From Bacteroidota bacterium (GTDB lineage Bacteria; Bacteroidota; Bacteroidia; Bacteroidales; JAAUTT01), in assembly GCA_030706405.1 (NCBI GenBank), contig JAUZOO010000005.1:248001-312000 (forward strand): 64,000 nt of DNA, written 5' to 3'. Positions 1 through 64,000 of the stretch are shown piece by piece (positions within the stretch are counted from its first letter, which is position 1; each line of letters starts with the position of its first letter). A program made the position numbers and the translations under genes. The notes below the pieces were generated by a model, which was not told where the DNA came from, ran no database searches, and saw only the letters and a list, made by a program, of their open reading frames with translations.

Positions 1-825
1 GGGCATTACTTCTAAAGTAACGGGGTCGATAATTTCCGGAATAAAATGATCTTCCTGAACATGAAGCCCGCTCTGAGCTTCGCATTCGCAGGAAACACCG
101 GGGCCAATCACCTCACTTAATCCAAAGATATCCATCGCTTTAATTTTCCAGCGTTCTTCAATCTCGCGGCGCATATTCTCAGTCCAAGGCTCGGCGCCAA
201 AAATTCCCACGCGCAGTTTATATTCATCGCGTTTTGCCTCATCTTCTTCCATGGCTTCGGCAAGATATAAGGCATATGAAGGCGTGCAGGCCAGAATTGT
301 ACTTCCAAAATCGCGCATAATCTGAAGCTGGCGTTTGGTATTCCCTCCGGAAACCGGAATTACGGTAGCTCCAATTTTTTCGCTTCCGTAATGCAATCCC
401 AACCCTCCGGTAAACAGGCCGTAACCATAAGCAATGTGCATCACATCGTGTTTGTGAGCGCCTGCGCTGGTAAGGCAGCGGGCAACCACTTCGCTCCATG
501 TAGCCAAATCGCGACGAGTATAGCCAACCACGGTAGGCTTGCCGGTAGTGCCCGACGAAGCATGTACGCGGACAATCTCGCTCTGCGGAACGGCAAACAG
601 TCCAAATGGATAGCTGTCGCGCAAATCCTGTTTGGTGGTAAACGGAAGTCGTTTTAAATCGTCAACACTGCGAATGTCCTCGGGATGCAAGCCGAGTGCC
701 TGCATTTTATTGCGATAGAAAGGAACGTTATGATATACGCGTTCAACCATGTCGATAAGCCGACGGCTCTGGCATGCGCGCATTTCATCCCGGCTCATGC
801 TTTCAAATGTCTTATTCCAAATCAT
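1..825 (-). CDS. paaK: phenylacetate-CoA ligase (PaaK family), 3' end beyond window
   Basis: AMP-forming aryl-CoA ligase that converts phenylacetate-type acids, ATP and CoA to the acyl-CoA in the cytoplasm. The reading frame is open from an ATG at 825 to the window edge, giving 275 codons; the family is usually about 430 residues, so the C-terminal lid domain lies outside. Visible marks are the N-terminal [20 protein letters not shown] region, the P-loop-like adenylate motif [18 protein letters not shown], and the later [11 protein letters not shown] and [12 protein letters not shown] segments typical of PaaK. It is the last visible gene of a minus-strand group, 24 bases after the ACT-domain gene. 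In anaerobes such enzymes often act next to keto-acid ferredoxin oxidoreductases; that role is inference. Family assignment is firm, exact substrate is not. Confidence 0.93.
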
Positions 826-849
826 GATATATATGTAATTCTATAAATT

Positions 850-1275
850 TTAGTTGTTTGTAATGTCGTCGGGACTCAAAAGTTTGAACTTATGTTTTCC
901 GAGTACGTGCAATGCCAAATCGACACTATCGGGGCGAAGGATAATGACAGCGTTGGTTTTGGATTTAAACGCATACATATATTCTATGCTGATGGTTTCG
1001 TCGGAAAGTGTTTTCAGCACTTTGGCAAACGAACCGGCTTGATTGGGCGTTGACACCGCAACAACTTCGGTAATATTCACGGAAAACTCTTTCTCTTTAA
1101 GAATTTCGACTGCGCGCTGAAAATCGCTTACTATCAAACGCAGGATGCCGTATTCAGAGGTATCGGCAATGGTAAGTGCATTGATTTTGATGTTTTCTTC
1201 TCCCAGTATTCCGAGTACTTCGGCCAGTCTTCCCGACTTGTTTTCGAGGAAAATGGAAATCTGTTTAACTGTCAT
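850..1275 (-). CDS. tandem ACT-domain protein
   Basis: Small cytoplasmic protein of 141 residues made of two ACT domains, about residues 4-68 and 70-135; the first begins QISIFLENKSGRLAEV and the second repeats the pattern around VVAVSTPNQAGSFAKVL. ACT domains bind small ligands, usually amino acids, and there is no catalytic or DNA-binding domain. Proteins of this kind commonly sit next to PaaK-type ligases in anaerobes, as here, and are thought to sense aromatic amino acids or their acids; this is inference from context. The start is supported by a GGAGG ribosome site followed by seven bases and ATG, unusual for this phylum, where Shine-Dalgarno sites are weak. Confidence 0.9.
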   Translation of the reverse strand: MTVKQISIFLENKSGRLAEVLGILGEENIKINALTIADTSEYGILRLIVSDFQRAVEILKEKEFSVNITEVVAVSTPNQAGSFAKVLKTLSDETISIEYMYAFKSKTNAVIILRPDSVDLALHVLGKHKFKLLSPDDITNN

Positions 1276-1486
1276 TATAAATCCTCCAATAAGGGTTTAG
1301 TTCAACTATTATAAAGACGAGAAACCTAACGAACTGTAAATGCTAATAACGTGCTGGCAATTTAGACATCATTTTTTAAAAAACGAGGGAAAAGGCCATT
1401 TTTTACATTCCTGTGCAATACAGCGGAGCTCAAATGATTGTTTTACTAACGAAATCCTATTCATTCTCCAAAAGCATTGTTCTACC

Positions 1487-3544
1487 TCATTTTTTAAGAT
1501 ACAAACGGGCATCTACAACGGTAACGCTGTCTTTTGAACCAAGCAACGGGTTAAGGTCGAGTTCCTTAATTTCAGTTGCATGACGCAATAATAAAGAAAG
1601 ACGGACAATGGTATCAGCAAACTTTTCTTCGTTAATTCCAGCCTGACCGCGCGTCCCTTTAATAATCTTATAACTTTTGAGTGAACGGATCATAGAATAA
1701 GCCTCATTATACGACAGCGGAGCCAATCCTGACGATACGTCCTCAAGCACTTCAACAAAAATACCGCCAAGCCCACACAGGATGATATGCCCGAAACGAG
1801 GTTCGTATTTTGCTCCAATAAAAAGTTCTCTGCCCGTCAGCATAGGCTGTACCATCACGGCTGAGGCTTCGGGAAGTGCTATCAAACGGTCGAATTCGGC
1901 GCTGAGCAATTTGTCGTTACGAACATTCAGAGCCACTCCGCCAACATCTGATTTATGCACAGGACCTACAACCTTAGCCACCACCGGGTATCCCATATCC
2001 GCAGCAGCAGCAAGAACTTCATCCTTATTTGCAGAAACTACCTCTGATACCACGTCGATACTGGCAAGCTGCAATAACTTCCGTATTTCAAGGGGCGCCA
2101 CATAACCTTCGGGAGGTAAATTATCAATGACATTACGAATAACCGCAACATCAATATCGTTCTTTTCAATGACCTCCGCAGCTGGTTTATGCGTATTGAT
2201 AACCTTTACCAATGCCGAGCCGAGCAACACTTCGTCCGGAAAATTAACATGACCTTTATCTATAAAAAATTCCACTTCCCGCCTGGCAGTGATGACCGAT
2301 GGCAAAATCGGGAAAATAGGCTTGGAACAGGTTTGCATCTTATGATGAAGTACATCGTAAGCATCAAAAACCGCCTCGAGGCCGGGACTTCCGAAGATTA
2401 CCATCATAGCATCGATATAACTAAAACGCTCACAGGCGTCGATAACCATCTCTAACTGCGAAGCTGTACCGGTTGCCAGCAGATCAATCGGGTTTTGTAC
2501 CGAAGCCCCTGCAAAAAGCTTCAATTTTAAATTATCGGCATCTTCCGGATGAATGGCCGGAATTTCAAGTCCTCCTTTAGACAATGCATCAGCAAGCATT
2601 ACTGCCGGCCCTCCGGCTTGAGTGATAATAGCGATATTCTTACCTTTAACAGCTTTGTGCATAAACACCGATGCCACCGTTACCAGTTCTTCCCGACCTA
2701 AGCAACGCACAATGCCCGCTTTGCGGAACAAGGCTTCCACGGCCAGGTCGGAACTGGCGATGGCCCCGGTATGCGAAGCCGCAGCGCGACTCCCGGCCTG
2801 TGAACTTCCGGCTTTGATGGCTGCAATACTGCCTCCTTTTCGGATAAGCGACGATGCGTGACGTAAAAGCCTGTCAGGGTCTTTTAAGCTTTCAATATAC
2901 AATAGTTTTACCTTCGAACTGTGCAAAGGGTCAAACGTCTCATCGAGATATTGAAGAACATCTTCCACGCCAACCTGGGCGCTGTTTCCAACAGAAAACA
3001 CGGAGGCAAAACGCAGCCCCTTGGTTAATCCGGATTCGAGGATAAATACCGCCGTAGCCCCCGAACTGGAGATAAGTTCACATCCCCTGGGGTCGATATT
3101 AGGTATGGGCGATGTAAACAGGCTGTGATGGCTGGCTGTTAAAATACCTATGCAGTTGGGCCCGATTAAACATCCGCCGATACCGTTAATCCGATCAACA
3201 ATACGCTTTTCCAACAGGGCTCCATCATGACTTTCTTCGCTAAAACCGGCCGAAAGGATGATGAACGCTTTCGTCTGTTTTTGAAGAGCAAGCACGTCCA
3301 CAACATCGGGACACAATCTGGCAGGTATTGCCAATATGGCAAGATCGGTTTCGGGCAGCCATTCTACATCGGTATAGCATATGGCTCCGGGGATATTCGT
3401 TTCCTTAGGATTTACAGCATATAGCGCTCCCCGGAAACCGCCGTCATTGATATTTTTCAGAATTTTGCCTCCCGGCTTGTGAATATTCGCCGAACCGCCA
3501 ATTACAGCTATACTGCGCGGATTTAAAAGATATTCGTTAATCAT
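1487..3544 (-). CDS. ADP-forming acetate/acyl-CoA synthetase, fused alpha-beta
   Basis: Cytoplasmic enzyme that makes ATP and a free acid from an acyl-CoA (acetyl-, aryl- or branched acyl-CoA), with substrate-level phosphorylation. It has about 685 residues: an N-terminal CoA-binding Rossmann domain starting NPRSIAVIGGS, a succinyl-CoA-synthetase-like domain with GPNCIGIL, the phospho-histidine loop SHTGAIASSDLA near residue 260, and a C-terminal ATP-grasp (beta) part with GPVHKSDVGGVALNV. This is the fused architecture of bacterial ACD enzymes. ATG codons exist at 3556 and 3544; the second gives the conserved N-terminus. It lies upstream of the ACT and paaK genes on the same strand with a 211-base gap, suggesting joint use in amino-acid-derived acid fermentation. 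Substrate range cannot be read from sequence. Confidence 0.92.
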   Translation of the reverse strand: MINEYLLNPRSIAVIGGSANIHKPGGKILKNINDGGFRGALYAVNPKETNIPGAICYTDVEWLPETDLAILAIPARLCPDVVDVLALQKQTKAFIILSAGFSEESHDGALLEKRIVDRINGIGGCLIGPNCIGILTASHHSLFTSPIPNIDPRGCELISSSGATAVFILESGLTKGLRFASVFSVGNSAQVGVEDVLQYLDETFDPLHSSKVKLLYIESLKDPDRLLRHASSLIRKGGSIAAIKAGSSQAGSRAAASHTGAIASSDLAVEALFRKAGIVRCLGREELVTVASVFMHKAVKGKNIAIITQAGGPAVMLADALSKGGLEIPAIHPEDADNLKLKLFAGASVQNPIDLLATGTASQLEMVIDACERFSYIDAMMVIFGSPGLEAVFDAYDVLHHKMQTCSKPIFPILPSVITARREVEFFIDKGHVNFPDEVLLGSALVKVINTHKPAAEVIEKNDIDVAVIRNVIDNLPPEGYVAPLEIRKLLQLASIDVVSEVVSANKDEVLAAAADMGYPVVAKVVGPVHKSDVGGVALNVRNDKLLSAEFDRLIALPEASAVMVQPMLTGRELFIGAKYEPRFGHIILCGLGGIFVEVLEDVSSGLAPLSYNEAYSMIRSLKSYKIIKGTRGQAGINEEKFADTIVRLSLLLRHATEIKELDLNPLLGSKDSVTVVDARLYLKK

Positions 3545-3613
3545 GACACTCTGCATTAAAAGTAATTGTCATAAAACACTATATTTCAAAGCTAAATCAA
3601 CATACAATTTCAA

Positions 3614-3635
3614 TTTGTCAAAAAAAATTGACAAA
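3614..3635. promoter_or_regulatory. operator-like inverted repeat
   Basis: Perfect inverted repeat TTTGTCAA, six A, TTGACAAA. It lies about 60-80 bases upstream of the ACD start codon, where a dimeric repressor or activator could bind. The cognate factor is unknown and the AT content makes chance formation possible. Confidence 0.4.
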
Positions 3636-3804
3636 AGCCTAAATATGTCGCAACTTTCATAAACTAATAGCTTCCTGCGGATGTTTACATATCAAACTTA
3701 CTGCATTTATAAATACAAACAAACATTTTCAGAAATCCCGATTACCCGCTATTTCCTGACATAATTCATAGATTTAAATCAAATTTAAAACTCTTATTTT
3801 CTTT

Positions 3805-3820
3805 TGGCACGATTTCTGGA
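3805..3820 (+). promoter_or_regulatory. sigma54-like promoter element (imperfect)
   Basis: TGGCACG followed by ATTT and CTGGA. The -24 box matches the RpoN consensus fully and the spacing to the second box is correct, but the usually invariant GC of the -12 box is GG. It lies about 50 bases upstream of the receiver gene. Treat as a candidate only. Confidence 0.35.
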
Positions 3821-3868
3821 ATAACTAAAAAAAACCGTATATTACTATATCAAAGAAAAGGAGGTCTT

Positions 3869-4297
3869 ATGAACACTACTTTATTGACCCGTAATGCGGT
3901 AGAAAACGAACGGTATATTTGGCTCGATAAAACAATCCTTGTAGTTGAAGATATTGACTTAAATTACAGATATCTCAAGGAACTGCTGGAGCCTACCGGA
4001 GCTATGATTTTACGGGCGGAGAACGGTCAGGATGCTGTCAATTTATGCATGGATAATGCTGAAATCGACGCCATCTTAATGGATATTTTTATGCCGGTGA
4101 TGAATGGATACGAAGCCACGCGAAAAATTAAGGCATGGAACCCAAGTATCCCTATTATTGCCCAAACCGCTTATGTTATGAGTGAAGACAGGAAAAAAGC
4201 CCTGGCCGCAGGATGTGACGATTATATTGCAAAACCCATTGGTAAAGAAGAACTTCTATCTAAAATTGAATATCTTTTTACCTTGTACAAACAATAA
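3869..4297 (+). CDS. stand-alone receiver-domain protein (CheY-like)
   Basis: Single REC domain of 142 residues with no output domain. It has the acidic pair in LVVEDIDLNYRYLKELLE, the phospho-acceptor Asp in AILMDIFMPVMNGYEA, the Thr in IIAQTAYVMS and the Lys in DYIAKPIGKEEL. It closely resembles the C-terminal receiver of hybrid histidine kinases, including the truncated one at 56.3-57.5 kb, so it may take phosphate from a kinase elsewhere. A strong AAGGAGG ribosome site lies just before the ATG. The gene is followed at once by a good terminator, so it is transcribed alone. The partner kinase is not identifiable. Confidence 0.93.
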   Translation: MNTTLLTRNAVENERYIWLDKTILVVEDIDLNYRYLKELLEPTGAMILRAENGQDAVNLCMDNAEIDAILMDIFMPVMNGYEATRKIKAWNPSIPIIAQTAYVMSEDRKKALAAGCDDYIAKPIGKEELLSKIEYLFTLYKQ

Positions 4298-4335
4298 ACA
4301 GACGGTCTATTACTATCTTATTCAGAATTATTACT

Positions 4336-4378
4336 AAGCGAACAGGTGAATTCTAATTCATCTGTTCGCTTATTTTTA
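4336..4378 (+). terminator. rho-independent terminator after the receiver gene
   Basis: Perfect stem AAGCGAACAG / CTGTTCGCTT at 4336-4371 with further pairing of TGAATT and ATTCA inside, followed by TATTTTTA. Confidence 0.85.
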
Positions 4379-4403
4379 TAGCTTACCCATGTACAACAAA
4401 ACA

Positions 4404-6692
4404 ATGAAGTCATTTTTATTCTTCTTAACTTTATCATTTACAGTAGTAATTTCTCTATTTGGACAAAACTCCAGTACTCCAGCTCTTTTCAAAAATCTAA
4501 TTCTTAAGTCGGATACTCTGGAGTTTAGCCTTACCAAAGACACTATCTCCTCCAAAGGCATTAAGTACCTTTATTTTTATTATGCTCACCCCGACGAAAC
4601 TTGCGAGTTAAGCCTCTTCCCCGACACAGCTGCCCATATCTCAAAATTGGAACTTCTTAATTCATCGGATTTTGCGAAATCGGATTCGCTCGTTTTTGTC
4701 AATCAGAAATATTATAAACTCAAGGTAAAATTTGCCAATTTAAGCAAAAGTCGCTTTCTGAGTTTTATGTTCAGCGCTAAAATTCAAGGCACGGAAAAAC
4801 CGGTAATACAGGAAGTCAAGCTCTTGCCCTATACCCATACGTCCATTGGCTTTTTCCCCGGTAACGAAGAACTTTTTATTGGCGAGGAAAAAATTTTTGA
4901 TCTAACATCCAATAATTCGGAAAACATCCGTTTAACCGGCGAATGGGTTTCCGGCGAAGGTATCAACTACCGCATTAGCGAGCGAAACGGACAACTGCGC
5001 GTTCACCTGATTCCAAACGCACTGGGGCAGCACCAAGTTACGCTACGGCTGCAAACCAATGCACCATTTATCACCAATTCGAAAGAAATAAGCTACAACC
5101 TTCCGCCTATAACTCAAAGTTTCAAGATAAAAGCCAGTCGATTGGCCTTTTTAGGTATTGATAAAAAGGAAATAACTTATGAAGATGATGCCCGAAAAAA
5201 TGGCATCGAAATTCAACTGGATAATCACCGACAACTCATTTTGGGCAAAACATACCGTATTGAGGAACAAGAACAAGCAGGAGGCTCCCTCATTGCCGAG
5301 CTGTTTACCAAAAGCTACTTAACCAACGATCGCGTGCTGTGCATCTTCCGCCCATACAGTTTACACCGCACAACAGCAGGCTATCTCTACATCAAGGACG
5401 GCGACGATTCCCGTTTCATCACCAACATTGCCATCACCCCAAAAACTTCCATAAACAGCATTCAGGTAATGCACGAAGGCCAGGACTGGTCGCCCAACCA
5501 GAACGTTTACCCGGGCGAAACCGTAGAGGTAAAACTGGAAGGTGACGGATTTCATAAAGCAAAGTTTCATTGGGAAGATGTGACCGACATAACACCCGAC
5601 ACATTGATGCGCAACGAAACACAATGCTATTTCAAATTAAAGGTTCCGCTCGACATCAACAAACACAGGGTTGCCCTGTTCAACTACGGAGTCAATACTG
5701 GCTACGGGTTATCGGTAAAAGAATACCAGACTCCACGCCCGCTGGATTTTGTGACTTTAAATTACGGAACAGGAACCCGTTCGCTTTCAAAAATTAATCC
5801 CACGGTAATTCAGCGCAATACCATTAACGACATCACCATTGGTTTTGACAACACAAAAATTGATGCCAACAATAAACTTTACGGCAAACAATACCTCGAC
5901 GTGGAAATTCGCGTTCTGGGAAAATCCGGAGAGCTAATTGAAATGAAATCCGTTAAAAACCTTGTTATCTGTCCGGAGAATTCACCCCGTTCCGTTTATT
6001 ACAAGGATAAGGCGTGCACAAATTCAGATCTGCAGTTGAACACATTGTTATCCAACAAAACATATAAGCTTTCCGATTTTTCAAAAATTCAGCTCGAATT
6101 TAAGGAACAAAGCGACAAATACACCGAGCCTGCCTTTAGCAAACAGGTTGAAATAAACCTCCAACGAGCCACGGTCTTTGATATGGACGTATCGTTCCCG
6201 GCAGGATTAATGATTCAAAATCTCGGAAAAACGCAATCCGAAAAAGATGCCTTTGCGCAGTATAACATTGATAATACGGCGTATCAACTCGAATACAACG
6301 CGTACCTGAAAGAACTTGAACTATGGACAGCCACGCCATCCGGCTCAAAGCCTACATTCGATAAAACAGCCCCTGTAAAACCTACCAAAGCCTCGTTTAC
6401 CGACAATTTAGGAGGGATAAGCCTCGCACTGATTGTTCAATTCAGCTTCCCCGATCCTGAAAAAGTTGGTCAATCAAAACCCTATCGGTTGGGAGCTGGT
6501 TTTCTGGCTATCAATGCCTTTAATTTCAGTCAATCAGCCCAACGCGATCTGGCAGCCGTAATTCTGGCAAGCCTTTATCCGATAAAACCGGGAAAACTTT
6601 TCAGCCTACCCATCCATCTTGGCTTTGGATATAAATTTCAGGATAAAATACCGTTTCTCATGTTAAGTCCGGGTATTGGGGTGAGGTTTTAA
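4404..6692 (+). CDS. unrecognised exported protein with barrel-like C-terminus
   Basis: About 762 residues from the ATG at 4404; an ATG 15 bases upstream would add five residues before the signal peptide. The N-terminus, MKSFLFFLTLSF onward to a cut after SLFGQ, is a typical signal sequence. The middle is beta-rich with several Ig-like stretches (for example GQHQVTLRLQTNAPF and a later NQNVYPGETVEVKLEGDGF) and no catalytic motif I recognise. The last 80 residues, from about GISLALIVQFSF to GIGVRF, alternate hydrophobic residues and end in Phe, as outer-membrane barrel strands do. A surface or outer-membrane protein is therefore likely. No adjacent gene tells its job; aspA follows after about 50 bases. 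Confidence 0.8.
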   Translation: MKSFLFFLTLSFTVVISLFGQNSSTPALFKNLILKSDTLEFSLTKDTISSKGIKYLYFYYAHPDETCELSLFPDTAAHISKLELLNSSDFAKSDSLVFVNQKYYKLKVKFANLSKSRFLSFMFSAKIQGTEKPVIQEVKLLPYTHTSIGFFPGNEELFIGEEKIFDLTSNNSENIRLTGEWVSGEGINYRISERNGQLRVHLIPNALGQHQVTLRLQTNAPFITNSKEISYNLPPITQSFKIKASRLAFLGIDKKEITYEDDARKNGIEIQLDNHRQLILGKTYRIEEQEQAGGSLIAELFTKSYLTNDRVLCIFRPYSLHRTTAGYLYIKDGDDSRFITNIAITPKTSINSIQVMHEGQDWSPNQNVYPGETVEVKLEGDGFHKAKFHWEDVTDITPDTLMRNETQCYFKLKVPLDINKHRVALFNYGVNTGYGLSVKEYQTPRPLDFVTLNYGTGTRSLSKINPTVIQRNTINDITIGFDNTKIDANNKLYGKQYLDVEIRVLGKSGELIEMKSVKNLVICPENSPRSVYYKDKACTNSDLQLNTLLSNKTYKLSDFSKIQLEFKEQSDKYTEPAFSKQVEINLQRATVFDMDVSFPAGLMIQNLGKTQSEKDAFAQYNIDNTAYQLEYNAYLKELELWTATPSGSKPTFDKTAPVKPTKASFTDNLGGISLALIVQFSFPDPEKVGQSKPYRLGAGFLAINAFNFSQSAQRDLAAVILASLYPIKPGKLFSLPIHLGFGYKFQDKIPFLMLSPGIGVRF

Positions 6693-6741
6693 ACTATCGA
6701 TCTAAAAGAAAACCGTATTTTTATTGCTGAAATTTACTACA

Positions 6742-8175
6742 ATGCGCACCGAAAAAGATTTTCTTGGAGAACGGCAATTACCCGACGAAGCCCTTTATGG
6801 CATTCATTCCCTGAGGGCTACCGAAAACTTCCCTGATCGAACTGCTTTTTCCGACGAATGGTTCCGGGCTGTCGGCATGGTTAAACTGGCCTGTTACACC
6901 ACGTACCAAAAATTCAAAAGAGCTGCAGAGAAACATATTGTTCAAAAAGAAAATACCTTTTCCTTTATTGAAGATGATATTCTGGATGCGCTCGAACAAG
7001 GTGCTATTGAAATTTCGCAAGGCAAGCATAGTAAGCAATTCATCGTTCCGGCCATACAGGGAGGGGCAGGAACAAGCATTAACATGAATGTCAACGAAAT
7101 AATTACCAACCGCGCATTACAATTATCTGGAAATAGGCCCGGCGACTACCACCTTATTGACCCCATTGAACAGGCAAACATTTTCCAGTCAACCAACGAC
7201 GTAATACCCACGGCTTTAAAAGTAGCTGTGATGAAACAACTCGATAAACTCGAAACCAAAATTAACGACTTACGGCTCCAGACCGAAGAACTTGAAAAAC
7301 AACACAGATATACATTACGTGTTGGCTATACCCAAATGCAGGAGGCTGTGCCATCGTCGTATGGACGTTTGTTCAGCACCTATTCCGAGGCGCTTTCGAG
7401 AGATTGGTGGAGGGTTTCGAAATGTTTTGAACGAATTAAGGTCGTAAACCTTGGAGGCGGAGCCATCGGCACAGGACTTGCCATTCCACGGTATTTCATC
7501 ATGGAGGTAGTTCAGGAACTCCAACGGTTAACCAACTTGCCGGTGACCCGTGGCGAAAACCTTCAGGATGCAACCTGCAACCTCGATTCGTTTGTAGAGG
7601 TGCATGCTATACTAAAAGCCCATGCCGTAAACCTCGAAAAAATGGCCAATGACCTTCGCCTACTGGCTTCTGATATTGCAGGCTCACACGAAATTGAGAT
7701 TCCTAAAAAACAGGTAGGCAGTTCCATCATGCCCGGAAAAATAAATCCGGTTATCCCGGAATTTATCATCAGCGTTGCTCATAAAATCTATACGAACGAC
7801 AACCTTATAACTTCACTATCGGCACAGGGTTGCCTCGATTTGAATGCTTATTTGCCAATGATAGGGCACGCACTACTCGAAAGCCTTAAACTACTGATTG
7901 CAGCCAACGAAACGGCCAACAAAAACCTCTTTACAGGATTATCGGTACATTCGCAAACTGCCGTAGAACGACTTTTCCACAGCCCGGCCATTACCACGGC
8001 ATTAAGCCCGTACATCGGTTACCATAAAGCTGCTGAACTGGCAAAAACGATGAAGTCCAACGAGTGGGATATTTTTGAAGCCAATAAAGCGCTTTGTTTC
8101 ATAGACGAAGCACAACTAAAAAACATCCTAACCCCTCAGAATCTTTTAAAACTGGGGTATTCGATAAAAGACTAA
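6742..8175 (+). CDS. aspA: aspartate ammonia-lyase
   Basis: Cytoplasmic enzyme of the fumarase/aspartase superfamily that splits L-aspartate to fumarate and ammonia. It has about 477 residues from ATG 6742 (MRTEKDFLGERQLPDEALYG); an in-frame TTG at 6724 is rejected as start. Family marks are QGGAGTSINMNVNE, NVIP-type FQSTNDVIPTALKV and the superfamily signature GSSIMPGKINPVIPE. It lies about 100 bases upstream of hydF-hydE on the same strand. Clustering of an aspartase with hydrogenase maturation genes is seen in other anaerobes; supply of ammonia for the azadithiolate bridge is a possible reason, which is inference. Fumarate produced could also feed fumarate respiration. Confidence 0.93.
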   Translation: MRTEKDFLGERQLPDEALYGIHSLRATENFPDRTAFSDEWFRAVGMVKLACYTTYQKFKRAAEKHIVQKENTFSFIEDDILDALEQGAIEISQGKHSKQFIVPAIQGGAGTSINMNVNEIITNRALQLSGNRPGDYHLIDPIEQANIFQSTNDVIPTALKVAVMKQLDKLETKINDLRLQTEELEKQHRYTLRVGYTQMQEAVPSSYGRLFSTYSEALSRDWWRVSKCFERIKVVNLGGGAIGTGLAIPRYFIMEVVQELQRLTNLPVTRGENLQDATCNLDSFVEVHAILKAHAVNLEKMANDLRLLASDIAGSHEIEIPKKQVGSSIMPGKINPVIPEFIISVAHKIYTNDNLITSLSAQGCLDLNAYLPMIGHALLESLKLLIAANETANKNLFTGLSVHSQTAVERLFHSPAITTALSPYIGYHKAAELAKTMKSNEWDIFEANKALCFIDEAQLKNILTPQNLLKLGYSIKD

Positions 8176-8246
8176 ATTTACTACCATCCTCAACTTTTCC
8201 TTTTTCAATACGTTATTAGCCAATAGTTAAAAACTGCCCATTTTTA

Positions 8247-8254
8247 TAACTTTG
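8247..8254 (+). promoter_or_regulatory. -7 box of a Bacteroidota-type promoter before hydF
   Basis: TAACTTTG matches the TAnnTTTG -7 consensus 18 bases ahead of the hydF ATG. No convincing TTTG -33 box is seen upstream, so hydF-hydE may have its own weak promoter or be read through from aspA. Confidence 0.45.
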
Positions 8255-8272
8255 CAGCCCAAATAAATATTT

Positions 8273-9499
8273 ATGGAAAAAGGAAAAGATGCGAAGCCGC
8301 ACATTGGCATTTTTGGACGCCGCAATAACGGTAAAAGCTCTATTATAAATGCTTTAACCGGGCAAGATGTTGCCATTGTTTCGGATATTGCCGGAACTAC
8401 GACTGATCCGGTTAAAAAATCGATGGAAATACCCGGCATCGGACCTGTTATCCTTATCGACACTGCCGGCATTGACGATAGCGGCGAACTCGGACAAAAA
8501 CGTATTGAAAAATCGTTGCACGCCCTGACGACGGTAGATGCTGCCCTGCTCATCATCACCGGAAATGCTTTCAACGAGTACGAACGAAATCTGATTTCAG
8601 AGTTCAATAAATACGATGTTCCCTATTTGATTATTCATAACAAATCCGATTTAGAACCGATTTCAGAAATTGTTAAAGCATCCCTTTCAAAAGAATTCGG
8701 AACTTCAATTATCGACTTTAGCGCGATACGGCCTGACAATCTGGAAACGCTTATTTCAGAGCTAAAAAACGTCATTCCCGAAACCGCTTATCGCTCACAA
8801 TCGCTTATTGGCGATCTCGTAAAGCAGGGCGATACGGTACTACTGATAACCCCCATCGACATTGAGGCCCCGGAAGGACGGCTTATCCTGCCACAGATAC
8901 AGGTTATCCGCGACATTCTCGACAACGATTGTGTTGCGTTAGTTGCTAAGGAACGTGAGGTAGACGCGCTGCTTCGCCGACAAAGCCCACGCCCGGCCCT
9001 TGCCATTACCGACAGCCAAGTTTTTCCGAAAGCCGATGCGAGCGTTCCGAAAGATATACCGCTGACCAGCTTCAGCATTATCCTCGCCCGTCACAAAGGC
9101 GATTTTCCCAATTACCTGAAAGGAACGCCGCGCCTCTCCGAATTAAAAGACGGCGACAGGGTGCTAATCCTCGAATCCTGCACGCATCACGTCTCGTGCG
9201 ACGATATTGGTCGTGTTAAAATTCCACGGTGGCTATCAAATTTTAGTGGTAAACAACTTCAATTCGATGTTGTTGCCGGGCTAAATCAACTTCCGCGCGA
9301 CATACATGAATACGCCATGGTAATTCAATGTGGAGGATGCATGATTACCCGCCGTCAAATTATCAATCGCTTAAAGCCAGCCGTCGATGCCGGAATACCC
9401 GTCACTAATTACGGAATGGCCATTGCCTGGGTTCATGGCATTTATAAACGGGCAGTAGCTCCTTTTGTGCAAATAGAAGCAGGCGAGGAATACCTCTAA
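8273..9499 (+). CDS. hydF: [FeFe]-hydrogenase maturation GTPase HydF
   Basis: Scaffold GTPase on which the binuclear iron subcluster of the H-cluster is assembled before transfer to apo-hydrogenase. It has 408 residues, the usual length. The GTPase domain begins IGIFGRRNNGKSSI (P-loop near residues 15-22), followed by AGTTTDPV (G2), DTAG (G3) and NKSD (G4). A dimerisation domain follows, then the [4Fe-4S] domain with CTHHVSCDD and the CGGC motif near the C-terminus. hydE follows 29 bases downstream and hydG is 6 kb away on the other strand. No hydrogenase structural gene is in the window, so the client enzyme must be elsewhere. Confidence 0.97.
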   Translation: MEKGKDAKPHIGIFGRRNNGKSSIINALTGQDVAIVSDIAGTTTDPVKKSMEIPGIGPVILIDTAGIDDSGELGQKRIEKSLHALTTVDAALLIITGNAFNEYERNLISEFNKYDVPYLIIHNKSDLEPISEIVKASLSKEFGTSIIDFSAIRPDNLETLISELKNVIPETAYRSQSLIGDLVKQGDTVLLITPIDIEAPEGRLILPQIQVIRDILDNDCVALVAKEREVDALLRRQSPRPALAITDSQVFPKADASVPKDIPLTSFSIILARHKGDFPNYLKGTPRLSELKDGDRVLILESCTHHVSCDDIGRVKIPRWLSNFSGKQLQFDVVAGLNQLPRDIHEYAMVIQCGGCMITRRQIINRLKPAVDAGIPVTNYGMAIAWVHGIYKRAVAPFVQIEAGEEYL

Positions 9500-9528
9500 T
9501 AAAAATGTAATTCATAAATAAAAACTTC

Positions 9529-10620
9529 ATGAAAGACCTTCTTCATAAAAAAAGCCTCGAAAAAGATGACATTATTGCCCTTCTCTCGGCCAATGAAGAA
9601 GATTCGCGCAAGCTATTCGAACGCTCAGCTGAGATTAAAGAAAAATACGTTGGTAACAAGGTCTATTTCCGGGGATTAATCGAATTTTCCAATATCTGCG
9701 GGAAAAACTGTTATTATTGCGGCATCAGGGCTGGAAATGCAAATGTTGAACGGTATAACCTTACCGACCAGGAAATTCTCGATGCTGCCCGTTTTGCGTA
9801 CGAAAACCGTTATGCTTCGGTAGTCCTGCAGTCAGGAGAACTGGCTAACGAGACTTTCATCAGCAGGATTGAATACCTTCTTTCTGAAATTAAAAAACTT
9901 TCCAATAATGAATTAGGAATTACACTTTCGGTAGGAGAACAAACCGAAGAAACCTATCGACGCTGGTTTAGTGCCGGTGCTCACCGATACCTGTTACGGA
10001 TCGAATCGACCAACAGATCCTTATTTGAAGGAATTCATCCGCAGAACGAAAATCACAGCTTCGATACCCGCATGAAAAGCCTTTACAGCCTCAAAAAAAC
10101 CGGCTACCAAGTGGGTACAGGCGTTATGATTGGCCTCCCCTTTCAAACCCTCGAAGATTTAGCCGACGACCTCCTGTTTATCCGCGAGTTCGACACCGAT
10201 ATGGTTGGTATGGGGCCGTACATTGAGCATCCCGATACTCCTCTCTTTGAATACAACCATCTTCTGTTACCTCAACGGGAGCGTCTGCAACTGGCATTCA
10301 AGATGATTGCAGTTTTACGCATCATGATGAAAGATATCAACATTGCCGCGGCAACGGCGTTGCAAGCGATTGACCCGATGGGGCGGGAAAAAGCTATAAA
10401 ATTAGGTGCAAACATCATCATGCCCAACATTACACCGGGCAAATACCGCAACAGCTACAAATTATATGAAAATAAACCCTGCACCGACGAAAATCCCGAC
10501 GATTGCACCAACTGCCTCGAAGCCCGCATCAGCATGACTGGAAATACCATTGGGTATAACGAGTGGGGCGATTCGAAACATTTTAAACTAAAGAAGAATA
10601 AGCAAAAGGATGACAGGTAA
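9529..10620 (+). CDS. hydE: [FeFe]-hydrogenase maturase HydE (radical SAM)
   Basis: Radical SAM enzyme acting on the organometallic iron precursor made by HydG. It has 363 residues with the CxxxCxxC cluster motif at Cys57, Cys61 and Cys64 (CGKNCYYCGIR), the GGE-like region around SVGEQTEE, and a Cys-rich C-terminal stretch CTDENPDDCTNC of the kind seen in HydE for an auxiliary cluster. It directly follows hydF, probably as one transcript. The gene ends at the start of a repeat-containing gene-free stretch. Distinction from BioB and PylB relatives rests on the hydF linkage and the overall match. Confidence 0.96.
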   Translation: MKDLLHKKSLEKDDIIALLSANEEDSRKLFERSAEIKEKYVGNKVYFRGLIEFSNICGKNCYYCGIRAGNANVERYNLTDQEILDAARFAYENRYASVVLQSGELANETFISRIEYLLSEIKKLSNNELGITLSVGEQTEETYRRWFSAGAHRYLLRIESTNRSLFEGIHPQNENHSFDTRMKSLYSLKKTGYQVGTGVMIGLPFQTLEDLADDLLFIREFDTDMVGMGPYIEHPDTPLFEYNHLLLPQRERLQLAFKMIAVLRIMMKDINIAAATALQAIDPMGREKAIKLGANIIMPNITPGKYRNSYKLYENKPCTDENPDDCTNCLEARISMTGNTIGYNEWGDSKHFKLKKNKQKDDR

Positions 10621-10701
10621 GAGAGAATACCTGGAACCGTCTTTCTCTACCAATATTATTCACTACGGAAAATTTACCAGATTTATAATTTATCGTCTAC
10701 A

Positions 10702-10816
10702 CTTAGGATGATAGACAGACCTTGCTTAGGTGCAAGGATCGTCTATGCTTAGGAGCAAGGAGCATCCATGCTTAGGAGCATAGACAATCCCTGCGCCTAA
10801 GCATAGACAATCCACT
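10702..10816 (+). repeat. degenerate 23-bp tandem repeat, five units
   Basis: Units begin at 10702, 10725, 10748 and 10771 with CTTAGG and at 10794 with CGCCTAAG, exactly 23 bases apart. Units 2-5 each hold a small dyad flanking the core: TTGC-TTAGGT-GCAA, ATGC-TTAGGA-GCAA, ATGCT-TAGG-AGCAT and TGC-GCCTAA-GCA. Units 4 and 5 also share GCATAGACAATCC. Changes at one arm are partly matched at the other. No spacers of CRISPR type and no mobile-element gene lie nearby. Confidence 0.75.
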
Positions 10817-10907
10817 CGCCCAATAGTGGATACTGCAAGTATTAAAATTTTATTTCGAACGTTTTATAATAAGCCGATTCAACGCTTTTTGTTAACGAAT
10901 TACGACC

Positions 10908-10971
10908 CAATCCGGAGTCAAATGACCTTTAAGGACATTGACTCTGCTATCTTATTGTTGGGTATAAACTA
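10908..10971. repeat. imperfect long hairpin
   Basis: Outer arms CCCAAT and ATTGTTGGG enclose GAGTCAAATGACC / GGACATTGACTC. It may form a folded RNA end for the hydE transcript, since no simple terminator with a T-run follows hydE. Pairing is imperfect. Confidence 0.4.
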
Positions 10972-11003
10972 TCATAGAACACCTCGTTGAACAAACTTAC
11001 CAA

Positions 11004-11030
11004 AAACAAAAAAGCCCCCTCGCGGGAGCT
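11004..11030 (-). terminator. terminator of the PorP/SprF gene
   Basis: On the minus strand AGCTCCC-GCGA-GGGGGCT (one G-U pair) is followed by TTTTTTG. It lies 27 bases after the stop of the 11057-12028 gene. Confidence 0.85.
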
Positions 11031-11056
11031 ATATTTAAAATCTGTAATATCCAATT

Positions 11057-12028
11057 TTACCGGTGCAACCACCTCATACGGCTTGCATTATCACCAAATT
11101 TGTATGCCACCATAATTTCGTGCGAGCCAAAACTATGTTTTTGAATGCTGGTAAGATTATAATCGAAGGCATAACCGAAGTGATATTTATCTACAGTAAC
11201 ACCGGCCATGAGGATAAAAGCACTTCCGGTACGGAACGATAAGCCTGCCCAATACTGATCGTTGATATAATATTTGGCACCAATATCGAGCTGATAATTA
11301 AACTGATTGGTAACCTTTAATAACATATTAGGCTCAATGGCACTCTCTCCAAATTCGTAACGGTAACCTCCGGTAATGTAATAATGGCGGTACAGTTTAT
11401 AATTCTTATCCACATCTTTTCCAAACTTTAAATATGCCTGCAACAACTGATCCACCGAAAGGCCTGCATAATAGGTTGGCGTAGAATATACAGCTCCAAA
11501 GCCCATATCGGGAATGAACATATTTAACGCGTTGTTATTGATGTAGCTATCGTCAATCTCGGTTTTGATCTTACTTCTGTCGATGGCAAACTGCGACAAT
11601 GAAGCGGAAAGAGCCATAGATAAAGTACCTTCGCCCATAGGCATGTGATAAGCGTAGGTAAACTGGCCCCCGGTACGGTTTATAAGCCCGCTCTGATCGT
11701 TATAGATATAACCACCTAATCCAACGCGGCCACTGGTGTAGCGGTTTAACATTTTTCTGCGGGCAGAACCTGACCTACGCACAAAATTGTTTTTAAGAAC
11801 ACGCGTCTGGTAACTAACCAAATGCGTTTTAGGCGAATTGGGTAGCCCCAGCCATTGTTCGCGGGCTGTAAGATTTACAGCCGAATACCCGTCAAGACCG
11901 GCATAGGCTGGGTTAATCAAAAACCCGTTAAATAAATACTGACTAAAAAGCGGCAATTGCTGGGCCTGTAGCTCCTTACCCGAAAGTAATGCCATCAAAA
12001 ACACCAGAATTAATATTTGCTTTTTCAT
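11057..12028 (-). CDS. PorP/SprF family type IX secretion membrane protein
   Basis: Outer-membrane beta-barrel protein of 323 residues with signal peptide (MKKQILILVFLMALLSG, cleaved near LQAQ). The mature start QQLPLFSQYLFNGFLINPAYAG is the hallmark of the PorP/SprF family, and barrel strands continue to FGDNASRMRWLHR. Members such as SprF are needed for secretion or surface display of partner proteins with type B C-terminal sorting domains. The gene directly upstream on the same strand encodes such a protein, so the two are probably a dedicated export pair. A -7 promoter box also lies before this gene. This is an accessory PorP paralogue; the core PorP of the organism need not be this one. 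Confidence 0.93.
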   Translation of the reverse strand: MKKQILILVFLMALLSGKELQAQQLPLFSQYLFNGFLINPAYAGLDGYSAVNLTAREQWLGLPNSPKTHLVSYQTRVLKNNFVRRSGSARRKMLNRYTSGRVGLGGYIYNDQSGLINRTGGQFTYAYHMPMGEGTLSMALSASLSQFAIDRSKIKTEIDDSYINNNALNMFIPDMGFGAVYSTPTYYAGLSVDQLLQAYLKFGKDVDKNYKLYRHYYITGGYRYEFGESAIEPNMLLKVTNQFNYQLDIGAKYYINDQYWAGLSFRTGSAFILMAGVTVDKYHFGYAFDYNLTSIQKHSFGSHEIMVAYKFGDNASRMRWLHR

Positions 12029-12082
12029 CGTTTTGTCGTTTATATTGTTTGTACGTTTTAAGGCTTAATCCCTTTCACGATA

Positions 12083-12090
12083 CAAATATA
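12083..12090 (-). promoter_or_regulatory. -7 promoter box before the PorP/SprF gene
   Basis: Minus-strand TATATTTG fits TAnnTTTG and lies about 55 bases upstream of the start codon. No clear -33 TTTG at the right distance was found. Confidence 0.45.
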
Positions 12091-12200
12091 TCTCTATTTG
12101 AATTACTATTTTTAAGCTAATAAACTCATTTTTAAACGTTATAACCGGCAGTGCAAATGAGTAAAAAACGCAACTGGTAAAAAGGCTTCTATCTTCAAAG

Positions 12201-13223
12201 CTACCTTACAATAGTAATGATGCCTGTTTTGGGTTCCGACCCGTCATGTACGTCTATGACGTAGAAGTACGAATCCATAGGTAATGGCTTTCCTTTGTAA
12301 TTTCCGTCCCAACCGGTTTCGGGCAAGCCATGTTTGCTCTGATAAACCATACGTCCCCAACGGTCGAATATTTCTACGGAAACATTGTCAAAATCCTTCA
12401 TCCATGCCACGTTCCAGGTATCATTATCGCCATCGCCATTAGGTGTAAACAGGTTAGGCGTATTGTTAAGAATATCCTGACAGGTTTTAATTTTTATAGT
12501 ATCGGCATTAACACAATTGTTGCTGCCTGTAACTTCCACGTTTATGTATTTACGACCGGCACCAACCTGTATGGTTTGTGTGGTCAGGTCGTTGTATGAC
12601 CATTTGTATTTAATCCCTTCGGGCCCTGCATCGAGGGTAAGCAGCTCTGCTCCACAAAGGGATGTATCCTTGCCAAGGTAAACCTTAGGCAATTCTTTTA
12701 GTACCAGATTAGTTGAATCCGTTGCATGGCAACCGTTTACATCGGTAGCGTGCAAAACATATTTTCCGGCATCGGTAACCGTAATGGTACGGGTTGTAGA
12801 GCCGTTATTCCAAGTATAAAACACATAATTACCCTGAGGCCCAAGCTCTATGGACTGCCCACGGCATATTGCGGTATCTTTAACAAAATTAAGGGTAGGT
12901 ACCGATACCAATACCGAACCTGCCGATGGCGTAGCGGTACAGCCAATAGCTGTATGCTCGGTTACTTTAAGGGTTTTTACCCCGGCTACATTATCCCACC
13001 GCACATCGATGGAGTCGTTATAGTTAGCAACGATGGTACCGCCTCCGGCAATATTATTAACAAACACTTGCCATTGGTAAACCGAACCTTTCTGCCCGGT
13101 AACTTTATAACGAACCGTGCTTCCGCCGCAGGCTAAGGGCAGACTCACGGTCTGCCCCTGTGCCTGCGCCAGGAAGCTTATCAAGCATATCCAAAGACAT
13201 ACTATGCGGTTCATTTTATTCAT
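12201..13223 (-). CDS. secreted protein with gliding-motility type B C-terminal sorting domain
   Basis: 340 residues with signal peptide (MNKMNRIVCLWICLISFLAQAQG). The body contains PKD/Ig-like repeats: YQWQVFVNN, FVKDTAICRGQSIELGPQG, and a second copy GKDTSLCGAELLTLDAG. The last 90 residues, from NTPNLFTPNGDGDNDTWNV through VEIFDRWGRMVYQS to SYFYVIDV, are the CHU_C / type B sorting domain recognised by the type IX secretion system. The product is therefore exported to the surface or medium. It sits between the PorP/SprF-like gene and two secreted paralogues on the same strand. It ends EPKTGIITIVR, a tail resembling that of its upstream neighbours. Confidence 0.93.
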   Translation of the reverse strand: MNKMNRIVCLWICLISFLAQAQGQTVSLPLACGGSTVRYKVTGQKGSVYQWQVFVNNIAGGGTIVANYNDSIDVRWDNVAGVKTLKVTEHTAIGCTATPSAGSVLVSVPTLNFVKDTAICRGQSIELGPQGNYVFYTWNNGSTTRTITVTDAGKYVLHATDVNGCHATDSTNLVLKELPKVYLGKDTSLCGAELLTLDAGPEGIKYKWSYNDLTTQTIQVGAGRKYINVEVTGSNNCVNADTIKIKTCQDILNNTPNLFTPNGDGDNDTWNVAWMKDFDNVSVEIFDRWGRMVYQSKHGLPETGWDGNYKGKPLPMDSYFYVIDVHDGSEPKTGIITIVR

Positions 13224-13279
13224 TTGTTTTGTTTATAGCTTACTTAAACTACGTTGTAAAGATATAATTATTTAAGCTA

Positions 13280-14185
13280 TTATAAGTTCTTGATATGTTC
13301 GATTATACCAGTCTTCGGAGCAGGCATGATATAAATGGCTGACGTTTTAGCCTTAGTTGCAACAGCCGTCAAATCTACCGCATTGGTTGTCAAATCAGTT
13401 GCATTCATAGCCTTATAAGATATTCTATCCCAAAGATTATTGAGCGTAATTTGATATCTTGTAGCTCCGGCTGCAATAGTCCCAGCTGCATCTAAGTCTG
13501 CCTGAGCGAAAGAAATCTGGTCAGTCTTATTTACTACCTGATAATTTAAAGTAGTAGTACTCATGGCAGTTCCATCAACTTTATACGCCTTAACAGTAAC
13601 GGTAAAATATAATGGAAACTTTGCTGTTACTAAAGAAAAATCATATTTAATAGTATAATTAAGAGCTCCGGTTCCACAATAAACAAGAGCAGTATCAACA
13701 TCATTAATTGCTGGCACACCTGGTTTAGCAATTACATTAATACCTAAAGTTCTATTATTACCATCGCAACCGGATGTTGCGCTGACTTTCGGTACTGACC
13801 TTTCTAAGACATCGATGCTGACATTTTGAGCGGTATTAGGAAAAGTAGCAACAACCATAGTATCCGGATAATACGAACCTGTACCACCTATAGCTACAGG
13901 AGTTAAAGCGCCACCAACAGCTGTGTTTAATGTAACCCCGGTAGGAACCCATTTAAAACCGGAAAGACTAAAATAACTTGAGTGTTTAATTGCATTATCA
14001 GGATGAACAAAATATGGAAGTTTTGCCCCAATAGTAACAGTATCTGCGATTGACGCAGTGTCACTAGTTATTACTTTAAGTGTGGGCAAACTTGCAATCT
14101 TACCAGTTTGTGCAAACGCTCCACTACCAGCCACCATAAACATAGCGGCTACTGCGATCGATTTTAAAAAGTTAATCTTTTTCAT
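13280..14185 (-). CDS. unrecognised secreted protein, paralogue of the next gene
   Basis: 301 residues with a clear signal peptide (MKKINFLKSIAVAAMFMVAG, cut near GAFAQ). The mature protein is Thr/Val/Ala-rich, probably beta-sandwich, with no enzyme motif. It shares with the 14258-15154 product the segments (I/V)PY(F/L)V(H/Y)PD, a mid-region E(R/K)S-x-P pattern with Cys, an LG(I/L)xV(I/V)A stretch, and a C-terminus APKTGIIEHIKNL against APVTGPIYHLANQ. The two are thus distant tandem duplicates. Position upstream of a type B sorting-domain protein and a PorP/SprF protein suggests a surface structure component; that is inference. Confidence 0.85.
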   Translation of the reverse strand: MKKINFLKSIAVAAMFMVAGSGAFAQTGKIASLPTLKVITSDTASIADTVTIGAKLPYFVHPDNAIKHSSYFSLSGFKWVPTGVTLNTAVGGALTPVAIGGTGSYYPDTMVVATFPNTAQNVSIDVLERSVPKVSATSGCDGNNRTLGINVIAKPGVPAINDVDTALVYCGTGALNYTIKYDFSLVTAKFPLYFTVTVKAYKVDGTAMSTTTLNYQVVNKTDQISFAQADLDAAGTIAAGATRYQITLNNLWDRISYKAMNATDLTTNAVDLTAVATKAKTSAIYIMPAPKTGIIEHIKNL

Positions 14186-14213
14186 CGTATTGTGTTTTAA
14201 TTGTTTTTGTTTT

Positions 14214-14253
14214 AATATAGGTAGAATCTCAAGATTAAAATTCTACCTATATT
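14214..14253. repeat. intercistronic hairpin between the two secreted paralogues
   Basis: Inverted repeat AATATAGGTAGAAT / ATTCTACCTATATT, 14 bp with a 12-base loop. On the transcribed (minus) strand it is followed by an A-rich stretch, not a T-run, so it may shape relative expression or RNA stability instead of ending transcription fully. Confidence 0.6.
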
Positions 14254-14257
14254 TATT

Positions 14258-15154
14258 TTATTGATTAGCTAAGTGATAAATAGGACCGGTAACAGGAGCT
14301 TTAAGAACTGTATAATCAACACTTACCGATGAAGATGGTGCAAAATAACCACCTGCTGCACTAATATCTTTACGAGACACTCCATCAGAAACATAAGTAA
14401 TAGTAAGAGTATATTTACCCCAGCTATTAAGTTTAGTGGCACCTAAAGCAGTTGTTATGTCTGAAGCAGTAATCACTCCAGTAGTAGCAACGTTTAATAC
14501 TTTATCTGAAAACAAGGTAGAGACAGTTCCATTTAATGGCACAAATGTCATTGTTGCTTTTACCTTAACATTAGGTGTAGTTAATGCGCTTACTGCTGCA
14601 TCTAATGATTGAGTTAGGGTATAAGTAGGAATAGTAACCCCTAGACTTCCATTAGTTCCACTTGCACAAGTAGTAGCAGCAGGCACAGAAGCGGCTGTAA
14701 CATTAGGAGCTGCAACTACAGTTAATCCAATAGAAGTTGTTGACCCTGGACATGCTCCTGAACTTTTTTCCTGAATCTGCAAAGAGCCCGTAGCACCTGC
14801 ACTTCCTGTAATACTAAGAGCTCCATAGTGGATTGTTGGAGCAGTTGTCGAACTAACAGTACCGGGAATAGTCCAAACAAATGAGGAAACTAAATTAGTA
14901 GTATTACTAGCATCAGTACCAGGAGCCCATGTTGGATTTAAATCTTTATCAGGATACACAAGATAAGGAACAATAGTTCCTTTAGTTACTAAATCTGTTG
15001 CCCCAGTTGCACCTCGACCTACACTATCCAATGCTGTAGTTGTTGCAGAAATGGTGACATTAGCAGGTAACGCTTGGGCATTCGCCCCCACTAACCCTGC
15101 TACCAAAAAAGTAGCGGTGAAAAGTAATCGTTTGATTGTTCGGTTCGTTTTCAT
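14258..15154 (-). CDS. unrecognised secreted protein, first gene of the export locus
   Basis: 298 residues with signal peptide (MKTNRTIKRLLFTATFLVAG, cut near ANAQA). The mature chain is very rich in Thr, Ser, Ala and Val with few charged residues, as in surface fibre or adhesin-like proteins, and contains two Cys-bearing stretches (GACPGSTTS and TTCASGTNG). It is the paralogue of the following gene and shares its C-terminal P-x-TG-x-I-x-H pattern. It is the most upstream gene of a four-gene minus-strand set that ends with the PorP/SprF protein. A receiver-only regulator gene lies directly upstream. Function unknown. Confidence 0.85.
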   Translation of the reverse strand: MKTNRTIKRLLFTATFLVAGLVGANAQALPANVTISATTTALDSVGRGATGATDLVTKGTIVPYLVYPDKDLNPTWAPGTDASNTTNLVSSFVWTIPGTVSSTTAPTIHYGALSITGSAGATGSLQIQEKSSGACPGSTTSIGLTVVAAPNVTAASVPAATTCASGTNGSLGVTIPTYTLTQSLDAAVSALTTPNVKVKATMTFVPLNGTVSTLFSDKVLNVATTGVITASDITTALGATKLNSWGKYTLTITYVSDGVSRKDISAAGGYFAPSSSVSVDYTVLKAPVTGPIYHLANQ

Positions 15155-15202
15155 AATTATTTAGATTTAAGTTGTTGTTAAATATTTATTTCACGTTAAA
15201 TT

Positions 15203-15583
15203 TCAATGGATTAATTCGGTTTCGGTATAAGGAGCAATATGCCGCAGCAATTCGTCCACTTCCACCGGTTTTACAAGGTAATCGCGCACCCCCAGTTCGT
15301 AGGCCTCATCGATAAACATTTGGTCGTCTAGTACTGATACGACAATTACCGGAATTTGTTTTCCCCTGAGTTTTAACTCCTTCAAAAAATCCACCCCCGA
15401 CATTACCGGCATACACATATCGAGCAAGATAAGCGTTGGGTTCATGTTGTTAAGCATCTCAAGGGCCTTTACTGCATTGTGCGCTTCGCTAACCTCAATA
15501 TCAAAGTCCTCCAGTATTGCCCGGAATAACACCCGATTGGTATAGGAGTCGTCAACTATTAATATATTGGTTCGCATGCACAT
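15203..15583 (-). CDS. stand-alone receiver-domain protein
   Basis: 126 residues forming one REC domain: ILIVDDSYTNRVLF at the start, the phospho-acceptor in LILLDMCMPVMSGVDFL, VVSVLDD and the Lys of DYLVKPVEVDEL. There is no output domain. A second in-frame Met two codons on (MRTN) could be the true start. It lies 49 bases upstream of the secreted-protein locus on the same strand, so it may be co-transcribed with it or control it through protein contacts; neither can be shown from sequence. Confidence 0.9.
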   Translation of the reverse strand: MCMRTNILIVDDSYTNRVLFRAILEDFDIEVSEAHNAVKALEMLNNMNPTLILLDMCMPVMSGVDFLKELKLRGKQIPVIVVSVLDDQMFIDEAYELGVRDYLVKPVEVDELLRHIAPYTETELIH

Positions 15584-15833
15584 TGTTTTTCAGTTTAAAC
15601 CCCGTTCCAAAAATCACTTCGGGATGCAATTTCAGTACATACAAATTTAACGTGGCAAAGAACGTTGTTTTTAAGCTCAATCGCTCAATTTAGGATAAGG
15701 AGAGCACGCAACATAAATGAGTAAAAGTAGCAAAACTATTAGCTATTTATGATTGACGAGTGTTGAGCTACATTCATGTTCAATATTGATATTCAACAAC
15801 AAATTACCTAAAACAGCACTCTTTGGTATTCAA

Positions 15834-16481
15834 TTACAACTTAACCCAGTTATTTTTAATGGCAAGGGAAAGCAAGCCTGCCGTATTGTTGGTATTGGTT
15901 TTCTGGTATAGCGAAGCCCTATGATTGGTTACTGTACGTAAACTAATAAAAAGTTTATCAGCTATTTCCTGATTTGAATGACCTTGCGCAATTAACTGCA
16001 ACACCTCAAGTTCTCTCTTTGAGAGCTGGGCGATAGCATTAGCGGGAGTTTTAACGTTAACATACTTTTGTGTGAAATAAGGTAAAAATTCTTCCGAAAA
16101 GAAAGGTTTATCCTGCGCAATAACCTGTAAGGCTTTATCAAGTCTTACTTTATCAATATTTTTAATTAAGAACCCTTTTACTCCGGCTTCGATCATCGCT
16201 TCGAGCGAAACTTCGTCCTGATTTGAAGAAAGTGCAACCACTTTCAGATCGGGCAAGATACCCAAAGCCCGGCGTGTAGCCTCGGCACCATCAACGTTTG
16301 GCATATTAATATCCATTAACACAATATCAACAGGCACAGTTTCCAACATATCTAAAAAATCCTGTCCGTTGACGGCTTCTCCGGTAACTTCTACGTATTT
16401 AAGCTTATTAAGGACGAAAATTAAGCCTTTCCGGAAAAATTCATGATCGTCAACTACGATAATCTTAAGTTTTGGTCCCAA
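15834..16481 (-). CDS. LuxR/NarL-family response regulator
   Basis: DNA-binding response regulator of 215 residues. An N-terminal receiver (IIVVDDHEFFRKGLIFVL, acceptor Asp in DIVLMDINMPNVDGAEA, Lys in KGFLIKNIDK) is joined to a C-terminal LuxR-type helix-turn-helix (LSKRELEVLQLIAQGHSNQEIADKLFISLRTVTNHRA). The organisation is that of NarL. The receiver ends with IKN in place of the more usual KPx after the Lys, common in this subfamily. No kinase gene is adjacent; the nearest targets by position are the receiver protein and the T9SS export locus downstream. Confidence 0.94.
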   Translation of the reverse strand: MGPKLKIIVVDDHEFFRKGLIFVLNKLKYVEVTGEAVNGQDFLDMLETVPVDIVLMDINMPNVDGAEATRRALGILPDLKVVALSSNQDEVSLEAMIEAGVKGFLIKNIDKVRLDKALQVIAQDKPFFSEEFLPYFTQKYVNVKTPANAIAQLSKRELEVLQLIAQGHSNQEIADKLFISLRTVTNHRASLYQKTNTNNTAGLLSLAIKNNWVKL

Positions 16482-16539
16482 TTGTCTAATCCTTTTATTT
16501 TGACGGGTAAAAGTAATTATTTTTTACGTTTTTTTAGAC

Positions 16540-16581
16540 AAAAAGAAAGGACTTTCCAAGTTTTTAAACCTAAAAAGTCCT
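16540..16581 (-). terminator. terminator of hydG
   Basis: Minus-strand stem AGGACTTT / AAAGTCCT (16548-16581) with an 18-base loop, followed by TTCTTTTT. It lies 18 bases after the hydG stop. Confidence 0.8.
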
Positions 16582-16598
16582 GATAGATATTGTACAAC

Positions 16599-18020
16599 TT
16601 AAAAGTATAAGTCGCGCTTTCCCTGTTTAATCAAGGCCAAACGTTCAATAAGCCTTTGTTTAAATTGCGGATCATCGAATTCAGTAAGTTTCTTTTCGAT
16701 GAGCTGATACCCTTTTTCCTTGGTTGCGGGCGGAGCATAATCTTCGAGATATTCGGCCAAGGTAAGCATGGCGTTGGGCTGACAAAACCGTTTGATAAAC
16801 CCGGGCACTGAAAATTCCATAAAATGCTCTCCTGTACGGCCCATGCGGTAACACGAAGTACAGAAGGATGGAATAAGCCCACGGCCAATGAGTTCGTCCA
16901 TAATTTCGTTAAGCGGACGGTTATCGTTAATCTGAAATTGTTCTTTTTCAAGATCCTGATTTTCGGCCATATCCGTATAGCCTTTAATCTGAATATTGGT
17001 ACCGCCGTCGATTTGTGACACTCCAAATTTGAGTACTTCATCGCGTACAGCGGATGGTTCGCGGGCTGTAAGAATCATACCGGTATAAGGAACGGCCAGA
17101 CGGAGAATGGCTACCAGTTTGGTAAAATCGGCATCGCTTACCAGATGAGAACGATCAATATTAAGGTTAGAGGCATTTTGAATGCGGGGAAACGATATGG
17201 TATGAGGCCCCACGTTATAAACAGCCTCAAAATGGTTCACATGGCGTACCAATCCCAGCACTTCGAAGCGCCAATCGTACAATCCCAGCAGTGCACCAAT
17301 GCCCACATCATCAATTCCGGCTTCCTGGGCGCGGTCGAGAGCTGTGAGCCGCCAGTTAAAATCGCGTTTCATCCCGCCAAGGTGTACCTTGCCATAAGTT
17401 TCCTCGTGGTAAGTTTCCTGAAATATCTGGTAGGTACCAATCTTTGCTTCGTGAACAGTTCGAAACCCGTCGATATCGAGCGGTGCAGCATTAATATTGA
17501 CACGGCGTATTTCGCCATTACCACTTTTTACGCCATAAACGGTGCGGACGGTTTCGGCAATAAATTCGGGATTATACCGCGGATGTTCGCCATAAACCAG
17601 TATCAGCCGTTTTTGTCCGGCATCTTCGAGTACTTTTACCTGAGCTGCAAGGTCGTCGAGGGTAAGGGTGGAACGCTTTTGTTGTGTATTCCCGGCACGG
17701 AAACCACAGTAAGAACAATTATTAACACACAGGTTACCAACATACAACGGAGCAAACAACACAATCCGTTCACCATAAATACGTTGCTTTAACTGATGGG
17801 CTCCTTCCTTGATTTCTTCGATCAATTCGGGGTCGGTGGTTTGTACAAGAAGTGCTGTTTCCTGTAAGGTCAGCCTGTTCTTATCGAGCGATTTTTGAAT
17901 TATATCGCGAACCTGTTGCTTTTCCGGCTTAGCCTGATTAATAAAATCCCAGATTTCGACAGGGTCGATGAACGGTTTCATCCGCTCGTCGGGGATGGAA
18001 TATTTTTGCGGGTGGTACAT
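16599..18020 (-). CDS. hydG: [FeFe]-hydrogenase maturase HydG (tyrosine lyase)
   Basis: Radical SAM enzyme that cleaves tyrosine to p-cresol and dehydroglycine and makes the CO and CN ligands of the H-cluster. It has 473 residues. The SAM cluster motif CVNNCSYC has Cys98, Cys102 and Cys105. The C-terminal auxiliary-cluster motif is C-x2-C-x22-C, beginning CTSCYRMGRTGEHF, and distinguishes HydG from thiazole synthase ThiH. It follows rex on the minus strand with a 111-base gap that holds a nested inverted repeat. hydF and hydE are in a separate plus-strand group 6 kb away. Confidence 0.97.
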   Translation of the reverse strand: MYHPQKYSIPDERMKPFIDPVEIWDFINQAKPEKQQVRDIIQKSLDKNRLTLQETALLVQTTDPELIEEIKEGAHQLKQRIYGERIVLFAPLYVGNLCVNNCSYCGFRAGNTQQKRSTLTLDDLAAQVKVLEDAGQKRLILVYGEHPRYNPEFIAETVRTVYGVKSGNGEIRRVNINAAPLDIDGFRTVHEAKIGTYQIFQETYHEETYGKVHLGGMKRDFNWRLTALDRAQEAGIDDVGIGALLGLYDWRFEVLGLVRHVNHFEAVYNVGPHTISFPRIQNASNLNIDRSHLVSDADFTKLVAILRLAVPYTGMILTAREPSAVRDEVLKFGVSQIDGGTNIQIKGYTDMAENQDLEKEQFQINDNRPLNEIMDELIGRGLIPSFCTSCYRMGRTGEHFMEFSVPGFIKRFCQPNAMLTLAEYLEDYAPPATKEKGYQLIEKKLTEFDDPQFKQRLIERLALIKQGKRDLYF

Positions 18021-18050
18021 TAATTAAGTATTAAGTAATGAGTACTACGT

Positions 18051-18100
18051 AGTGCGAAACTAAAATAGCGGGTTGCTCCGGATAGAACAACCTTCGCACT
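18051..18100 (-). promoter_or_regulatory. nested inverted repeat in the rex-hydG gap
   Basis: AGTGCGAA (18051-18058) pairs with TTCGCACT (18093-18100), and GGTTG (18071-18075) with CAACC (18088-18092), so the right arms are contiguous and the left arm carries a 12-base bulge. It would form a stable structure in the leader of hydG. No T-run follows on the minus strand, so it is not a standard terminator. Confidence 0.45.
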
Positions 18101-18131
18101 TACACGCTCAATACATATTATTAACAATAAA

Positions 18132-18755
18132 TTATCCTTTTTGTTTTTTTACGAAATAGGCTACTTTTTCGAGGGATGTAACCATATCGAATTCTTCGAG
18201 ATATACGTCGGACGCGACGTTTAGGGGTACGGTGGTAAAATTCATAATGCCTTTAACTCCGGCCTGGGTGAGCTTTTCGGCAACTTCAGCTGCATGTTCG
18301 GGCGGTACGGTAATAACCCCAATGGAGATGTTCATATCTTTAGCCACTTCTTCGAGTTGCGATATAGAAAAACATGAAACTCCGGCAATAACGGAGCCTA
18401 TCTTATCTGGGTCAATGTCAAATACGGCAACAATATCAAGTTTAGCGCGTTTCCCTTTAAAATAAGCGGTGATGGCTGTCCCCAAATGACCGATTCCTAC
18501 TACTCCAACGTTAATAACCTCATTATCGTCGAGCAGTGTAGCTATTACATCGATCAATTCCTTTATATCATACCCTTTTCGCTGCATGCTGGTATAACCG
18601 AGGAACATAATGTCGCGCCGTACCTGTACAGCGGTAATATTTAACAATGCAGCAAGCTCGTGCGAAAAGATATGAGTCCTTCCGTTGGCACTAAAGTTCA
18701 ATAAAGTTCGGCGGTACTGACTTAACCGCTCTATCGTTTTTTCGGGTAGCTTCAT
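18132..18755 (-). CDS. rex: redox-sensing transcriptional repressor Rex
   Basis: Represses fermentation and respiration genes at low NADH/NAD+ and releases DNA when NADH binds. It has 207 residues: an N-terminal winged helix (PEKTIERLSQYRRTL, then LAALLNITAVQVRRDIMFLG), a Rossmann domain with GVVGIGHLGTAI, and the domain-swapped C-terminal helix. The gene precedes hydG on the same strand, so the hydrogenase maturation gene is likely tied to cellular redox state. A good Bacteroidota promoter and a Rex-like half-palindrome lie just upstream, consistent with autoregulation. Confidence 0.95.
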   Translation of the reverse strand: MKLPEKTIERLSQYRRTLLNFSANGRTHIFSHELAALLNITAVQVRRDIMFLGYTSMQRKGYDIKELIDVIATLLDDNEVINVGVVGIGHLGTAITAYFKGKRAKLDIVAVFDIDPDKIGSVIAGVSCFSISQLEEVAKDMNISIGVITVPPEHAAEVAEKLTQAGVKGIMNFTTVPLNVASDVYLEEFDMVTSLEKVAYFVKKQKG

Positions 18756-18775
18756 TACAGAAAAATTTCACAAAT
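18754..18775 (-). promoter_or_regulatory. candidate Rex operator at the rex start
   Basis: Minus-strand TTGTGAAATTTTTC matches one full half and part of the second half of a Rex-type palindrome (TTGTGAA-N-TTCACAA); the distal half reads TTCTGTAA. It overlaps the -7 box and start codon, a position that would allow repression. Weak on its own. Confidence 0.35.
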
Positions 18776-18800
18776 TTAACACCCAACCGTTAATATCAAA
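18771..18800 (-). promoter_or_regulatory. promoter of rex
   Basis: Minus-strand TTTG (18797-18800), 18-base spacer, TAAATTTG (18771-18778): a good fit to the Bacteroidota -33/-7 consensus. The -7 box ends 16 bases before the rex ATG, so the leader is very short. Confidence 0.7.
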
Positions 18801-18880
18801 CAGAAGTATAAAAATAATCGATTGCGCATAAAGTTACAATATTTTAAACCAGTTAGATACCTATCATTGGTTTATATGGC

Positions 18881-19954
18881 TCATCCAAACGAAAGGCCAA
18901 ACCTATCGGCAATTTGTTTTAGATCAACTTCAACCTGTGGAATGAGTTGAATACCTTCGGCCATGATACGGGCTTCGCTTTCGCGCTCGGGATCGCCTGG
19001 AATCAACACCCGCTCCTGCCCTTCTGCGGGCTTAGCATTACGAAAAGTTTCGATCCACACATCCATCATCGATTTAAAATGATCGGCTTCCTGAAAGGCA
19101 TCAATACGCATAGCTCCAAAGAAATGTCCCAGTCCGTCGCCCACCTTCTTATCGAGCACAGGCAAATACGATACCATAGGGGGAACAAATGGTCCGAAAT
19201 TAGCTCCTGAAAATACTGCCGAAAAAATATCGACGATAGCTCCGAGGCTATACCCTTTGTGACTCCCATGGGCACGGTCGCCGCCAAGGGGCAACATCGA
19301 CCCGCCTTGTTCGAGGATTGCAGGGTCGTCGGACGGAGCCCCGTTTTTATCCTGGGCAAAGCCAAAGCCTATATTTTCGCTTTTTTTTGCAGCAATGGTA
19401 AATTTTCCCCGGTTGATGGGCGTTGTGGCAAAGTCGGCCACAAACGGAGGTTGATTTTTTGCAGGAATTGCAATAGCAATAGGATTGGTACCGAGCATTG
19501 CTTCGGCCGAAAACGTGGGAGCCACCAGCGGACTGGCATTGGTCATGGTAATACCAATCATGTCGTACTCAAGCGCCATCATGGCATAATATCCGGAAAT
19601 ACCGAAGTTACAGGAGTTACGGGTAGCAACCCATCCGGTGCCTACTTCGCGAGCTTTTTTAATAGCCAGTTCCATCGAAAACTTAGCCGGAATCATGCCG
19701 ATAGTGCTGTCGCCATCAACAACGGCTGTGCTGGGGGTTTGGTGTACTATCCGGACGTTCGGTTTGGTATTGATGCGTCCTGCTTCCCATAACTTATAAT
19801 AATCGCCCAACCGAATTACCCCGTGTGTGGCAAACCCCCGGACTTCGGCGGCCAAAAAAACCTTAGCACATTGGGCTGAGTCTTCGGGGGTAAACCCCAT
19901 CTTTACAAGAATATCAGTAGTAAAACGGAATAAATAATCGTAAGAATGCTTCAT
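18881..19954 (-). CDS. malate/L-lactate dehydrogenase family oxidoreductase (LDH2 type)
   Basis: Cytoplasmic NAD(P)-dependent 2-hydroxyacid dehydrogenase of the LDH2/MDG2 family, which is unrelated to classical malate dehydrogenase. It has 357 residues with family features DSAQCAKVFLAAEVRGFATHGVIRL at the start (catalytic-type His in ATHGV), the GNCNFG-like stretch ATRNSCNFGISGYYAM, and LGTNPIAIAIPA. Substrate could be malate, lactate, ureidoglycolate or a sulfolactate-type acid; sequence alone does not decide. It stands alone on the minus strand between rex and an SDR gene. Confidence 0.9.
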   Translation of the reverse strand: MKHSYDYLFRFTTDILVKMGFTPEDSAQCAKVFLAAEVRGFATHGVIRLGDYYKLWEAGRINTKPNVRIVHQTPSTAVVDGDSTIGMIPAKFSMELAIKKAREVGTGWVATRNSCNFGISGYYAMMALEYDMIGITMTNASPLVAPTFSAEAMLGTNPIAIAIPAKNQPPFVADFATTPINRGKFTIAAKKSENIGFGFAQDKNGAPSDDPAILEQGGSMLPLGGDRAHGSHKGYSLGAIVDIFSAVFSGANFGPFVPPMVSYLPVLDKKVGDGLGHFFGAMRIDAFQEADHFKSMMDVWIETFRNAKPAEGQERVLIPGDPERESEARIMAEGIQLIPQVEVDLKQIADRFGLSFG

Positions 19955-20019
19955 TAATAAAAGACTTAAATATTCGGTGCTGAATGCACAGACATATCAG
20001 ATGTTTGTTCTTATTTTAA

Positions 20020-20051
20020 AAGCCTGCCCGGTTGTGATACCTGACAGGCTT
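20020..20051 (-). terminator. probable bidirectional terminator after the SDR gene
   Basis: Stem AAGCCTG / CAGGCTT with an 18-base loop. The plus strand is followed by ATTTTTT and the minus strand by a shorter TTTTA. It lies about 50 bases after the SDR stop. Confidence 0.6.
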
Positions 20052-20103
20052 ATTTTTTGAGACATAGCAGGATGCTACGTTTAACTAAAATCTATTCGTA
20101 AGG

Positions 20104-20877
20104 CTATTTATTCTCCGGAAAGACTCGATGTGTCATCGTTGCATTTGCCTGAGCCGCAGGCATAATTAACATATCGTTAATGTTTACATGAGGAGGACGG
20201 GTAACCGCAAAAAATATGGCTTCGGCAACGTCATCGGCACAAAGCGGAGTAAAGCCTTCGTAAAACTTAACAGCCCGATCTTTATCGCCTTTAAAACGGA
20301 CCAGCGAAAATTCGGTATCCACCATGCCCGGGGCAATAGACGTTACCTTAATGTTATGTTTTAATAAATCGAGCCGAAACCCTTTAGTAAGGGCATCCAC
20401 GGCATGCTTGGTTGCGCAGTAAACATTACCGTTTTCGTAAACTTCCTTTCCTGCAATAGAAGTGATATTGATGATATGTCCGTGTCCGCGGGCAATCATA
20501 AACGGAGCAACTACACGGGTTACATAAAGCAGCCCTTTCACGTTGGTATCAATCATCTGATCCCAATCAGCCAAATCTCCTTCCTGAACGGGAGCCAATC
20601 CGGCTGCTAATCCGGCGTTGTTCACCAGTACATCTATTTCTTTCCAGATTTCGGGAAGAGTTCCAAGGAACTCTTCCACCTGTTTATTGTTGCGAACGTC
20701 GAATACCAACGACAGCACATCGCATTTATATTTGATACCCAGCTCCTTTTTAAGATCTTCGAGCAAATCCTGGCGTCGGCCGGTGAGTATCAGATTATAA
20801 TTATCCTGAGCCAGTTTATGGGCGGTAGCCCTTCCTATGCCTGCAGTAGCTCCTGTAATCAGGGCAATTTTCTTCAT
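20104..20877 (-). CDS. SDR family NADP-dependent oxidoreductase (YdfG-like)
   Basis: Short-chain dehydrogenase of 257 residues, cytoplasmic. It has the cofactor motif TGATAGIGRAT, the NNAG motif in VLVNNAGLAAG, the catalytic Ser region INITSIAGKE and the Tyr/Lys pair in VYCATKHAV. Overall layout follows the YdfG group, which oxidises serine and 3-hydroxy acids with NADP; the true substrate is not certain. The RRQ after the second beta strand suits NADP binding. It is monocistronic, with a terminator downstream and the divergent ubiE gene upstream. Confidence 0.92.
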   Translation of the reverse strand: MKKIALITGATAGIGRATAHKLAQDNYNLILTGRRQDLLEDLKKELGIKYKCDVLSLVFDVRNNKQVEEFLGTLPEIWKEIDVLVNNAGLAAGLAPVQEGDLADWDQMIDTNVKGLLYVTRVVAPFMIARGHGHIINITSIAGKEVYENGNVYCATKHAVDALTKGFRLDLLKHNIKVTSIAPGMVDTEFSLVRFKGDKDRAVKFYEGFTPLCADDVAEAIFFAVTRPPHVNINDMLIMPAAQANATMTHRVFPENK

Positions 20878-21073
20878 TTTATTACTAATTTAATAACGGA
20901 GTAAAAATACAGTTTTAATTTAAAATGAAAGCCTACTAAATTTTCTTGAGAGGACATTAAATAAATCCACCGTAAGCAACTCAGCCATTCCGGGTTCCTG
21001 ATTCTAAATATTTATCCTTTTTTTAGTGATTTAGGAAAAGAATATTTTACTTCGCCGGAAAATTATTTTATCC

Positions 21074-21793
21074 ATGATAAAGCCATATTATTCTGAAGGT
21101 AGCAAAAAGGACGAAGTTGCCCAGATGTTTAATAACATTGCGCACCGTTACGATTTTCTAAACCATTTTCTCTCCCTGGGGATTGATAAAATATGGCGAA
21201 AAATTACCATTCGCGAACTGAAGGCGGTTCAGCCTAAAAAAATCCTCGACATTGCCACCGGTACCGGCGATCTTGCCCTTGCGGCCCTTGTGCTTCGCCC
21301 AGAACAAATTGTAGGCATTGACATTTCAGAAGGAATGTTGGCTAAAGGCCGCGAAAAAATTGAAAAAGCCGGCAAAAGCCACATCATCCGCTTTGAGCAG
21401 GGCGATTCCGAGCAAATTCATTTCCCTGATAACACGTTCGATGCCGCTATGGTAGCTTTTGGCGTGCGTAACTTCGAAAACCTGCAACAAGGTTTAAACG
21501 AGATAAATCGGGTTTTGGCTCCTGGCGGAAAGGTGGCTGTACTTGAATTTTCCAAGCCCCGCAATTCCTTTATAAAATTGATCTACAACTTCTACTTTTT
21601 ACATATCTTACCCTTCTGGGGACGGCTATTTTCGAAGGATAGCCGGGCTTATACCTACCTTCCCGAATCGGTAAACGCATTTCCCGATGGTGAAAAATTT
21701 TTGCAACACCTTGACAAAGCCGGATTTACAAACATGAAGGCTCGCCAACTGACTTTTGGCATCGCATCGCTTTATACCGGAATAAAAAAATAA
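21074..21793 (+). CDS. ubiE: demethylmenaquinone methyltransferase
   Basis: SAM-dependent C-methyltransferase completing menaquinone synthesis; 239 residues. Typical marks are the N-terminal VAQMFNNIAHRYDFLNHFLSLG, the SAM-binding LDIATGTGDLALAA and the C-terminal family block around LPESVNAFPDGEKFLQHLDKAGF. A menaquinone is expected in an anaerobe with fumarate respiration. porT follows on the same strand 92 bases downstream, a pairing seen in other Bacteroidota. Start ATG at 21074 agrees with the conserved N-terminus. Confidence 0.95.
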   Translation: MIKPYYSEGSKKDEVAQMFNNIAHRYDFLNHFLSLGIDKIWRKITIRELKAVQPKKILDIATGTGDLALAALVLRPEQIVGIDISEGMLAKGREKIEKAGKSHIIRFEQGDSEQIHFPDNTFDAAMVAFGVRNFENLQQGLNEINRVLAPGGKVAVLEFSKPRNSFIKLIYNFYFLHILPFWGRLFSKDSRAYTYLPESVNAFPDGEKFLQHLDKAGFTNMKARQLTFGIASLYTGIKK

Positions 21794-21885
21794 CTATTCC
21801 GGTCCCGGACTGAGATAATCGTTATTGTTAAAGGTATCTTTCGTATTATTGCAATAATTTCGAATACTGTCCGTTTTGTTGAAAA

Positions 21886-22602
21886 GTGTATAATATATTG
21901 AAATACTGCATCTCCATAATCATTCTTTTATATGTCTTAGGCTCGGCCAAAGGGCAACAGAAAATAGTGTTGAATGAACCCAACCACGACGACAAAGCCA
22001 TTCACTTTGGCTTCTGTATCGGACTAAACTCCATGAATTTTGTAACTCACACAAATTTCAAGGATGGGTTGAACGCCGATTCGCTGGTTGCCGATGTCAG
22101 CAAGCCTACCGTTGGATTCCATATTCAAATTGTGTCGAACTACAGGCTGGGGAAATATTTCGATTTGCGATTTCTTCCCGGAGTTTCGTTCAGCCAGCGT
22201 ACCATTAACTTCTTTAAGAAGAATCAACTCGTCACCGACGTAACCCCGCAACGGCTGGAATCGAATTTTTTGGAATTCCCGTTTCTCATCAAATATAAAG
22301 CAAAACGGACGTCGAACGTCAGACCTTACATGATTACCGGTACCAATCTGCGTTTAGATCTGGCCAAAACACTCAGCGAAAGCGACGATATTTACATCGC
22401 CCTGCATAAACTCGACCTTTATTACGAAGCCGGTGCCGGCCTCGATTTCTATCTCCCCTTTTTCAAACTTTCTACGGAATTGAAACTTTCGTACGGTTTT
22501 TTTAATGTGCTCAAGCGAAAACCTTCGAGCGAAACACGCTTCCAGAATTCTATCGAGAGGTTAAACTCTAGCATCTGGATGTTATCCTTTCATTTTGAAT
22601 AA
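21886..22602 (+). CDS. porT: type IX secretion protein PorT
   Basis: Outer-membrane barrel protein of about 238 residues, close to known PorT proteins, with N-terminal signal (ILKYCISIIILLYVLGSAKG, cut near GQ). It contains a typical early segment IHFGFCIGLNSMNFV and ends IWMLSFHFE, a barrel-closing strand. PorT is required for function of the type IX secretion system. The only in-frame start codons are GTG at 21886 and TTG at 21898, because a TGA stop lies just upstream; no ATG is available. Linkage after ubiE supports the assignment, although general porin-family barrels look similar. Confidence 0.85.
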   Translation: MYNILKYCISIIILLYVLGSAKGQQKIVLNEPNHDDKAIHFGFCIGLNSMNFVTHTNFKDGLNADSLVADVSKPTVGFHIQIVSNYRLGKYFDLRFLPGVSFSQRTINFFKKNQLVTDVTPQRLESNFLEFPFLIKYKAKRTSNVRPYMITGTNLRLDLAKTLSESDDIYIALHKLDLYYEAGAGLDFYLPFFKLSTELKLSYGFFNVLKRKPSSETRFQNSIERLNSSIWMLSFHFE

Positions 22603-22605
22603 ATT

Positions 22606-24162
22606 ATGATAAAAGACATACAACTTACCGTTTTGCCCCAAAAAGTGCAGGACGAGACTCTGCTCCGACAGGAGATTGCGCGTAAACTCGATGTCCACAC
22701 AAACGACATCACCACGTTCCGAATCCGCAAAAAATCGATAGATGCCCGCCAGCGCGACATTAAAATTAATCTTTGGGTGACGGTTTACCTTGGTGAGCAA
22801 CCTTCAAAAGATACGGAGTTTCGCCCCGACTATAAGAATGTAGCATCAAAAGCCCCGGTAATTGTGGTTGGTTCCGGCCCTGCCGGATTATTTGCAGCCC
22901 TGCGACTGATTGAGCTTGGGCGCAAACCCATTGTACTTGAACGCGGAAAAGATGTAAGTTCGCGCAAACGCGACATTGCCCTGTTAAACCGCGAACACCT
23001 GGTAAATCCCGAGTCAAACTATTGTTTTGGCGAAGGCGGTGCAGGCACATTCTCCGACGGCAAGTTATACTCCCGATCCAACAAACGCGGCAACATCGAT
23101 CGCATCCTGCAAATATTCCATTTCCACGGGGCACAGGACGAAATTCTTTATGAATCGCACCCGCATATTGGCACCGACAAACTTCCGGAGATTATTAAAA
23201 ATATGCGTCAAACTATCATCGACTGTGGTGGCGAAATGCATTTTAACACGCGGCTTACCGACCTCATCGTTCAGGACGATACCATAAAAGGCGTGCTTAC
23301 CTCTGCCGGATCCGCCATTGCGTGCGATACTGTTATTCTGGCCACCGGCCACTCCGCCCGCGACGTTTATGAGTTGCTTCACGAAAAGAAAATACACCTC
23401 GAAAGTAAACCTTTTGCTATGGGCGTTCGGGTTGAACATCCGCAGGAACTGATTGACAGTATCCAGTATCATACCAAATCGCGAGGTAATTACCTTCCGG
23501 CGGCTTCGTACAGTTTGGTGGCCCAAGCCGATGGTCGCGGGGTTTACTCGTTTTGCATGTGCCCGGGCGGATACATTGTGCCATCGGCCACTTCGCCCGA
23601 CGAGATGGTGGTGAACGGCATGTCGTCGTCACGCAGGCATACGCCTTTTGCCAATTCCGGTATCGTAGTAGAAATTCGTCCCGAAGATTTTGTACATTAC
23701 ACCCAACACGGTTCCCTGGCCGGGCTACGATACCAGCAAAACCTTGAACAACTGGCACTCCGCAACGGAGGTCCGGGACAAACGGCTCCGGCACAACGAC
23801 TAACCGATTTCGTTAAAGGAAAGTTATCCGCCACCCTGCCAACGAGTTCCTATATTCCCGGATTGATGTCGTCACCGCTTCATGCATGGCTTCCCGACAA
23901 TATCTCGAAACGTCTTCAACTTGGATTTACATTATTCGACAAGAAAATGCATGGCTTTTTAACCAACGAAGCCTACATTGCCGGGGTCGAATCGCGAACC
24001 TCATCGCCGGTACGTATTCCCCGTGAAACGGAAAGCTTGGAACACCCGCAAATCAAGGGGCTCTATCCCTGCGGCGAAGGTGCCGGATATGCCGGAGGTA
24101 TTGTTTCGTCGGCAATGGACGGAGAAAATGCCGCCATTGCGTGTACAAAAACCAATATTTAG
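22606..24162 (+). CDS. FAD-dependent dehydrogenase (COG2509 type)
   Basis: Flavoprotein of 518 residues. An N-terminal domain of about 80 residues precedes the FAD-binding motif VIVVGSGPAGLFAALRLIELG, then the long EGGAGTFSDGKLYSRSN segment characteristic of this family, the second nucleotide-binding strand VILATGHSARDVYELL and the C-terminal GEGAGYAGGIVSSAMDG. Members are widely conserved and annotated as uncharacterised FAD-dependent dehydrogenases; the substrate is unknown. It begins 3 bases after porT and is probably co-transcribed with it. A gene-poor stretch with the atp operon leader follows. Confidence 0.9.
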   Translation: MIKDIQLTVLPQKVQDETLLRQEIARKLDVHTNDITTFRIRKKSIDARQRDIKINLWVTVYLGEQPSKDTEFRPDYKNVASKAPVIVVGSGPAGLFAALRLIELGRKPIVLERGKDVSSRKRDIALLNREHLVNPESNYCFGEGGAGTFSDGKLYSRSNKRGNIDRILQIFHFHGAQDEILYESHPHIGTDKLPEIIKNMRQTIIDCGGEMHFNTRLTDLIVQDDTIKGVLTSAGSAIACDTVILATGHSARDVYELLHEKKIHLESKPFAMGVRVEHPQELIDSIQYHTKSRGNYLPAASYSLVAQADGRGVYSFCMCPGGYIVPSATSPDEMVVNGMSSSRRHTPFANSGIVVEIRPEDFVHYTQHGSLAGLRYQQNLEQLALRNGGPGQTAPAQRLTDFVKGKLSATLPTSSYIPGLMSSPLHAWLPDNISKRLQLGFTLFDKKMHGFLTNEAYIAGVESRTSSPVRIPRETESLEHPQIKGLYPCGEGAGYAGGIVSSAMDGENAAIACTKTNI

Positions 24163-24334
24163 AAGCGAAGAACTAGATTACAAAGAATTTCAAATTATAT
24201 CTTTTAAATCCGACTTATTCTGCAAAATTTTGTTTAACTTGTAGGTAACTTATTGATAAAACATATAACCGTTCGGGTTGTATGTTCAGCATTCCAGCCT
24301 TCTTTCCAAAGGTTCAAAAACATCCCTAAAATAA

Positions 24335-25753
<1,419 letters not shown>

Positions 25754-25798
25754 ACCTGACAGATTTCTAAATGGTCCACGTAACTAATTTCTATAAAA

Positions 25799-26203
25799 AT
25801 GGAAATATCACTTATGAACCTCAAAATTCTGCTTCCCTTCCAGGTATTTGCCGACAAAAAGGACGTGAAGCGGATTGTGGCAGAAACTCATCATGGTTCA
25901 TTCGGCATCCTGCCACAACGGCTCGACTGCACAGCTGCCCTGTCGCCCGGGATCCTGACCTACGAAACCGAAAGTGATGGAGAAATTTTTATTGCCGTGG
26001 ATGAAGGTGTTTTAGTAAAAGCAGGTAAAGACGTTTTCATTTCGGTACGCAACGCGATTGGCGGGGCAAACCTCGGCCAACTTCACGAAGCCGTACAAAG
26101 AGAATTTTTGAGTATCGATGAACGTGAAAAAAATGTCCGTACGGTAATGGCAAAACTTGAGTTAGGTTTTATTCGTCGTCTGGAAGAATTTAGACAGAAA
26201 TAA
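25799..26203 (+). CDS. atpC: N-ATPase F1 subunit epsilon
   Basis: 134 residues. The N-terminal beta-sandwich has LNLKILLPFQVFADKKDV and GSFGILPQRLDCTAAL (the family GxxGILPxH region with Gln in place of His), and a short helical C-terminus follows. It is part of the F1 central stalk. Position directly after atpD is standard for this operon type. ATG 25799 is chosen because the upstream out-of-frame reading has no epsilon similarity. Confidence 0.9.
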   Translation: MEISLMNLKILLPFQVFADKKDVKRIVAETHHGSFGILPQRLDCTAALSPGILTYETESDGEIFIAVDEGVLVKAGKDVFISVRNAIGGANLGQLHEAVQREFLSIDEREKNVRTVMAKLELGFIRRLEEFRQK

Positions 26204-26249
26204 AAAATACTAATAATCAGCGGTAAAGACAAAAATTAAACACTTTTTA

Positions 26250-26570
26250 ATGAAAACCCAAACCACCCAAAGAGACTTAAGCCATCTGGTTAAAACAAAA
26301 GAAGCCCGCAAGCTAAAAGAAAAACAAAATTCAAAACATAGCATGTGGTTTGGGCTTGGAATGTTTGGACTTGTTGGCTGGTCGGTAGCGGTTCCCACCT
26401 TGCTGGGTACGGTGTTGGGTATTTGGCTCGACAAACGTTTTGCTGGGCAACAATCGTGGACATTAACATTGTTACTCATCGGTTTAATTGTTGGGTGTTT
26501 AACCGCTTGGCACTGGCTATCAAAAGAACACAACGAGATTCATAAAGATAAGGAGGATAATCATGAATGA
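26250..26570 (+). CDS. atpQ: N-ATPase accessory membrane protein AtpQ (AtpI-like)
   Basis: 106 residues with a charged N-terminus and two transmembrane helices: GLGMFGLVGWSVAVPTLLGT-VLG and WTLTLLLIGLIVGCLTAWHWL. The motif GWSVAVPTLLG followed by GIWLDKRF is typical of AtpQ, the AtpI/AtpZ-like protein specific to N-ATPase operons, and is proposed to help assemble the c-ring. It overlaps atpR by 8 bases. Confidence 0.88.
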   Translation: MKTQTTQRDLSHLVKTKEARKLKEKQNSKHSMWFGLGMFGLVGWSVAVPTLLGTVLGIWLDKRFAGQQSWTLTLLLIGLIVGCLTAWHWLSKEHNEIHKDKEDNHE

Positions 26571-26850
26571 CCTATCAACATTGACATTAGTCCTCATTGC
26601 AGGCATTCTGCTCGGCACATTCTTTTTCGGCGGTCTGTGGTGGACAGTCAGAAAAGGGATCGTATCCCAACATCCTGTAATATGGTTCTTTATCAGCTTA
26701 ATGATACGTATGGGAGCAACCCTTGCCGGTTTCTATTTTATTGCCCGCGACCATTGGGAACGAGCTATTATTTGTCTGATCGGCTTTCTCATTGCGCGCG
26801 CCATCATCACGTGGCTTACTAGAACATCGTCTGCAAATCCGGTTCATTAA
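26563..26850 (+). CDS. atpR: N-ATPase accessory membrane protein AtpR
   Basis: 95 residues with three hydrophobic helices: LTLVLIAGILLGTFFFGGLWW, then PVIWFFISLMIRMGATLAGFY and AIICLIGFLIARAIITWL. The FFGGLWWTVRKG and MIRMGATLAGFY motifs with intramembrane Arg are characteristic of AtpR, a protein diagnostic of N-ATPase operons. A strong AAGGAGG ribosome site lies just before its ATG, inside the end of atpQ. The Arg residues have been suggested to contact the extra Glu of the c subunit; that is inference. Confidence 0.9.
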   Translation: MNDLSTLTLVLIAGILLGTFFFGGLWWTVRKGIVSQHPVIWFFISLMIRMGATLAGFYFIARDHWERAIICLIGFLIARAIITWLTRTSSANPVH

Positions 26851-26857
26851 TAATTGG

Positions 26858-27547
26858 ATGCCAATCATGAGAATTAGTCCCGACGATATTGTTTTTTTTC
26901 AGCATGGTTTTGTAAAGCTAAATGTCACCATTGCTATAACCTGGCTACTGATGGCTATTCTGGTAGTCGGATCAAAGCTGATAACACGAAAACTCAGCAC
27001 GGACATCAAAATTTCGCGTTGGCAATGTATTCTTGAAATGATTGTAACCGGCATAAAAAACCAGATAGAAGAGGTAGGTCTTGCCAAATCCGGGAAATAC
27101 ATTAGTTTTTTAGGTTCTTTATTCCTGTTCCTGTTCTTTTCCAATCTGTTAACGATATTTCCGTTTTATGAGCCTCCCACAAGTTCACTTTCAACCACTG
27201 CAGCACTTGCAATATGCGTATTTGTGGCGGTACCATTTTATAACATCAGGGAACACGGGCTGGTCAATTACCTGAAATCCTATATAAAACCTGTTTTTTT
27301 CATGCTACCATTCCACATCATGAGCGAATTCTCCCGGACCCTTGCATTAGCGGTTCGTTTGTTCGGAAACATGATGAGCGGCGTCATGGTAATAGCCATC
27401 CTGTTAACCATCACACCTTTTGTTTTTCCGGTAGTTATGAGTGTTTTCGGGCTTCTTACCGGCTCTGTGCAAGCGTATATCTTCAGCATACTGGCTACCG
27501 TTTTTATTGCGGCAGCAGCGCACGAATCAGCTCCCTCAAAAAAATAG
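26858..27547 (+). CDS. atpB: N-ATPase Fo subunit a
   Basis: About 229 residues from ATG 26858 (MPIMRISPDDIVFFQHGF). A longer frame starting inside atpR at 26792 is rejected because it overlaps that gene without added similarity. There are about five membrane helices, including ISFLGSLFLFLFFSNLLTIF. The essential half-channel arginine is in LALAVRLFGNMMSG. The stop is TAG. A 77-base gap precedes atpE. Confidence 0.94.
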   Translation: MPIMRISPDDIVFFQHGFVKLNVTIAITWLLMAILVVGSKLITRKLSTDIKISRWQCILEMIVTGIKNQIEEVGLAKSGKYISFLGSLFLFLFFSNLLTIFPFYEPPTSSLSTTAALAICVFVAVPFYNIREHGLVNYLKSYIKPVFFMLPFHIMSEFSRTLALAVRLFGNMMSGVMVIAILLTITPFVFPVVMSVFGLLTGSVQAYIFSILATVFIAAAAHESAPSKK

Positions 27548-27624
27548 CGCGGAACAAAACATTTGGGGCTTTAAAGTTCAAAAAACAATATAAACCTATA
27601 ATCTAATCACTTAACAAAAATATT

Positions 27625-27906
27625 ATGGACAACATCACATTTACGGCTGCGGCATCAATCATATCCGCCGGCATTTGTATGGGACTCGGGAGTATAGGTC
27701 CTGCACTTGGAGAAGGACGAGCAGTTGCTTCGGCCTTAAGTTCCATGGCTCAACAACCCGATTCGGCCTCGTCCATTACGCGAACGCTGTTTGTAGGTCT
27801 AGCCATGATTGAATCAATGGCGATCTACTGTTTTGTAGTATCGATGATCCTTATCTTTGCCAATCCGTTCTGGAACTATGTAATAACCAAAGCTTCGGGA
27901 GGATGA
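27625..27906 (+). CDS. atpE: N-ATPase Fo subunit c, two glutamates
   Basis: 93 residues, two-helix hairpin. The ion-binding Glu is Glu63 in GLAMIESMAIYCF, with Ser64 and Tyr68 matching the Na+ ligands Ser66 and Tyr70 of the Ilyobacter tartaricus c subunit. Glu30 in PALGEGRA stands where that subunit has Gln32, as in other N-ATPases. Met65 replaces Thr67. Two carboxylates and the ES-x3-Y pattern point to Na+ transport; ion specificity remains inference. Confidence 0.93.
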   Translation: MDNITFTAAASIISAGICMGLGSIGPALGEGRAVASALSSMAQQPDSASSITRTLFVGLAMIESMAIYCFVVSMILIFANPFWNYVITKASGG

Positions 27907-27910
27907 CACT

Positions 27911-28678
27911 ATGCTAATCGACTGGTTCACTGTTGCGGCACAATTGGTCAACTTTCTCGTACTGGTATGGTTGCTAAAACGCTTTCTGTACAAACCAGTA
28001 TTACAAGCCATTGATGAACGGGAGAAACGTATTGTACTGCAACTTGAGGAGGCTGAAACTCAAAAAGCCGAAGCCTACAAAGAACGCGACACTCTCCGAC
28101 TTAAAAATGATGAGTTCGACAAGCAACGCAACGCTCTCATGAACGATGCCGTTAACGAAGTAGATACCGAGCGCCGACGATTACTCGATGAAGCACGACA
28201 AGATGCCGAAGCCTTGCGTTTACGGTTGCAGGAAACCCTGCGGAACGAACATCAAAACCTTAACGAGGAAATCATCCGCCGTACCAGGGACGAAGTTTTT
28301 GCCATTGCGCGTAAAGTCCTTACCGATCTGGCTTCGACCGATCTTGAAACGCATATTTCCGAAGTTTTTATCAAGCGTTTGAAAAACTTAAACGACGAAG
28401 AAACGAAACAACTTCAAACAGCCCTGGCTCCGGGTATCGATACGTTTATCGTACGCAGCACGTTCGACCTTCCGGTTGCGCAACAATCCCTGATTAAACA
28501 TACAATCAACGAATCCGTTATATCCGGTGCCAACGTCAAATTTGAGATCAACCCGAACCTGATAAGCGGCATCGAACTCATTGCAAACGGATACAAAATA
28601 ACTTGGAACATTCAGGATTACCTTGTTTCAATTGAAGATGTCCTCATCAAACTTTTGAAAGAAAAAACTAACGATTAA
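27911..28678 (+). CDS. atpF: N-ATPase stalk subunit b with delta-like C-terminus
   Basis: 255 residues, far longer than ordinary b subunits (about 160). The N-terminus has one membrane helix (LIDWFTVAAQLVNFLVLVWL) and LYKPVLQAIDEREKRI, followed by a long charged coiled coil to about residue 160. The C-terminal 90 residues hold an NPNLISGIELIANGYKITW-type block that resembles the end of subunit delta. No separate atpH lies in the operon, so this appears to be a b-delta fusion. It starts 4 bases after atpE. Confidence 0.88.
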   Translation: MLIDWFTVAAQLVNFLVLVWLLKRFLYKPVLQAIDEREKRIVLQLEEAETQKAEAYKERDTLRLKNDEFDKQRNALMNDAVNEVDTERRRLLDEARQDAEALRLRLQETLRNEHQNLNEEIIRRTRDEVFAIARKVLTDLASTDLETHISEVFIKRLKNLNDEETKQLQTALAPGIDTFIVRSTFDLPVAQQSLIKHTINESVISGANVKFEINPNLISGIELIANGYKITWNIQDYLVSIEDVLIKLLKEKTND

Positions 28679-28697
28679 GGATTAACGATTTTCGCTT

Positions 28698-30227
28698 ATG
28701 AATCCGGATAATCTGCAAACAACTATTGATAAAGCCTTTGACGGAATAACACGGTCATTGGTCGACGCTATTCCCAAACCGATCCTAAAAGAAGTGGGTG
28801 CTATCACAACGCTTTCTACCGGCATTGTCAAGGTTTCCGGACTTCCGGGTATTGGATATGAGGAATTGATTAAATTTCCGGGAAACCTGCACGGCATAGC
28901 CTTCAATATTGATGAAGACGAAATTGGCGTTGTACTGCTTGGCGACTATTCGCACCTGCATGCCGGCGATGAAGTAGAGCGAACCGGCCGGGTTATGGAC
29001 GTTCCGGTTGGAGAAGCACTCATTGGCAGGGTCATCACCCCCTTAGGCGAACCGCTTGACGACAAAGGCCCAATAACTTTCAGCCAACGCCTGCCCATCG
29101 AACGTCCGGCAAAAGCCATCGTTGATCGCGAACCGGTAACCGTTCCCCTGCAAACCGGCGTTAAAGTTATCGACGCACTGATACCGGTAGGCCGCGGCCA
29201 ACGCGAATTAATCGTCGGCGACCGCCAGACTGGAAAAACCGTCATCGCCATTGATACCATTATCAACCAATACGATCAGGACGTGCTTTGCATCTATTGT
29301 GCCATAGGTCAACGTGCGGCCAGCGTAGCCAAGGTTGTTGCCGAACTCCGCGAAAGAGGAGCCATGGATTACACTATCGTTGTGGTAACAGAAGGAAATG
29401 ATGCCCCCGGACTTAATTTTATTGCTCCTTATGCCGCTACCAGCATTGGCGAATACTTTATGGAAAAAGGACGCGATGTTCTTGTAATTTACGACGATCT
29501 TACGCACCACGCCCGTGCGTATCGCGAGATCTCGCTGTTATTGCGCCGGCCTCCGGGACGCGAGGCATTCCCCGGCGACATCTTTTATATCCACTCCCGT
29601 CTCTTGGAGCGGGCCACGCATCTGCACAAAAATCTTGGTGGAGGTTCGCTCACTGCCCTACCCATCGTCGAAACCGAAGCCCAGAATATCTCTGCATATA
29701 TCCCAACCAACCTCATCTCTATTACCGACGGACAGATATACCTCTCTCCTACCTTGTTCGAGCTGGGAGTATTACCGGCAGTAGATGTAGGCAAATCCGT
29801 TTCGCGCGTTGGCGGCAAGGCCCAACGTCCGGCTTATCGCTCCGTTACCGGAGCTTTAAAACTTGCTTATTCCCAATTCGAAGAGCTCGAAACCTTTGCA
29901 AAGTTCGGTACCCGCCTCGACGAACACACCCGCAAAATCATCGACCATGGCCGTCGTATCCGAGCCTGTCTCAAACAGCCTGCTTCCGCGCCAGTGCCAC
30001 TACCCGAACAAATCATCGTATTGCTGGCTCTCACTGCCGATCTTTTCGACGTTGTACCCTCATCAAGAATGAAAGACGCAGAACTAGCTGTACGCCAAAT
30101 AGCCAAAGAACTTCCTGAAGAAATCCGCCAACGGTTTCGCTCAACAGTAAACCTAAACGAAACCGACCGTGAAACAATTTTAAACACTGCTGCCAAAGCG
30201 CTCGAACCTTTTATTTCGAAAACATGA
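28698..30227 (+). CDS. atpA: N-ATPase F1 subunit alpha
   Basis: 509 residues. The non-catalytic nucleotide site has Walker [12 protein letters not shown], the [18 protein letters not shown] block and the later [18 protein letters not shown] and SRLLERA motifs of the alpha subunit, including the Arg-finger region in [15 protein letters not shown] onward. It overlaps atpG by 4 bases (ATGA), showing tight translational coupling. Confidence 0.96.
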
Positions 30228-31123
30228 GCGATACACTGGAAAGTCTGAGACGAAAAATTAACGGGGCTGGCGACCTAGAGTCTGTAGTCCGGACGATGAA
30301 AGTGCTGGCTGCCTCCAATATTCTACAATACGAAAAGGCCGTAACAGCCTTGGGTGACTATTACCATACGGTAGAATTAGGACTTACTGCCTGTTTTATG
30401 CAAGCATGGGAACCAACCTTGGCTGAAAAAGAAAGACAAACCCAATCCTCAACAACAGGTCTGGTAGTTTTTGGCTCCGATCAAGGACTTGTTGGCCAAT
30501 TCAATGATGTGTTGACAGATTTTGCAGTTAATACACTTGCCGAGCTACCTGGCAAAAAAAAAGTCTGGGCTGTTGGCGAGCGCGTTTATGCGCGCTTAGA
30601 AGATGCGGGCTTACCGATGGAAGGTTTGTTTCCCGTGCCAAATTCCGTAAATGCAATTACCCCACTCGTCGGACAAATTTTAACTGAAACTGAAAATCGT
30701 AACGAAAAAGGAGAGCCTTCCCAACTTTATATTTTTCATAACCGCCCTAAATCCGGAGCTATCTACGAACCGGTAAGCCAACGATTACTTCCTCTCGACG
30801 AGCAATGGCGCTCCGAAATTACAACCCATCATTGGCCTACCTCCAATATTCCCGAGGCTATAAACGGTATTGAACCAGCATTACAAGGACTTATTGGCAG
30901 CTATCTCTTTGTATCGCTGTTCAGGGCATGTGCCGAATCGCTAGCCAGCGAAAATGCTAGTCGCCTTGCCGCAATGCAACGTGCCGAGAAAAATATTGAC
31001 GAACTGTTGGAAGATCTCAATCGCGTATTTCACCGTTTACGCCAAAGCTCCATTGATGAAGAACTGTTTGACGTCATCTCGGGATCGGAAGCGCTTTTTA
31101 CAAAAAACAAAAAAGGTTTGTAA
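30224..31123 (+). CDS. atpG: N-ATPase F1 subunit gamma
   Basis: 299 residues, the central rotor shaft. It has the N-terminal helix [10 protein letters not shown]-like start ([20 protein letters not shown]), the conserved [12 protein letters not shown] block and the C-terminal helix [21 protein letters not shown]. It is the last gene of the atp operon; its stop codon lies inside a perfect 14-bp hairpin. Sequence is more divergent from standard AtpG than alpha or beta, as usual in N-ATPases. Confidence 0.92.
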
Positions 31124-31144
31124 ATATTTAATTTACAAACCTTT
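31112..31144 (-). terminator. hairpin terminator between atpG and tRNA-Ser
   Basis: Perfect 14-bp stem AAAGGTTTGTAAAT / ATTTACAAACCTTT with five-base loop. On the minus strand it is followed by TTTTTTTG, a strong terminator for the tRNA. On the plus strand only TTT follows, so it is a weaker end for the atp operon. It contains the atpG stop codon. Confidence 0.8.
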
Positions 31145-31147
31145 ACG

Positions 31148-31234
31148 CGGAGAGCGAGGGATTCGAACCCCCGGTACCGCAAGCGGTACAACAGATTTCG
31201 AGTCTGCCACAATCGACCACTCTGCCAGCTCTCC
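31148..31234 (-). tRNA. tRNA-Ser (anticodon CGA)
   Basis: Class II tRNA of 87 bases on the minus strand. Acceptor arms GGAGAGC and GCTCTCC pair fully, with G as discriminator. The anticodon loop CTCGAAA gives CGA, reading UCG. The long variable arm TACCGCTTGCGGTA forms a hairpin, as expected for serine, and the T arm has GGTTCGAATCC. CCA is not encoded. Confidence 0.97.
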
Positions 31235-31326
31235 GTTGCTTCAAAACTTTCGATTTATTCCCCGAAAATTCCGGTGCAAAAGTAATGCAATTATTTTAAT
31301 TGTCGAGCAACCGGAATACTTTTTTA

Positions 31327-32223
31327 TCAAATAAAGAAAAACGCAACACCTATCACGCTTATTATTGAACCAATAACTTCCTTTACTGTCACTTTTTGTT
31401 TAAACAATAATATTGCCGGAAAAATAATCAGGATAGGCGTAGTTGACATAATCGTTGCTGAAACCCCGGTTGACGTGTATTTTATTGAAAGCAACGACAA
31501 CGAAACTCCTAAAAATGGCCCGAACAATGCTCCTATCGAAGTTCCTGCCATCCCTTTCCGGTTTTTCAACCCATCAAAAACCTGTCGAACCCGCCCCATT
31601 AACAACACAATGGCTGAAAAACCTACAATACCAACAATTATCCGGATTTGAGTTGCAGCAAAAGGATCATACCCTGCCATTCCTTTTTTGCTGAGCACCA
31701 AACCAAATGCCTGCCCCAAAGCCCCTCCCAGTGCAAATAAAAAGCCTCGTACCGGCATGTTTAACTGTAACCTCTCGTGTTCCGGATTATGGCTGAATGT
31801 TGTAAGCGCAATCCCCGATATCGTTAAGATTATACCAAAAATACTGAATACACCCAAACGCTCATCCAGCAAAAGCCAACCGGTTAGCGCCGTTATTGGA
31901 GGAGCTAACGTCATAATCAGCATGGCAAGACGCGAACCTATTATCGTAAACGACTTAAACAGAAATAAATCGCCCAACACAAATCCGACCAATCCCGAAA
32001 GGCTTAACCAAGTCCATTGGTATGCAGAAGCGTCTACAGGCAATGCCAAGCCTCGATAAAACAACGTAAAAACTGACAAAAAGACCAGAGCAAATACCAA
32101 ACGAAGCAGGTTTACCACCAATGACCCAATGGCTTTACCGGCAGACTCAAAGGCTAATGCCGAAACCGTCCAGAAAACAGCTACCAAAAGAGCTGCAAAT
32201 TCTCCTATATGCGATTGTATCAT
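31327..32223 (-). CDS. EamA/DMT family transporter
   Basis: Inner-membrane protein of 298 residues with ten hydrophobic helices in two EamA repeats. The first begins EFAALLVAVFWTVSALAFES and the second GFLFALGGALGQAFGLVLS; each ends in a helix like PPITALTGWLLLDERL and TPILIIFPAILLF. Family members export amino acids, nucleotides or other metabolites; the substrate cannot be inferred. It is transcribed divergently from the deacylase gene with back-to-back promoter boxes. Confidence 0.92.
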   Translation of the reverse strand: MIQSHIGEFAALLVAVFWTVSALAFESAGKAIGSLVVNLLRLVFALVFLSVFTLFYRGLALPVDASAYQWTWLSLSGLVGFVLGDLFLFKSFTIIGSRLAMLIMTLAPPITALTGWLLLDERLGVFSIFGIILTISGIALTTFSHNPEHERLQLNMPVRGFLFALGGALGQAFGLVLSKKGMAGYDPFAATQIRIIVGIVGFSAIVLLMGRVRQVFDGLKNRKGMAGTSIGALFGPFLGVSLSLLSIKYTSTGVSATIMSTTPILIIFPAILLFKQKVTVKEVIGSIISVIGVAFFFI

Positions 32224-32238
32224 TTCTAAAATTTAGTT

Positions 32239-32254
32239 CAAAGGTATATTTTTG
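32239..32254. promoter_or_regulatory. back-to-back divergent -7 boxes
   Basis: Minus-strand TACCTTTG (32239-32246) for the EamA gene abuts plus-strand TATTTTTG (32247-32254) for the deacylase gene. For the minus promoter a TTTG lies 22 bases further upstream. Both genes start within 35 bases of these boxes. Confidence 0.6.
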
Positions 32255-32284
32255 TACTGCATTTAGACCAAAATTGTTTCACAT

Positions 32285-32779
32285 ATGAACGGCGATCCTA
32301 AACTCTATCAATTACTAAACGATTTAAACATCAGCTTCGAATATTACGAACACCCGCCAGCTCCTACCATTGAGGAGGCCCGGTTATACTGGAAAGATTT
32401 AGAGGCCACACATTGTAAAAACCTGTTTTTTCGCAATCATAAAGGCAATAAACATTACCTCGTTATTTTAGAACATACCAGGCAACTAGACATCCACGAT
32501 CTGGAAAAACGGCTTAAACAAGGGAAAATATCCTTTGCCTCCGAAAACCGGATGCATAAATACCTTGGATTAAAACCGGGTTCGGTTTCTCCGTTCGGTC
32601 TAATCCACGACCACAGTCATCATGTTCACGTATTCTTCGATATAAATTTACAAAAGAGCTCAAAAATCAGTTTTCACCCCAACATAAACACGGCAAGTCT
32701 GGTGATAACTTTTCCGGACTTTATGAGGTTTATGCAAGAAACCGGCAACAATTTCGAATTTATCGAACTGTATGATTAA
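32285..32779 (+). CDS. YbaK/ProX-type aminoacyl-tRNA deacylase
   Basis: Cytoplasmic editing domain of 164 residues that hydrolyses mischarged tRNA, most likely Ala-tRNA(Pro). Landmarks are YYEHPPAPTIEEA at the start, CKNLFFRNHKGNKHYLVIL with the conserved Lys and Asn, the LKPGSVSPFGLIHD motif of the ProXp-ala group, and VFFDINLQK. Length and motifs fit the free-standing PrdX-type proteins. The exact tRNA target is inferred from family. Confidence 0.9.
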   Translation: MNGDPKLYQLLNDLNISFEYYEHPPAPTIEEARLYWKDLEATHCKNLFFRNHKGNKHYLVILEHTRQLDIHDLEKRLKQGKISFASENRMHKYLGLKPGSVSPFGLIHDHSHHVHVFFDINLQKSSKISFHPNINTASLVITFPDFMRFMQETGNNFEFIELYD

Positions 32780-32927
32780 TATTGTACTCTCTAACTTTTA
32801 CACAAAAGGAGGAATTCTGTACGTAAAAACATTAACAAGTCGCTAAATATCACACCTTATTTGCGTATTTTTACCAAAGAGCTGTTCTTTTATTTTGCGA
32901 CCCCATTACTTTTATACCTTCTATCGG

Positions 32928-33791
32928 ATGGCGAATAAAAAAATCACCGTAAAACATTATCTCAACAAAAGGGCCAAGCCTAAACTTTTACTCCGTGAAA
33001 GGTTTTATCCTCTTTATATTCAAATAATTGTAAACGGGAAAAAAGCACAGATTAAAAGCCGTATCAACGAACATCTAAAAATTTTTCGAAGTGACGTTGA
33101 ACGTATCACCCGAAATGATGAAACTATGCATTCTTTTTTAATGGAAGGGTATGTTTCCGACAGGTTTTTTGATTCCGTTAAAAATGCCAAGCTTTTCCCG
33201 TTATTTCAGCTCCTGATGGATGAAGTTGCCGTAATTACCCGCATCATTGAAAGGTTACATCCATTTACCGACAAAGATTTTACGCTATTAAACTTCAGCG
33301 AAGAATATTCGAAATATACCGAAGAGATTACTGACAAGCTCGATTCTAAAATTAAAGAAAACTACCTGGCAGAACTTAAAGCCATTTTCCTCAAAACTAT
33401 TGACCAAGAAGAGAATCGGGATACGTTTAAAATTGTCAACTTCTTAATCAACCATATAAACTGGAGAAACACTTTTATCAATTTCTATGAATCGACCGCG
33501 GAGATAATTCCTAACGAATTAAAAACTATTGAGTTACTTTTAAGCAACGAATTGGTAACGCAGATAAAAGCATTTCGCGCTTATCGGTCAAAAGTCAACC
33601 TGCTGAAAAGATTTTTCGAAAAACGGGAACAAGGGAAAATATCAACCCTCTCCTACCTCGATTGGCAGACCGATATCCGGGATTTTGTATTTGTAGAGTT
33701 TGAAAAACTTTTTGGCGAACAAAAAGCCCTTCAATATGTGGTATGCCTTGAGTCAATCCTTACAGCCGACCTCAAATCCGAGCATCAATAA
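32928..33791 (+). CDS. unrecognised protein with integrase-arm-like N-terminus
   Basis: 287 residues from ATG 32928; upstream TTG 32895 is a poor alternative. The first 50 residues (VKHYLNKRAKPKLL, then RFYPLYIQIIVNGKKAQIKS) resemble the arm-binding beta-sheet domain that begins Bacteroidota tyrosine recombinases. The rest is helical and charged, with no recombinase core and no Arg-His-Arg-Tyr set that I can find. It may be a recombinase-derived DNA-binding protein or an unrelated conserved protein. It is convergent with the metallopeptidase gene, the two ends overlapping by 7 bases. Confidence 0.7.
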   Translation: MANKKITVKHYLNKRAKPKLLLRERFYPLYIQIIVNGKKAQIKSRINEHLKIFRSDVERITRNDETMHSFLMEGYVSDRFFDSVKNAKLFPLFQLLMDEVAVITRIIERLHPFTDKDFTLLNFSEEYSKYTEEITDKLDSKIKENYLAELKAIFLKTIDQEENRDTFKIVNFLINHINWRNTFINFYESTAEIIPNELKTIELLLSNELVTQIKAFRAYRSKVNLLKRFFEKREQGKISTLSYLDWQTDIRDFVFVEFEKLFGEQKALQYVVCLESILTADLKSEHQ

Positions 33792-34504
33792 ACAAGGGTA
33801 CGGTAGTTTTTCATTTCTTTGGCAAGTCCTTTGGCATTTCCCGAAACCTCATCAAGACGTTTCCAAAAATGAGGCCCATGATTTTTATGCACGGTATGCA
33901 CCAACTCATGAAGAATCACGTAATCAATCAGATATTCCGGCAATCGCATCAAATGAATGTTCAAATTAATATTATTTACTGCAGAACAGCTTCCCCATCG
34001 TGTTTTCAGATTTTTCACCCGGATATCGGCATACCGAAAGCCATGCTTTGACGCAAGATGCGCGAGGCGTACCGGCAAATGTTTCTTCGCTTCTTTACGC
34101 AGTGCATATTCCACGGCCTTTTTTATAAACTCCTGTCCCGACTCAACCTCCAACTGAAGTTCAGAAGCATATATTATCCGGATAACACCTTTCCCCACTT
34201 TTGCTGACAACGTTGCATCGGGTTGGTTCTCGAATTCCAACTTGTGTTCGAATGTAGAAAAATCTATCCCTGGCTTAAAAATGGTTTTATTTTGCTCGTA
34301 TGTCTTTACCTTTTCGAGGCTTTTACGAATCCAATCTGTCTTTTCTTCAACAAACCGTAAAGCTTTGTTTATTGTCACGCCACGAGGAATAGTTACCCGT
34401 ACCCCGCTGTTAGGTTTAACAACAATGCGCAGCGTCTTTGCACGGTTGTTTTTTTCAATCACAACATCTCCAATTGCCTTAAAATGATATACATTGTCTG
34501 CCAT
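33785..34504 (-). CDS. YgjP-like zinc metallopeptidase domain protein (DUF45)
   Basis: 239 residues. The C-terminal half has the zinc motif HELVHTVHKNHGPHFWKRL (HExxH with downstream His) after KTRWGSCSAVNNINLN, the classic WGSC signature of the DUF45/YgjP family. The N-terminal half is beta-rich. Members are called metal-dependent hydrolases or M48-like; the physiological substrate is not established. Predicted cytoplasmic, no signal peptide. Confidence 0.9.
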   Translation of the reverse strand: MADNVYHFKAIGDVVIEKNNRAKTLRIVVKPNSGVRVTIPRGVTINKALRFVEEKTDWIRKSLEKVKTYEQNKTIFKPGIDFSTFEHKLEFENQPDATLSAKVGKGVIRIIYASELQLEVESGQEFIKKAVEYALRKEAKKHLPVRLAHLASKHGFRYADIRVKNLKTRWGSCSAVNNINLNIHLMRLPEYLIDYVILHELVHTVHKNHGPHFWKRLDEVSGNAKGLAKEMKNYRTLVY

Positions 34505-34623
34505 AAAAACTACTCCCTGTTTGGGCTAAAATTATACCAAATATGTATATATTTATGCGTTAAATTTTTAACAACGAATATTTTTATCCGGCAAACTTGT
34601 ATCCTAACAATCCTGTTAAACCC

Positions 34624-35961
34624 ATGAAACAAAAAAAACTCCTTCGCTATCTGATAATTATCGCTATCGCACTCATTATATTGATGATTATTGGCAAAAA
34701 AGCCGGTTGGATAGGAAAAGAAAAGCCCGTGGAAGTGACCACCGAAAAAGCACAGAAACGTACTATTCTCGAAACAGTTACTGCTAATGGAAAGATTAAG
34801 CCCGAAACTGAGGTTAAAATCAGCCCCGAAGTTTCTGGCGAAATCATTGAGCTTCACGTAAAAGAAGGCGATTTTGTTGAAAAGGGTAAGCTTCTGCTTA
34901 AAATTAAACCCGACATTTATCTTAGTGGTCGCGACCGCTCCACGGCTGCCGTCAGTTCGGCCAAGGCAGGACTGGCGCAGTCCAAAGCACGTTTAACTCA
35001 GGCTGAAGCAGCCCTTGAACGCGAAAAACAATCGTACGAACGGAGCAAACGCCTATGGGAAAACCAAACCATCTCCAAAGCCGACTGGGAAATAGCTCAA
35101 AGCTCCTATAAATCGGCTGTTGCCGAAGCTGAATCGGCCCGACAAAACGTTAAAAGCGCCGAATTTGGCGTGCAAAGCGCCGAAGCCTCGCTCAAAGAAT
35201 CGAACGAAAACCTCACAAAAACAACTATTTACGCCCCAATGAGCGGAACTGTTTCATCGCTTAATGTGGAATTAGGCGAACGGGTGGTAGGAACCTCCAT
35301 GATGGCAGGTACGGAACTTCTTCGCATTGCCGACCTTACTCGTATGGAAGTTAAAGTTGACGTCAATGAGAACGATATTGTCCGCGTAAAAATGGGCGAC
35401 ACTGCCCTTGTTGAAGTGGATGCTTATCTGGGACAAAAATTTAAAGGCCTTGTTACCGCTATTGCCAACTCCGCCAATACCACCGGCTCGTCCTCCGATC
35501 AGGTTACCAATTTCGAAGTAAAAATCCTGCTTCTCCCGGCTTCTTATCAATCGTTAATAACCAACAAAAATCAAAATCCGTTCCGCCCTGGGATGACCGC
35601 ATCGCTCGATATTCAGACCAAACGGGTAGATCATGTGCTAACCGTTCCCGTTCAGTCCATCATAATCCTCAGGGATTCTTCGGAGATGAAAAAACAAGCT
35701 TCTAAGGATGTCAAAACTTCCGGTACCTATAAAGAAGTTAAAATTAAAGAAGCCGTTTATGTATATAAAGACGGCAAGGCCATTGCCAAGCCCGTTAAAA
35801 CCGGCATTCAGGATAACTATTTTATAGAAATAAAAGAAGGGCTCACCGAAAAAGACGAAGTTATCACCGGGCCTTATACCATTCTTTCCAAACGGTTAAA
35901 AGATGGCATGCTGGTTACACGAACTGATAAAAAAGAACTTTTTAAACCCATAAAAAAGTAA
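34624..35961 (+). CDS. efflux RND transporter periplasmic adaptor (MacA/HlyD family)
   Basis: About 445 residues from ATG 34624; a TTG 27 bases upstream is rejected. There is one N-terminal membrane anchor (LLRYLIIIAIALIILMIIG), a lipoyl-like half (TANGKIKPETEVKISPEVSG and LHVKEGDFVEKGKLL), a coiled-coil hairpin from about residue 100 to 195, the second lipoyl half (TIYAPMSGTVSSLNVELGERV) and beta-barrel domains. It would link an inner-membrane pump to an outer-membrane channel. No pump or TolC gene is adjacent downstream; tsaB follows instead, so partners must be elsewhere. Confidence 0.92.
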   Translation: MKQKKLLRYLIIIAIALIILMIIGKKAGWIGKEKPVEVTTEKAQKRTILETVTANGKIKPETEVKISPEVSGEIIELHVKEGDFVEKGKLLLKIKPDIYLSGRDRSTAAVSSAKAGLAQSKARLTQAEAALEREKQSYERSKRLWENQTISKADWEIAQSSYKSAVAEAESARQNVKSAEFGVQSAEASLKESNENLTKTTIYAPMSGTVSSLNVELGERVVGTSMMAGTELLRIADLTRMEVKVDVNENDIVRVKMGDTALVEVDAYLGQKFKGLVTAIANSANTTGSSSDQVTNFEVKILLLPASYQSLITNKNQNPFRPGMTASLDIQTKRVDHVLTVPVQSIIILRDSSEMKKQASKDVKTSGTYKEVKIKEAVYVYKDGKAIAKPVKTGIQDNYFIEIKEGLTEKDEVITGPYTILSKRLKDGMLVTRTDKKELFKPIKK

Positions 35962-35986
35962 TTACTTTGCTTTTTTAAATACGTAC

Positions 35987-36688
35987 ATGGCGCTTATTTT
36001 AAATATCGAAACAGCAACGGATGTTTGTTCGGTTGCATTGGCAAAAGATAACCAATTAATCGATTCCCGTGAAAACACCGAAGGTCGGTCGCATGCTTCC
36101 ATTTTAACCGTTTTTATCGAAGAATTATTTACTCAAAACAAAATTACGCCTGCAGAGCTTGATGCCGTTTCTGTAAGCATGGGCCCGGGCTCTTATACCG
36201 GTTTAAGAATCGGCGTTTCCGCTGTCAAAGGTTTGTGCTACGGAGCTGGAAAACCACTGATCGCCGTATCCACCCTTCAAAGTATGGCTGCCGGTTTTAT
36301 CAGCCGAAATGCATTGGCAGGCGAAAAAGAATCATGGTTTTGCCCCATGATCGATGCCCGAAGGTTGGAAGTATATACAGCCTTTTTTAACAGTCAGGCT
36401 GGATTTGAATCTGAAATTTCTGCCGAAATCATCGACGAAAATTCTTTTGCAGACATTTTAGCTGTACACAAAACATATTTTTTCGGGAACGGATCAGATA
36501 AATGCTCATCTATTATCCGCCACCCCAACGCTCAATTTACAGGCGGTTTTCTTCCTTCTGCCAAAGACATGATAACCATTTCCGAAAAACTTTTTGAACA
36601 AAAAGAATTTAAAGACGTTGCCTATTTCGAACCTTTCTACCTTAAGGATTTTGTTGCCACGGTTGCTAAAAATAAAGTCCTGAAATAA
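35987..36688 (+). CDS. tsaB: tRNA threonylcarbamoyladenosine synthesis protein TsaB
   Basis: 233 residues, ASKHA fold, cytoplasmic. It opens LILNIETATDVCSVALA and carries VSMGPGSYTGLRIGVSAVKGL, the TsaB signature. It pairs with TsaD and TsaE to make t6A on ANN-decoding tRNAs. A near -7 box (TTACTTTG) lies 19 bases upstream. It begins 25 bases after the adaptor gene. Confidence 0.95.
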   Translation: MALILNIETATDVCSVALAKDNQLIDSRENTEGRSHASILTVFIEELFTQNKITPAELDAVSVSMGPGSYTGLRIGVSAVKGLCYGAGKPLIAVSTLQSMAAGFISRNALAGEKESWFCPMIDARRLEVYTAFFNSQAGFESEISAEIIDENSFADILAVHKTYFFGNGSDKCSSIIRHPNAQFTGGFLPSAKDMITISEKLFEQKEFKDVAYFEPFYLKDFVATVAKNKVLK

Positions 36689-36735
36689 CAAAGGCACGTG
36701 ATTTGCGTATAAGTCAACGACAAAATACTTTAATT

Positions 36736-37590
36736 ATGAACAAGGTAATAACACGACTTGGTTTACTGGCAGTAGTAATGCTGTTGTCATCATTCCAGAA
36801 CACATCTCATCAAACCGCTTCGGGAGATTCATCACCGATTGCCGGCACCCCAGTCAAAACAGATATAACGTTACCCGCAATTTCCAATATTCCGGCTTAT
36901 CAACACGGCGAAGAACTAAATTATAACGTCCACTACGGATTTATTACCGGCGGGGCAGCCTCCATAACTCTGAAACAGGAAGCCATTGACGGAAACGACG
37001 TATTTCACGCCGTAATACAAGGGCGTACCACCGGATTAGCTCAGAAATTATTCAAAGTATTGGATATTTACGAAAGTTATTTCGACGTCAAAACCAGCTT
37101 ACCGATCAAGTCTGTCCGCAATGTTAGGGAAGGTAATTACCGCTCCTACAACGAAGTAACATTCGACCGAAAAAACAACACCGTTAACAGTCAAAAATCA
37201 GGAGTTCATAAAGTACCGGCTAACCTCCACGACATGGTTTCGGCTTTTTTCTTTATCCGGCGTATTGATTTCTCCAAATATAAAGGTGGCGAAATTATTA
37301 ACGTAAATACTTTTTTTGGTGATGAGCTTTTCCCTTTCTATGTAGTATTTAAAGGTCGCGAAACTGTAAAAACTGACTTGGGTAAATTCAAATGTCTGAA
37401 ATTTGTTCCCATTGTAGAACCTGGCCGTATCTTTAAAGAACGAGACGATATGACCTTCTGGTTCAGCGACGACAACAATAAGGTTCCTGTTCGGATCAAA
37501 TTTGATATTCTTGTTGGTTCCTTTAAATGCGACCTGACCTCGTTTAAGAACACCAAGTTTAACATGTCGTCATTGGTTTCCAATAACTAA
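36736..37590 (+). CDS. DUF3108 domain protein, exported
   Basis: About 284 residues from ATG 36736 (MNKVITRLGLLAVVMLLSSF signal sequence). The mature part starts the DUF3108 domain with YQHGEELNYNVHYGFITGGAA and continues through an ESYFDVKTSLPIKSVRNVREG stretch to FWFSDDNNKVPVRIKFDILVG. Function unknown; the family is beta-rich and periplasmic or lipid-facing. It converges with the ygbA-like gene with only 6 bases between stops. Confidence 0.9.
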   Translation: MNKVITRLGLLAVVMLLSSFQNTSHQTASGDSSPIAGTPVKTDITLPAISNIPAYQHGEELNYNVHYGFITGGAASITLKQEAIDGNDVFHAVIQGRTTGLAQKLFKVLDIYESYFDVKTSLPIKSVRNVREGNYRSYNEVTFDRKNNTVNSQKSGVHKVPANLHDMVSAFFFIRRIDFSKYKGGEIINVNTFFGDELFPFYVVFKGRETVKTDLGKFKCLKFVPIVEPGRIFKERDDMTFWFSDDNNKVPVRIKFDILVGSFKCDLTSFKNTKFNMSSLVSNN

Positions 37591-37596
37591 ATTTCC

Positions 37597-37905
37597 CTAA
37601 CGTATTTTTCTATAAATATGCAAAATAGCCAGCCACGAATAAACTAATAACATCCGCGGGCCGGCATATCGCATCACCTCTCTGATTTTTTCCCGCCTCT
37701 GCGGCGCATAACAATGAACCGGACATTTTGCACAGACCGGCTTATTTTCTCCAAACCTACAATTATCAAGGCGTTTGATGGCGTAATCATTCAAACGGTT
37801 ACATTCGTCGCACAATACAGAATCCCCATGAACATTTCGGCAATACAACAGAATCATTCGGGTTACCGTACTTTTTTCTTCTGTAATGCGGTCGCGTAAA
37901 AACAC
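37597..37905 (-). CDS. YgbA-like protein (nitrous-oxide-stimulated promoter family)
   Basis: 102 residues, Cys-rich: LCDECNRLNDYAIKRLDNC and VCAKCPVHCYAPQRREKIREVM, then a hydrophobic C-terminal helix LLVYSWLAILHIYRKI. This pattern is that of YgbA, a small protein induced by nitric oxide in enterobacteria. The only usable start is GTG at 37905, as an in-frame TGA lies 24 bases upstream. It begins 10 bases after the cupin stop and closes a five-gene nitrosative-stress cluster. Confidence 0.88.
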   Translation of the reverse strand: MFLRDRITEEKSTVTRMILLYCRNVHGDSVLCDECNRLNDYAIKRLDNCRFGENKPVCAKCPVHCYAPQRREKIREVMRYAGPRMLLVYSWLAILHIYRKIR

Positions 37906-37915
37906 CGTTCTGTCT

Positions 37916-38242
37916 TTACGATTTAATCATCACCAGCATCATTTTAAAGCGTTCTACCGCTTTTACGGCATGAGGAATTCCGGCTGGCATGATGATGGCT
38001 TCTCCGGCTTCCAAAAGATGAGGCTGTCCGCCAAGCGTAATCTCGACCTTACCATCCAGAACATTAACCAGCGCATCGAACGGAGCCGTATGTTCCGACA
38101 ATCCTTCGCCCTGATCAAATGCAAAAAGCGTTACATTTCCGGTATCTTTTTTTACAATGGTTTTGCTAACCACTGCCTGTGTCGAATAAACAACAGCTTC
38201 TGCCACAACGAACTTTTCGCCCTTATTTACAATACTTTCCAT
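37916..38242 (-). CDS. cupin domain protein in the hcp cluster
   Basis: About 108 residues from ATG 38242. Single cupin fold with motif region HTAPFDALVNVLDGKVEITL and second motif EAGEAIIMPAGIPHAVKA, which carries the metal-binding-type His. An upstream in-frame ATG at 38284 would place the first 14 residues in a hairpin, so the shorter form is preferred. Small cupins next to hcp genes recur in anaerobes; the ligand is unknown. ygbA follows after 10 bases. Confidence 0.87.
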   Translation of the reverse strand: MESIVNKGEKFVVAEAVVYSTQAVVSKTIVKKDTGNVTLFAFDQGEGLSEHTAPFDALVNVLDGKVEITLGGQPHLLEAGEAIIMPAGIPHAVKAVERFKMMLVMIKS

Positions 38243-38260
38243 ATCTGTAATTTTTATTGC

Positions 38261-38293
38261 CGATAGACGATAGTTATGCCCCATCGTCTATCG
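38261..38293 (-). repeat. hairpin between hcp and the cupin gene
   Basis: Perfect 11-bp inverted repeat CGATAGACGAT / ATCGTCTATCG with 11-base loop, 11 bases past the hcp stop. On the minus strand it is followed by GCAATAAAAATT, not a strong T-run, so it may reduce read-through or protect the hcp message. Confidence 0.6.
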
Positions 38294-38303
38294 ACCTGAT
38301 TTA

Positions 38304-39950
38304 CTAATTAAGCCATGCTAAATCAGCTTCAACTTCGGAGATACCTCCAATGCCGAAGTTCTCAACCAGAACATTTACCACATTAGGCGAAAGAAACGCC
38401 GGTAATGTAGGGCCGAGATGGATATTCTTCACGCCAAGATGTAACAAGGCAAGAAGCACTATCACAGCCTTTTGTTCATACCATGCAATGTTATAAACTA
38501 TAGGCAACTGGTTAATGTCATCCAAACCAAATACTTCTTTGAGTTTCAATGCGATGAATGCCAACGAGTATGAGTCGTTGCACTGACCGGCATCGAGAAC
38601 GCGGGGAATTCCACCGATGTCACCCAATGAAAGTTTATTGTAGCGGTATTTGGCACATCCTGCGGTAAGAATAACAGAATCAGACGGAAGTTGTTCAGCA
38701 AAATTGCTGTAATAATCGCGGCTTTTCATACGGCCATCGCAACCGGCCATCACCACAAACTTACGGATAGCTCCCGATTTTACGGCATCAACTACCTTGT
38801 CGGCCAATGCCATTACCTGGTTATGAGCAAATCCACCCACAATTTCGCCTTGTTCAATAGCTGTAGGAGCTTTACAACGTTTGGCCTGTTCAATAATTGC
38901 CGAAAAATCTTTCGGTTTACCGTTAACACGGTCGGCTATGTGCGGAAATCCGTCAAAGCCTGCAGCTCCGGTAGTATATACCTTATCAGCATACGAAGCA
39001 TTGCTACGTGGTGGAACCAAACAATTGGTAGTAAAAAGAATAGGTCCATTAAAGGACTTAAATTCTTCTTTTTGTTTCCACCATGCATTACCATAATTGC
39101 CTACAAAATTTTTATATTTTTTGAAAGCTGGATAGTAATGGGCTGGAAGCATTTCGCTGTGGGTATAGATGTCAACACCGGAACCTTCGGCTTGTTGAAG
39201 CAATTCTTCCAAATCTTTAAGGTCGTGCCCGCTAATCAGGATACCAGGATTAGTGCCAACACCAATGTTTACCTTGGTAATTTCGGGATGGCCAAAAGTC
39301 TCGGTATTTGCCCTATCCAGAAGAGCCATGACGTCCACCCCGTACTTGCCGGTTTCCAACACTAATCCCAACCAATCATTCAATCCCAAGTTTTCGTTGG
39401 TGGATTGAGCCAGGGCCTTCTGTATAAAAGCAAATATTTCTTTTTCTTCAAAACCAAGGTTGTGGGCATGCTCGGCATACGCAGCCATACCTTTCAACCC
39501 ATAAATAGTCAACTCTTTAAGTGAACGAATATCTTCGTTTTCAGTTGATAAAATACCTATTGTTGTTGCTTTTTGTTCAAATTCTGCTTCAGAATCTGCA
39601 AACCACGAAGCAACATCTCCACTCTGCTCAATTTTCTTTCCTTTTTCGCCAAGTTCATCGCGTAAACGGTTACGAAGGGATAATCCCTTGCGGATACGGT
39701 TCACAAACACTTGTTTACTAAAGTTTGCATTGGTGATGGTTGCAAACAAACTATCGATTACAAAACGATCAACATCGGAAAACTCTTTCCCCTCATTACG
39801 GGCTTCGGTACTATAAAGGCTGATACCCTTAACCACATACACTAATAAATCCTGAAGATTAGCAACATCGCCGGTTTTACCGCAAACTCCGTTAATTGTA
39901 CAACCGGTGCCTTTTGCAGCTTCCTGGCATTGAAAACAAAACATACTCAT
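38304..39950 (-). CDS. hcp: hybrid cluster protein (hydroxylamine / NO reductase)
   Basis: 548 residues, cytoplasmic. The N-terminal Cys set is C5-x2-C8-x8-C17-x5-C23 ([15 protein letters not shown]), the spacing of the [4Fe-4S] class found in strict anaerobes. The hybrid-cluster ligands fall in the later [16 protein letters not shown] and [14 protein letters not shown] regions. Hcp reduces NO and hydroxylamine and protects against nitrosative stress. It is the central gene of a minus-strand cluster with a ferredoxin-like protein upstream and cupin plus ygbA-like genes downstream. Confidence 0.96.
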
Positions 39951-40035
39951 AATAATGCGTTTAGATCTTATTAATTATTAAATCACTCATTTTAAAATAT
40001 TTAACTTCTGTTATTCACTCAAAATAATTCACTGA

Positions 40036-40944
40036 TTATACCCAGTCCTCCGATAGTATATCTCCTTGAATTCCAACCGTGATGGCTTTTACCGGAACTT
40101 TACGGCTGGCCGACTGAACCGCTTTCATAACAAGTTGCAACAAACCTCCGCAACAAGGAACTTCCATAATCATTACCGTAATGGTATTTACTTTGGCGTT
40201 GTCAATCATGGTGATCAGCTTGTCGAGATAAATTTCCTTACTGGAATCGAGCTTGGGACAAGCAATTGCGAGTTTTTTGTCCTGCAAAAACTTACTGTGA
40301 AAATTGCCCAGTGAAAAGGCCACACAATCGGCAGCCACCAAAAGATTGGCACCCTGAAAAAACGATGCCATCGGGTTTATAAGATGCATTTGAACAGGCC
40401 ATTGTGTAAGCGCCGAGGGAGCCTCTTGAGATGAGACTACAGGCTCAGCTGTACGCACAAAGGAACGCGACTGCGATCCGGGGCAACCACCACCTCCATG
40501 ATAATGAGCCGCAACCGGTTGTACCACAACCTTAGGCTGCGAGGTGCCACCTGCCGGAGTATGATGCACTACATCAATAACTTCTTTGATATCGAACAAT
40601 GCTTTATCTTGATTTTGCGTAAGATACCCGACTCCTTGTTTCAAAAATGCAAACTCGCCATGCTCCTTTAAATGTTTCAAGTGGGCAATGACTACATTCT
40701 TTCCCTTTGGCAGCATTTCCGCCATCACCTTAACTTCGTCATATGCATCTGCCTCTCGAAGTTCGATTTCAAGGGCGCCTTCAGGGCAATGTCCTAGGCA
40801 GGCTCCCAGCCCGTCGCACATCAACTCACTAACCAACACTGCCTTGCCATCGATAATCTGCAATGCACCTTCGTGGCAGTTGGGTACACATTCCCCACAA
40901 CCGGTACATTTTTCATCATCTATTTTTACAATCTCTCGTTTCAT
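40036..40944 (-). CDS. 4Fe-4S ferredoxin-domain protein, likely Hcp electron donor
   Basis: 302 residues. The N-terminus carries two [4Fe-4S] motifs, KCTGCGECVPNC and CDGLGACLGHCPEGAL. A linker rich in His and Gly (AAHYHGGGGCPGS) follows, and the C-terminal 130 residues contain further Cys (VAADCVAF, IACPKLD, VPCCGGLLQLV). Such proteins recur directly upstream of hcp in anaerobes and are probable redox partners; direct electron transfer is inference. Confidence 0.9.
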   Translation of the reverse strand: MKREIVKIDDEKCTGCGECVPNCHEGALQIIDGKAVLVSELMCDGLGACLGHCPEGALEIELREADAYDEVKVMAEMLPKGKNVVIAHLKHLKEHGEFAFLKQGVGYLTQNQDKALFDIKEVIDVVHHTPAGGTSQPKVVVQPVAAHYHGGGGCPGSQSRSFVRTAEPVVSSQEAPSALTQWPVQMHLINPMASFFQGANLLVAADCVAFSLGNFHSKFLQDKKLAIACPKLDSSKEIYLDKLITMIDNAKVNTITVMIMEVPCCGGLLQLVMKAVQSASRKVPVKAITVGIQGDILSEDWV

Positions 40945-41090
40945 TCAAAAAAATATAAGTTACTTCTTTTTTTATTCTTTTAACATCAAAACTCTGGAAA
41001 TCAATATTTATACATTTAAGTATTCAATTACTCAAATATATAAATAAGAAAATAAACATTCCAAATCATTTATCAAATTTTTAAGCTTTA

Positions 41091-41492
41091 CTAATCGATA
41101 TACATTGCAAGCGTCTGACCTTTAAGATAATCAATAAACTCTTGTGACATCTTTTGGGTAATGTTGTTCATAATACATTTACTGAACGGGCAAACCGGGG
41201 TATCGAACATACAATGGGTAATCTGAATGCGACCTTCGATAGACTCATAAATATCGAGAAATGTAATGTCTGCAGGGGCTTTTTTAAGTTGAAAACCACC
41301 GGATGGGCCACGTTGCGAAACGACGAACTCGTCTTTCACCAAACGTTGCATAACCTTAGCAACATGATGTTTAGACGTACTGGTGGCTTCCGCGATATGA
41401 ACCACATTCATTGGCGATTTCGATTTCGCCACCAACACCATAGCGTGTATGGCTATAGAAGCGGCATCCGATAAATTAAATAGTTTCGACAT
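41091..41492 (-). CDS. Rrf2-family regulator, NsrR-like
   Basis: 133 residues from ATG 41492; the frame extends upstream only through a TTG. The winged helix is clear: AIHAMVLVAKSKSPMNVVHI, then TSKHHVAKVMQRLVKDEFV. Three Cys in a row, CMFDTPVCPFSKC, lie where NsrR and IscR carry their Fe-S cluster. With hcp, the ferredoxin and ygbA-like genes downstream on the same strand, NO sensing is the likely role. Confidence is high for family, moderate for NO. Confidence 0.9.
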   Translation of the reverse strand: MSKLFNLSDAASIAIHAMVLVAKSKSPMNVVHIAEATSTSKHHVAKVMQRLVKDEFVVSQRGPSGGFQLKKAPADITFLDIYESIEGRIQITHCMFDTPVCPFSKCIMNNITQKMSQEFIDYLKGQTLAMYID

Positions 41493-41551
41493 AGCACTAT
41501 TTCGGTATTTAATTACCGCAAATATATAAATTATTAAAATAGCTTTACTTT

Positions 41552-41569
41552 TTTGGCACAATTTTGGGT
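41552..41569 (+). promoter_or_regulatory. second sigma54-like element (imperfect)
   Basis: TTTGGCACAATTTTGGG: GG and the second GG are separated by ten bases as in RpoN promoters, but -12 GC again reads GG. It strongly resembles the element at 3805. It points toward the cyclotransferase gene, about 135 bases away. Confidence 0.25.
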
Positions 41570-41641
41570 TATAAGATGTTATTAGTAAATGACGATTATT
41601 GATTTACAAGTGGCGATATAATAATCGCTTCTTCTGTTAAG

Positions 41642-41675
41642 TCTGATATACAATTACATATATCAATATATCAGA
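41642..41675. promoter_or_regulatory. operator-like inverted repeat before the cyclotransferase gene
   Basis: Outer arms TCTGATATA and TATATCAGA, 9 bp, separated by 16 bases that hold a further TATATC half-site. The repeat ends 28 bases before the ATG at 41704. AT-rich, so partly expected by chance. Confidence 0.45.
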
Positions 41676-41703
41676 TCAATAATCAAGAAAATAAAATTGA
41701 ATA

Positions 41704-42108
41704 ATGACAGAGAATCTATTGTTTGCATACGGTACCCTGATAAAAGGGTTAAAAAACGAAATGGCCGAATGGCTTGCCGGTGTAACTACTGAAATAGGCA
41801 CAGGATACTTCCCCGGGAAGTTATACATGTCAAAAAGTGGCTATCCGGCAGCTATTTACGATTCAGCTTCGCCCCAAAAAGTATTTGGTAAAATAATACG
41901 TCTGGCCGACCCCATAACCATATGGCACAGACTCGATGAATACGAAGGTATCGGAGGCTGTTATCCCAAACCTTATGAGTATCGCAGGGTTAGGGCTATA
42001 ATAACGGACCTTATTGATCAACAACATCATTGTAATGTTTACCTTTATAATTACCCGGTTAACGGCTTAAAAGAAATCCGTTCGGGGAAATTCTCCACAA
42101 CCTTATAA
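41704..42108 (+). CDS. gamma-glutamylcyclotransferase-like (GGCT/AIG2) protein
   Basis: 134 residues with the family start LLFAYGTLIKGL (YGTL substrate loop) and the catalytic-type Glu region around RLDEYEGIGG. Members cyclise gamma-glutamyl amines or amino acids to release 5-oxoproline, but many bacterial members have no proven reaction. Cytoplasmic. It stands alone after a gene-free stretch with two candidate regulatory sites. Confidence 0.9.
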   Translation: MTENLLFAYGTLIKGLKNEMAEWLAGVTTEIGTGYFPGKLYMSKSGYPAAIYDSASPQKVFGKIIRLADPITIWHRLDEYEGIGGCYPKPYEYRRVRAIITDLIDQQHHCNVYLYNYPVNGLKEIRSGKFSTTL

Positions 42109-42129
42109 CCGTTAGAGGATTTATCTTCG

Positions 42130-42137
42130 TACTTTTG
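42130..42137 (+). promoter_or_regulatory. -7 box before the small barrel gene
   Basis: TACTTTTG matches TAnnTTTG, about 45 bases ahead of the ATG at 42182; a weak GTTAG lies at -33 distance. Confidence 0.5.
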
Positions 42138-42181
42138 TATTTTGTACTTAAACCTAAATATTATTCATTAAATTAACTCAC

Positions 42182-42655
42182 ATGAAAAGAAAAGTCGTAT
42201 TTCTCATTGCCTTTGCTCTGCTTTTAAGCTTTTCGGCAACTAAAGCTCAACCGTACAAAACAGGGCTTGGGGTTCGTTTAGGAACATTTAGCGGATTAAC
42301 CGTAAAACATTTTGTAAGTTCAAAAAATGCCCTCGAAGGTATTTTATCGTTTCGCTGGGGAGGTACTGCTATCACAGGACTGTACGAATGGCAAAAGCAA
42401 ATTAAGGGTGCCCCTGGTTTGGACTGGGAAATTGGCTTAGGTGGCCACATTGGTTTTTGGGATAACAACAAATACTACTGGGCAAGAGACAACAGCTCTG
42501 CTATTGTAGGGTTGGATTTCATTCTAGGTCTGGAATACACCTTTAAAGATGCTCCTTTCTCCATTGGTTTGGACTGGAAACCGGCTTTTAACATTATTGG
42601 TGACGATCACTGGTGGAGTGACGGGGCTGCCCTTTCCATCCGCTACAATTTTTAG
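42182..42655 (+). CDS. small outer-membrane barrel protein, unrecognised
   Basis: 157 residues with signal peptide (MKRKVVFLIAFALLLSFSAT, cut near KAQ). The mature chain alternates hydrophobic residues and aromatic girdles (GLGVRLGTFSGLTV, ALEGILSFRWGGTAI, WEIGLGGHIGFWD, AALSIRYNF) and ends in Phe, so an eight-stranded outer-membrane barrel is likely. Single-gene unit with its own promoter box and terminator. Role unknown. Confidence 0.85.
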   Translation: MKRKVVFLIAFALLLSFSATKAQPYKTGLGVRLGTFSGLTVKHFVSSKNALEGILSFRWGGTAITGLYEWQKQIKGAPGLDWEIGLGGHIGFWDNNKYYWARDNSSAIVGLDFILGLEYTFKDAPFSIGLDWKPAFNIIGDDHWWSDGAALSIRYNF

Positions 42656-42663
42656 TACTCATC

Positions 42664-42699
42664 AAACAGCCCGTAATTACGGGCTGTTTGCTTCTTCTT
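42664..42699 (+). terminator. terminator of the small barrel gene
   Basis: Perfect 13-bp inverted repeat AAACAGCCCGTAA / TTACGGGCTGTTT at 42664-42689 followed by GCTTCTTCTT. Confidence 0.85.
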
Positions 42700-42756
42700 C
42701 TCAATATTGGAACTCTCCTGTTTTTCCATATCTTGTAGCCATAAAGAGCTAATCTG

Positions 42757-45279
42757 ATGGCAGAAAATACTGAAAAAAGTCGGTTAAAGTACAACGTTGC
42801 TCTGGGATTTTTATTTATCCTGGTCATATCGGCTTTGGCCATATCGCTATTATACAAAGGAATACATAACCTTCAAAAACTGGAGCAAGCCAATTCGGTT
42901 CCCAACAACAGACTTCACCGGATAAATCATGTTCTTACGCTGATAAACCAAGCAGAAACCCAATCGCGCTCTTATTTTATCCTGCGCAGTCAACCCGATT
43001 TGGGAGAATATGTAGTTACGTTAAACTTGTTAGAAAAAGATATTGACGAACTCGTCCGTACCAGTAAAAATGACACTTCGGAGACCTCCAAACTAAATGT
43101 TGTCCGCGACTTACTACGACGAAAAAAAGAAATTATCAGCCAGCTCAAACCGGTTGAGAAAGATGCCCTGTACTCAAAGGCCATCGATGAAGTTTATTCC
43201 CAGTCGCGACAAATAGCCAAGCCCGCTAAGGTCGTCAAGGAAAATGTTATTGTAAAACGAGACTCAATTGTTTCCCTTCCTAAAAAAAAGAACTTCTTTC
43301 AACGATTAAAATTTTTATTTTCAGGAAGTTCAGACGAAAAACAAAAAAACACCCAAGTTATAACCCAGCAGGTTGTTCGTATGGACACAATCGTGCATGG
43401 CACATCGGCCGACAGTATTGCGCAGACTCTAAGGCAAGCCCTCGACCGCATGAAACGCCGGGAAGCCCTGCTGCAAGACCAATCGGAGGATGACGAGGGT
43501 AAACTTCTTGAAAATGATCGTATCCTGCTTCAAAAAATACGGGAAATTGTCAATATACTGGAGACAAGGGAAGTTGATCAGATTAGCACCAAACTAAAGC
43601 AATCGTCCGCTATCCTGCAAAAGTCAACACGGGCTATCATTTTATTAGCCATCGTATCCATAATTGTCATTGCCTTCTTTTTATTTCTGATATTCAAGGA
43701 TATTGCCCGAGACCACAAATACCGACAGGCATTACAACAAGCCCGGATACATGCCGAAGAACTTTCGAAACTCAAGGAACAGTTTCTAGCCAATATGAGC
43801 CACGAAATCCGAACACCACTAAGCTCAATCATCGGGTTTACCGAACAATTGCAAAAAACAAACCTTGCTCCCGATCAACAGCAATATCTGCGCACAATCT
43901 CTAAGTCGTCGGGACACTTATTGGGATTGGTAAATGACATCCTAGACCTGTCAAAAATTGAGGCAGGAAAACTTCAACTCGAGAAAACCGGGTTTAACAT
44001 TGCAGAACTCATCGATGATGTTTGCGAATCATTTAGTTTAAAGGCCAACGATAAGAATATCAAAATAATAAAAGATATAGACCCGAGGCTAATCGGTCCT
44101 CTTATGGGAGATTCATTTCGTATCCGCCAGGTTATTACCAATTTGGTAAGCAATGCTTTGAAATTTACCGAAGAGGGCAGTGTTACTATTTCGGGGCATA
44201 TCCCGTCGCAGAGTGAAACGCTCACTATTGTTGAGCTGTCGGTTTCCGATACCGGCATTGGCATTGATCCGGAAAAGCAACATGCTATTTTTGAAGAATT
44301 TTCTCAAGCAGATTCCAGTACTACCCGAAAATACGGAGGTACGGGTTTGGGCCTTGCAATTGCTAAACGAATTGTGGAATTACACGGGGGACAAATGCAT
44401 CTAAAAAGCACTCCGGGAGAAGGTAGTACATTCTCTTTCGAGATACCTTTTGAAGTCTCATCGCATAACGTTGTTCCAACTTCTCCCCTACCAATAGCCC
44501 GTAAAGAAAATTTAGACAATCTTAAAAATATAAAAATCCTGGTTGTAGACGATGATGAAACCTCCCGCTCATTGATAACTCTGTTATTCAAAAATTCCGG
44601 GCTCGACGGGCATACCCTTTCAGACCCGACCCTTGTAATGGATTATCTTTTAAATCACCGGGTAGATATTCTCTTTTCCGATATTCAAATGCCAAAAATG
44701 AGCGGGATTGAACTTATCCGTTTAATCCGCTCTTATCCGGACAAAAAAATATCGGCGTTACCCGTGATTGCTCTAACGGCTAATGCCTCTAACCTGTCTC
44801 CGATAACCAATGTTGGATTTACAAACCGACTTGCAAAACCATTCAAAGAATCGGATTTCTTTGCCATCATTGTAAATACATTACATCCGGGAATAGCTTA
44901 TTCTACCACATCATCTATTGTCGAAGAACTTGACACTGAGGAAGTTTATTCACTGGAAGAAATTAGCCAGTTTGCCGACGGAGATAAAGATGCTATCCGC
45001 CATATTATCAATTCATTTATTACCAATAGCCGAAAAAGTATCGATGAAATAAAAGCCCTCATCCCAAACAATAATATAGTGGAAATATCGGCGCGGGCGC
45101 ATAAACTCCTTCCAACATTCCGGCAATTACATGTTTACGAAGTTGTTGACAATCTTGAAGAGCTGGAACGCTACAAAGAATTAAACGTTCCTGAAGATGA
45201 ATTTATCGACACAGCACAGAATACCTGTACTTTGGCAGAACAGGTAATTGAATTAATCCGAAAAGAAGTATTAAGCTGA
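42757..45279 (+). CDS. hybrid sensor histidine kinase with receiver and HPt domains
   Basis: 840 residues, inner membrane. The first helix is at about 13-35 and the second at about 295-317, enclosing a helical sensor region with a Lys-rich insert. Then come HisKA (ANMSHEIRTPLSSIIGF, phospho-His349), HATPase_c with the N box and G box DTGIGIDPE and GGTGLGLAIAK, a receiver (ILVVDDDETSRSL, acceptor Asp642 in LFSDIQMPKMSG) and a C-terminal HPt with His782 in ARAHKLLPTF. This is a complete four-step phosphorelay ending in HPt. It converges on an NtrC-type regulator 6 bases away, the likely target. Confidence 0.94.
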   Translation: MAENTEKSRLKYNVALGFLFILVISALAISLLYKGIHNLQKLEQANSVPNNRLHRINHVLTLINQAETQSRSYFILRSQPDLGEYVVTLNLLEKDIDELVRTSKNDTSETSKLNVVRDLLRRKKEIISQLKPVEKDALYSKAIDEVYSQSRQIAKPAKVVKENVIVKRDSIVSLPKKKNFFQRLKFLFSGSSDEKQKNTQVITQQVVRMDTIVHGTSADSIAQTLRQALDRMKRREALLQDQSEDDEGKLLENDRILLQKIREIVNILETREVDQISTKLKQSSAILQKSTRAIILLAIVSIIVIAFFLFLIFKDIARDHKYRQALQQARIHAEELSKLKEQFLANMSHEIRTPLSSIIGFTEQLQKTNLAPDQQQYLRTISKSSGHLLGLVNDILDLSKIEAGKLQLEKTGFNIAELIDDVCESFSLKANDKNIKIIKDIDPRLIGPLMGDSFRIRQVITNLVSNALKFTEEGSVTISGHIPSQSETLTIVELSVSDTGIGIDPEKQHAIFEEFSQADSSTTRKYGGTGLGLAIAKRIVELHGGQMHLKSTPGEGSTFSFEIPFEVSSHNVVPTSPLPIARKENLDNLKNIKILVVDDDETSRSLITLLFKNSGLDGHTLSDPTLVMDYLLNHRVDILFSDIQMPKMSGIELIRLIRSYPDKKISALPVIALTANASNLSPITNVGFTNRLAKPFKESDFFAIIVNTLHPGIAYSTTSSIVEELDTEEVYSLEEISQFADGDKDAIRHIINSFITNSRKSIDEIKALIPNNNIVEISARAHKLLPTFRQLHVYEVVDNLEELERYKELNVPEDEFIDTAQNTCTLAEQVIELIRKEVLS

Positions 45280-45284
45280 CGAGG

Positions 45285-46619
45285 TTATTCTATCCCGAAT
45301 TGTTTCATTTTATTATACAGCGTTTTACGATCGATATTTAACATCTGCGCAGCTTTACTCTTGTTAAATCGGGTCTTCTCGAGAACATCTTTAATCTTTT
45401 CAAATTCAATGCGGTCTATTGTTTCTTTCAGATCGTCGCCCATATTTGCTACGTTTAGAGGTGCGGCGGCCACCGAATTTAGCAATTCGCGAGGAAGGAC
45501 ATCGGTTGTCACGGAACTTCCACGAGTTAAAAGCACAGCCCGACGAATCACATTTTTTAATTCGCGGATATTTCCCGGCCACGAATATGTTTTAAATGCG
45601 TTAATAACCTTTTCGTCAAAACTTTCGACTGATCGGTTAAGCTCCTTGTTAGCTTGTTCCAAAAAGTGACGGGCAAAAAGTATCAAATCCTGACCACGTT
45701 CGCTCAAACGCGGTATATTCAGGGTAAACTCGTTGAGACGATGATAAAGGTCCTCACGAAACTCTCCTTTTTGCACAGCCAGCGACAATTCCTCGTTGGT
45801 TGCAGCAATAATGCGCACATCTACAGCTATTTCCTTATTACTTCCAATGGGTTTTACTTTGCGTTCCTGAATTGCACGAAGGAGTTGAACCTGAACTTCA
45901 TAACTAAGGTTACCTACCTCGTCAAGAAAAAGCGTTCCGCCATTGGCTTCCACAAACTGACCGGTTTTATCGCATACCGCACTGGTAAACGAACCCTTTA
46001 CGTGTCCAAAAAACTCACTTGCTGCCAGATCCTTGGATAAAGCACCGCAATCGACCGCAACAAATGGCTTTGAAGCCCGGTCACTTTCCTGATGAATCTT
46101 GCGGGCAACGTATTCCTTGCCGGTACCGCTCTCGCCCAGTATTAACACCGAAATTCCGGTTGGTGCAACCAAACTTACGTATTCGTTGAGCTTTGCAGCT
46201 TCTTCGCTTACGCCTCCAACAAAATCGGATTGCAGCGAAGGTGCTGGCTTCTGCCCCTTACCATCACGAATAGCAGCATTAACCGTAAATAGCATCTCAT
46301 CAGGATTTACGGGTTTGGTGACGTACTCAAAAGCCCCCATTTTAATAGCTTTTACAGCTGAACGGATATCACCATAGCCAGTCATCAGGATTACCGGCAA
46401 CTGCGGTTGTTTACGTTTTATCTCCGTAAGCAGTTCGAGACCGTCATTTTCGGGCAGGCGAATGTCGGTAAGTACCGCATCAAACACGTCCGTCTTTATA
46501 TTTTTTTGTCCTTCGGAGAATGAAAATGCCGTTTTGACGTTAAACCCTTTCTTTTCAAGGAAAGTCTTTAACATCAGGCAAAACGTGGCATCGTCGTCAA
46601 CAATGAGTATGTTTGGCAT
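45285..46619 (-). CDS. NtrC-family sigma54-dependent response regulator
   Basis: 444 residues: receiver (ILIVDDDATFCLML, acceptor Asp52), AAA+ domain with Walker A GESGTGKE (162-169) and Walker B GGTLFLDEV (227-235), and a C-terminal Fis-type helix-turn-helix (RFNKSKAAQMLNIDRKTLYN). The loop that contacts sigma54, normally GAFTGA, reads GSFTSA (209-214), changing two residues. It may still work, but is unusual. Its gene ends 6 bases from the hybrid kinase gene on the opposite strand, so the two are likely partners. Confidence 0.94.
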   Translation of the reverse strand: MPNILIVDDDATFCLMLKTFLEKKGFNVKTAFSFSEGQKNIKTDVFDAVLTDIRLPENDGLELLTEIKRKQPQLPVILMTGYGDIRSAVKAIKMGAFEYVTKPVNPDEMLFTVNAAIRDGKGQKPAPSLQSDFVGGVSEEAAKLNEYVSLVAPTGISVLILGESGTGKEYVARKIHQESDRASKPFVAVDCGALSKDLAASEFFGHVKGSFTSAVCDKTGQFVEANGGTLFLDEVGNLSYEVQVQLLRAIQERKVKPIGSNKEIAVDVRIIAATNEELSLAVQKGEFREDLYHRLNEFTLNIPRLSERGQDLILFARHFLEQANKELNRSVESFDEKVINAFKTYSWPGNIRELKNVIRRAVLLTRGSSVTTDVLPRELLNSVAAAPLNVANMGDDLKETIDRIEFEKIKDVLEKTRFNKSKAAQMLNIDRKTLYNKMKQFGIE

Positions 46620-46711
46620 GGAATTTTGTTATCGGCCATAAAAATACCAAGTTAATGACAGATAACAAGAATTTCACCCCTTTTTTTATAATACCTCTCC
46701 CTTACAAAATG

Positions 46712-46746
46712 ATGATAGCCCCGAACTATATGACCGGAGCTATCAT
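46712..46746 (-). terminator. terminator of the first TonB receptor gene
   Basis: Stem ATGATAGCTCCG / CGGGGCTATCAT on the minus strand, followed by CATTTTG. It lies 24 bases past the receptor stop. Confidence 0.7.
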
Positions 46747-46769
46747 TTTATGCCTTATAAAACAGATGA

Positions 46770-49232
46770 TTACATTCCTCCGCCGTTAAAGTCGGATTCG
46801 TTAACGTCATCTCCTCCTTTTTTCATTTGCTGCTTAAAATTATTAATTCGATAACTAAAGGTCAGCGTGAATACCGGCGACTCGCGTTTCATACGATTAT
46901 AAATATAAAAATCAGGGCCTTGCGAAGTTGAAACGAACTTCATGTTTCCGAACAGATCACGCACCTGTAAGGTAAGTGACGCTTTTTTCTTCATCACTTC
47001 CTGGCGGAGACCTAAAGAGGTAAAGAAAAAGCCATCACGCGTACCCTGTGCGGTAACCGTTTTGGCATTATAAAAGAAATTTGCCTGCAACTGCATTCCC
47101 CATTTAAACCGCAAAGTTGTATTGATGCGTGAATTCCATGTGTTAGTTTGGTTTGACACGGTAGAATCGCTCAAGCTTCCGTCTATCTTGTAGTGATAAA
47201 TGCTCGTTGAAGCATTCACATTCCATGCCTGCGAAAGAGGTATGTTCAGCATAATCTCGGTACCCATTGAATAGTCGTGATTGAGGTTGGCAAAAGTCTG
47301 TTCCATGATATTATTCGCACCGAGCTTAACTATCTGCGAAATAAGATCATTGGTCTTTTTATAAAACCCATCAACCGAAAGAAAAGCCGCTCCAAAGCGT
47401 TTTTGAAGACTTAACTCATACGAATCGGCGAACTCGGGAGCCAAGGCCGGATTTCCTTTACGGATATTTTTATCGTCGATATACCGGGGCAATGGATCAA
47501 GTTGATGATCGTCGGGGCGATTAATACGACGGCTATAACTGGCCAGTAACTGCAAATCGAACGGTAACTGTTTGGATAAGTGAATCGTCGGAAATAAATC
47601 GAAACGGTTTACCGGATAGCTTTCGCCAGTTACTTTCTGCGTAATTTTACGATCAGTATATTCACCACGAATACCTAATTGATAATCAAACAACTTCATA
47701 GAGTTTGAAAGGGTTGAATATACTGATTGTATGTTGTCGGTATATTTTAAATCGTTATACTGAGTCATATCTTCAATCCATTGCCCACTTTGATAATTCT
47801 CGAAATGATATTTTGAGCCAGACGATTCGTACCGGCCTTGATAACCGGCTTCAAACTTACCTTTATCGCCTAACGGTTTGGTATAATCAAGCTTTAACCG
47901 GAATTCGTTCTCTTCGCCTTTTTCACTTGTGTGCTGTTGGCGGGGTTCTGTACCGTCTAATGTCCAATTCTGATCCGTTGTTTGCTTAACCATATCGGTA
48001 TTGCTGTCCGAAGGCCCATTCGACCAATACGCCGAAGCTGCCAATTGATGACCTTTATCGTCGAAACGAAGCAAATAATCGAGGTTAAGGTTAACGAATT
48101 TATGTGGAGAATTGCTGGTATTATTTTGAAGGTAATAGGTATTAGACTTAGCAGGGTTGGTATATTCGTAATAATTGGCCGAAGTATTCCGCCCAAATGC
48201 TCGTTCGGCATATCGGGCCGAAAATGATATGGTGTTTTTATCGTTAGGAGCAAAATCAAATCCGGCTTTTACACCTTTTCCGGTACGGTGCATATCTCCA
48301 TTGAGGTTCATAAGTTGATAACGGAGGGAATCATTGGAACGCGTCCATTTACTGAGATTATTCTTCATGTTAAATTTCAGGTCGCTATAATCGGCCCCGA
48401 AGAAATAGTTAACCTTGTCGTGTTTATAATTTACAAGGAGATCTCCATTGTATTTACCTCCAGTTCCGGCAGAAAGATTTACGACACCGTTAATGCCCGA
48501 TATTTTCTCCTTTTTCATTATAATGTTAATGATACCGGCACTTCCATCAGGGTCGTATTTAGCCGAAGGATTGGTAATAATTTCGATGCTTTGGATTGTG
48601 CTGGCCGGTATTTGCTGGAGCGCTTCACTGCCTTTTAATACCGAAGGTTTCCCGTCAATTAAGACTGTAAAACTTGAACTTCCACGCAGCTGGACATTAC
48701 CTTCAACGTCGGTTTGTACCGAAGGCGTATTTTCGAGCACATCAACCGCTGTACCTCCGGCTGCGGCAATCTGCTGACTTACGTTTACAACCTTTCTGTC
48801 GAGTTTATATTCCAAAGGAGGACGGCTACCTGTGACTTCCACTTCTTTAAGCGTTGTTGACGAAGGTTCTACGAGAATATTACCCAAGTCGGCAGTTTTT
48901 TGGTTAGGAACAACCAATATCCCGTTTACCCTCGATTTCTTATACCCAATGAATTTCACTTCTGCATAAAATCTTCCATAAGGAAGGTTATTCAGGGTAA
49001 ACCGGCCCAATGTATCGGTTAATGCTCCGGAAACCATGGAGGAATCCTTCATCCGGTAAACACCCACGCTGGCATATCCAATGGCAACGTGAGCCACTTT
49101 ATCAATTACCTTCCCGGTAATCTTGCCATCAGCCGGCATATTGGCGGAACCGCCTCCCGGCCTTCCGGTTTGAGCAAATACCTGAATCCCTGCCAACACG
49201 GTGACAGTCAACAAACAAAAAAACTTTTTCAT
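46770..49232 (-). CDS. TonB-dependent receptor-like outer-membrane protein
   Basis: 820 residues with signal peptide (MKKFFCLLTVTVLAGIQVFA). A CarboxypepD-regulatory domain (GKITGKVIDKVAHVAIGYAS) spans about 30-115, then a plug (VDVLENTPSVQTDVEGNVQL and later IEIITNPSAKYDPDGSAGII), then the 22-strand barrel of the outer-membrane beta-barrel family. It imports an unknown ligand through TonB. No SusD partner is adjacent, so it is not a standard SusC. A strong promoter precedes it. Confidence 0.92.
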   Translation of the reverse strand: MKKFFCLLTVTVLAGIQVFAQTGRPGGGSANMPADGKITGKVIDKVAHVAIGYASVGVYRMKDSSMVSGALTDTLGRFTLNNLPYGRFYAEVKFIGYKKSRVNGILVVPNQKTADLGNILVEPSSTTLKEVEVTGSRPPLEYKLDRKVVNVSQQIAAAGGTAVDVLENTPSVQTDVEGNVQLRGSSSFTVLIDGKPSVLKGSEALQQIPASTIQSIEIITNPSAKYDPDGSAGIINIIMKKEKISGINGVVNLSAGTGGKYNGDLLVNYKHDKVNYFFGADYSDLKFNMKNNLSKWTRSNDSLRYQLMNLNGDMHRTGKGVKAGFDFAPNDKNTISFSARYAERAFGRNTSANYYEYTNPAKSNTYYLQNNTSNSPHKFVNLNLDYLLRFDDKGHQLAASAYWSNGPSDSNTDMVKQTTDQNWTLDGTEPRQQHTSEKGEENEFRLKLDYTKPLGDKGKFEAGYQGRYESSGSKYHFENYQSGQWIEDMTQYNDLKYTDNIQSVYSTLSNSMKLFDYQLGIRGEYTDRKITQKVTGESYPVNRFDLFPTIHLSKQLPFDLQLLASYSRRINRPDDHQLDPLPRYIDDKNIRKGNPALAPEFADSYELSLQKRFGAAFLSVDGFYKKTNDLISQIVKLGANNIMEQTFANLNHDYSMGTEIMLNIPLSQAWNVNASTSIYHYKIDGSLSDSTVSNQTNTWNSRINTTLRFKWGMQLQANFFYNAKTVTAQGTRDGFFFTSLGLRQEVMKKKASLTLQVRDLFGNMKFVSTSQGPDFYIYNRMKRESPVFTLTFSYRINNFKQQMKKGGDDVNESDFNGGGM

Positions 49233-49280
49233 ACAATTGCTTTAATACTAAAAAACTGTGCCTCTTAACAAAAAATGTTC

Positions 49281-49311
49281 CAAAAGTAGATTTACTCTAC
49301 CAATAACCAAA
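49281..49311 (-). promoter_or_regulatory. promoter of the first TonB receptor gene
   Basis: Minus-strand TTTG (49308-49311), 19-base spacer, TACTTTTG (49281-49288): an excellent match to the Bacteroidota consensus. It overlaps the terminator of the upstream receptor gene. Confidence 0.75.
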
Positions 49312-49342
49312 ATATAAGGCGACCAAAGCCGCCTTATATTTT
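49309..49342 (-). terminator. terminator of the second TonB receptor gene
   Basis: 13-bp perfect stem AAAATATAAGGCG / CGCCTTATATTTT with eight-base loop, 4 bases past the stop codon. It works mainly through its A/T base; after it on the minus strand comes GGTTATTGG, so no long T-run follows outside the stem. Confidence 0.7.
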
Positions 49343-49346
49343 ATAC

Positions 49347-52280
49347 TTAAAAATCGCCACCGGGCCGGCCAAAACCACCACGGCCTCCACCGCCTCCACC
49401 CCAAGGCATGCCATCACGACGTTGGCCCTGTTGCCCCATAGAGCCTCCAAAATTCCGAAGGTTATAGGTAAAGGTGACCAAATAGTACTGACGGAAGGCA
49501 TTAGTTCGAGAATCACGAATATAATCAGTTGTTACAGAACGTGATATATTATTATTTTGATTCAAAATATCGAATGCACTAACTTTCAACTCTGCCGCAT
49601 TATTTTTTAGGAATTTCTTGCCTAAACTTACATTCCACTGCAAATAGCTCTGATTGTAGGCACTTGTCAGTCCCCGGTTCATGGTTCCGGTCATAGTGTT
49701 CTGCAAAACAATTCCTTTCCAAAAAATCCAGTTCAATCGGAAGGTTGCATAATTGGTCCAGTAGTCATTATTCATCCCTGAACGTTCCGAATTACGAACC
49801 AAATTGTAATTGGTGTTATACGAAAGTGTAAAATCAAAATTTTCGCTGATGTTACTATTCAAAGAAATTCCGGTAGAAATATTGTATGAATTCGACCTGT
49901 TTAGAATTGAATCAACATAACCGGGAGTTTGAGTATAGCCAAAACCTCCTACCAAACTTAAGTTCGACTTAATAGGTTTAACCAAAAAGCTGTAAGTACC
50001 CATCGCTCTCGCGGTATAAGAATGGTCAAGATTTACAGGTTTCGTTAATTGAACACCATTGTCCACTTTTACACCATCAACAAATAATCCCGCTTTACCA
50101 TAATAGGTACGGTTACCTATATTATTTTGGGTAACACCTCCGGATAACATAATAAAATAATATGTTGACTTGTCTGGATTAGCAAATGAAAAACGCCCCA
50201 TAACATTATGACTCAGCTCCTGCTTAAGATCCGGATTTCCTTTACTCAGATAGAGTTCGTTAGAGTTATCCACCACATCCTGCAACTGACTTATTGATGG
50301 CGCATTGGTAGATGATCTATACATTACATGCATATTACTTTTGGTCGAGAACTTATAGTTCAACATAAAGTTAGGAAGAAAATCATCAAACGACTTATCA
50401 ACCTTCGGTCTTTTCGGAATTTCCTGATTACCCGAAAGATCTGCACGTTGGTAATCAACCCCAAAAGACAAATTCATATTAGCTGTACGGAACCGGTAAC
50501 CAATACCGCCCCGATTAGTTACATATTCATTGTCATACTTGTTAGACAAGGAGTCGACCGGGCGGATACTGGTATCCTGCATATTAGCATCAAGACCAAA
50601 TACTTTCCGATCCTGGCTATTCTTAGAATACGAAGTATTCCAGTTAAATTGAAGAATGCTATTTAACGAAAGGGGCTCCGTATAAGACACATTGCCGGAA
50701 AGACCTAATCCATTGGTATTACCTGGATTTCGTTGATTTCTCGGGCTTACAACTTGTTGGCCCTTAATAAGTTTAGTTATTTCGGATTCTTTTTGCCCAT
50801 TAGAAATCTTATCATTTAATGAGGTATTGATTCCTACCGAAAAAGTCCGTCCTGCTTTATAAAATCTATGACGAAATACTAATTCATTCGAAAAGTTGTA
50901 CCCGCTATTGTTAGAAGTATTGTCGCTTATTGTTGAATTATAAAGAGAGCCATCCTTTTGATTATTTGAAGAAAATGACGACGACCCGGAATTATTTTCC
51001 TGATAACTAAACCGTGGAGTTATTACCATTGAATTCAGTGAATCGATATTGTACTCCAATCGCATATTAAACCGATGATTATAATTTTTTGAGTGAGAAT
51101 TGCTGCTCGATGTACTAAACATATATCCTCTGGACGATAAAGTATCCAAATAACTGGTATGAGAATCGGATATCGTATTATTATCACTCGAATTAAAGAA
51201 ATAGCTTCCGCTGACAGTAACCTTCTTTCCCAGGTTATTACTATAGTTCAAACCTATCGACCTAGTAGTTGAAACTCCGTTAGAAGGAGTGATAGAAAAG
51301 TTGCCGCCGCCACCGCCAATTCCGCCATAACCGCCACCGCTACGACCGCCACCGCCACCGCCACCACGGCCGCCACCGCCGCCACCGCCAGAAATGCCAA
51401 GAACATCTTGCATGGCGAAGTTTTGCTGGTTTACGTTATTTAAAAGCCCTATGACCGATATTCTGCTAGTGCCCTTAAATATATTCAGGTTTCCACCGGC
51501 TAGATATTTATCAGTAAAATCGGAGCCCGCATATACTTTACCGAAAACGCCCTGACGACGATTGGCTTTGGTAACGATATTGATAGTTTTTGATGAATTT
51601 CCATCGTCAAAGCCGGTAAATTCTGCTTGTTCGCTCATTTTATTATAAACCTGCACCTTATCAATAACTTCAGCCGGGAGGTTTTTAAGAGCAACAGTTG
51701 GGTCATCGCCAAAAAATGGTTTTCCGTCAACCAGCACTTTTTTAACGTCTTCTCCATGCGCTTTAACATTGCCAGAATTATCAACTTCGAGTCCTGGTAA
51801 TTTTTTCAACAAATCCTCGGCCGTAGCATCGGGGTTTGTTTTAAATGCGCCAGCATTAAGCTCGGTTGTATCACCCTTCTGTACGGCAGGCGGAGCCTGA
51901 GCTACAACCACAACTTCTTGTAATACTTCAACTTTTTTGGGTAAAACAAGTATACCCAAATCTAACGGGGCATTTTTAAATTCAACACTCCGAATGACAT
52001 CGGCATATCCCATACGGGTTGCTTTTAGCCGATAGGTTCCCATTTTTTTCAGACCGCTTACAACAAAGCTTCCTGACACATCGGTACTAACCATGCGTTG
52101 ATCAAGAGAATCTTTCACATTGGTTGCTGTTACGGTCACATACCGTACCGGACGCTGGGTTTCTTCATCAATAATTTTACCGCTAACTTTGGTTTCCTGT
52201 GCATATACCCCCGTCCCGACAGCCGTTCCCACAAAAAGAAGGAACATGTTTAATAATAAACGTTTACAACTCATTTTCAA
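49347..52280 (-). CDS. TonB-dependent receptor-like protein with glycine-rich tracts
   Basis: 977 residues, same family as the downstream receptor: signal peptide, CarboxypepD domain (SGKIIDEETQRPVRYVTVTA), plug (LKKLPGLEVDNSGNVKAHGE), barrel. Odd features are a run of about 30 residues of Gly with Arg, Ser and Tyr near residue 300, just after VLGIS, and a second Gly/Arg-rich tail near the C-terminus (DGMPWGGGGGGRGGFG). The first lies at the plug-barrel boundary. Such tracts in a membrane barrel suggest a flexible, probably surface-exposed loop and tail. Ligand unknown. Confidence 0.92.
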   Translation of the reverse strand: MKMSCKRLLLNMFLLFVGTAVGTGVYAQETKVSGKIIDEETQRPVRYVTVTATNVKDSLDQRMVSTDVSGSFVVSGLKKMGTYRLKATRMGYADVIRSVEFKNAPLDLGILVLPKKVEVLQEVVVVAQAPPAVQKGDTTELNAGAFKTNPDATAEDLLKKLPGLEVDNSGNVKAHGEDVKKVLVDGKPFFGDDPTVALKNLPAEVIDKVQVYNKMSEQAEFTGFDDGNSSKTINIVTKANRRQGVFGKVYAGSDFTDKYLAGGNLNIFKGTSRISVIGLLNNVNQQNFAMQDVLGISGGGGGGGRGGGGGGGRSGGGYGGIGGGGGNFSITPSNGVSTTRSIGLNYSNNLGKKVTVSGSYFFNSSDNNTISDSHTSYLDTLSSRGYMFSTSSSNSHSKNYNHRFNMRLEYNIDSLNSMVITPRFSYQENNSGSSSFSSNNQKDGSLYNSTISDNTSNNSGYNFSNELVFRHRFYKAGRTFSVGINTSLNDKISNGQKESEITKLIKGQQVVSPRNQRNPGNTNGLGLSGNVSYTEPLSLNSILQFNWNTSYSKNSQDRKVFGLDANMQDTSIRPVDSLSNKYDNEYVTNRGGIGYRFRTANMNLSFGVDYQRADLSGNQEIPKRPKVDKSFDDFLPNFMLNYKFSTKSNMHVMYRSSTNAPSISQLQDVVDNSNELYLSKGNPDLKQELSHNVMGRFSFANPDKSTYYFIMLSGGVTQNNIGNRTYYGKAGLFVDGVKVDNGVQLTKPVNLDHSYTARAMGTYSFLVKPIKSNLSLVGGFGYTQTPGYVDSILNRSNSYNISTGISLNSNISENFDFTLSYNTNYNLVRNSERSGMNNDYWTNYATFRLNWIFWKGIVLQNTMTGTMNRGLTSAYNQSYLQWNVSLGKKFLKNNAAELKVSAFDILNQNNNISRSVTTDYIRDSRTNAFRQYYLVTFTYNLRNFGGSMGQQGQRRDGMPWGGGGGGRGGFGRPGGDF

Positions 52281-52451
52281 TAGATTTACTAACTTTTGGT
52301 TTGTTTTTCATTTATGGTTGTTAATAGGACACGTTTATTTCTAAAAACTTGCTCTCTGAGTTTTATTTTTTTTCATATGATCTTAAAGCTAGAATCTACT
52401 ATCCCAAAAGTTGCCTGATATAATCACTGCCTGACGTTGGTGGGTACAAAA

Positions 52452-52481
52452 AAAGCGACCTGCCGTTTGGCAGGTCGCTTT
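52452..52481 (-). terminator. terminator of the TPR lipoprotein gene
   Basis: Perfect 13-bp stem AAAGCGACCTGCC / GGCAGGTCGCTTT with four-base loop, followed on the minus strand by TTTTTGT. It lies 25 bases after the stop. Confidence 0.9.
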
Positions 52482-52505
52482 ATATCATTCTTTTATACCG
52501 ATCAA

Positions 52506-54224
52506 TTATTGAACGATCGATTTAAAAGTAGCATCCTGGAAATATTTGAAGAATTCCATATCCTTAGCTGCATTAGCTTTCAACTCAGCACTCTTACCGC
52601 AAGCGGTACGGAGGTTGGTGAAAAGTAACTCAGTGTTTTGAGTTCTCGAACCGATGATAGCTTTAAGGTAATAAGCAAGTGCATCGTCAGTTTTTAAGCT
52701 ATTCAGGATAGTTAAAGCTCCGTTGGTGTCATTATTTAACAATTTTGCAAGAGCAGAGTTAACTTCTGGAGTATAGCCAAAATAGCTGATAGCTTCAGAA
52801 TATTTACCCTGAATAACTTTAATAATACCAAGGTTGTAGTTAACCTGATCACCAGCACCTACGGCAGAGGTGAAAAGTTCTTCAGCCTTAGCAAGGTCGC
52901 CATCGAGGAATGCCATTACACCAGCGTTATTTTTAGCGATGTTGTTATTCTCAACCTTTTTAGCATCTTCAAAAGCTGCTTTAGCTTCGCTTATGTGGTT
53001 TTGGTTGAACAAAATGTAACCAATATTATTTTTGGCTCTGAAATCGTTAGGATATTTCTTTGCAGCAGCTTTATAGATATCGAGCTGTTTGTCAGCATCC
53101 TTGGTCAATTTAGCAGCGTAGAGTAAATCTTCGAGTTGAAGCGAATCCGGAGTAGATTGGGCCATCGAAAGGATTTCAGCATCAGTTCTACCTACGTTTT
53201 CAACGCTAACGGTAAGTTTCGAACGTCTCAACTGAGGTAAGATTTTATCTTTAATTTCGTCGAAAGCAGCAGAAATGTTACGGATTTCTTTTTCGCGAAC
53301 TACAGGATCAGAATACATCGAAAGAACACGGAGTACAAGTTCTTTATCTTTTACATTAGATGCCTGTAAGAGTTCTTTGAAACCGTCCCAGTCTTCAGCA
53401 GTAGTAAGGTAGCTAAAGAGGTCGTCTTTTACTTTTTCAATTTTTGATTTTTTGATTTCCTTAGTAAAGTAAGCGCTTGCAGATTCTTTTCTTTTACCAG
53501 CAAGTTTGTCATTCAAGTCATAAGGTCCATCTGGAGAAGCATAAGCTGAAACTTGAATACCTTTGATTTGTTTCTTAGGATCCTTATCGATATCCTTAAG
53601 CGTTTCGTTTAATGTTTTAATTTCAGCTTTTTTTAATTCAGTAGGTCTTACATCTGCTTTGTTGATCAGATATTTGATGTCTGCCTGATATTTAGAATCT
53701 ACCGTACGAACAAATTTATCGTCTCCGGCAAAGATTACACGTGGATCTTTTACTACCAATAATTCAGTAGCGATGATACCGTCGGCAATTTTTACTGAAG
53801 GAAAATCTACCGATTTGGTACCCATAGTAGCTTTGGAGTTAACTTCGAGCGTGGAAATTGCCATATCCTTCTTGTATGGAAATTTATCGCTAAAAGTAAA
53901 CGATCCGCCTTCGTTGAATTTAATAACCTTTTCGTTACCCATTACGCTTTCACCCTGAAGAGTAAGCGATTTAAGAGCAGTTTCCTGTCCATTGTATTTA
54001 ACTACAGGAGTAGAAACAACAGTAGCTTTTTTCAAGAAAAACTTTCCAGGAATATTACCATCTACCTTTACTTCAACCTGACCACCTTTTACAACAAGCG
54101 GGCTCGGAGTAACGGTATAGCTAATGTTCTTAGCCTGGTCTTTCATTTTGTTTAAACTTGCACAACTGCTGAAAATTACTGCAGCAATCGCGGTTGCAAT
54201 CAACGATAAATTGATTCTTTTCAT
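52506..54224 (-). CDS. TPR-containing lipoprotein with OmpA-like segment
   Basis: About 572 residues from ATG 54224. The lipobox AVIFSSC marks a lipoprotein. The middle, GIQVSAYASPDGPYDLNDKL through AGKRKESASAYF, resembles an OmpA peptidoglycan-binding motif. The C-terminal 220 residues are TPR-like helices (RAKNNIGYILFNQNHISEAKAAFEDA and NNAGVMAFLDGDLAKAEELF). It probably sits at the outer membrane facing the periplasm. A strong promoter and terminator make it a single-gene unit. Similar lipoproteins occur in T9SS organisms, but a role is not proven. Confidence 0.85.
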   Translation of the reverse strand: MKRINLSLIATAIAAVIFSSCASLNKMKDQAKNISYTVTPSPLVVKGGQVEVKVDGNIPGKFFLKKATVVSTPVVKYNGQETALKSLTLQGESVMGNEKVIKFNEGGSFTFSDKFPYKKDMAISTLEVNSKATMGTKSVDFPSVKIADGIIATELLVVKDPRVIFAGDDKFVRTVDSKYQADIKYLINKADVRPTELKKAEIKTLNETLKDIDKDPKKQIKGIQVSAYASPDGPYDLNDKLAGKRKESASAYFTKEIKKSKIEKVKDDLFSYLTTAEDWDGFKELLQASNVKDKELVLRVLSMYSDPVVREKEIRNISAAFDEIKDKILPQLRRSKLTVSVENVGRTDAEILSMAQSTPDSLQLEDLLYAAKLTKDADKQLDIYKAAAKKYPNDFRAKNNIGYILFNQNHISEAKAAFEDAKKVENNNIAKNNAGVMAFLDGDLAKAEELFTSAVGAGDQVNYNLGIIKVIQGKYSEAISYFGYTPEVNSALAKLLNNDTNGALTILNSLKTDDALAYYLKAIIGSRTQNTELLFTNLRTACGKSAELKANAAKDMEFFKYFQDATFKSIVQ

Positions 54225-54278
54225 AGTCAAGAAATTATTGGTTTTTACAGATTTTAATTTACAAATTGAACTATCTCA

Positions 54279-54308
54279 CAAAAATACGAATGTTTTTCTA
54301 TTAACAAA
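54279..54308 (-). promoter_or_regulatory. promoter of the TPR lipoprotein gene
   Basis: Minus-strand TTTG (54305-54308), 18-base spacer, TATTTTTG (54279-54286). Leader about 45 bases. Confidence 0.75.
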
Positions 54309-54390
54309 TAAGATAATACAAAAATTGAGCCAGACGCACAGTGTGCTGGGCTGGAGGAGTGTCTGTTAAAAAATTATGCCATAAAAGAAA

Positions 54391-54427
54391 ACGCCGAAAC
54401 TGCATTTCACACTGCAATTTCGGCGTC
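54391..54427 (-). terminator. terminator after the GH2 pseudogene
   Basis: Minus-strand GACGCCGAAATTGCAG pairs with GCAGTTTCGGCGT (one mismatch), followed by TTTCTTTTA. 60 bases past the GH2 stop. Confidence 0.75.
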
Positions 54428-54487
54428 AATATCTATCTGATTATTAAATATTAAACCTGTAAAAAACGTATTATTCTGAGACAGATA

Positions 54488-56347
54488 CTATTTTATGAGT
54501 ACATCAACCATGTTGGATAACAATTTAGCGGCAATTGGATCGGTGTTTGCTTTTTCAAGGCTCATGGTGGAGATAAGCAATGTTCCCTTATCGGTAATTT
54601 TTACGATAGGAAAGCCCTTAATACCTTGCATATACGCAGAACGTTGATCCATTTCGCCATTAATATAGCCATGAATTTTGGTTTGCGAGGCTAAGCCTTC
54701 AACATTGGAGTTACGATTGATTTTCAGGGCAACATGACAAACTGTAGGAATTTCGCGTTTGTTATTATTGAAATACCTAACCTCCAGTGGGGATATGCCG
54801 TTAAAGACAGATGACTCAGGGATTTCCATGTTTACAATATCGCCTTCGGTTGGAACAATCCAATCCTTGATATATTCCGGGTACATTTCCTTAAGCGCTT
54901 TTTCAGAGTCTAGCCATAAAACCTTGCCGCCCTGAGCTATCATAGATCTTACTTGACGCAGTTCTTCGGCAGTGCAGTTTGACAATAAGTTTAATCCGGA
55001 AAAGACATAGACATCACCTTTCGTTTTTAAAGCCTCGGTAACTGAAACCGCCTGAGTGTAATTAACCTTCAGATAATCAAAAGAAGTTTTCATATTGTTA
55101 AAATCAACCAGTACAATCTTTTTATTTTGGATCAAAGCCGGTTGAGCCCACGCTTTATTGGCAAGCAGAATCTTATATTCGTTTTCAGAAATAACGTTGT
55201 CATTTTGAGTCAGTTTCAGGACAAGGCGGGCTTCAGTTTTGGCCGATGGCAATGTTGCTGGAATCGTAATTTCCGGGGTAAGCCATTCGCGTGAATAATG
55301 TTTTACAGCCGGAACAGCTTCATTTCCTGAGGCAATAATAAAACCTCCAGCTCCTAACAACTGCCACGAAAGCATTGATTTGTCAAGGTTGGAGCCATCC
55401 TCTTTATCGTTTATTACACAAATACGAGTGGGTAATTTTTCCCCAGAATAGAAATTTCTTCCCCAAAGTTCGGCACTCACCAGAACGGGCTGAAGAGCTC
55501 GTTTCATTGCATAATATGTAGGATATGGCTCAATATGGTTGGGATCGTAAACATTACGGAACTAGGTAAGGAGCGCGAAATGAAGTATACCCGAACTCTT
55601 ATCGTTAGAGCGGCGAAGCGCTTCGGCAAGTTCGCCGGTTATGAAGGACTGTACTTCGAGGAAATTGGCAGGATCGCTATATTCCTAAGCCAAATTACCA
55701 ATCAGAGTTTGCGGATTTTGATGGATAATGGTGTAAAAGCGCGTCGGATGGCCGGTTTCGTTGTTAGGATATCCGGTCGACATCTCTTGGCTGATTAACG
55801 GACGGCCTTCGTTACGGTTTGACCGCTGAAATTCTCCGTTAAATTGTTTAAAAATGGTGTGATCGTACCAATTTATATAGGAATGTATGTCATCGATGTC
55901 TCCATCGTCAATGGTATTATAAAAATCCTGACCGAATTTTTTAACATTGCGCCGATAATTGGAGTCGAAACAAATCGGACGTGTTGGGTCAACTTTACGC
56001 ATTCCTTTTACCACATCCGAAATAATTTTCATTTTAAGTTTAGCCTTGTCGAAATCGGGTTCGTTATCATAAAACTTCATTTCGTTATTAACAGTCCATA
56101 AGAGTAACGACGGGTGATTCCGGTTTTTTTTAAGAAGCGACAGGAATTCGTCGGCCCACAAATCGATGAGTTTTTTGTCGGGCATAGAACTATTTATCAT
56201 CAGCCAGGGCCATGTTCCTTCGTAGCTTACGCCAATACCGTTACGATCTGCAGCATCCATCCACAATTGATTGTAGGGAGCAGTATGTGTACGGGTAACT
56301 TCAATATTGCCGGCTTTCATTATCTGTTTGAAGAAGGTACCCGGCAA
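54488..56347 (-). pseudogene. GH2 family glycosidase pseudogene, 5' truncated, two in-frame TAG
   Basis: Remains of a glycoside hydrolase family 2 enzyme. The catalytic domain begins near 56.34 kb (FFKQIMKAGNIEVTRTH, HPSLLLWTVNNEM with the acid/base Glu, GRPLISQEMSTGY with the nucleophile-type Glu) and a C-terminal domain follows. One single reading frame runs the whole length but is broken by TAG at 55687-55685 (after GNLA) and at 55564-55562 (after HFALLT, before FRNVYDPN). The second stands where related enzymes have Trp, so TGG to TAG fits. The whole N-terminal sugar-binding part is missing and a histidine kinase follows instead. Confidence 0.88.
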
Positions 56348-57511
56348 CTCATTGCTGCCAAAGAAAAAGCTGAAGAATCGGACCGGCTTAAATCTTCATT
56401 TCTGGCAAACCTATCTCACGAAATCCGAACTCCTTTAAATGCCATTATTGGATTTTCTGGACTGCTATCCGACAAAGATATCCCTGATGAAGAAAAAGAC
56501 TCCTTTAATACCATTATCAAACGCAGTAGCGATATGCTTTTAAGCCTTATCAACGATGTTATTGATTTCTCAAAAATTGAAGCAGGACAGCTCCAGGTGA
56601 ATATCACCGCTGTTCCTCTTCACAAAATTACCACCCAGGTTCATGACATCTTTAATCTCGAACTAAAAAAACAACAAGGCGAAATAGTACATGATCTCGA
56701 CTTTATCGTGAACGTTCCTCCAAAGTATCAGACATTAACACTTTCGACCGACGAAATTCGTTTAATGCAAATTATCAGTAACCTGATTAACAATGCCATA
56801 AAGTTTACCTCCAAAGGAAAAATTGAATTTGGTTGTAAAGAATGTCAAAACGGGGATTGGATAGAATTTTTTGTTAAAGACACCGGAATTGGCATGAAAA
56901 AAGAATACCTGTCGGTTATTTTTCAACGATTCAGAAAAATAGAAGAAACTCCAAATCAGGTTTATCGGGGCGCCGGATTAGGATTGGCAATCTCATCAGA
57001 ACTGGCCAATTTGCTCGGAGGCAAAATATCCGTTGAATCGGTTCCCAATATTGGATCTGTATTCTCAATTCAAATTCCGCTTAAAAAAGAGGTGTCGGCT
57101 TACACCCCTCCGGCCCCTGTTCTAACATCTCCTAATTATCCTTACTATAAAGGTTTTAATATTTTAATTGCGGAAGATAACCAGAGTAACTATTTATTTC
57201 TCGAAAAAATTCTAAATAAAACCAGGGTTAACATATATCATGCAACTAACGGACAGCAAGCCGTATCCTTAGCTGAAAAAATCCCTGATCTACATGTAAT
57301 TCTGATGGATATAAAAATGCCCGAAATGAATGGGATAGAGGCTTTACACGCAATCCGGAGAAAAAAGCTGTCCATTCCCATTGTTGCCCAAACCGCCTAC
57401 GCCCTTGCCGATGAAGTTTATAATTTAAAAAATGAAGGCTTTTCTGACTACATTTTAAAACCTGTCAATCCGAACGACCTTTTTAAGCTATTGAATAAGT
57501 ATCTGATCTAA
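56335..57511 (+). pseudogene. hybrid histidine kinase, 5' truncated
   Basis: Encodes the C-terminal 390 or so residues of a hybrid kinase: AKEKAEESDRLKSSFLANLSHEIRTPLNAIIGF (written here in parts: AKEKAEESDRLKS and FLANLSHEIRTPLN), HATPase_c with DTGIGMKKEY and GAGLGLAISS, and a receiver (ILIAEDNQSNYLF, acceptor Asp in VILMDIKMPEMNG, Lys in YILKPVNPNDL). The input domain is missing; upstream in-frame codons back to ATG 56114 are antisense GH2 sequence. Whether a shortened protein is made is unknown. Its receiver resembles the stand-alone one at 3.9 kb. Confidence 0.85.
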
Positions 57512-57530
57512 ATAACAAGATCTTTTTAAA

Positions 57531-57564
57531 CGCTCGAAGCCCTTATTTATCGGAGCTTTGAGCG
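57531..57564. terminator. hairpin between the kinase remnant and the GH105 gene
   Basis: Stem CGCTCGAAGC / GCTTTGAGCG (one G-T pair) between convergent gene ends; it can serve both directions. T-runs are short. Confidence 0.6.
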
Positions 57565-57587
57565 TATATAATAGTTTATACTAGTTG

Positions 57588-59480
57588 TTATTTTTTCAAA
57601 TTATTGTTACAAGCTATTTTAATCATTTCGGCTCCGGCCATCAGAAAAGCCCCGCTTCCGTATTCCTGATTATCTTCAGGTTTCACATTTTCGGGTTTTT
57701 CGCCAATTAGCTGAACATATTTGAGTTTACCATCGGCATCTACGGCTTCATTGATAGCTTGCCAGCCCTTTTTCACTTTGGGCAGAAACGTTTCTCTATC
57801 CAAAATTCCATTATTGATTCCCCAGGCCATTGCATATGTAAAGAATGAACTTCCGCTGGTTTCTCTCACAGGAACCTCGTCCGGATCGAGAAGACTTGCC
57901 CGCCACAATCCGTCGGTTTGTTGCAGGGAAGCCACCTTTACCATGATCTCCCGGTAATGATCCTCGAACCGTTTGTATCCGGGATATTCTTTAGGCATGG
58001 TTGTCAATATCTGAACCAATCCGCCAATCACCCAGGCATTTCCTCTGGACCAAAAAGCGCGTTTACCTTTGCGCGTTAGAGCTGTAAAGTAGCGGCTATC
58101 CCTGAAATACAGGCTATCGCTTTTGCTATATAAATAGTCCGAAGTATCCCAATACATTTGATCGAGGTATTCGTAATACTTGTTATCTCCTGTAATCTTT
58201 CCCAAACGGGCCAATACCGGAGGTTCCATAAAAAGAGCATCGCACCACCACCAGTCTTTTCGGCCGGGTTTAGGATTGGCAATAAGCGTATCGATTGCAG
58301 ATTTTATTCCGTTCAACATTTTAGGGTCTTTAACAACTGCGTATGCATCCAGGTAGGCCTGTCCGCATGCCAAATCGTCGGCATGCCGGAACTTGGGGCC
58401 GCGTTTCCAACCCGAAACCTCACCCCATCGTTGGGTTTGGTTCAAATAAGAAGTATCACCGGTGGCCCGATAAGCATACATGATACCCGAATAGAAAACC
58501 GACCGGGCCCACTGCTCCTTAAATTCGTTAATCGCAATCGGGTGCTGCACCTGCCATTTAAAAACACTCGCCATAATACTTCTTACATACGTGTTGCCAT
58601 AGATATCGGATAACTTTGCGTTTATAACCGTAAACGGGGTTACCGAATTGGGTTTCTTCACTGCGGCATGAGCTGCCATCTGGGCAATCTCCACCTGTTC
58701 TTTGGTTAACTTTTCGGGAGCATAGGCATTTCCAATGACCGATTTCCCAAAGAGTGTTTCAAACCAGGTGCAGGCTGCCGTATATCTTCCCAGATCGTAT
58801 GATAAGTGATAGCCATCCCGGTTAAATTTATCGCCAACGTAGGACGTCCGGCCATTTTGAATTGCTGTTCCTGATGGGATTATTATCATGATCCCCATCT
58901 TGTGAGCCGCCTTATTAATAGCAACAACAATGGAGTCGTACATTGCCTGCTGGTTCCTGTTATAATAATTAAAACCCGTATGGGTCGACGTCTTCGCATA
59001 AGCCCACGTCTGGTGCATGGCATATTTTACCTTCGGGTTCAGGGCATTCGCTTTTACATACTGAAACAAATTCGACAGATAAGGAAAATAAGAATTTTGT
59101 TGTCCTGATAACGGACTTGCCTGCTGAAAAGTGATATAATCCCATTTTTCTTCTTTGATGCACGAGAGCATTGTCCGGTCCGGATAAACGGTCCTTTTTC
59201 CATCGATAATTTTTCGATAGGAATATTTAGGAAGATTTCCTTCAGCATTCGTCCAATGAGTCTGCAACGAACATCCTCCAATGAACAAATTTCCAATAAT
59301 ATACTTAGTTCCGTTTTGAGAGATTAGCCCTCCCAGATAAGCCTCTGTGGCATCTTCGGAGAAGCTATTTCCAATAGCCAGAATCTTAATTACTTTCTGA
59401 GCATTAACCGACGTCTGACAAAACAATACCAATGTCAACACAACAACGCCCAGTGTGCGCCTAAACAATTTGTAAGTCAT
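57588..59480 (-). CDS. SGNH-like (DUF4886) and GH105 two-domain protein
   Basis: 630 residues with signal peptide (YKLFRRTLGVVVLTLVLFCQ, cut near VNAQ). Residues about 30-285 form a DUF4886/SGNH hydrolase-like domain: ILAIGNSFSEDATEAYL has the nucleophile-type Ser, and GYHLSYDLGRY holds the Asp/His-like end. Residues about 290-625 are a GH88/GH105 unsaturated glucuronyl hydrolase: SWRHADDLA-like KFRHADDLACGQAYLDAY, KDWWWCDALFMEPPVLARLG and FWSRGNAWVIGGL. It would remove an ester and then an unsaturated uronic acid from lyase products. The heparinase-like gene lies 42 bases upstream. Confidence 0.92.
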   Translation of the reverse strand: MTYKLFRRTLGVVVLTLVLFCQTSVNAQKVIKILAIGNSFSEDATEAYLGGLISQNGTKYIIGNLFIGGCSLQTHWTNAEGNLPKYSYRKIIDGKRTVYPDRTMLSCIKEEKWDYITFQQASPLSGQQNSYFPYLSNLFQYVKANALNPKVKYAMHQTWAYAKTSTHTGFNYYNRNQQAMYDSIVVAINKAAHKMGIMIIIPSGTAIQNGRTSYVGDKFNRDGYHLSYDLGRYTAACTWFETLFGKSVIGNAYAPEKLTKEQVEIAQMAAHAAVKKPNSVTPFTVINAKLSDIYGNTYVRSIMASVFKWQVQHPIAINEFKEQWARSVFYSGIMYAYRATGDTSYLNQTQRWGEVSGWKRGPKFRHADDLACGQAYLDAYAVVKDPKMLNGIKSAIDTLIANPKPGRKDWWWCDALFMEPPVLARLGKITGDNKYYEYLDQMYWDTSDYLYSKSDSLYFRDSRYFTALTRKGKRAFWSRGNAWVIGGLVQILTTMPKEYPGYKRFEDHYREIMVKVASLQQTDGLWRASLLDPDEVPVRETSGSSFFTYAMAWGINNGILDRETFLPKVKKGWQAINEAVDADGKLKYVQLIGEKPENVKPEDNQEYGSGAFLMAGAEMIKIACNNNLKK

Positions 59481-59522
59481 ATATTTATATTTTTCAAAAA
59501 CTGTACTTCTTTGATCTATAGA

Positions 59523-61379
59523 TTATTCATTCCAATATTGCAACGGTTGTATCGTTTGTCCGGGTTTAACTCCCTCAGGAATAAACTGAACCGAGAATAC
59601 CGTTTTGGTTAACGCCGAAACCTTTGTTTCGAACCCGACCAGCACCACTCCGGGATTAGGAGCATCGTATGATGCAGGAGTTGGCGTTTCCCATTTCTGT
59701 AAACGAATATCTTCCGGACCATCTATTTTCAACGTCAGCCTTTTTCCTCCTTGTATCAACAATGCTGTATGAGTATCTTTTATCTCCACGGTTGCCCGGG
59801 TAAGAATCTTCCAACGGATGGTTGCCACGTTGTTGCCGGTTTCTACCTCGTCCCGGACAAGAACATAACTGTTATCGATCAGCGCTACGCCTCTCTCTGC
59901 CTTAGCCAGATAACCTTTATATACCTGCGACAAATCGACAACTGCATTCTGAAAAGACGGATGATTCCCGGACTGTATAATAGGCGCACTCCCATTCACC
60001 CATTGAAGGCTGTCATTTACAGTCAATGTGTTGTGCATACGATTGGTGTACCGCAAAACGCTCCATCGCTGCCCGTGCTGACTGTTATTCCATATATTTA
60101 ACCCTTTTGATTCCAGCGATTCATACTCCTGCATCCCCAGATCAATAGCCCAGCGAATGCCTTCTGCATCCAAAACGAAAGAACCTTCATCCATGTGCGC
60201 ATGGCTGGTAGATGGGGAACCTCCTTTGAAAGCAACGTACACTGCATCGGGGTCTGTCCATGACGAACGCATGACGGCAACCGGGGTTTCTCCTTTGCTC
60301 ACCCACATCGTTGAAGGTGGGATATCTATCGCGTCGAGATGTTGCCCTGCCCCCCAAACCATCAGAGCTGGTAATAACCGCTCATTAGCCAATGATTTAG
60401 GGTTCTCTGTAATATACCTTTTCTCATTCCTCAATAAATAATTACGGCTTCCTTGCTTTCCCGAAAACCAAAACATGGCAGGATTTATTTGGCCCCGTTC
60501 GTGGCCATCACTATAGTCAAAGTAAAGTCCTGAGGGACCGGTTACATGTAAAAGGTAATCGGCTGTTTTCAGGAATCCGGGCATAGCGGATAAACCAAAA
60601 TCCTGCTTAAAAACCTTTTCAACAGCACTAATGAACAATACATTAAAGGATGTCCCATATCCCCAATACATTGGGCCTTCAGCATAACCTCCATCAGGTC
60701 CATAATTGGTCATAGGAATCTTTATGGATTGAATGGCTCGCTCTATGATTTTATCGGCCAAAGCCGGATTTTCCTCATAAACCGACAGTGCTCCATACGT
60801 CATCCCCGCATTGCAGACCTGGTTCCAGTTGTTGGTCCATGTTTGCCACTTATTATAATTATCTTTCAATGATTCCTCAATCCCCTTTTTCAAGATAGCG
60901 GTTTTTATGATCTTACGGGAAGTCTCCGGCAACCTGTTGTACAGCCAATCGTAACCGATGGCTAGGGCCATGGTCATTTCGGCCACATCTAAAAAATGGG
61001 TCGGGTTCCAGTCTGTAAATGCAGAAACGGCCAACATTTCTTCTTCTGCCCGCTGAAAGTAGCGGTCATCGTGCGTCATGCGGTAGGCGTACGAAAGGAA
61101 AAAAACACGACGAAGGCACTCTCTCGACTTATCCAACAGCCGTCTGCCAATTTTAATCTGCTTTACCGGAGGCTCAAGCAAAAAGGCATCGCACTTCTTC
61201 ATAATCTGTTGATGGACCAGAGCCAATACCGAATCCGAGCCAACAGCATTTTTTATAGCATTTTCCTCTCCACGCAAGAGTAATAGCCGGGGATGAAATG
61301 GCATCTTCACTACTGTTTGAGCATTAATCCCTAGTGCGACCGAGAAAAAAACGACCAACAAAAGCAATAATTTATTCAT
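59523..61379 (-). CDS. heparinase II/III family polysaccharide lyase
   Basis: About 618 residues from ATG 61379 (MNKLLLLLVVFFSVALG signal, cut near NAQ); a TTT-proximal start at 61421 would overlap the neighbour. An N-terminal alpha/alpha toroid (ECLRRVFFLSYAYRMTHDDRYF, GYDWLYNRLPETSR, NNWNQVCNAGMTYGAL) is joined to a C-terminal beta-sandwich with SHAHMDEGSFVLDAEG and DLGMQEY, as in heparinase II/III lyases. It would cleave an acidic glycan by beta-elimination and yield the unsaturated uronic ends that the downstream GH105 removes. The glycan is not determined. Confidence 0.9.
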   Translation of the reverse strand: MNKLLLLLVVFFSVALGINAQTVVKMPFHPRLLLLRGEENAIKNAVGSDSVLALVHQQIMKKCDAFLLEPPVKQIKIGRRLLDKSRECLRRVFFLSYAYRMTHDDRYFQRAEEEMLAVSAFTDWNPTHFLDVAEMTMALAIGYDWLYNRLPETSRKIIKTAILKKGIEESLKDNYNKWQTWTNNWNQVCNAGMTYGALSVYEENPALADKIIERAIQSIKIPMTNYGPDGGYAEGPMYWGYGTSFNVLFISAVEKVFKQDFGLSAMPGFLKTADYLLHVTGPSGLYFDYSDGHERGQINPAMFWFSGKQGSRNYLLRNEKRYITENPKSLANERLLPALMVWGAGQHLDAIDIPPSTMWVSKGETPVAVMRSSWTDPDAVYVAFKGGSPSTSHAHMDEGSFVLDAEGIRWAIDLGMQEYESLESKGLNIWNNSQHGQRWSVLRYTNRMHNTLTVNDSLQWVNGSAPIIQSGNHPSFQNAVVDLSQVYKGYLAKAERGVALIDNSYVLVRDEVETGNNVATIRWKILTRATVEIKDTHTALLIQGGKRLTLKIDGPEDIRLQKWETPTPASYDAPNPGVVLVGFETKVSALTKTVFSVQFIPEGVKPGQTIQPLQYWNE

Positions 61380-61410
61380 TATATGACAATTTAAATATGC
61401 TATTCCAAAT

Positions 61411-63264
61411 TTACTTTTCATTTAAAAGCGATCTTCCCAGGTTATAATTCTGCTTTTTAGGCAAATCTGCTTTGCCAACACCCTTCTCCATCAACTTTTT
61501 AAGATCCGGGAAATATTGCTCGTAGATGTCGCGGGGAAGCACATTGTTCTGCTTACATAGCGAAGCAGCCATTCCCAACACCTCTCCCATCATTCCTCCG
61601 GTACGCATCAGCCGGACGGTCCCCAGGGCAACATGCGTTACACTGATATTGCGACCTGCCATAAATAAATTGGGTACATTGCGCGAATACATACAACGGT
61701 AAGGTATCGGATACGGATAAATGGGGATATGACGGGCTATGGATAAATATTCATTTCCCGGGAATTGAGCAGTATTTTTAGGATCGGGGTAATGAAGGTC
61801 TATCGACCACGAAGTCGGCGCTGTACCATCGGGATATAATACTTTATCTTTCAAATCCTGTTCTTTCAATATCAAATCGCCAATCAACCGGCGCGACTCC
61901 CGCTTCCCGGCAACATAAGCCACCCATTTAAGCTGTGAGTTACGATAACTTTCAGCTTTGGAATAATGATTTTTGAGATACGACCAGTTTGAAAAAACAA
62001 CCAGCAATCCATAATCGCGGATGCGTTCAAAATCCTTTATCTGGTCGTATTCCATACCCGTTTCCCAGTTCCAGTCGCCAAATTTCAATTTCTGAACCGT
62101 TTTCTCGTCAATCTTCAATCCCCAGGTTATATCAGGAAACGTTACCGGCGATGCGGCTTCTTCCGAATTCCACTGAACGGAAGCGCCCATGGTCATTTTA
62201 TCCCCTTTTTCGGGAGCCGTGGGTTCATTAAACTCACCGCGACTTTCGCGTCCCATCATAAAATCGGCTCCGGCCAGTGCGCCGATAGTACCGTCGCCCG
62301 TGCAATCGGCAAAAAGAGGTGCTGTAAAAATTGATTCTTTGGAAGTCTCAGTGTTGGTGGCAATTACAGCCGCAATAGACGTTCCATTCATTTTTACAGC
62401 ATTTGCCCGACAGTTTAGAAACAAGGTTATATTTTTCTCGTTTTTAACAGCTTCCAGCTTCTTATCATCTTCGTAATAAGCGGCCGGTCGTGCATTCCCT
62501 TCTTTGTCAGGGCCAATCTCATTCACCAGGTTTCCTAAGGCAGGGTATGGCTCCAAGTTGATTCTGGCCCCTAAATGCACACGAACTTCGGAGCTGTTGT
62601 TCCCGCCAAGAACAGGACGGTCTTGGATAAGAGCCACTTTTAATCCCAGACGGGCTGCCGATATTGCAGCACAGATTCCGGCCATACCGCCACCCACTAC
62701 CACAAAATCGAACTGACCGGCAGGTTCCGGAGCTGCGGGCAGGTTTAACATTTTTTTGCGGAAAGCGGCCAACTCCTTAAGGTCGTTGGCGGGCTTAAAG
62801 CTAGCATCTTTTGAAAAGACAATGGCATCGCAACGGCCGTTAAACCCGGTAAGGTCGTGAAGTGCCAACATACTATTGCCTTTTTTAACGGAGATGGTTC
62901 CGCCATATTGCCAGTTCCATTCAGCGCCCTGAGAGCCAAACACAGTTGTAAGTGCCTTGCCGTTTACCTTAACCTGGAATTTCCCCGGAGTTTCTTTATC
63001 AGTCCAGTACCCAGTCCAATTACGAGTACGAACAAATACGTGCCAGTTCCCTTTTTCGGGAAATGTGACCGTGGTGGATGCATCGGCCACAGGCGTTCCC
63101 AAGCCATGAGCCATCAAAAACGGAGAACCCATCTGATCCATAAATTGCTGATCCACAACCCAGCCACCCTTGTTGGTAAAACTCTCGGCCTCAACAAATA
63201 CCTGTGAACAAACGGTTGCCGACAGGCACAAAAAACTGCTTATCAGGACAAGTATATTTCTCAT
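61411..63264 (-). CDS. FAD-dependent oxidoreductase with N-terminal carbohydrate-binding-like domain
   Basis: About 617 residues from ATG 63264 (MRNILVLISSFLCLSATVCS signal). Residues about 20-150 form a beta-sandwich resembling carbohydrate-binding modules (VFVEAESFTNKGGWVVDQQF, FPEKGNWHVFVRTRNW). Then comes FAD-binding FDFVVVGGGMAGICAAISAA with RPVLGGNNSSEVRVH, the FAD_oxidored family pattern, ending NLFMAGRNISVTHVALGTVR. Such proteins recur in polysaccharide utilisation loci; the reaction is not established. It overlaps no neighbour once the inner ATG is used. Confidence 0.9.
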   Translation of the reverse strand: MRNILVLISSFLCLSATVCSQVFVEAESFTNKGGWVVDQQFMDQMGSPFLMAHGLGTPVADASTTVTFPEKGNWHVFVRTRNWTGYWTDKETPGKFQVKVNGKALTTVFGSQGAEWNWQYGGTISVKKGNSMLALHDLTGFNGRCDAIVFSKDASFKPANDLKELAAFRKKMLNLPAAPEPAGQFDFVVVGGGMAGICAAISAARLGLKVALIQDRPVLGGNNSSEVRVHLGARINLEPYPALGNLVNEIGPDKEGNARPAAYYEDDKKLEAVKNEKNITLFLNCRANAVKMNGTSIAAVIATNTETSKESIFTAPLFADCTGDGTIGALAGADFMMGRESRGEFNEPTAPEKGDKMTMGASVQWNSEEAASPVTFPDITWGLKIDEKTVQKLKFGDWNWETGMEYDQIKDFERIRDYGLLVVFSNWSYLKNHYSKAESYRNSQLKWVAYVAGKRESRRLIGDLILKEQDLKDKVLYPDGTAPTSWSIDLHYPDPKNTAQFPGNEYLSIARHIPIYPYPIPYRCMYSRNVPNLFMAGRNISVTHVALGTVRLMRTGGMMGEVLGMAASLCKQNNVLPRDIYEQYFPDLKKLMEKGVGKADLPKKQNYNLGRSLLNEK

Positions 63265-63271
63265 ATTCAAC

Positions 63272-64000
63272 TTAGTAAATATTAAACCAATCAATCTTAA
63301 CAGAACCATCGTTCACTTCTACTTTCATCTCATTCAATCCTTTTTTGAAAGATTGAGACTTAAGATTTATCTCCGTCCAATCGGGATTACTAACGGTAAC
63401 CCTTTGCGTTGAGCCATTTATCAGAATTGTCAGCTTGGATGGTTGCTGAACCGCTTTGATCCGCATCGAGACTTTAAATTTCTTATCTTCCAACGATTTA
63501 AAATGATAAGCCGTCCATTCTGAAGCATTGAGCAGGATGAACTGCCCGGGAGCTTTTTGGTGCAAATCATTCTCCATGACATCAACTTTTACCGGTTCTG
63601 TTTTCCGGTAATACGACGAAAGAGTTGCCGTATCCTTAACAAAGTAGGATTTCAGAAACCCGTCGTGCCCGTAATTCTCGGCTTCAATTTTTAAAGGAAT
63701 TTGCCGCAACATGGCATTTACCACATCGGGATAAAAAACACTGTTCTCAAGCTTAATATTTTCGAGCAACTCGTTAAAAATGTCTTCCGGATTATCAACT
63801 GCGGCTTTTTCGCCGGTACGGGAATAGGTTGTGACATTTTCCCAACCTTTGGGCGGTTTAACTGAATATGGCGTATTCTGAGTATCCATCTTTTTCCATG
63901 GCCAAAACGACCATCCGATGTTGTTCTTTTCGAAAAACTGGGTGGTGGCAAAATAAATGGCGTTGTTCTTCTCGCCAGTTTCACCAACCCATATAGGCGT
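63272..64000 (-). CDS. GH5-like glycosidase with C-terminal binding domain, 5' end beyond window
   Basis: Open from the right window edge to the stop at 63272, 243 codons visible. The first codons read TPIWVGETGEKNNAIYF, with the GH5 nucleophile-type Glu, then NNIGWSFWPWKKMDTQNT, the aromatic last strand of a GH5 (cellulase-fold) barrel. About residues 110-240 form a beta-rich domain (IPLKIEAENYGHDGFL to MKVEVNDGSVKIDWFNIY) like CBM6/35-type modules. The catalytic acid is outside. It is the first visible gene of the minus-strand degradation set. Confidence 0.85.
   Translation of the reverse strand, partial: TPIWVGETGEKNNAIYFATTQFFEKNNIGWSFWPWKKMDTQNTPYSVKPPKGWENVTTYSRTGEKAAVDNPEDIFNELLENIKLENSVFYPDVVNAMLRQIPLKIEAENYGHDGFLKSYFVKDTATLSSYYRKTEPVKVDVMENDLHQKAPGQFILLNASEWTAYHFKSLEDKKFKVSMRIKAVQQPSKLTILINGSTQRVTVSNPDWTEINLKSQSFKKGLNEMKVEVNDGSVKIDWFNIY

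Follow-up and report, generated by a model that had tools for sequence, protein, structure and literature searches.

Bacterial pseudogenes formed by deletion and end-joining are a known kind. The locus described here resembles them in that two truncated frames, one of a GH2 gene and one of a hybrid histidine kinase gene, meet with at most a few shared bases, with extra nonsense codons in one of the two; no difference from them is evident, and the gene pair is incidental. The full-length relatives of the kinase resemble the HTCS of Bacteroidetes, as described in PMC3243724 and PMC11253607, in having Reg_prop/Y_Y_Y, HisKA, HATPase, and receiver domains in one chain. Of the HTCS, "most" carry a C-terminal AraC-type DNA-binding domain (PMC3243724), and the AraC-type (HTH_18) domain has been a criterion for collecting HTCS proteins (PMC11253607). 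This domain is missing from the kinase studied here, which has HisKA, HATPase_c, and a receiver in one chain and also lacks the Reg_prop/Y_Y_Y sensor. All four relatives scanned have Reg_prop, Y_Y_Y, HisKA, HATPase_c, and receiver matches, and none has an HTH; it is possible to call the full-length relatives HTCS in a looser use of the name. An earlier sequence-only reading had described kinases of this type as frequent regulators of glycan loci. That description fits HTCS, with their typical terminal AraC-type domain. It draws some support from one of six kinase loci (L156, the one whose neighbours were scanned), which adjoins susC/susD-like genes.

The window, that is, the whole stretch of 64,000 nucleotides that was analysed (G000:C17:248001-312000), comes from an assembly of 4.93 Mb in 21 contigs that is 99.71% complete. 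Its relevant features are the following.

54488..56326, minus strand: GH2 gene remnant of 612 codons, which holds the TIM barrel and the C-terminal region, the C-terminal half of proteins that measure about 1,215 aa in this family, from Pfam and relatives
55562..55564, minus strand: in-frame TAG at a position that is Trp in 70 of 70 relatives
55685..55687, minus strand: in-frame TAG at a position that is Tyr in 67 of 70 relatives and Asp in 3
56114..56327, plus strand: antisense GH2 sequence open in the kinase frame, with GTG at 56114 and ATG at 56285; relatives often have open stretches of comparable length
56324..56332, no strand assigned: junction, with GH2 homology up to CTG (56324-56326) and kinase homology from about 56328
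56328..57511, plus strand: hybrid histidine kinase remnant with HisKA, HATPase_c, receiver domain, and stop codon, the sensor half gone and no C-terminal HTH, from Pfam and relatives
57588..63309, minus strand: flanking genes for a DUF4886/GH88 protein, a heparinase II/III-like protein, and an FAD oxidoreductase, on the same strand as a SusC/SusD locus that extends past the window

The arrangement is best explained, with a probability of roughly 75%, by one real deletion, at least about 4.5 kb long, that took the 5' halves of both genes, GH2 and the Reg_prop/Y_Y_Y hybrid kinase, and whose ends were sealed by end-joining. Such a deletion would have comprised about 1.8 kb of GH2, 2.7-2.9 kb of the kinase, and anything between them, and the ends would have been joined inside both coding sequences, using at most about 3 matching bases.

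Both truncations had been described from the sequence alone, and comparison with full-length relatives bears them out. On the minus strand, about 600 N-terminal residues of the GH2 are absent. The TIM barrel matches Pfam PF02836 (E 3.9e-16) over profile positions 43-216 of 302, a partial barrel, and the translation contains both NNE, which we take to be the putative acid/base motif, and ISQE, presumably that of the nucleophile. The nearest relative (L033), of 1,214 aa, has 3keto-disac_hyd-like, sugar-binding, middle, and TIM-barrel domains, and the remnant starts near residue 602 of this protein. The two are alike in the TIM barrel and C-terminal region, with 77% identity over the shared span (84% over the barrel part and 71% over the C-terminal part), but the N-terminal, sugar-binding, and Glyco_hydro_2 middle domains are missing from the remnant, and two nonsense codons interrupt its frame, so that it does not have the make-up of a functional GH2. 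Just downstream of the GH2 gene in this relative (L033:6109-7008) lies a gene that we take, from its sequence, to be tyrosine recombinase-like. In 70 of 81 GH2 relatives, the open frame exceeds 1,150 aa and at least 578 residues lie ahead of the matched region. Four of the 11 with shorter frames were inspected (L010, L107, L109, and L110), and each encodes the N-terminal half or most of it, in two of them as two pieces at loci with runs of N. L109 and L110 were considered as parallel cases of N-terminal loss and rejected, as both encode this half, in two pieces.

On the plus strand, about 905-960 residues are absent relative to full-length kinases, corresponding to the Reg_prop/Y_Y_Y sensor. 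Across 393 genomes of the order, among them the window's own, ten matches with up to 54% identity were found at E ≤1e-96, spread over nine other genomes; a search of 395 genomes of the class, again with the window's own among them, gave no match at E ≤1e-95 besides the window's own; both searches scored four candidates per genome, so that orthologs may have escaped. Among the matches listed from 60 genomes including its own, identity was at most 47%, and 45% for the best by E-value. Six of the ten matches were read. Frames of 1,298-1,355 aa, with 905-959 residues ahead of the aligned region, are found in five, and the sixth has a 958-aa frame with 560 residues ahead, all counted from stop to stop. 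The remaining four, as given in the match listing, have 45-47% identity and frames of 637-925 aa.

The two homologies had been thought to end at a common breakpoint near 56340. A common breakpoint is indeed present, about 12 bases to the left: when 14 GH2 relatives (from 81 loci with a hit) and six kinase relatives are compared codon by codon, the switch is placed at 56326-56328. On the plus strand, some GH2 relatives (e.g. L040, L045, and, with one change, L036) read GGC TTT CAT TAT CTG ATA, then GAA or AAA, and the kinase relative L155, for example, reads CTT GTT GAA GAA CGT ACC CGC CAG CTC at the matching site; the window reads GGC TTT CAT TAT CTG TTT GAA GAA GGT ACC CGG CAA CTC across the joint. 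Coding homology thus runs right up to the joint on each side, and at most about 3 bases fit both.

A joint of this kind could also be an assembly or library chimera, with two unrelated loci joined in silico, and the neighbourhood of GH2 and kinase was found in no relative examined. Among the own-genome matches listed for window positions 55500-57600, however, none spans the joint; the others begin at 56346 or beyond, and the longer ones are all distant (e.g. 78% over 101 bases). Since the joint sits in no repeat that was found, misassembly via a repeat is unlikely. A chimera would also leave the two nonsense codons on the GH2 side unexplained, and the true continuations of both genes should persist elsewhere in a near-complete assembly, where none was found. 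While the almost undecayed state of the GH2 remnant apart from its stops would suit a chimera, this origin is considered quite unlikely. Near the joint, the repeats found are short and in two copies, and promoter- or terminator-like sites are about as numerous as chance would give. Directly 3' of the GH2 stop, 15 base pairs form a terminator-like hairpin (54390-54427, minus strand), with the regional count of such sites equal to chance, and an imperfect hairpin, seen by eye and not listed in the terminator scan, lies at 57512-57587 between the kinase and GH88 stops.

If the missing halves had been moved and not lost, they should be found elsewhere. Queried with 596 aa of L033, the N-terminal half of GH2, the window's own genome gave only distant matches, the best with 31% identity over residues 332-585. 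The sensor half of a kinase relative (L154) gave 66 matches in the same genome, with 33% identity for the best by E-value. The sensors of the kinase relatives are only 28-49% identical to one another, so identity by itself could hardly separate a displaced sensor from paralogs, and for this reason the frames themselves were inspected at 12 loci, the ten best and two with shorter frames. By eye, these frames continue beyond the sensor into kinase, phosphatase, or HTH-like sequence, several of them cut by the edge of the locus. The shortest, of 937 aa (L165), ends in its own HTH_18 in the Pfam scan and is the sole locus of the 12 so scanned; for the other sensor matches, the assessment used the listed frames, none shorter than 1,289 aa. 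Within the sensitivity of these searches, no displaced copy of either missing half was found in the assembly.

The same searches turned up several sensor proteins of other designs. The 937-aa frame (G000:C16:182782-185112; L165:1033-3843, minus strand) combines a Reg_prop and Y_Y_Y sensor with an AraC-type HTH_18, and Pfam gave neither a kinase nor a receiver match for it. Two further sensor-like proteins of this genome (L170:902-4066 and L171:841-4164) have phosphatase-like C-termini, which from their sequence we take to be of the PP2C/SpoIIE type. One sensor match on C18 (L162) has a stop inside the match.

The outcome of these searches bears on two alternatives at once: with no displaced half found in the genome, misassembly is weakened and an inversion or translocation with breakpoints within both genes is argued against. 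An inversion or translocation would also part both 5' halves in one event, and gene order by a flanking TPR gene varies within the genus; the displaced halves should nevertheless persist, and this origin is regarded as highly improbable. One deletion removing both 5' parts, as proposed in the sequence-only reading, remains the simplest explanation.

The ancestral arrangement is a separate matter. An ancestral divergent pair of GH2 and kinase genes sharing a promoter region had been suggested, and the related loci do not support it. After a scan of genome contigs, 80 of 89 related GH2 loci were retained, with flanks of up to 10 kb that are often shorter because of contig ends. The gene upstream of GH2 is on the same strand in 65 of these, divergent in 10, and absent in 5 (65 of 75 with an upstream gene). 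The gene caller behind these counts is crude, and among the divergent cases the one in L107 is a doubtful 101-aa frame. None of the 80 loci has a kinase match at E 1e-10; at E 1e-5, a single weak partial match appears at the far downstream edge of one (L074). No GH2 match was found in the six kinase loci. The proposed comparison with related genomes likewise yielded no relative with both genes. Because related loci show no such pairing, the GH2 and the kinase may have been distant from each other before the deletion, and genes between them may have been lost as well. The geometry requires that the lost 5' parts faced each other, although they need not have been neighbours.

Closer genomes are of little help in locating the ancestral site. 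In four genomes of the same genus, with 62-63% identity at a flanking protein, no kinase match with E ≤1e-96 was found among the four candidates scored in each; GH2 identity is at most 35% among the matches listed for three of them, and none is listed for the fourth. Upstream of the flanking TPR protein, three of the four have a gene that we take, from its sequence, to be pnp, which lies on another contig in the window's genome. Synteny was therefore rejected as a guide, gene order being too fluid within the genus, as the differing surroundings of the TPR gene illustrate.

These surroundings leave room for a history of several steps, in which a piece of a kinase landed beside or within an already dead GH2 and further losses followed. 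To the right of the joint is the downstream end of the SusC/SusD locus, all on the minus strand, with GH3, GH36, glucuronyl-esterase-like, GH2, FAD oxidoreductase, heparinase-like, and GH88 genes. From position and strand, the GH2 remnant may be the former last gene of this neighbouring locus, and the kinase, on the opposite strand, looks like the odd gene out; the prevalence of same-strand upstream genes among the GH2 relatives and the result for the kinase in the four same-genus genomes point the same way. The route requires more events, and the sequence beyond the kinase yielded no remnant of GH2. Only 76 bases (57512-57587) separate the stops of the kinase and GH88 genes, and a GH2 relative gave no match in window positions 57501-64000, so that a simple insertion leaving the GH2 5' half on the far side is not seen; repeats in 55800-58200 are limited to short two-copy ones. 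A stepwise origin is accordingly rated as unlikely. Some points do count against the single deletion: no undeleted relative was found, which leaves the ancestral order open to several events, the GH2 remnant is nearly undecayed besides its TAG codons, and the divergence among the relatives' sensors could hide a displaced copy.

The two TAG codons, the only interruptions in the GH2 frame, were not mentioned in the sequence-only reading and mark the GH2 as dead on separate grounds. TAG terminates 5 of the 31 window frames of at least 300 aa in a mechanical count that includes chance frames. In 139 columns near-invariant among 70 relatives (11 of 81, whose frames do not exceed 1,150 aa, were left out beforehand), the remnant's only deviation is the Trp stop; it deviates at none of the other 138 and ranks 53rd of 71 in deviation. 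By this measure, the loss of GH2 function is recent. Without a native start or sugar-binding domains and with two nonsense codons, the GH2 is, as read from its sequence, a dead gene.

The kinase core has no sign of decay: its identity to six relatives is 48-54%, and theirs to one another is 45-60%, so its divergence equals that among relatives. No stop occurs in its 390 codons, compared with two in the 612 of GH2, a difference that is not significant. The kinase has a catalytic core that can still be read, no sensor, and probably no promoter. In principle, the open core could be made without the sensor. Any product would have to start fortuitously in antisense GH2 sequence, for example at ATG 56285 behind GGGAG. 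That the deletion made a new chimeric gene, with this ATG and the GGGAG just upstream of it giving a soluble, sensorless HisKA-HATPase-REC protein of about 408 residues that would signal constitutively or act as a phosphate sink, is very doubtful. The antisense open frame was rejected as a sign of a gene, its length being unexceptional: the window has 73 open codons, and 77 relatives range from 0 to 562, with at least 73 in 18 and a start codon in 67. In this count, 4 of 81 relatives were dropped for want of the anchor motif, and the register was anchored on Gln in only 43 of the 77.

The joint is most likely the scar of a real deletion, placed at base resolution and ordinary in kind. Automated annotation might take the 465-aa frame from 56114 for an intact hybrid kinase and divide the GH2 remnant into two genes, and either call would be misleading. 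The finding carries little weight beyond its own genome, in which one glycan-degradation enzyme and one sensor kinase were apparently lost together.
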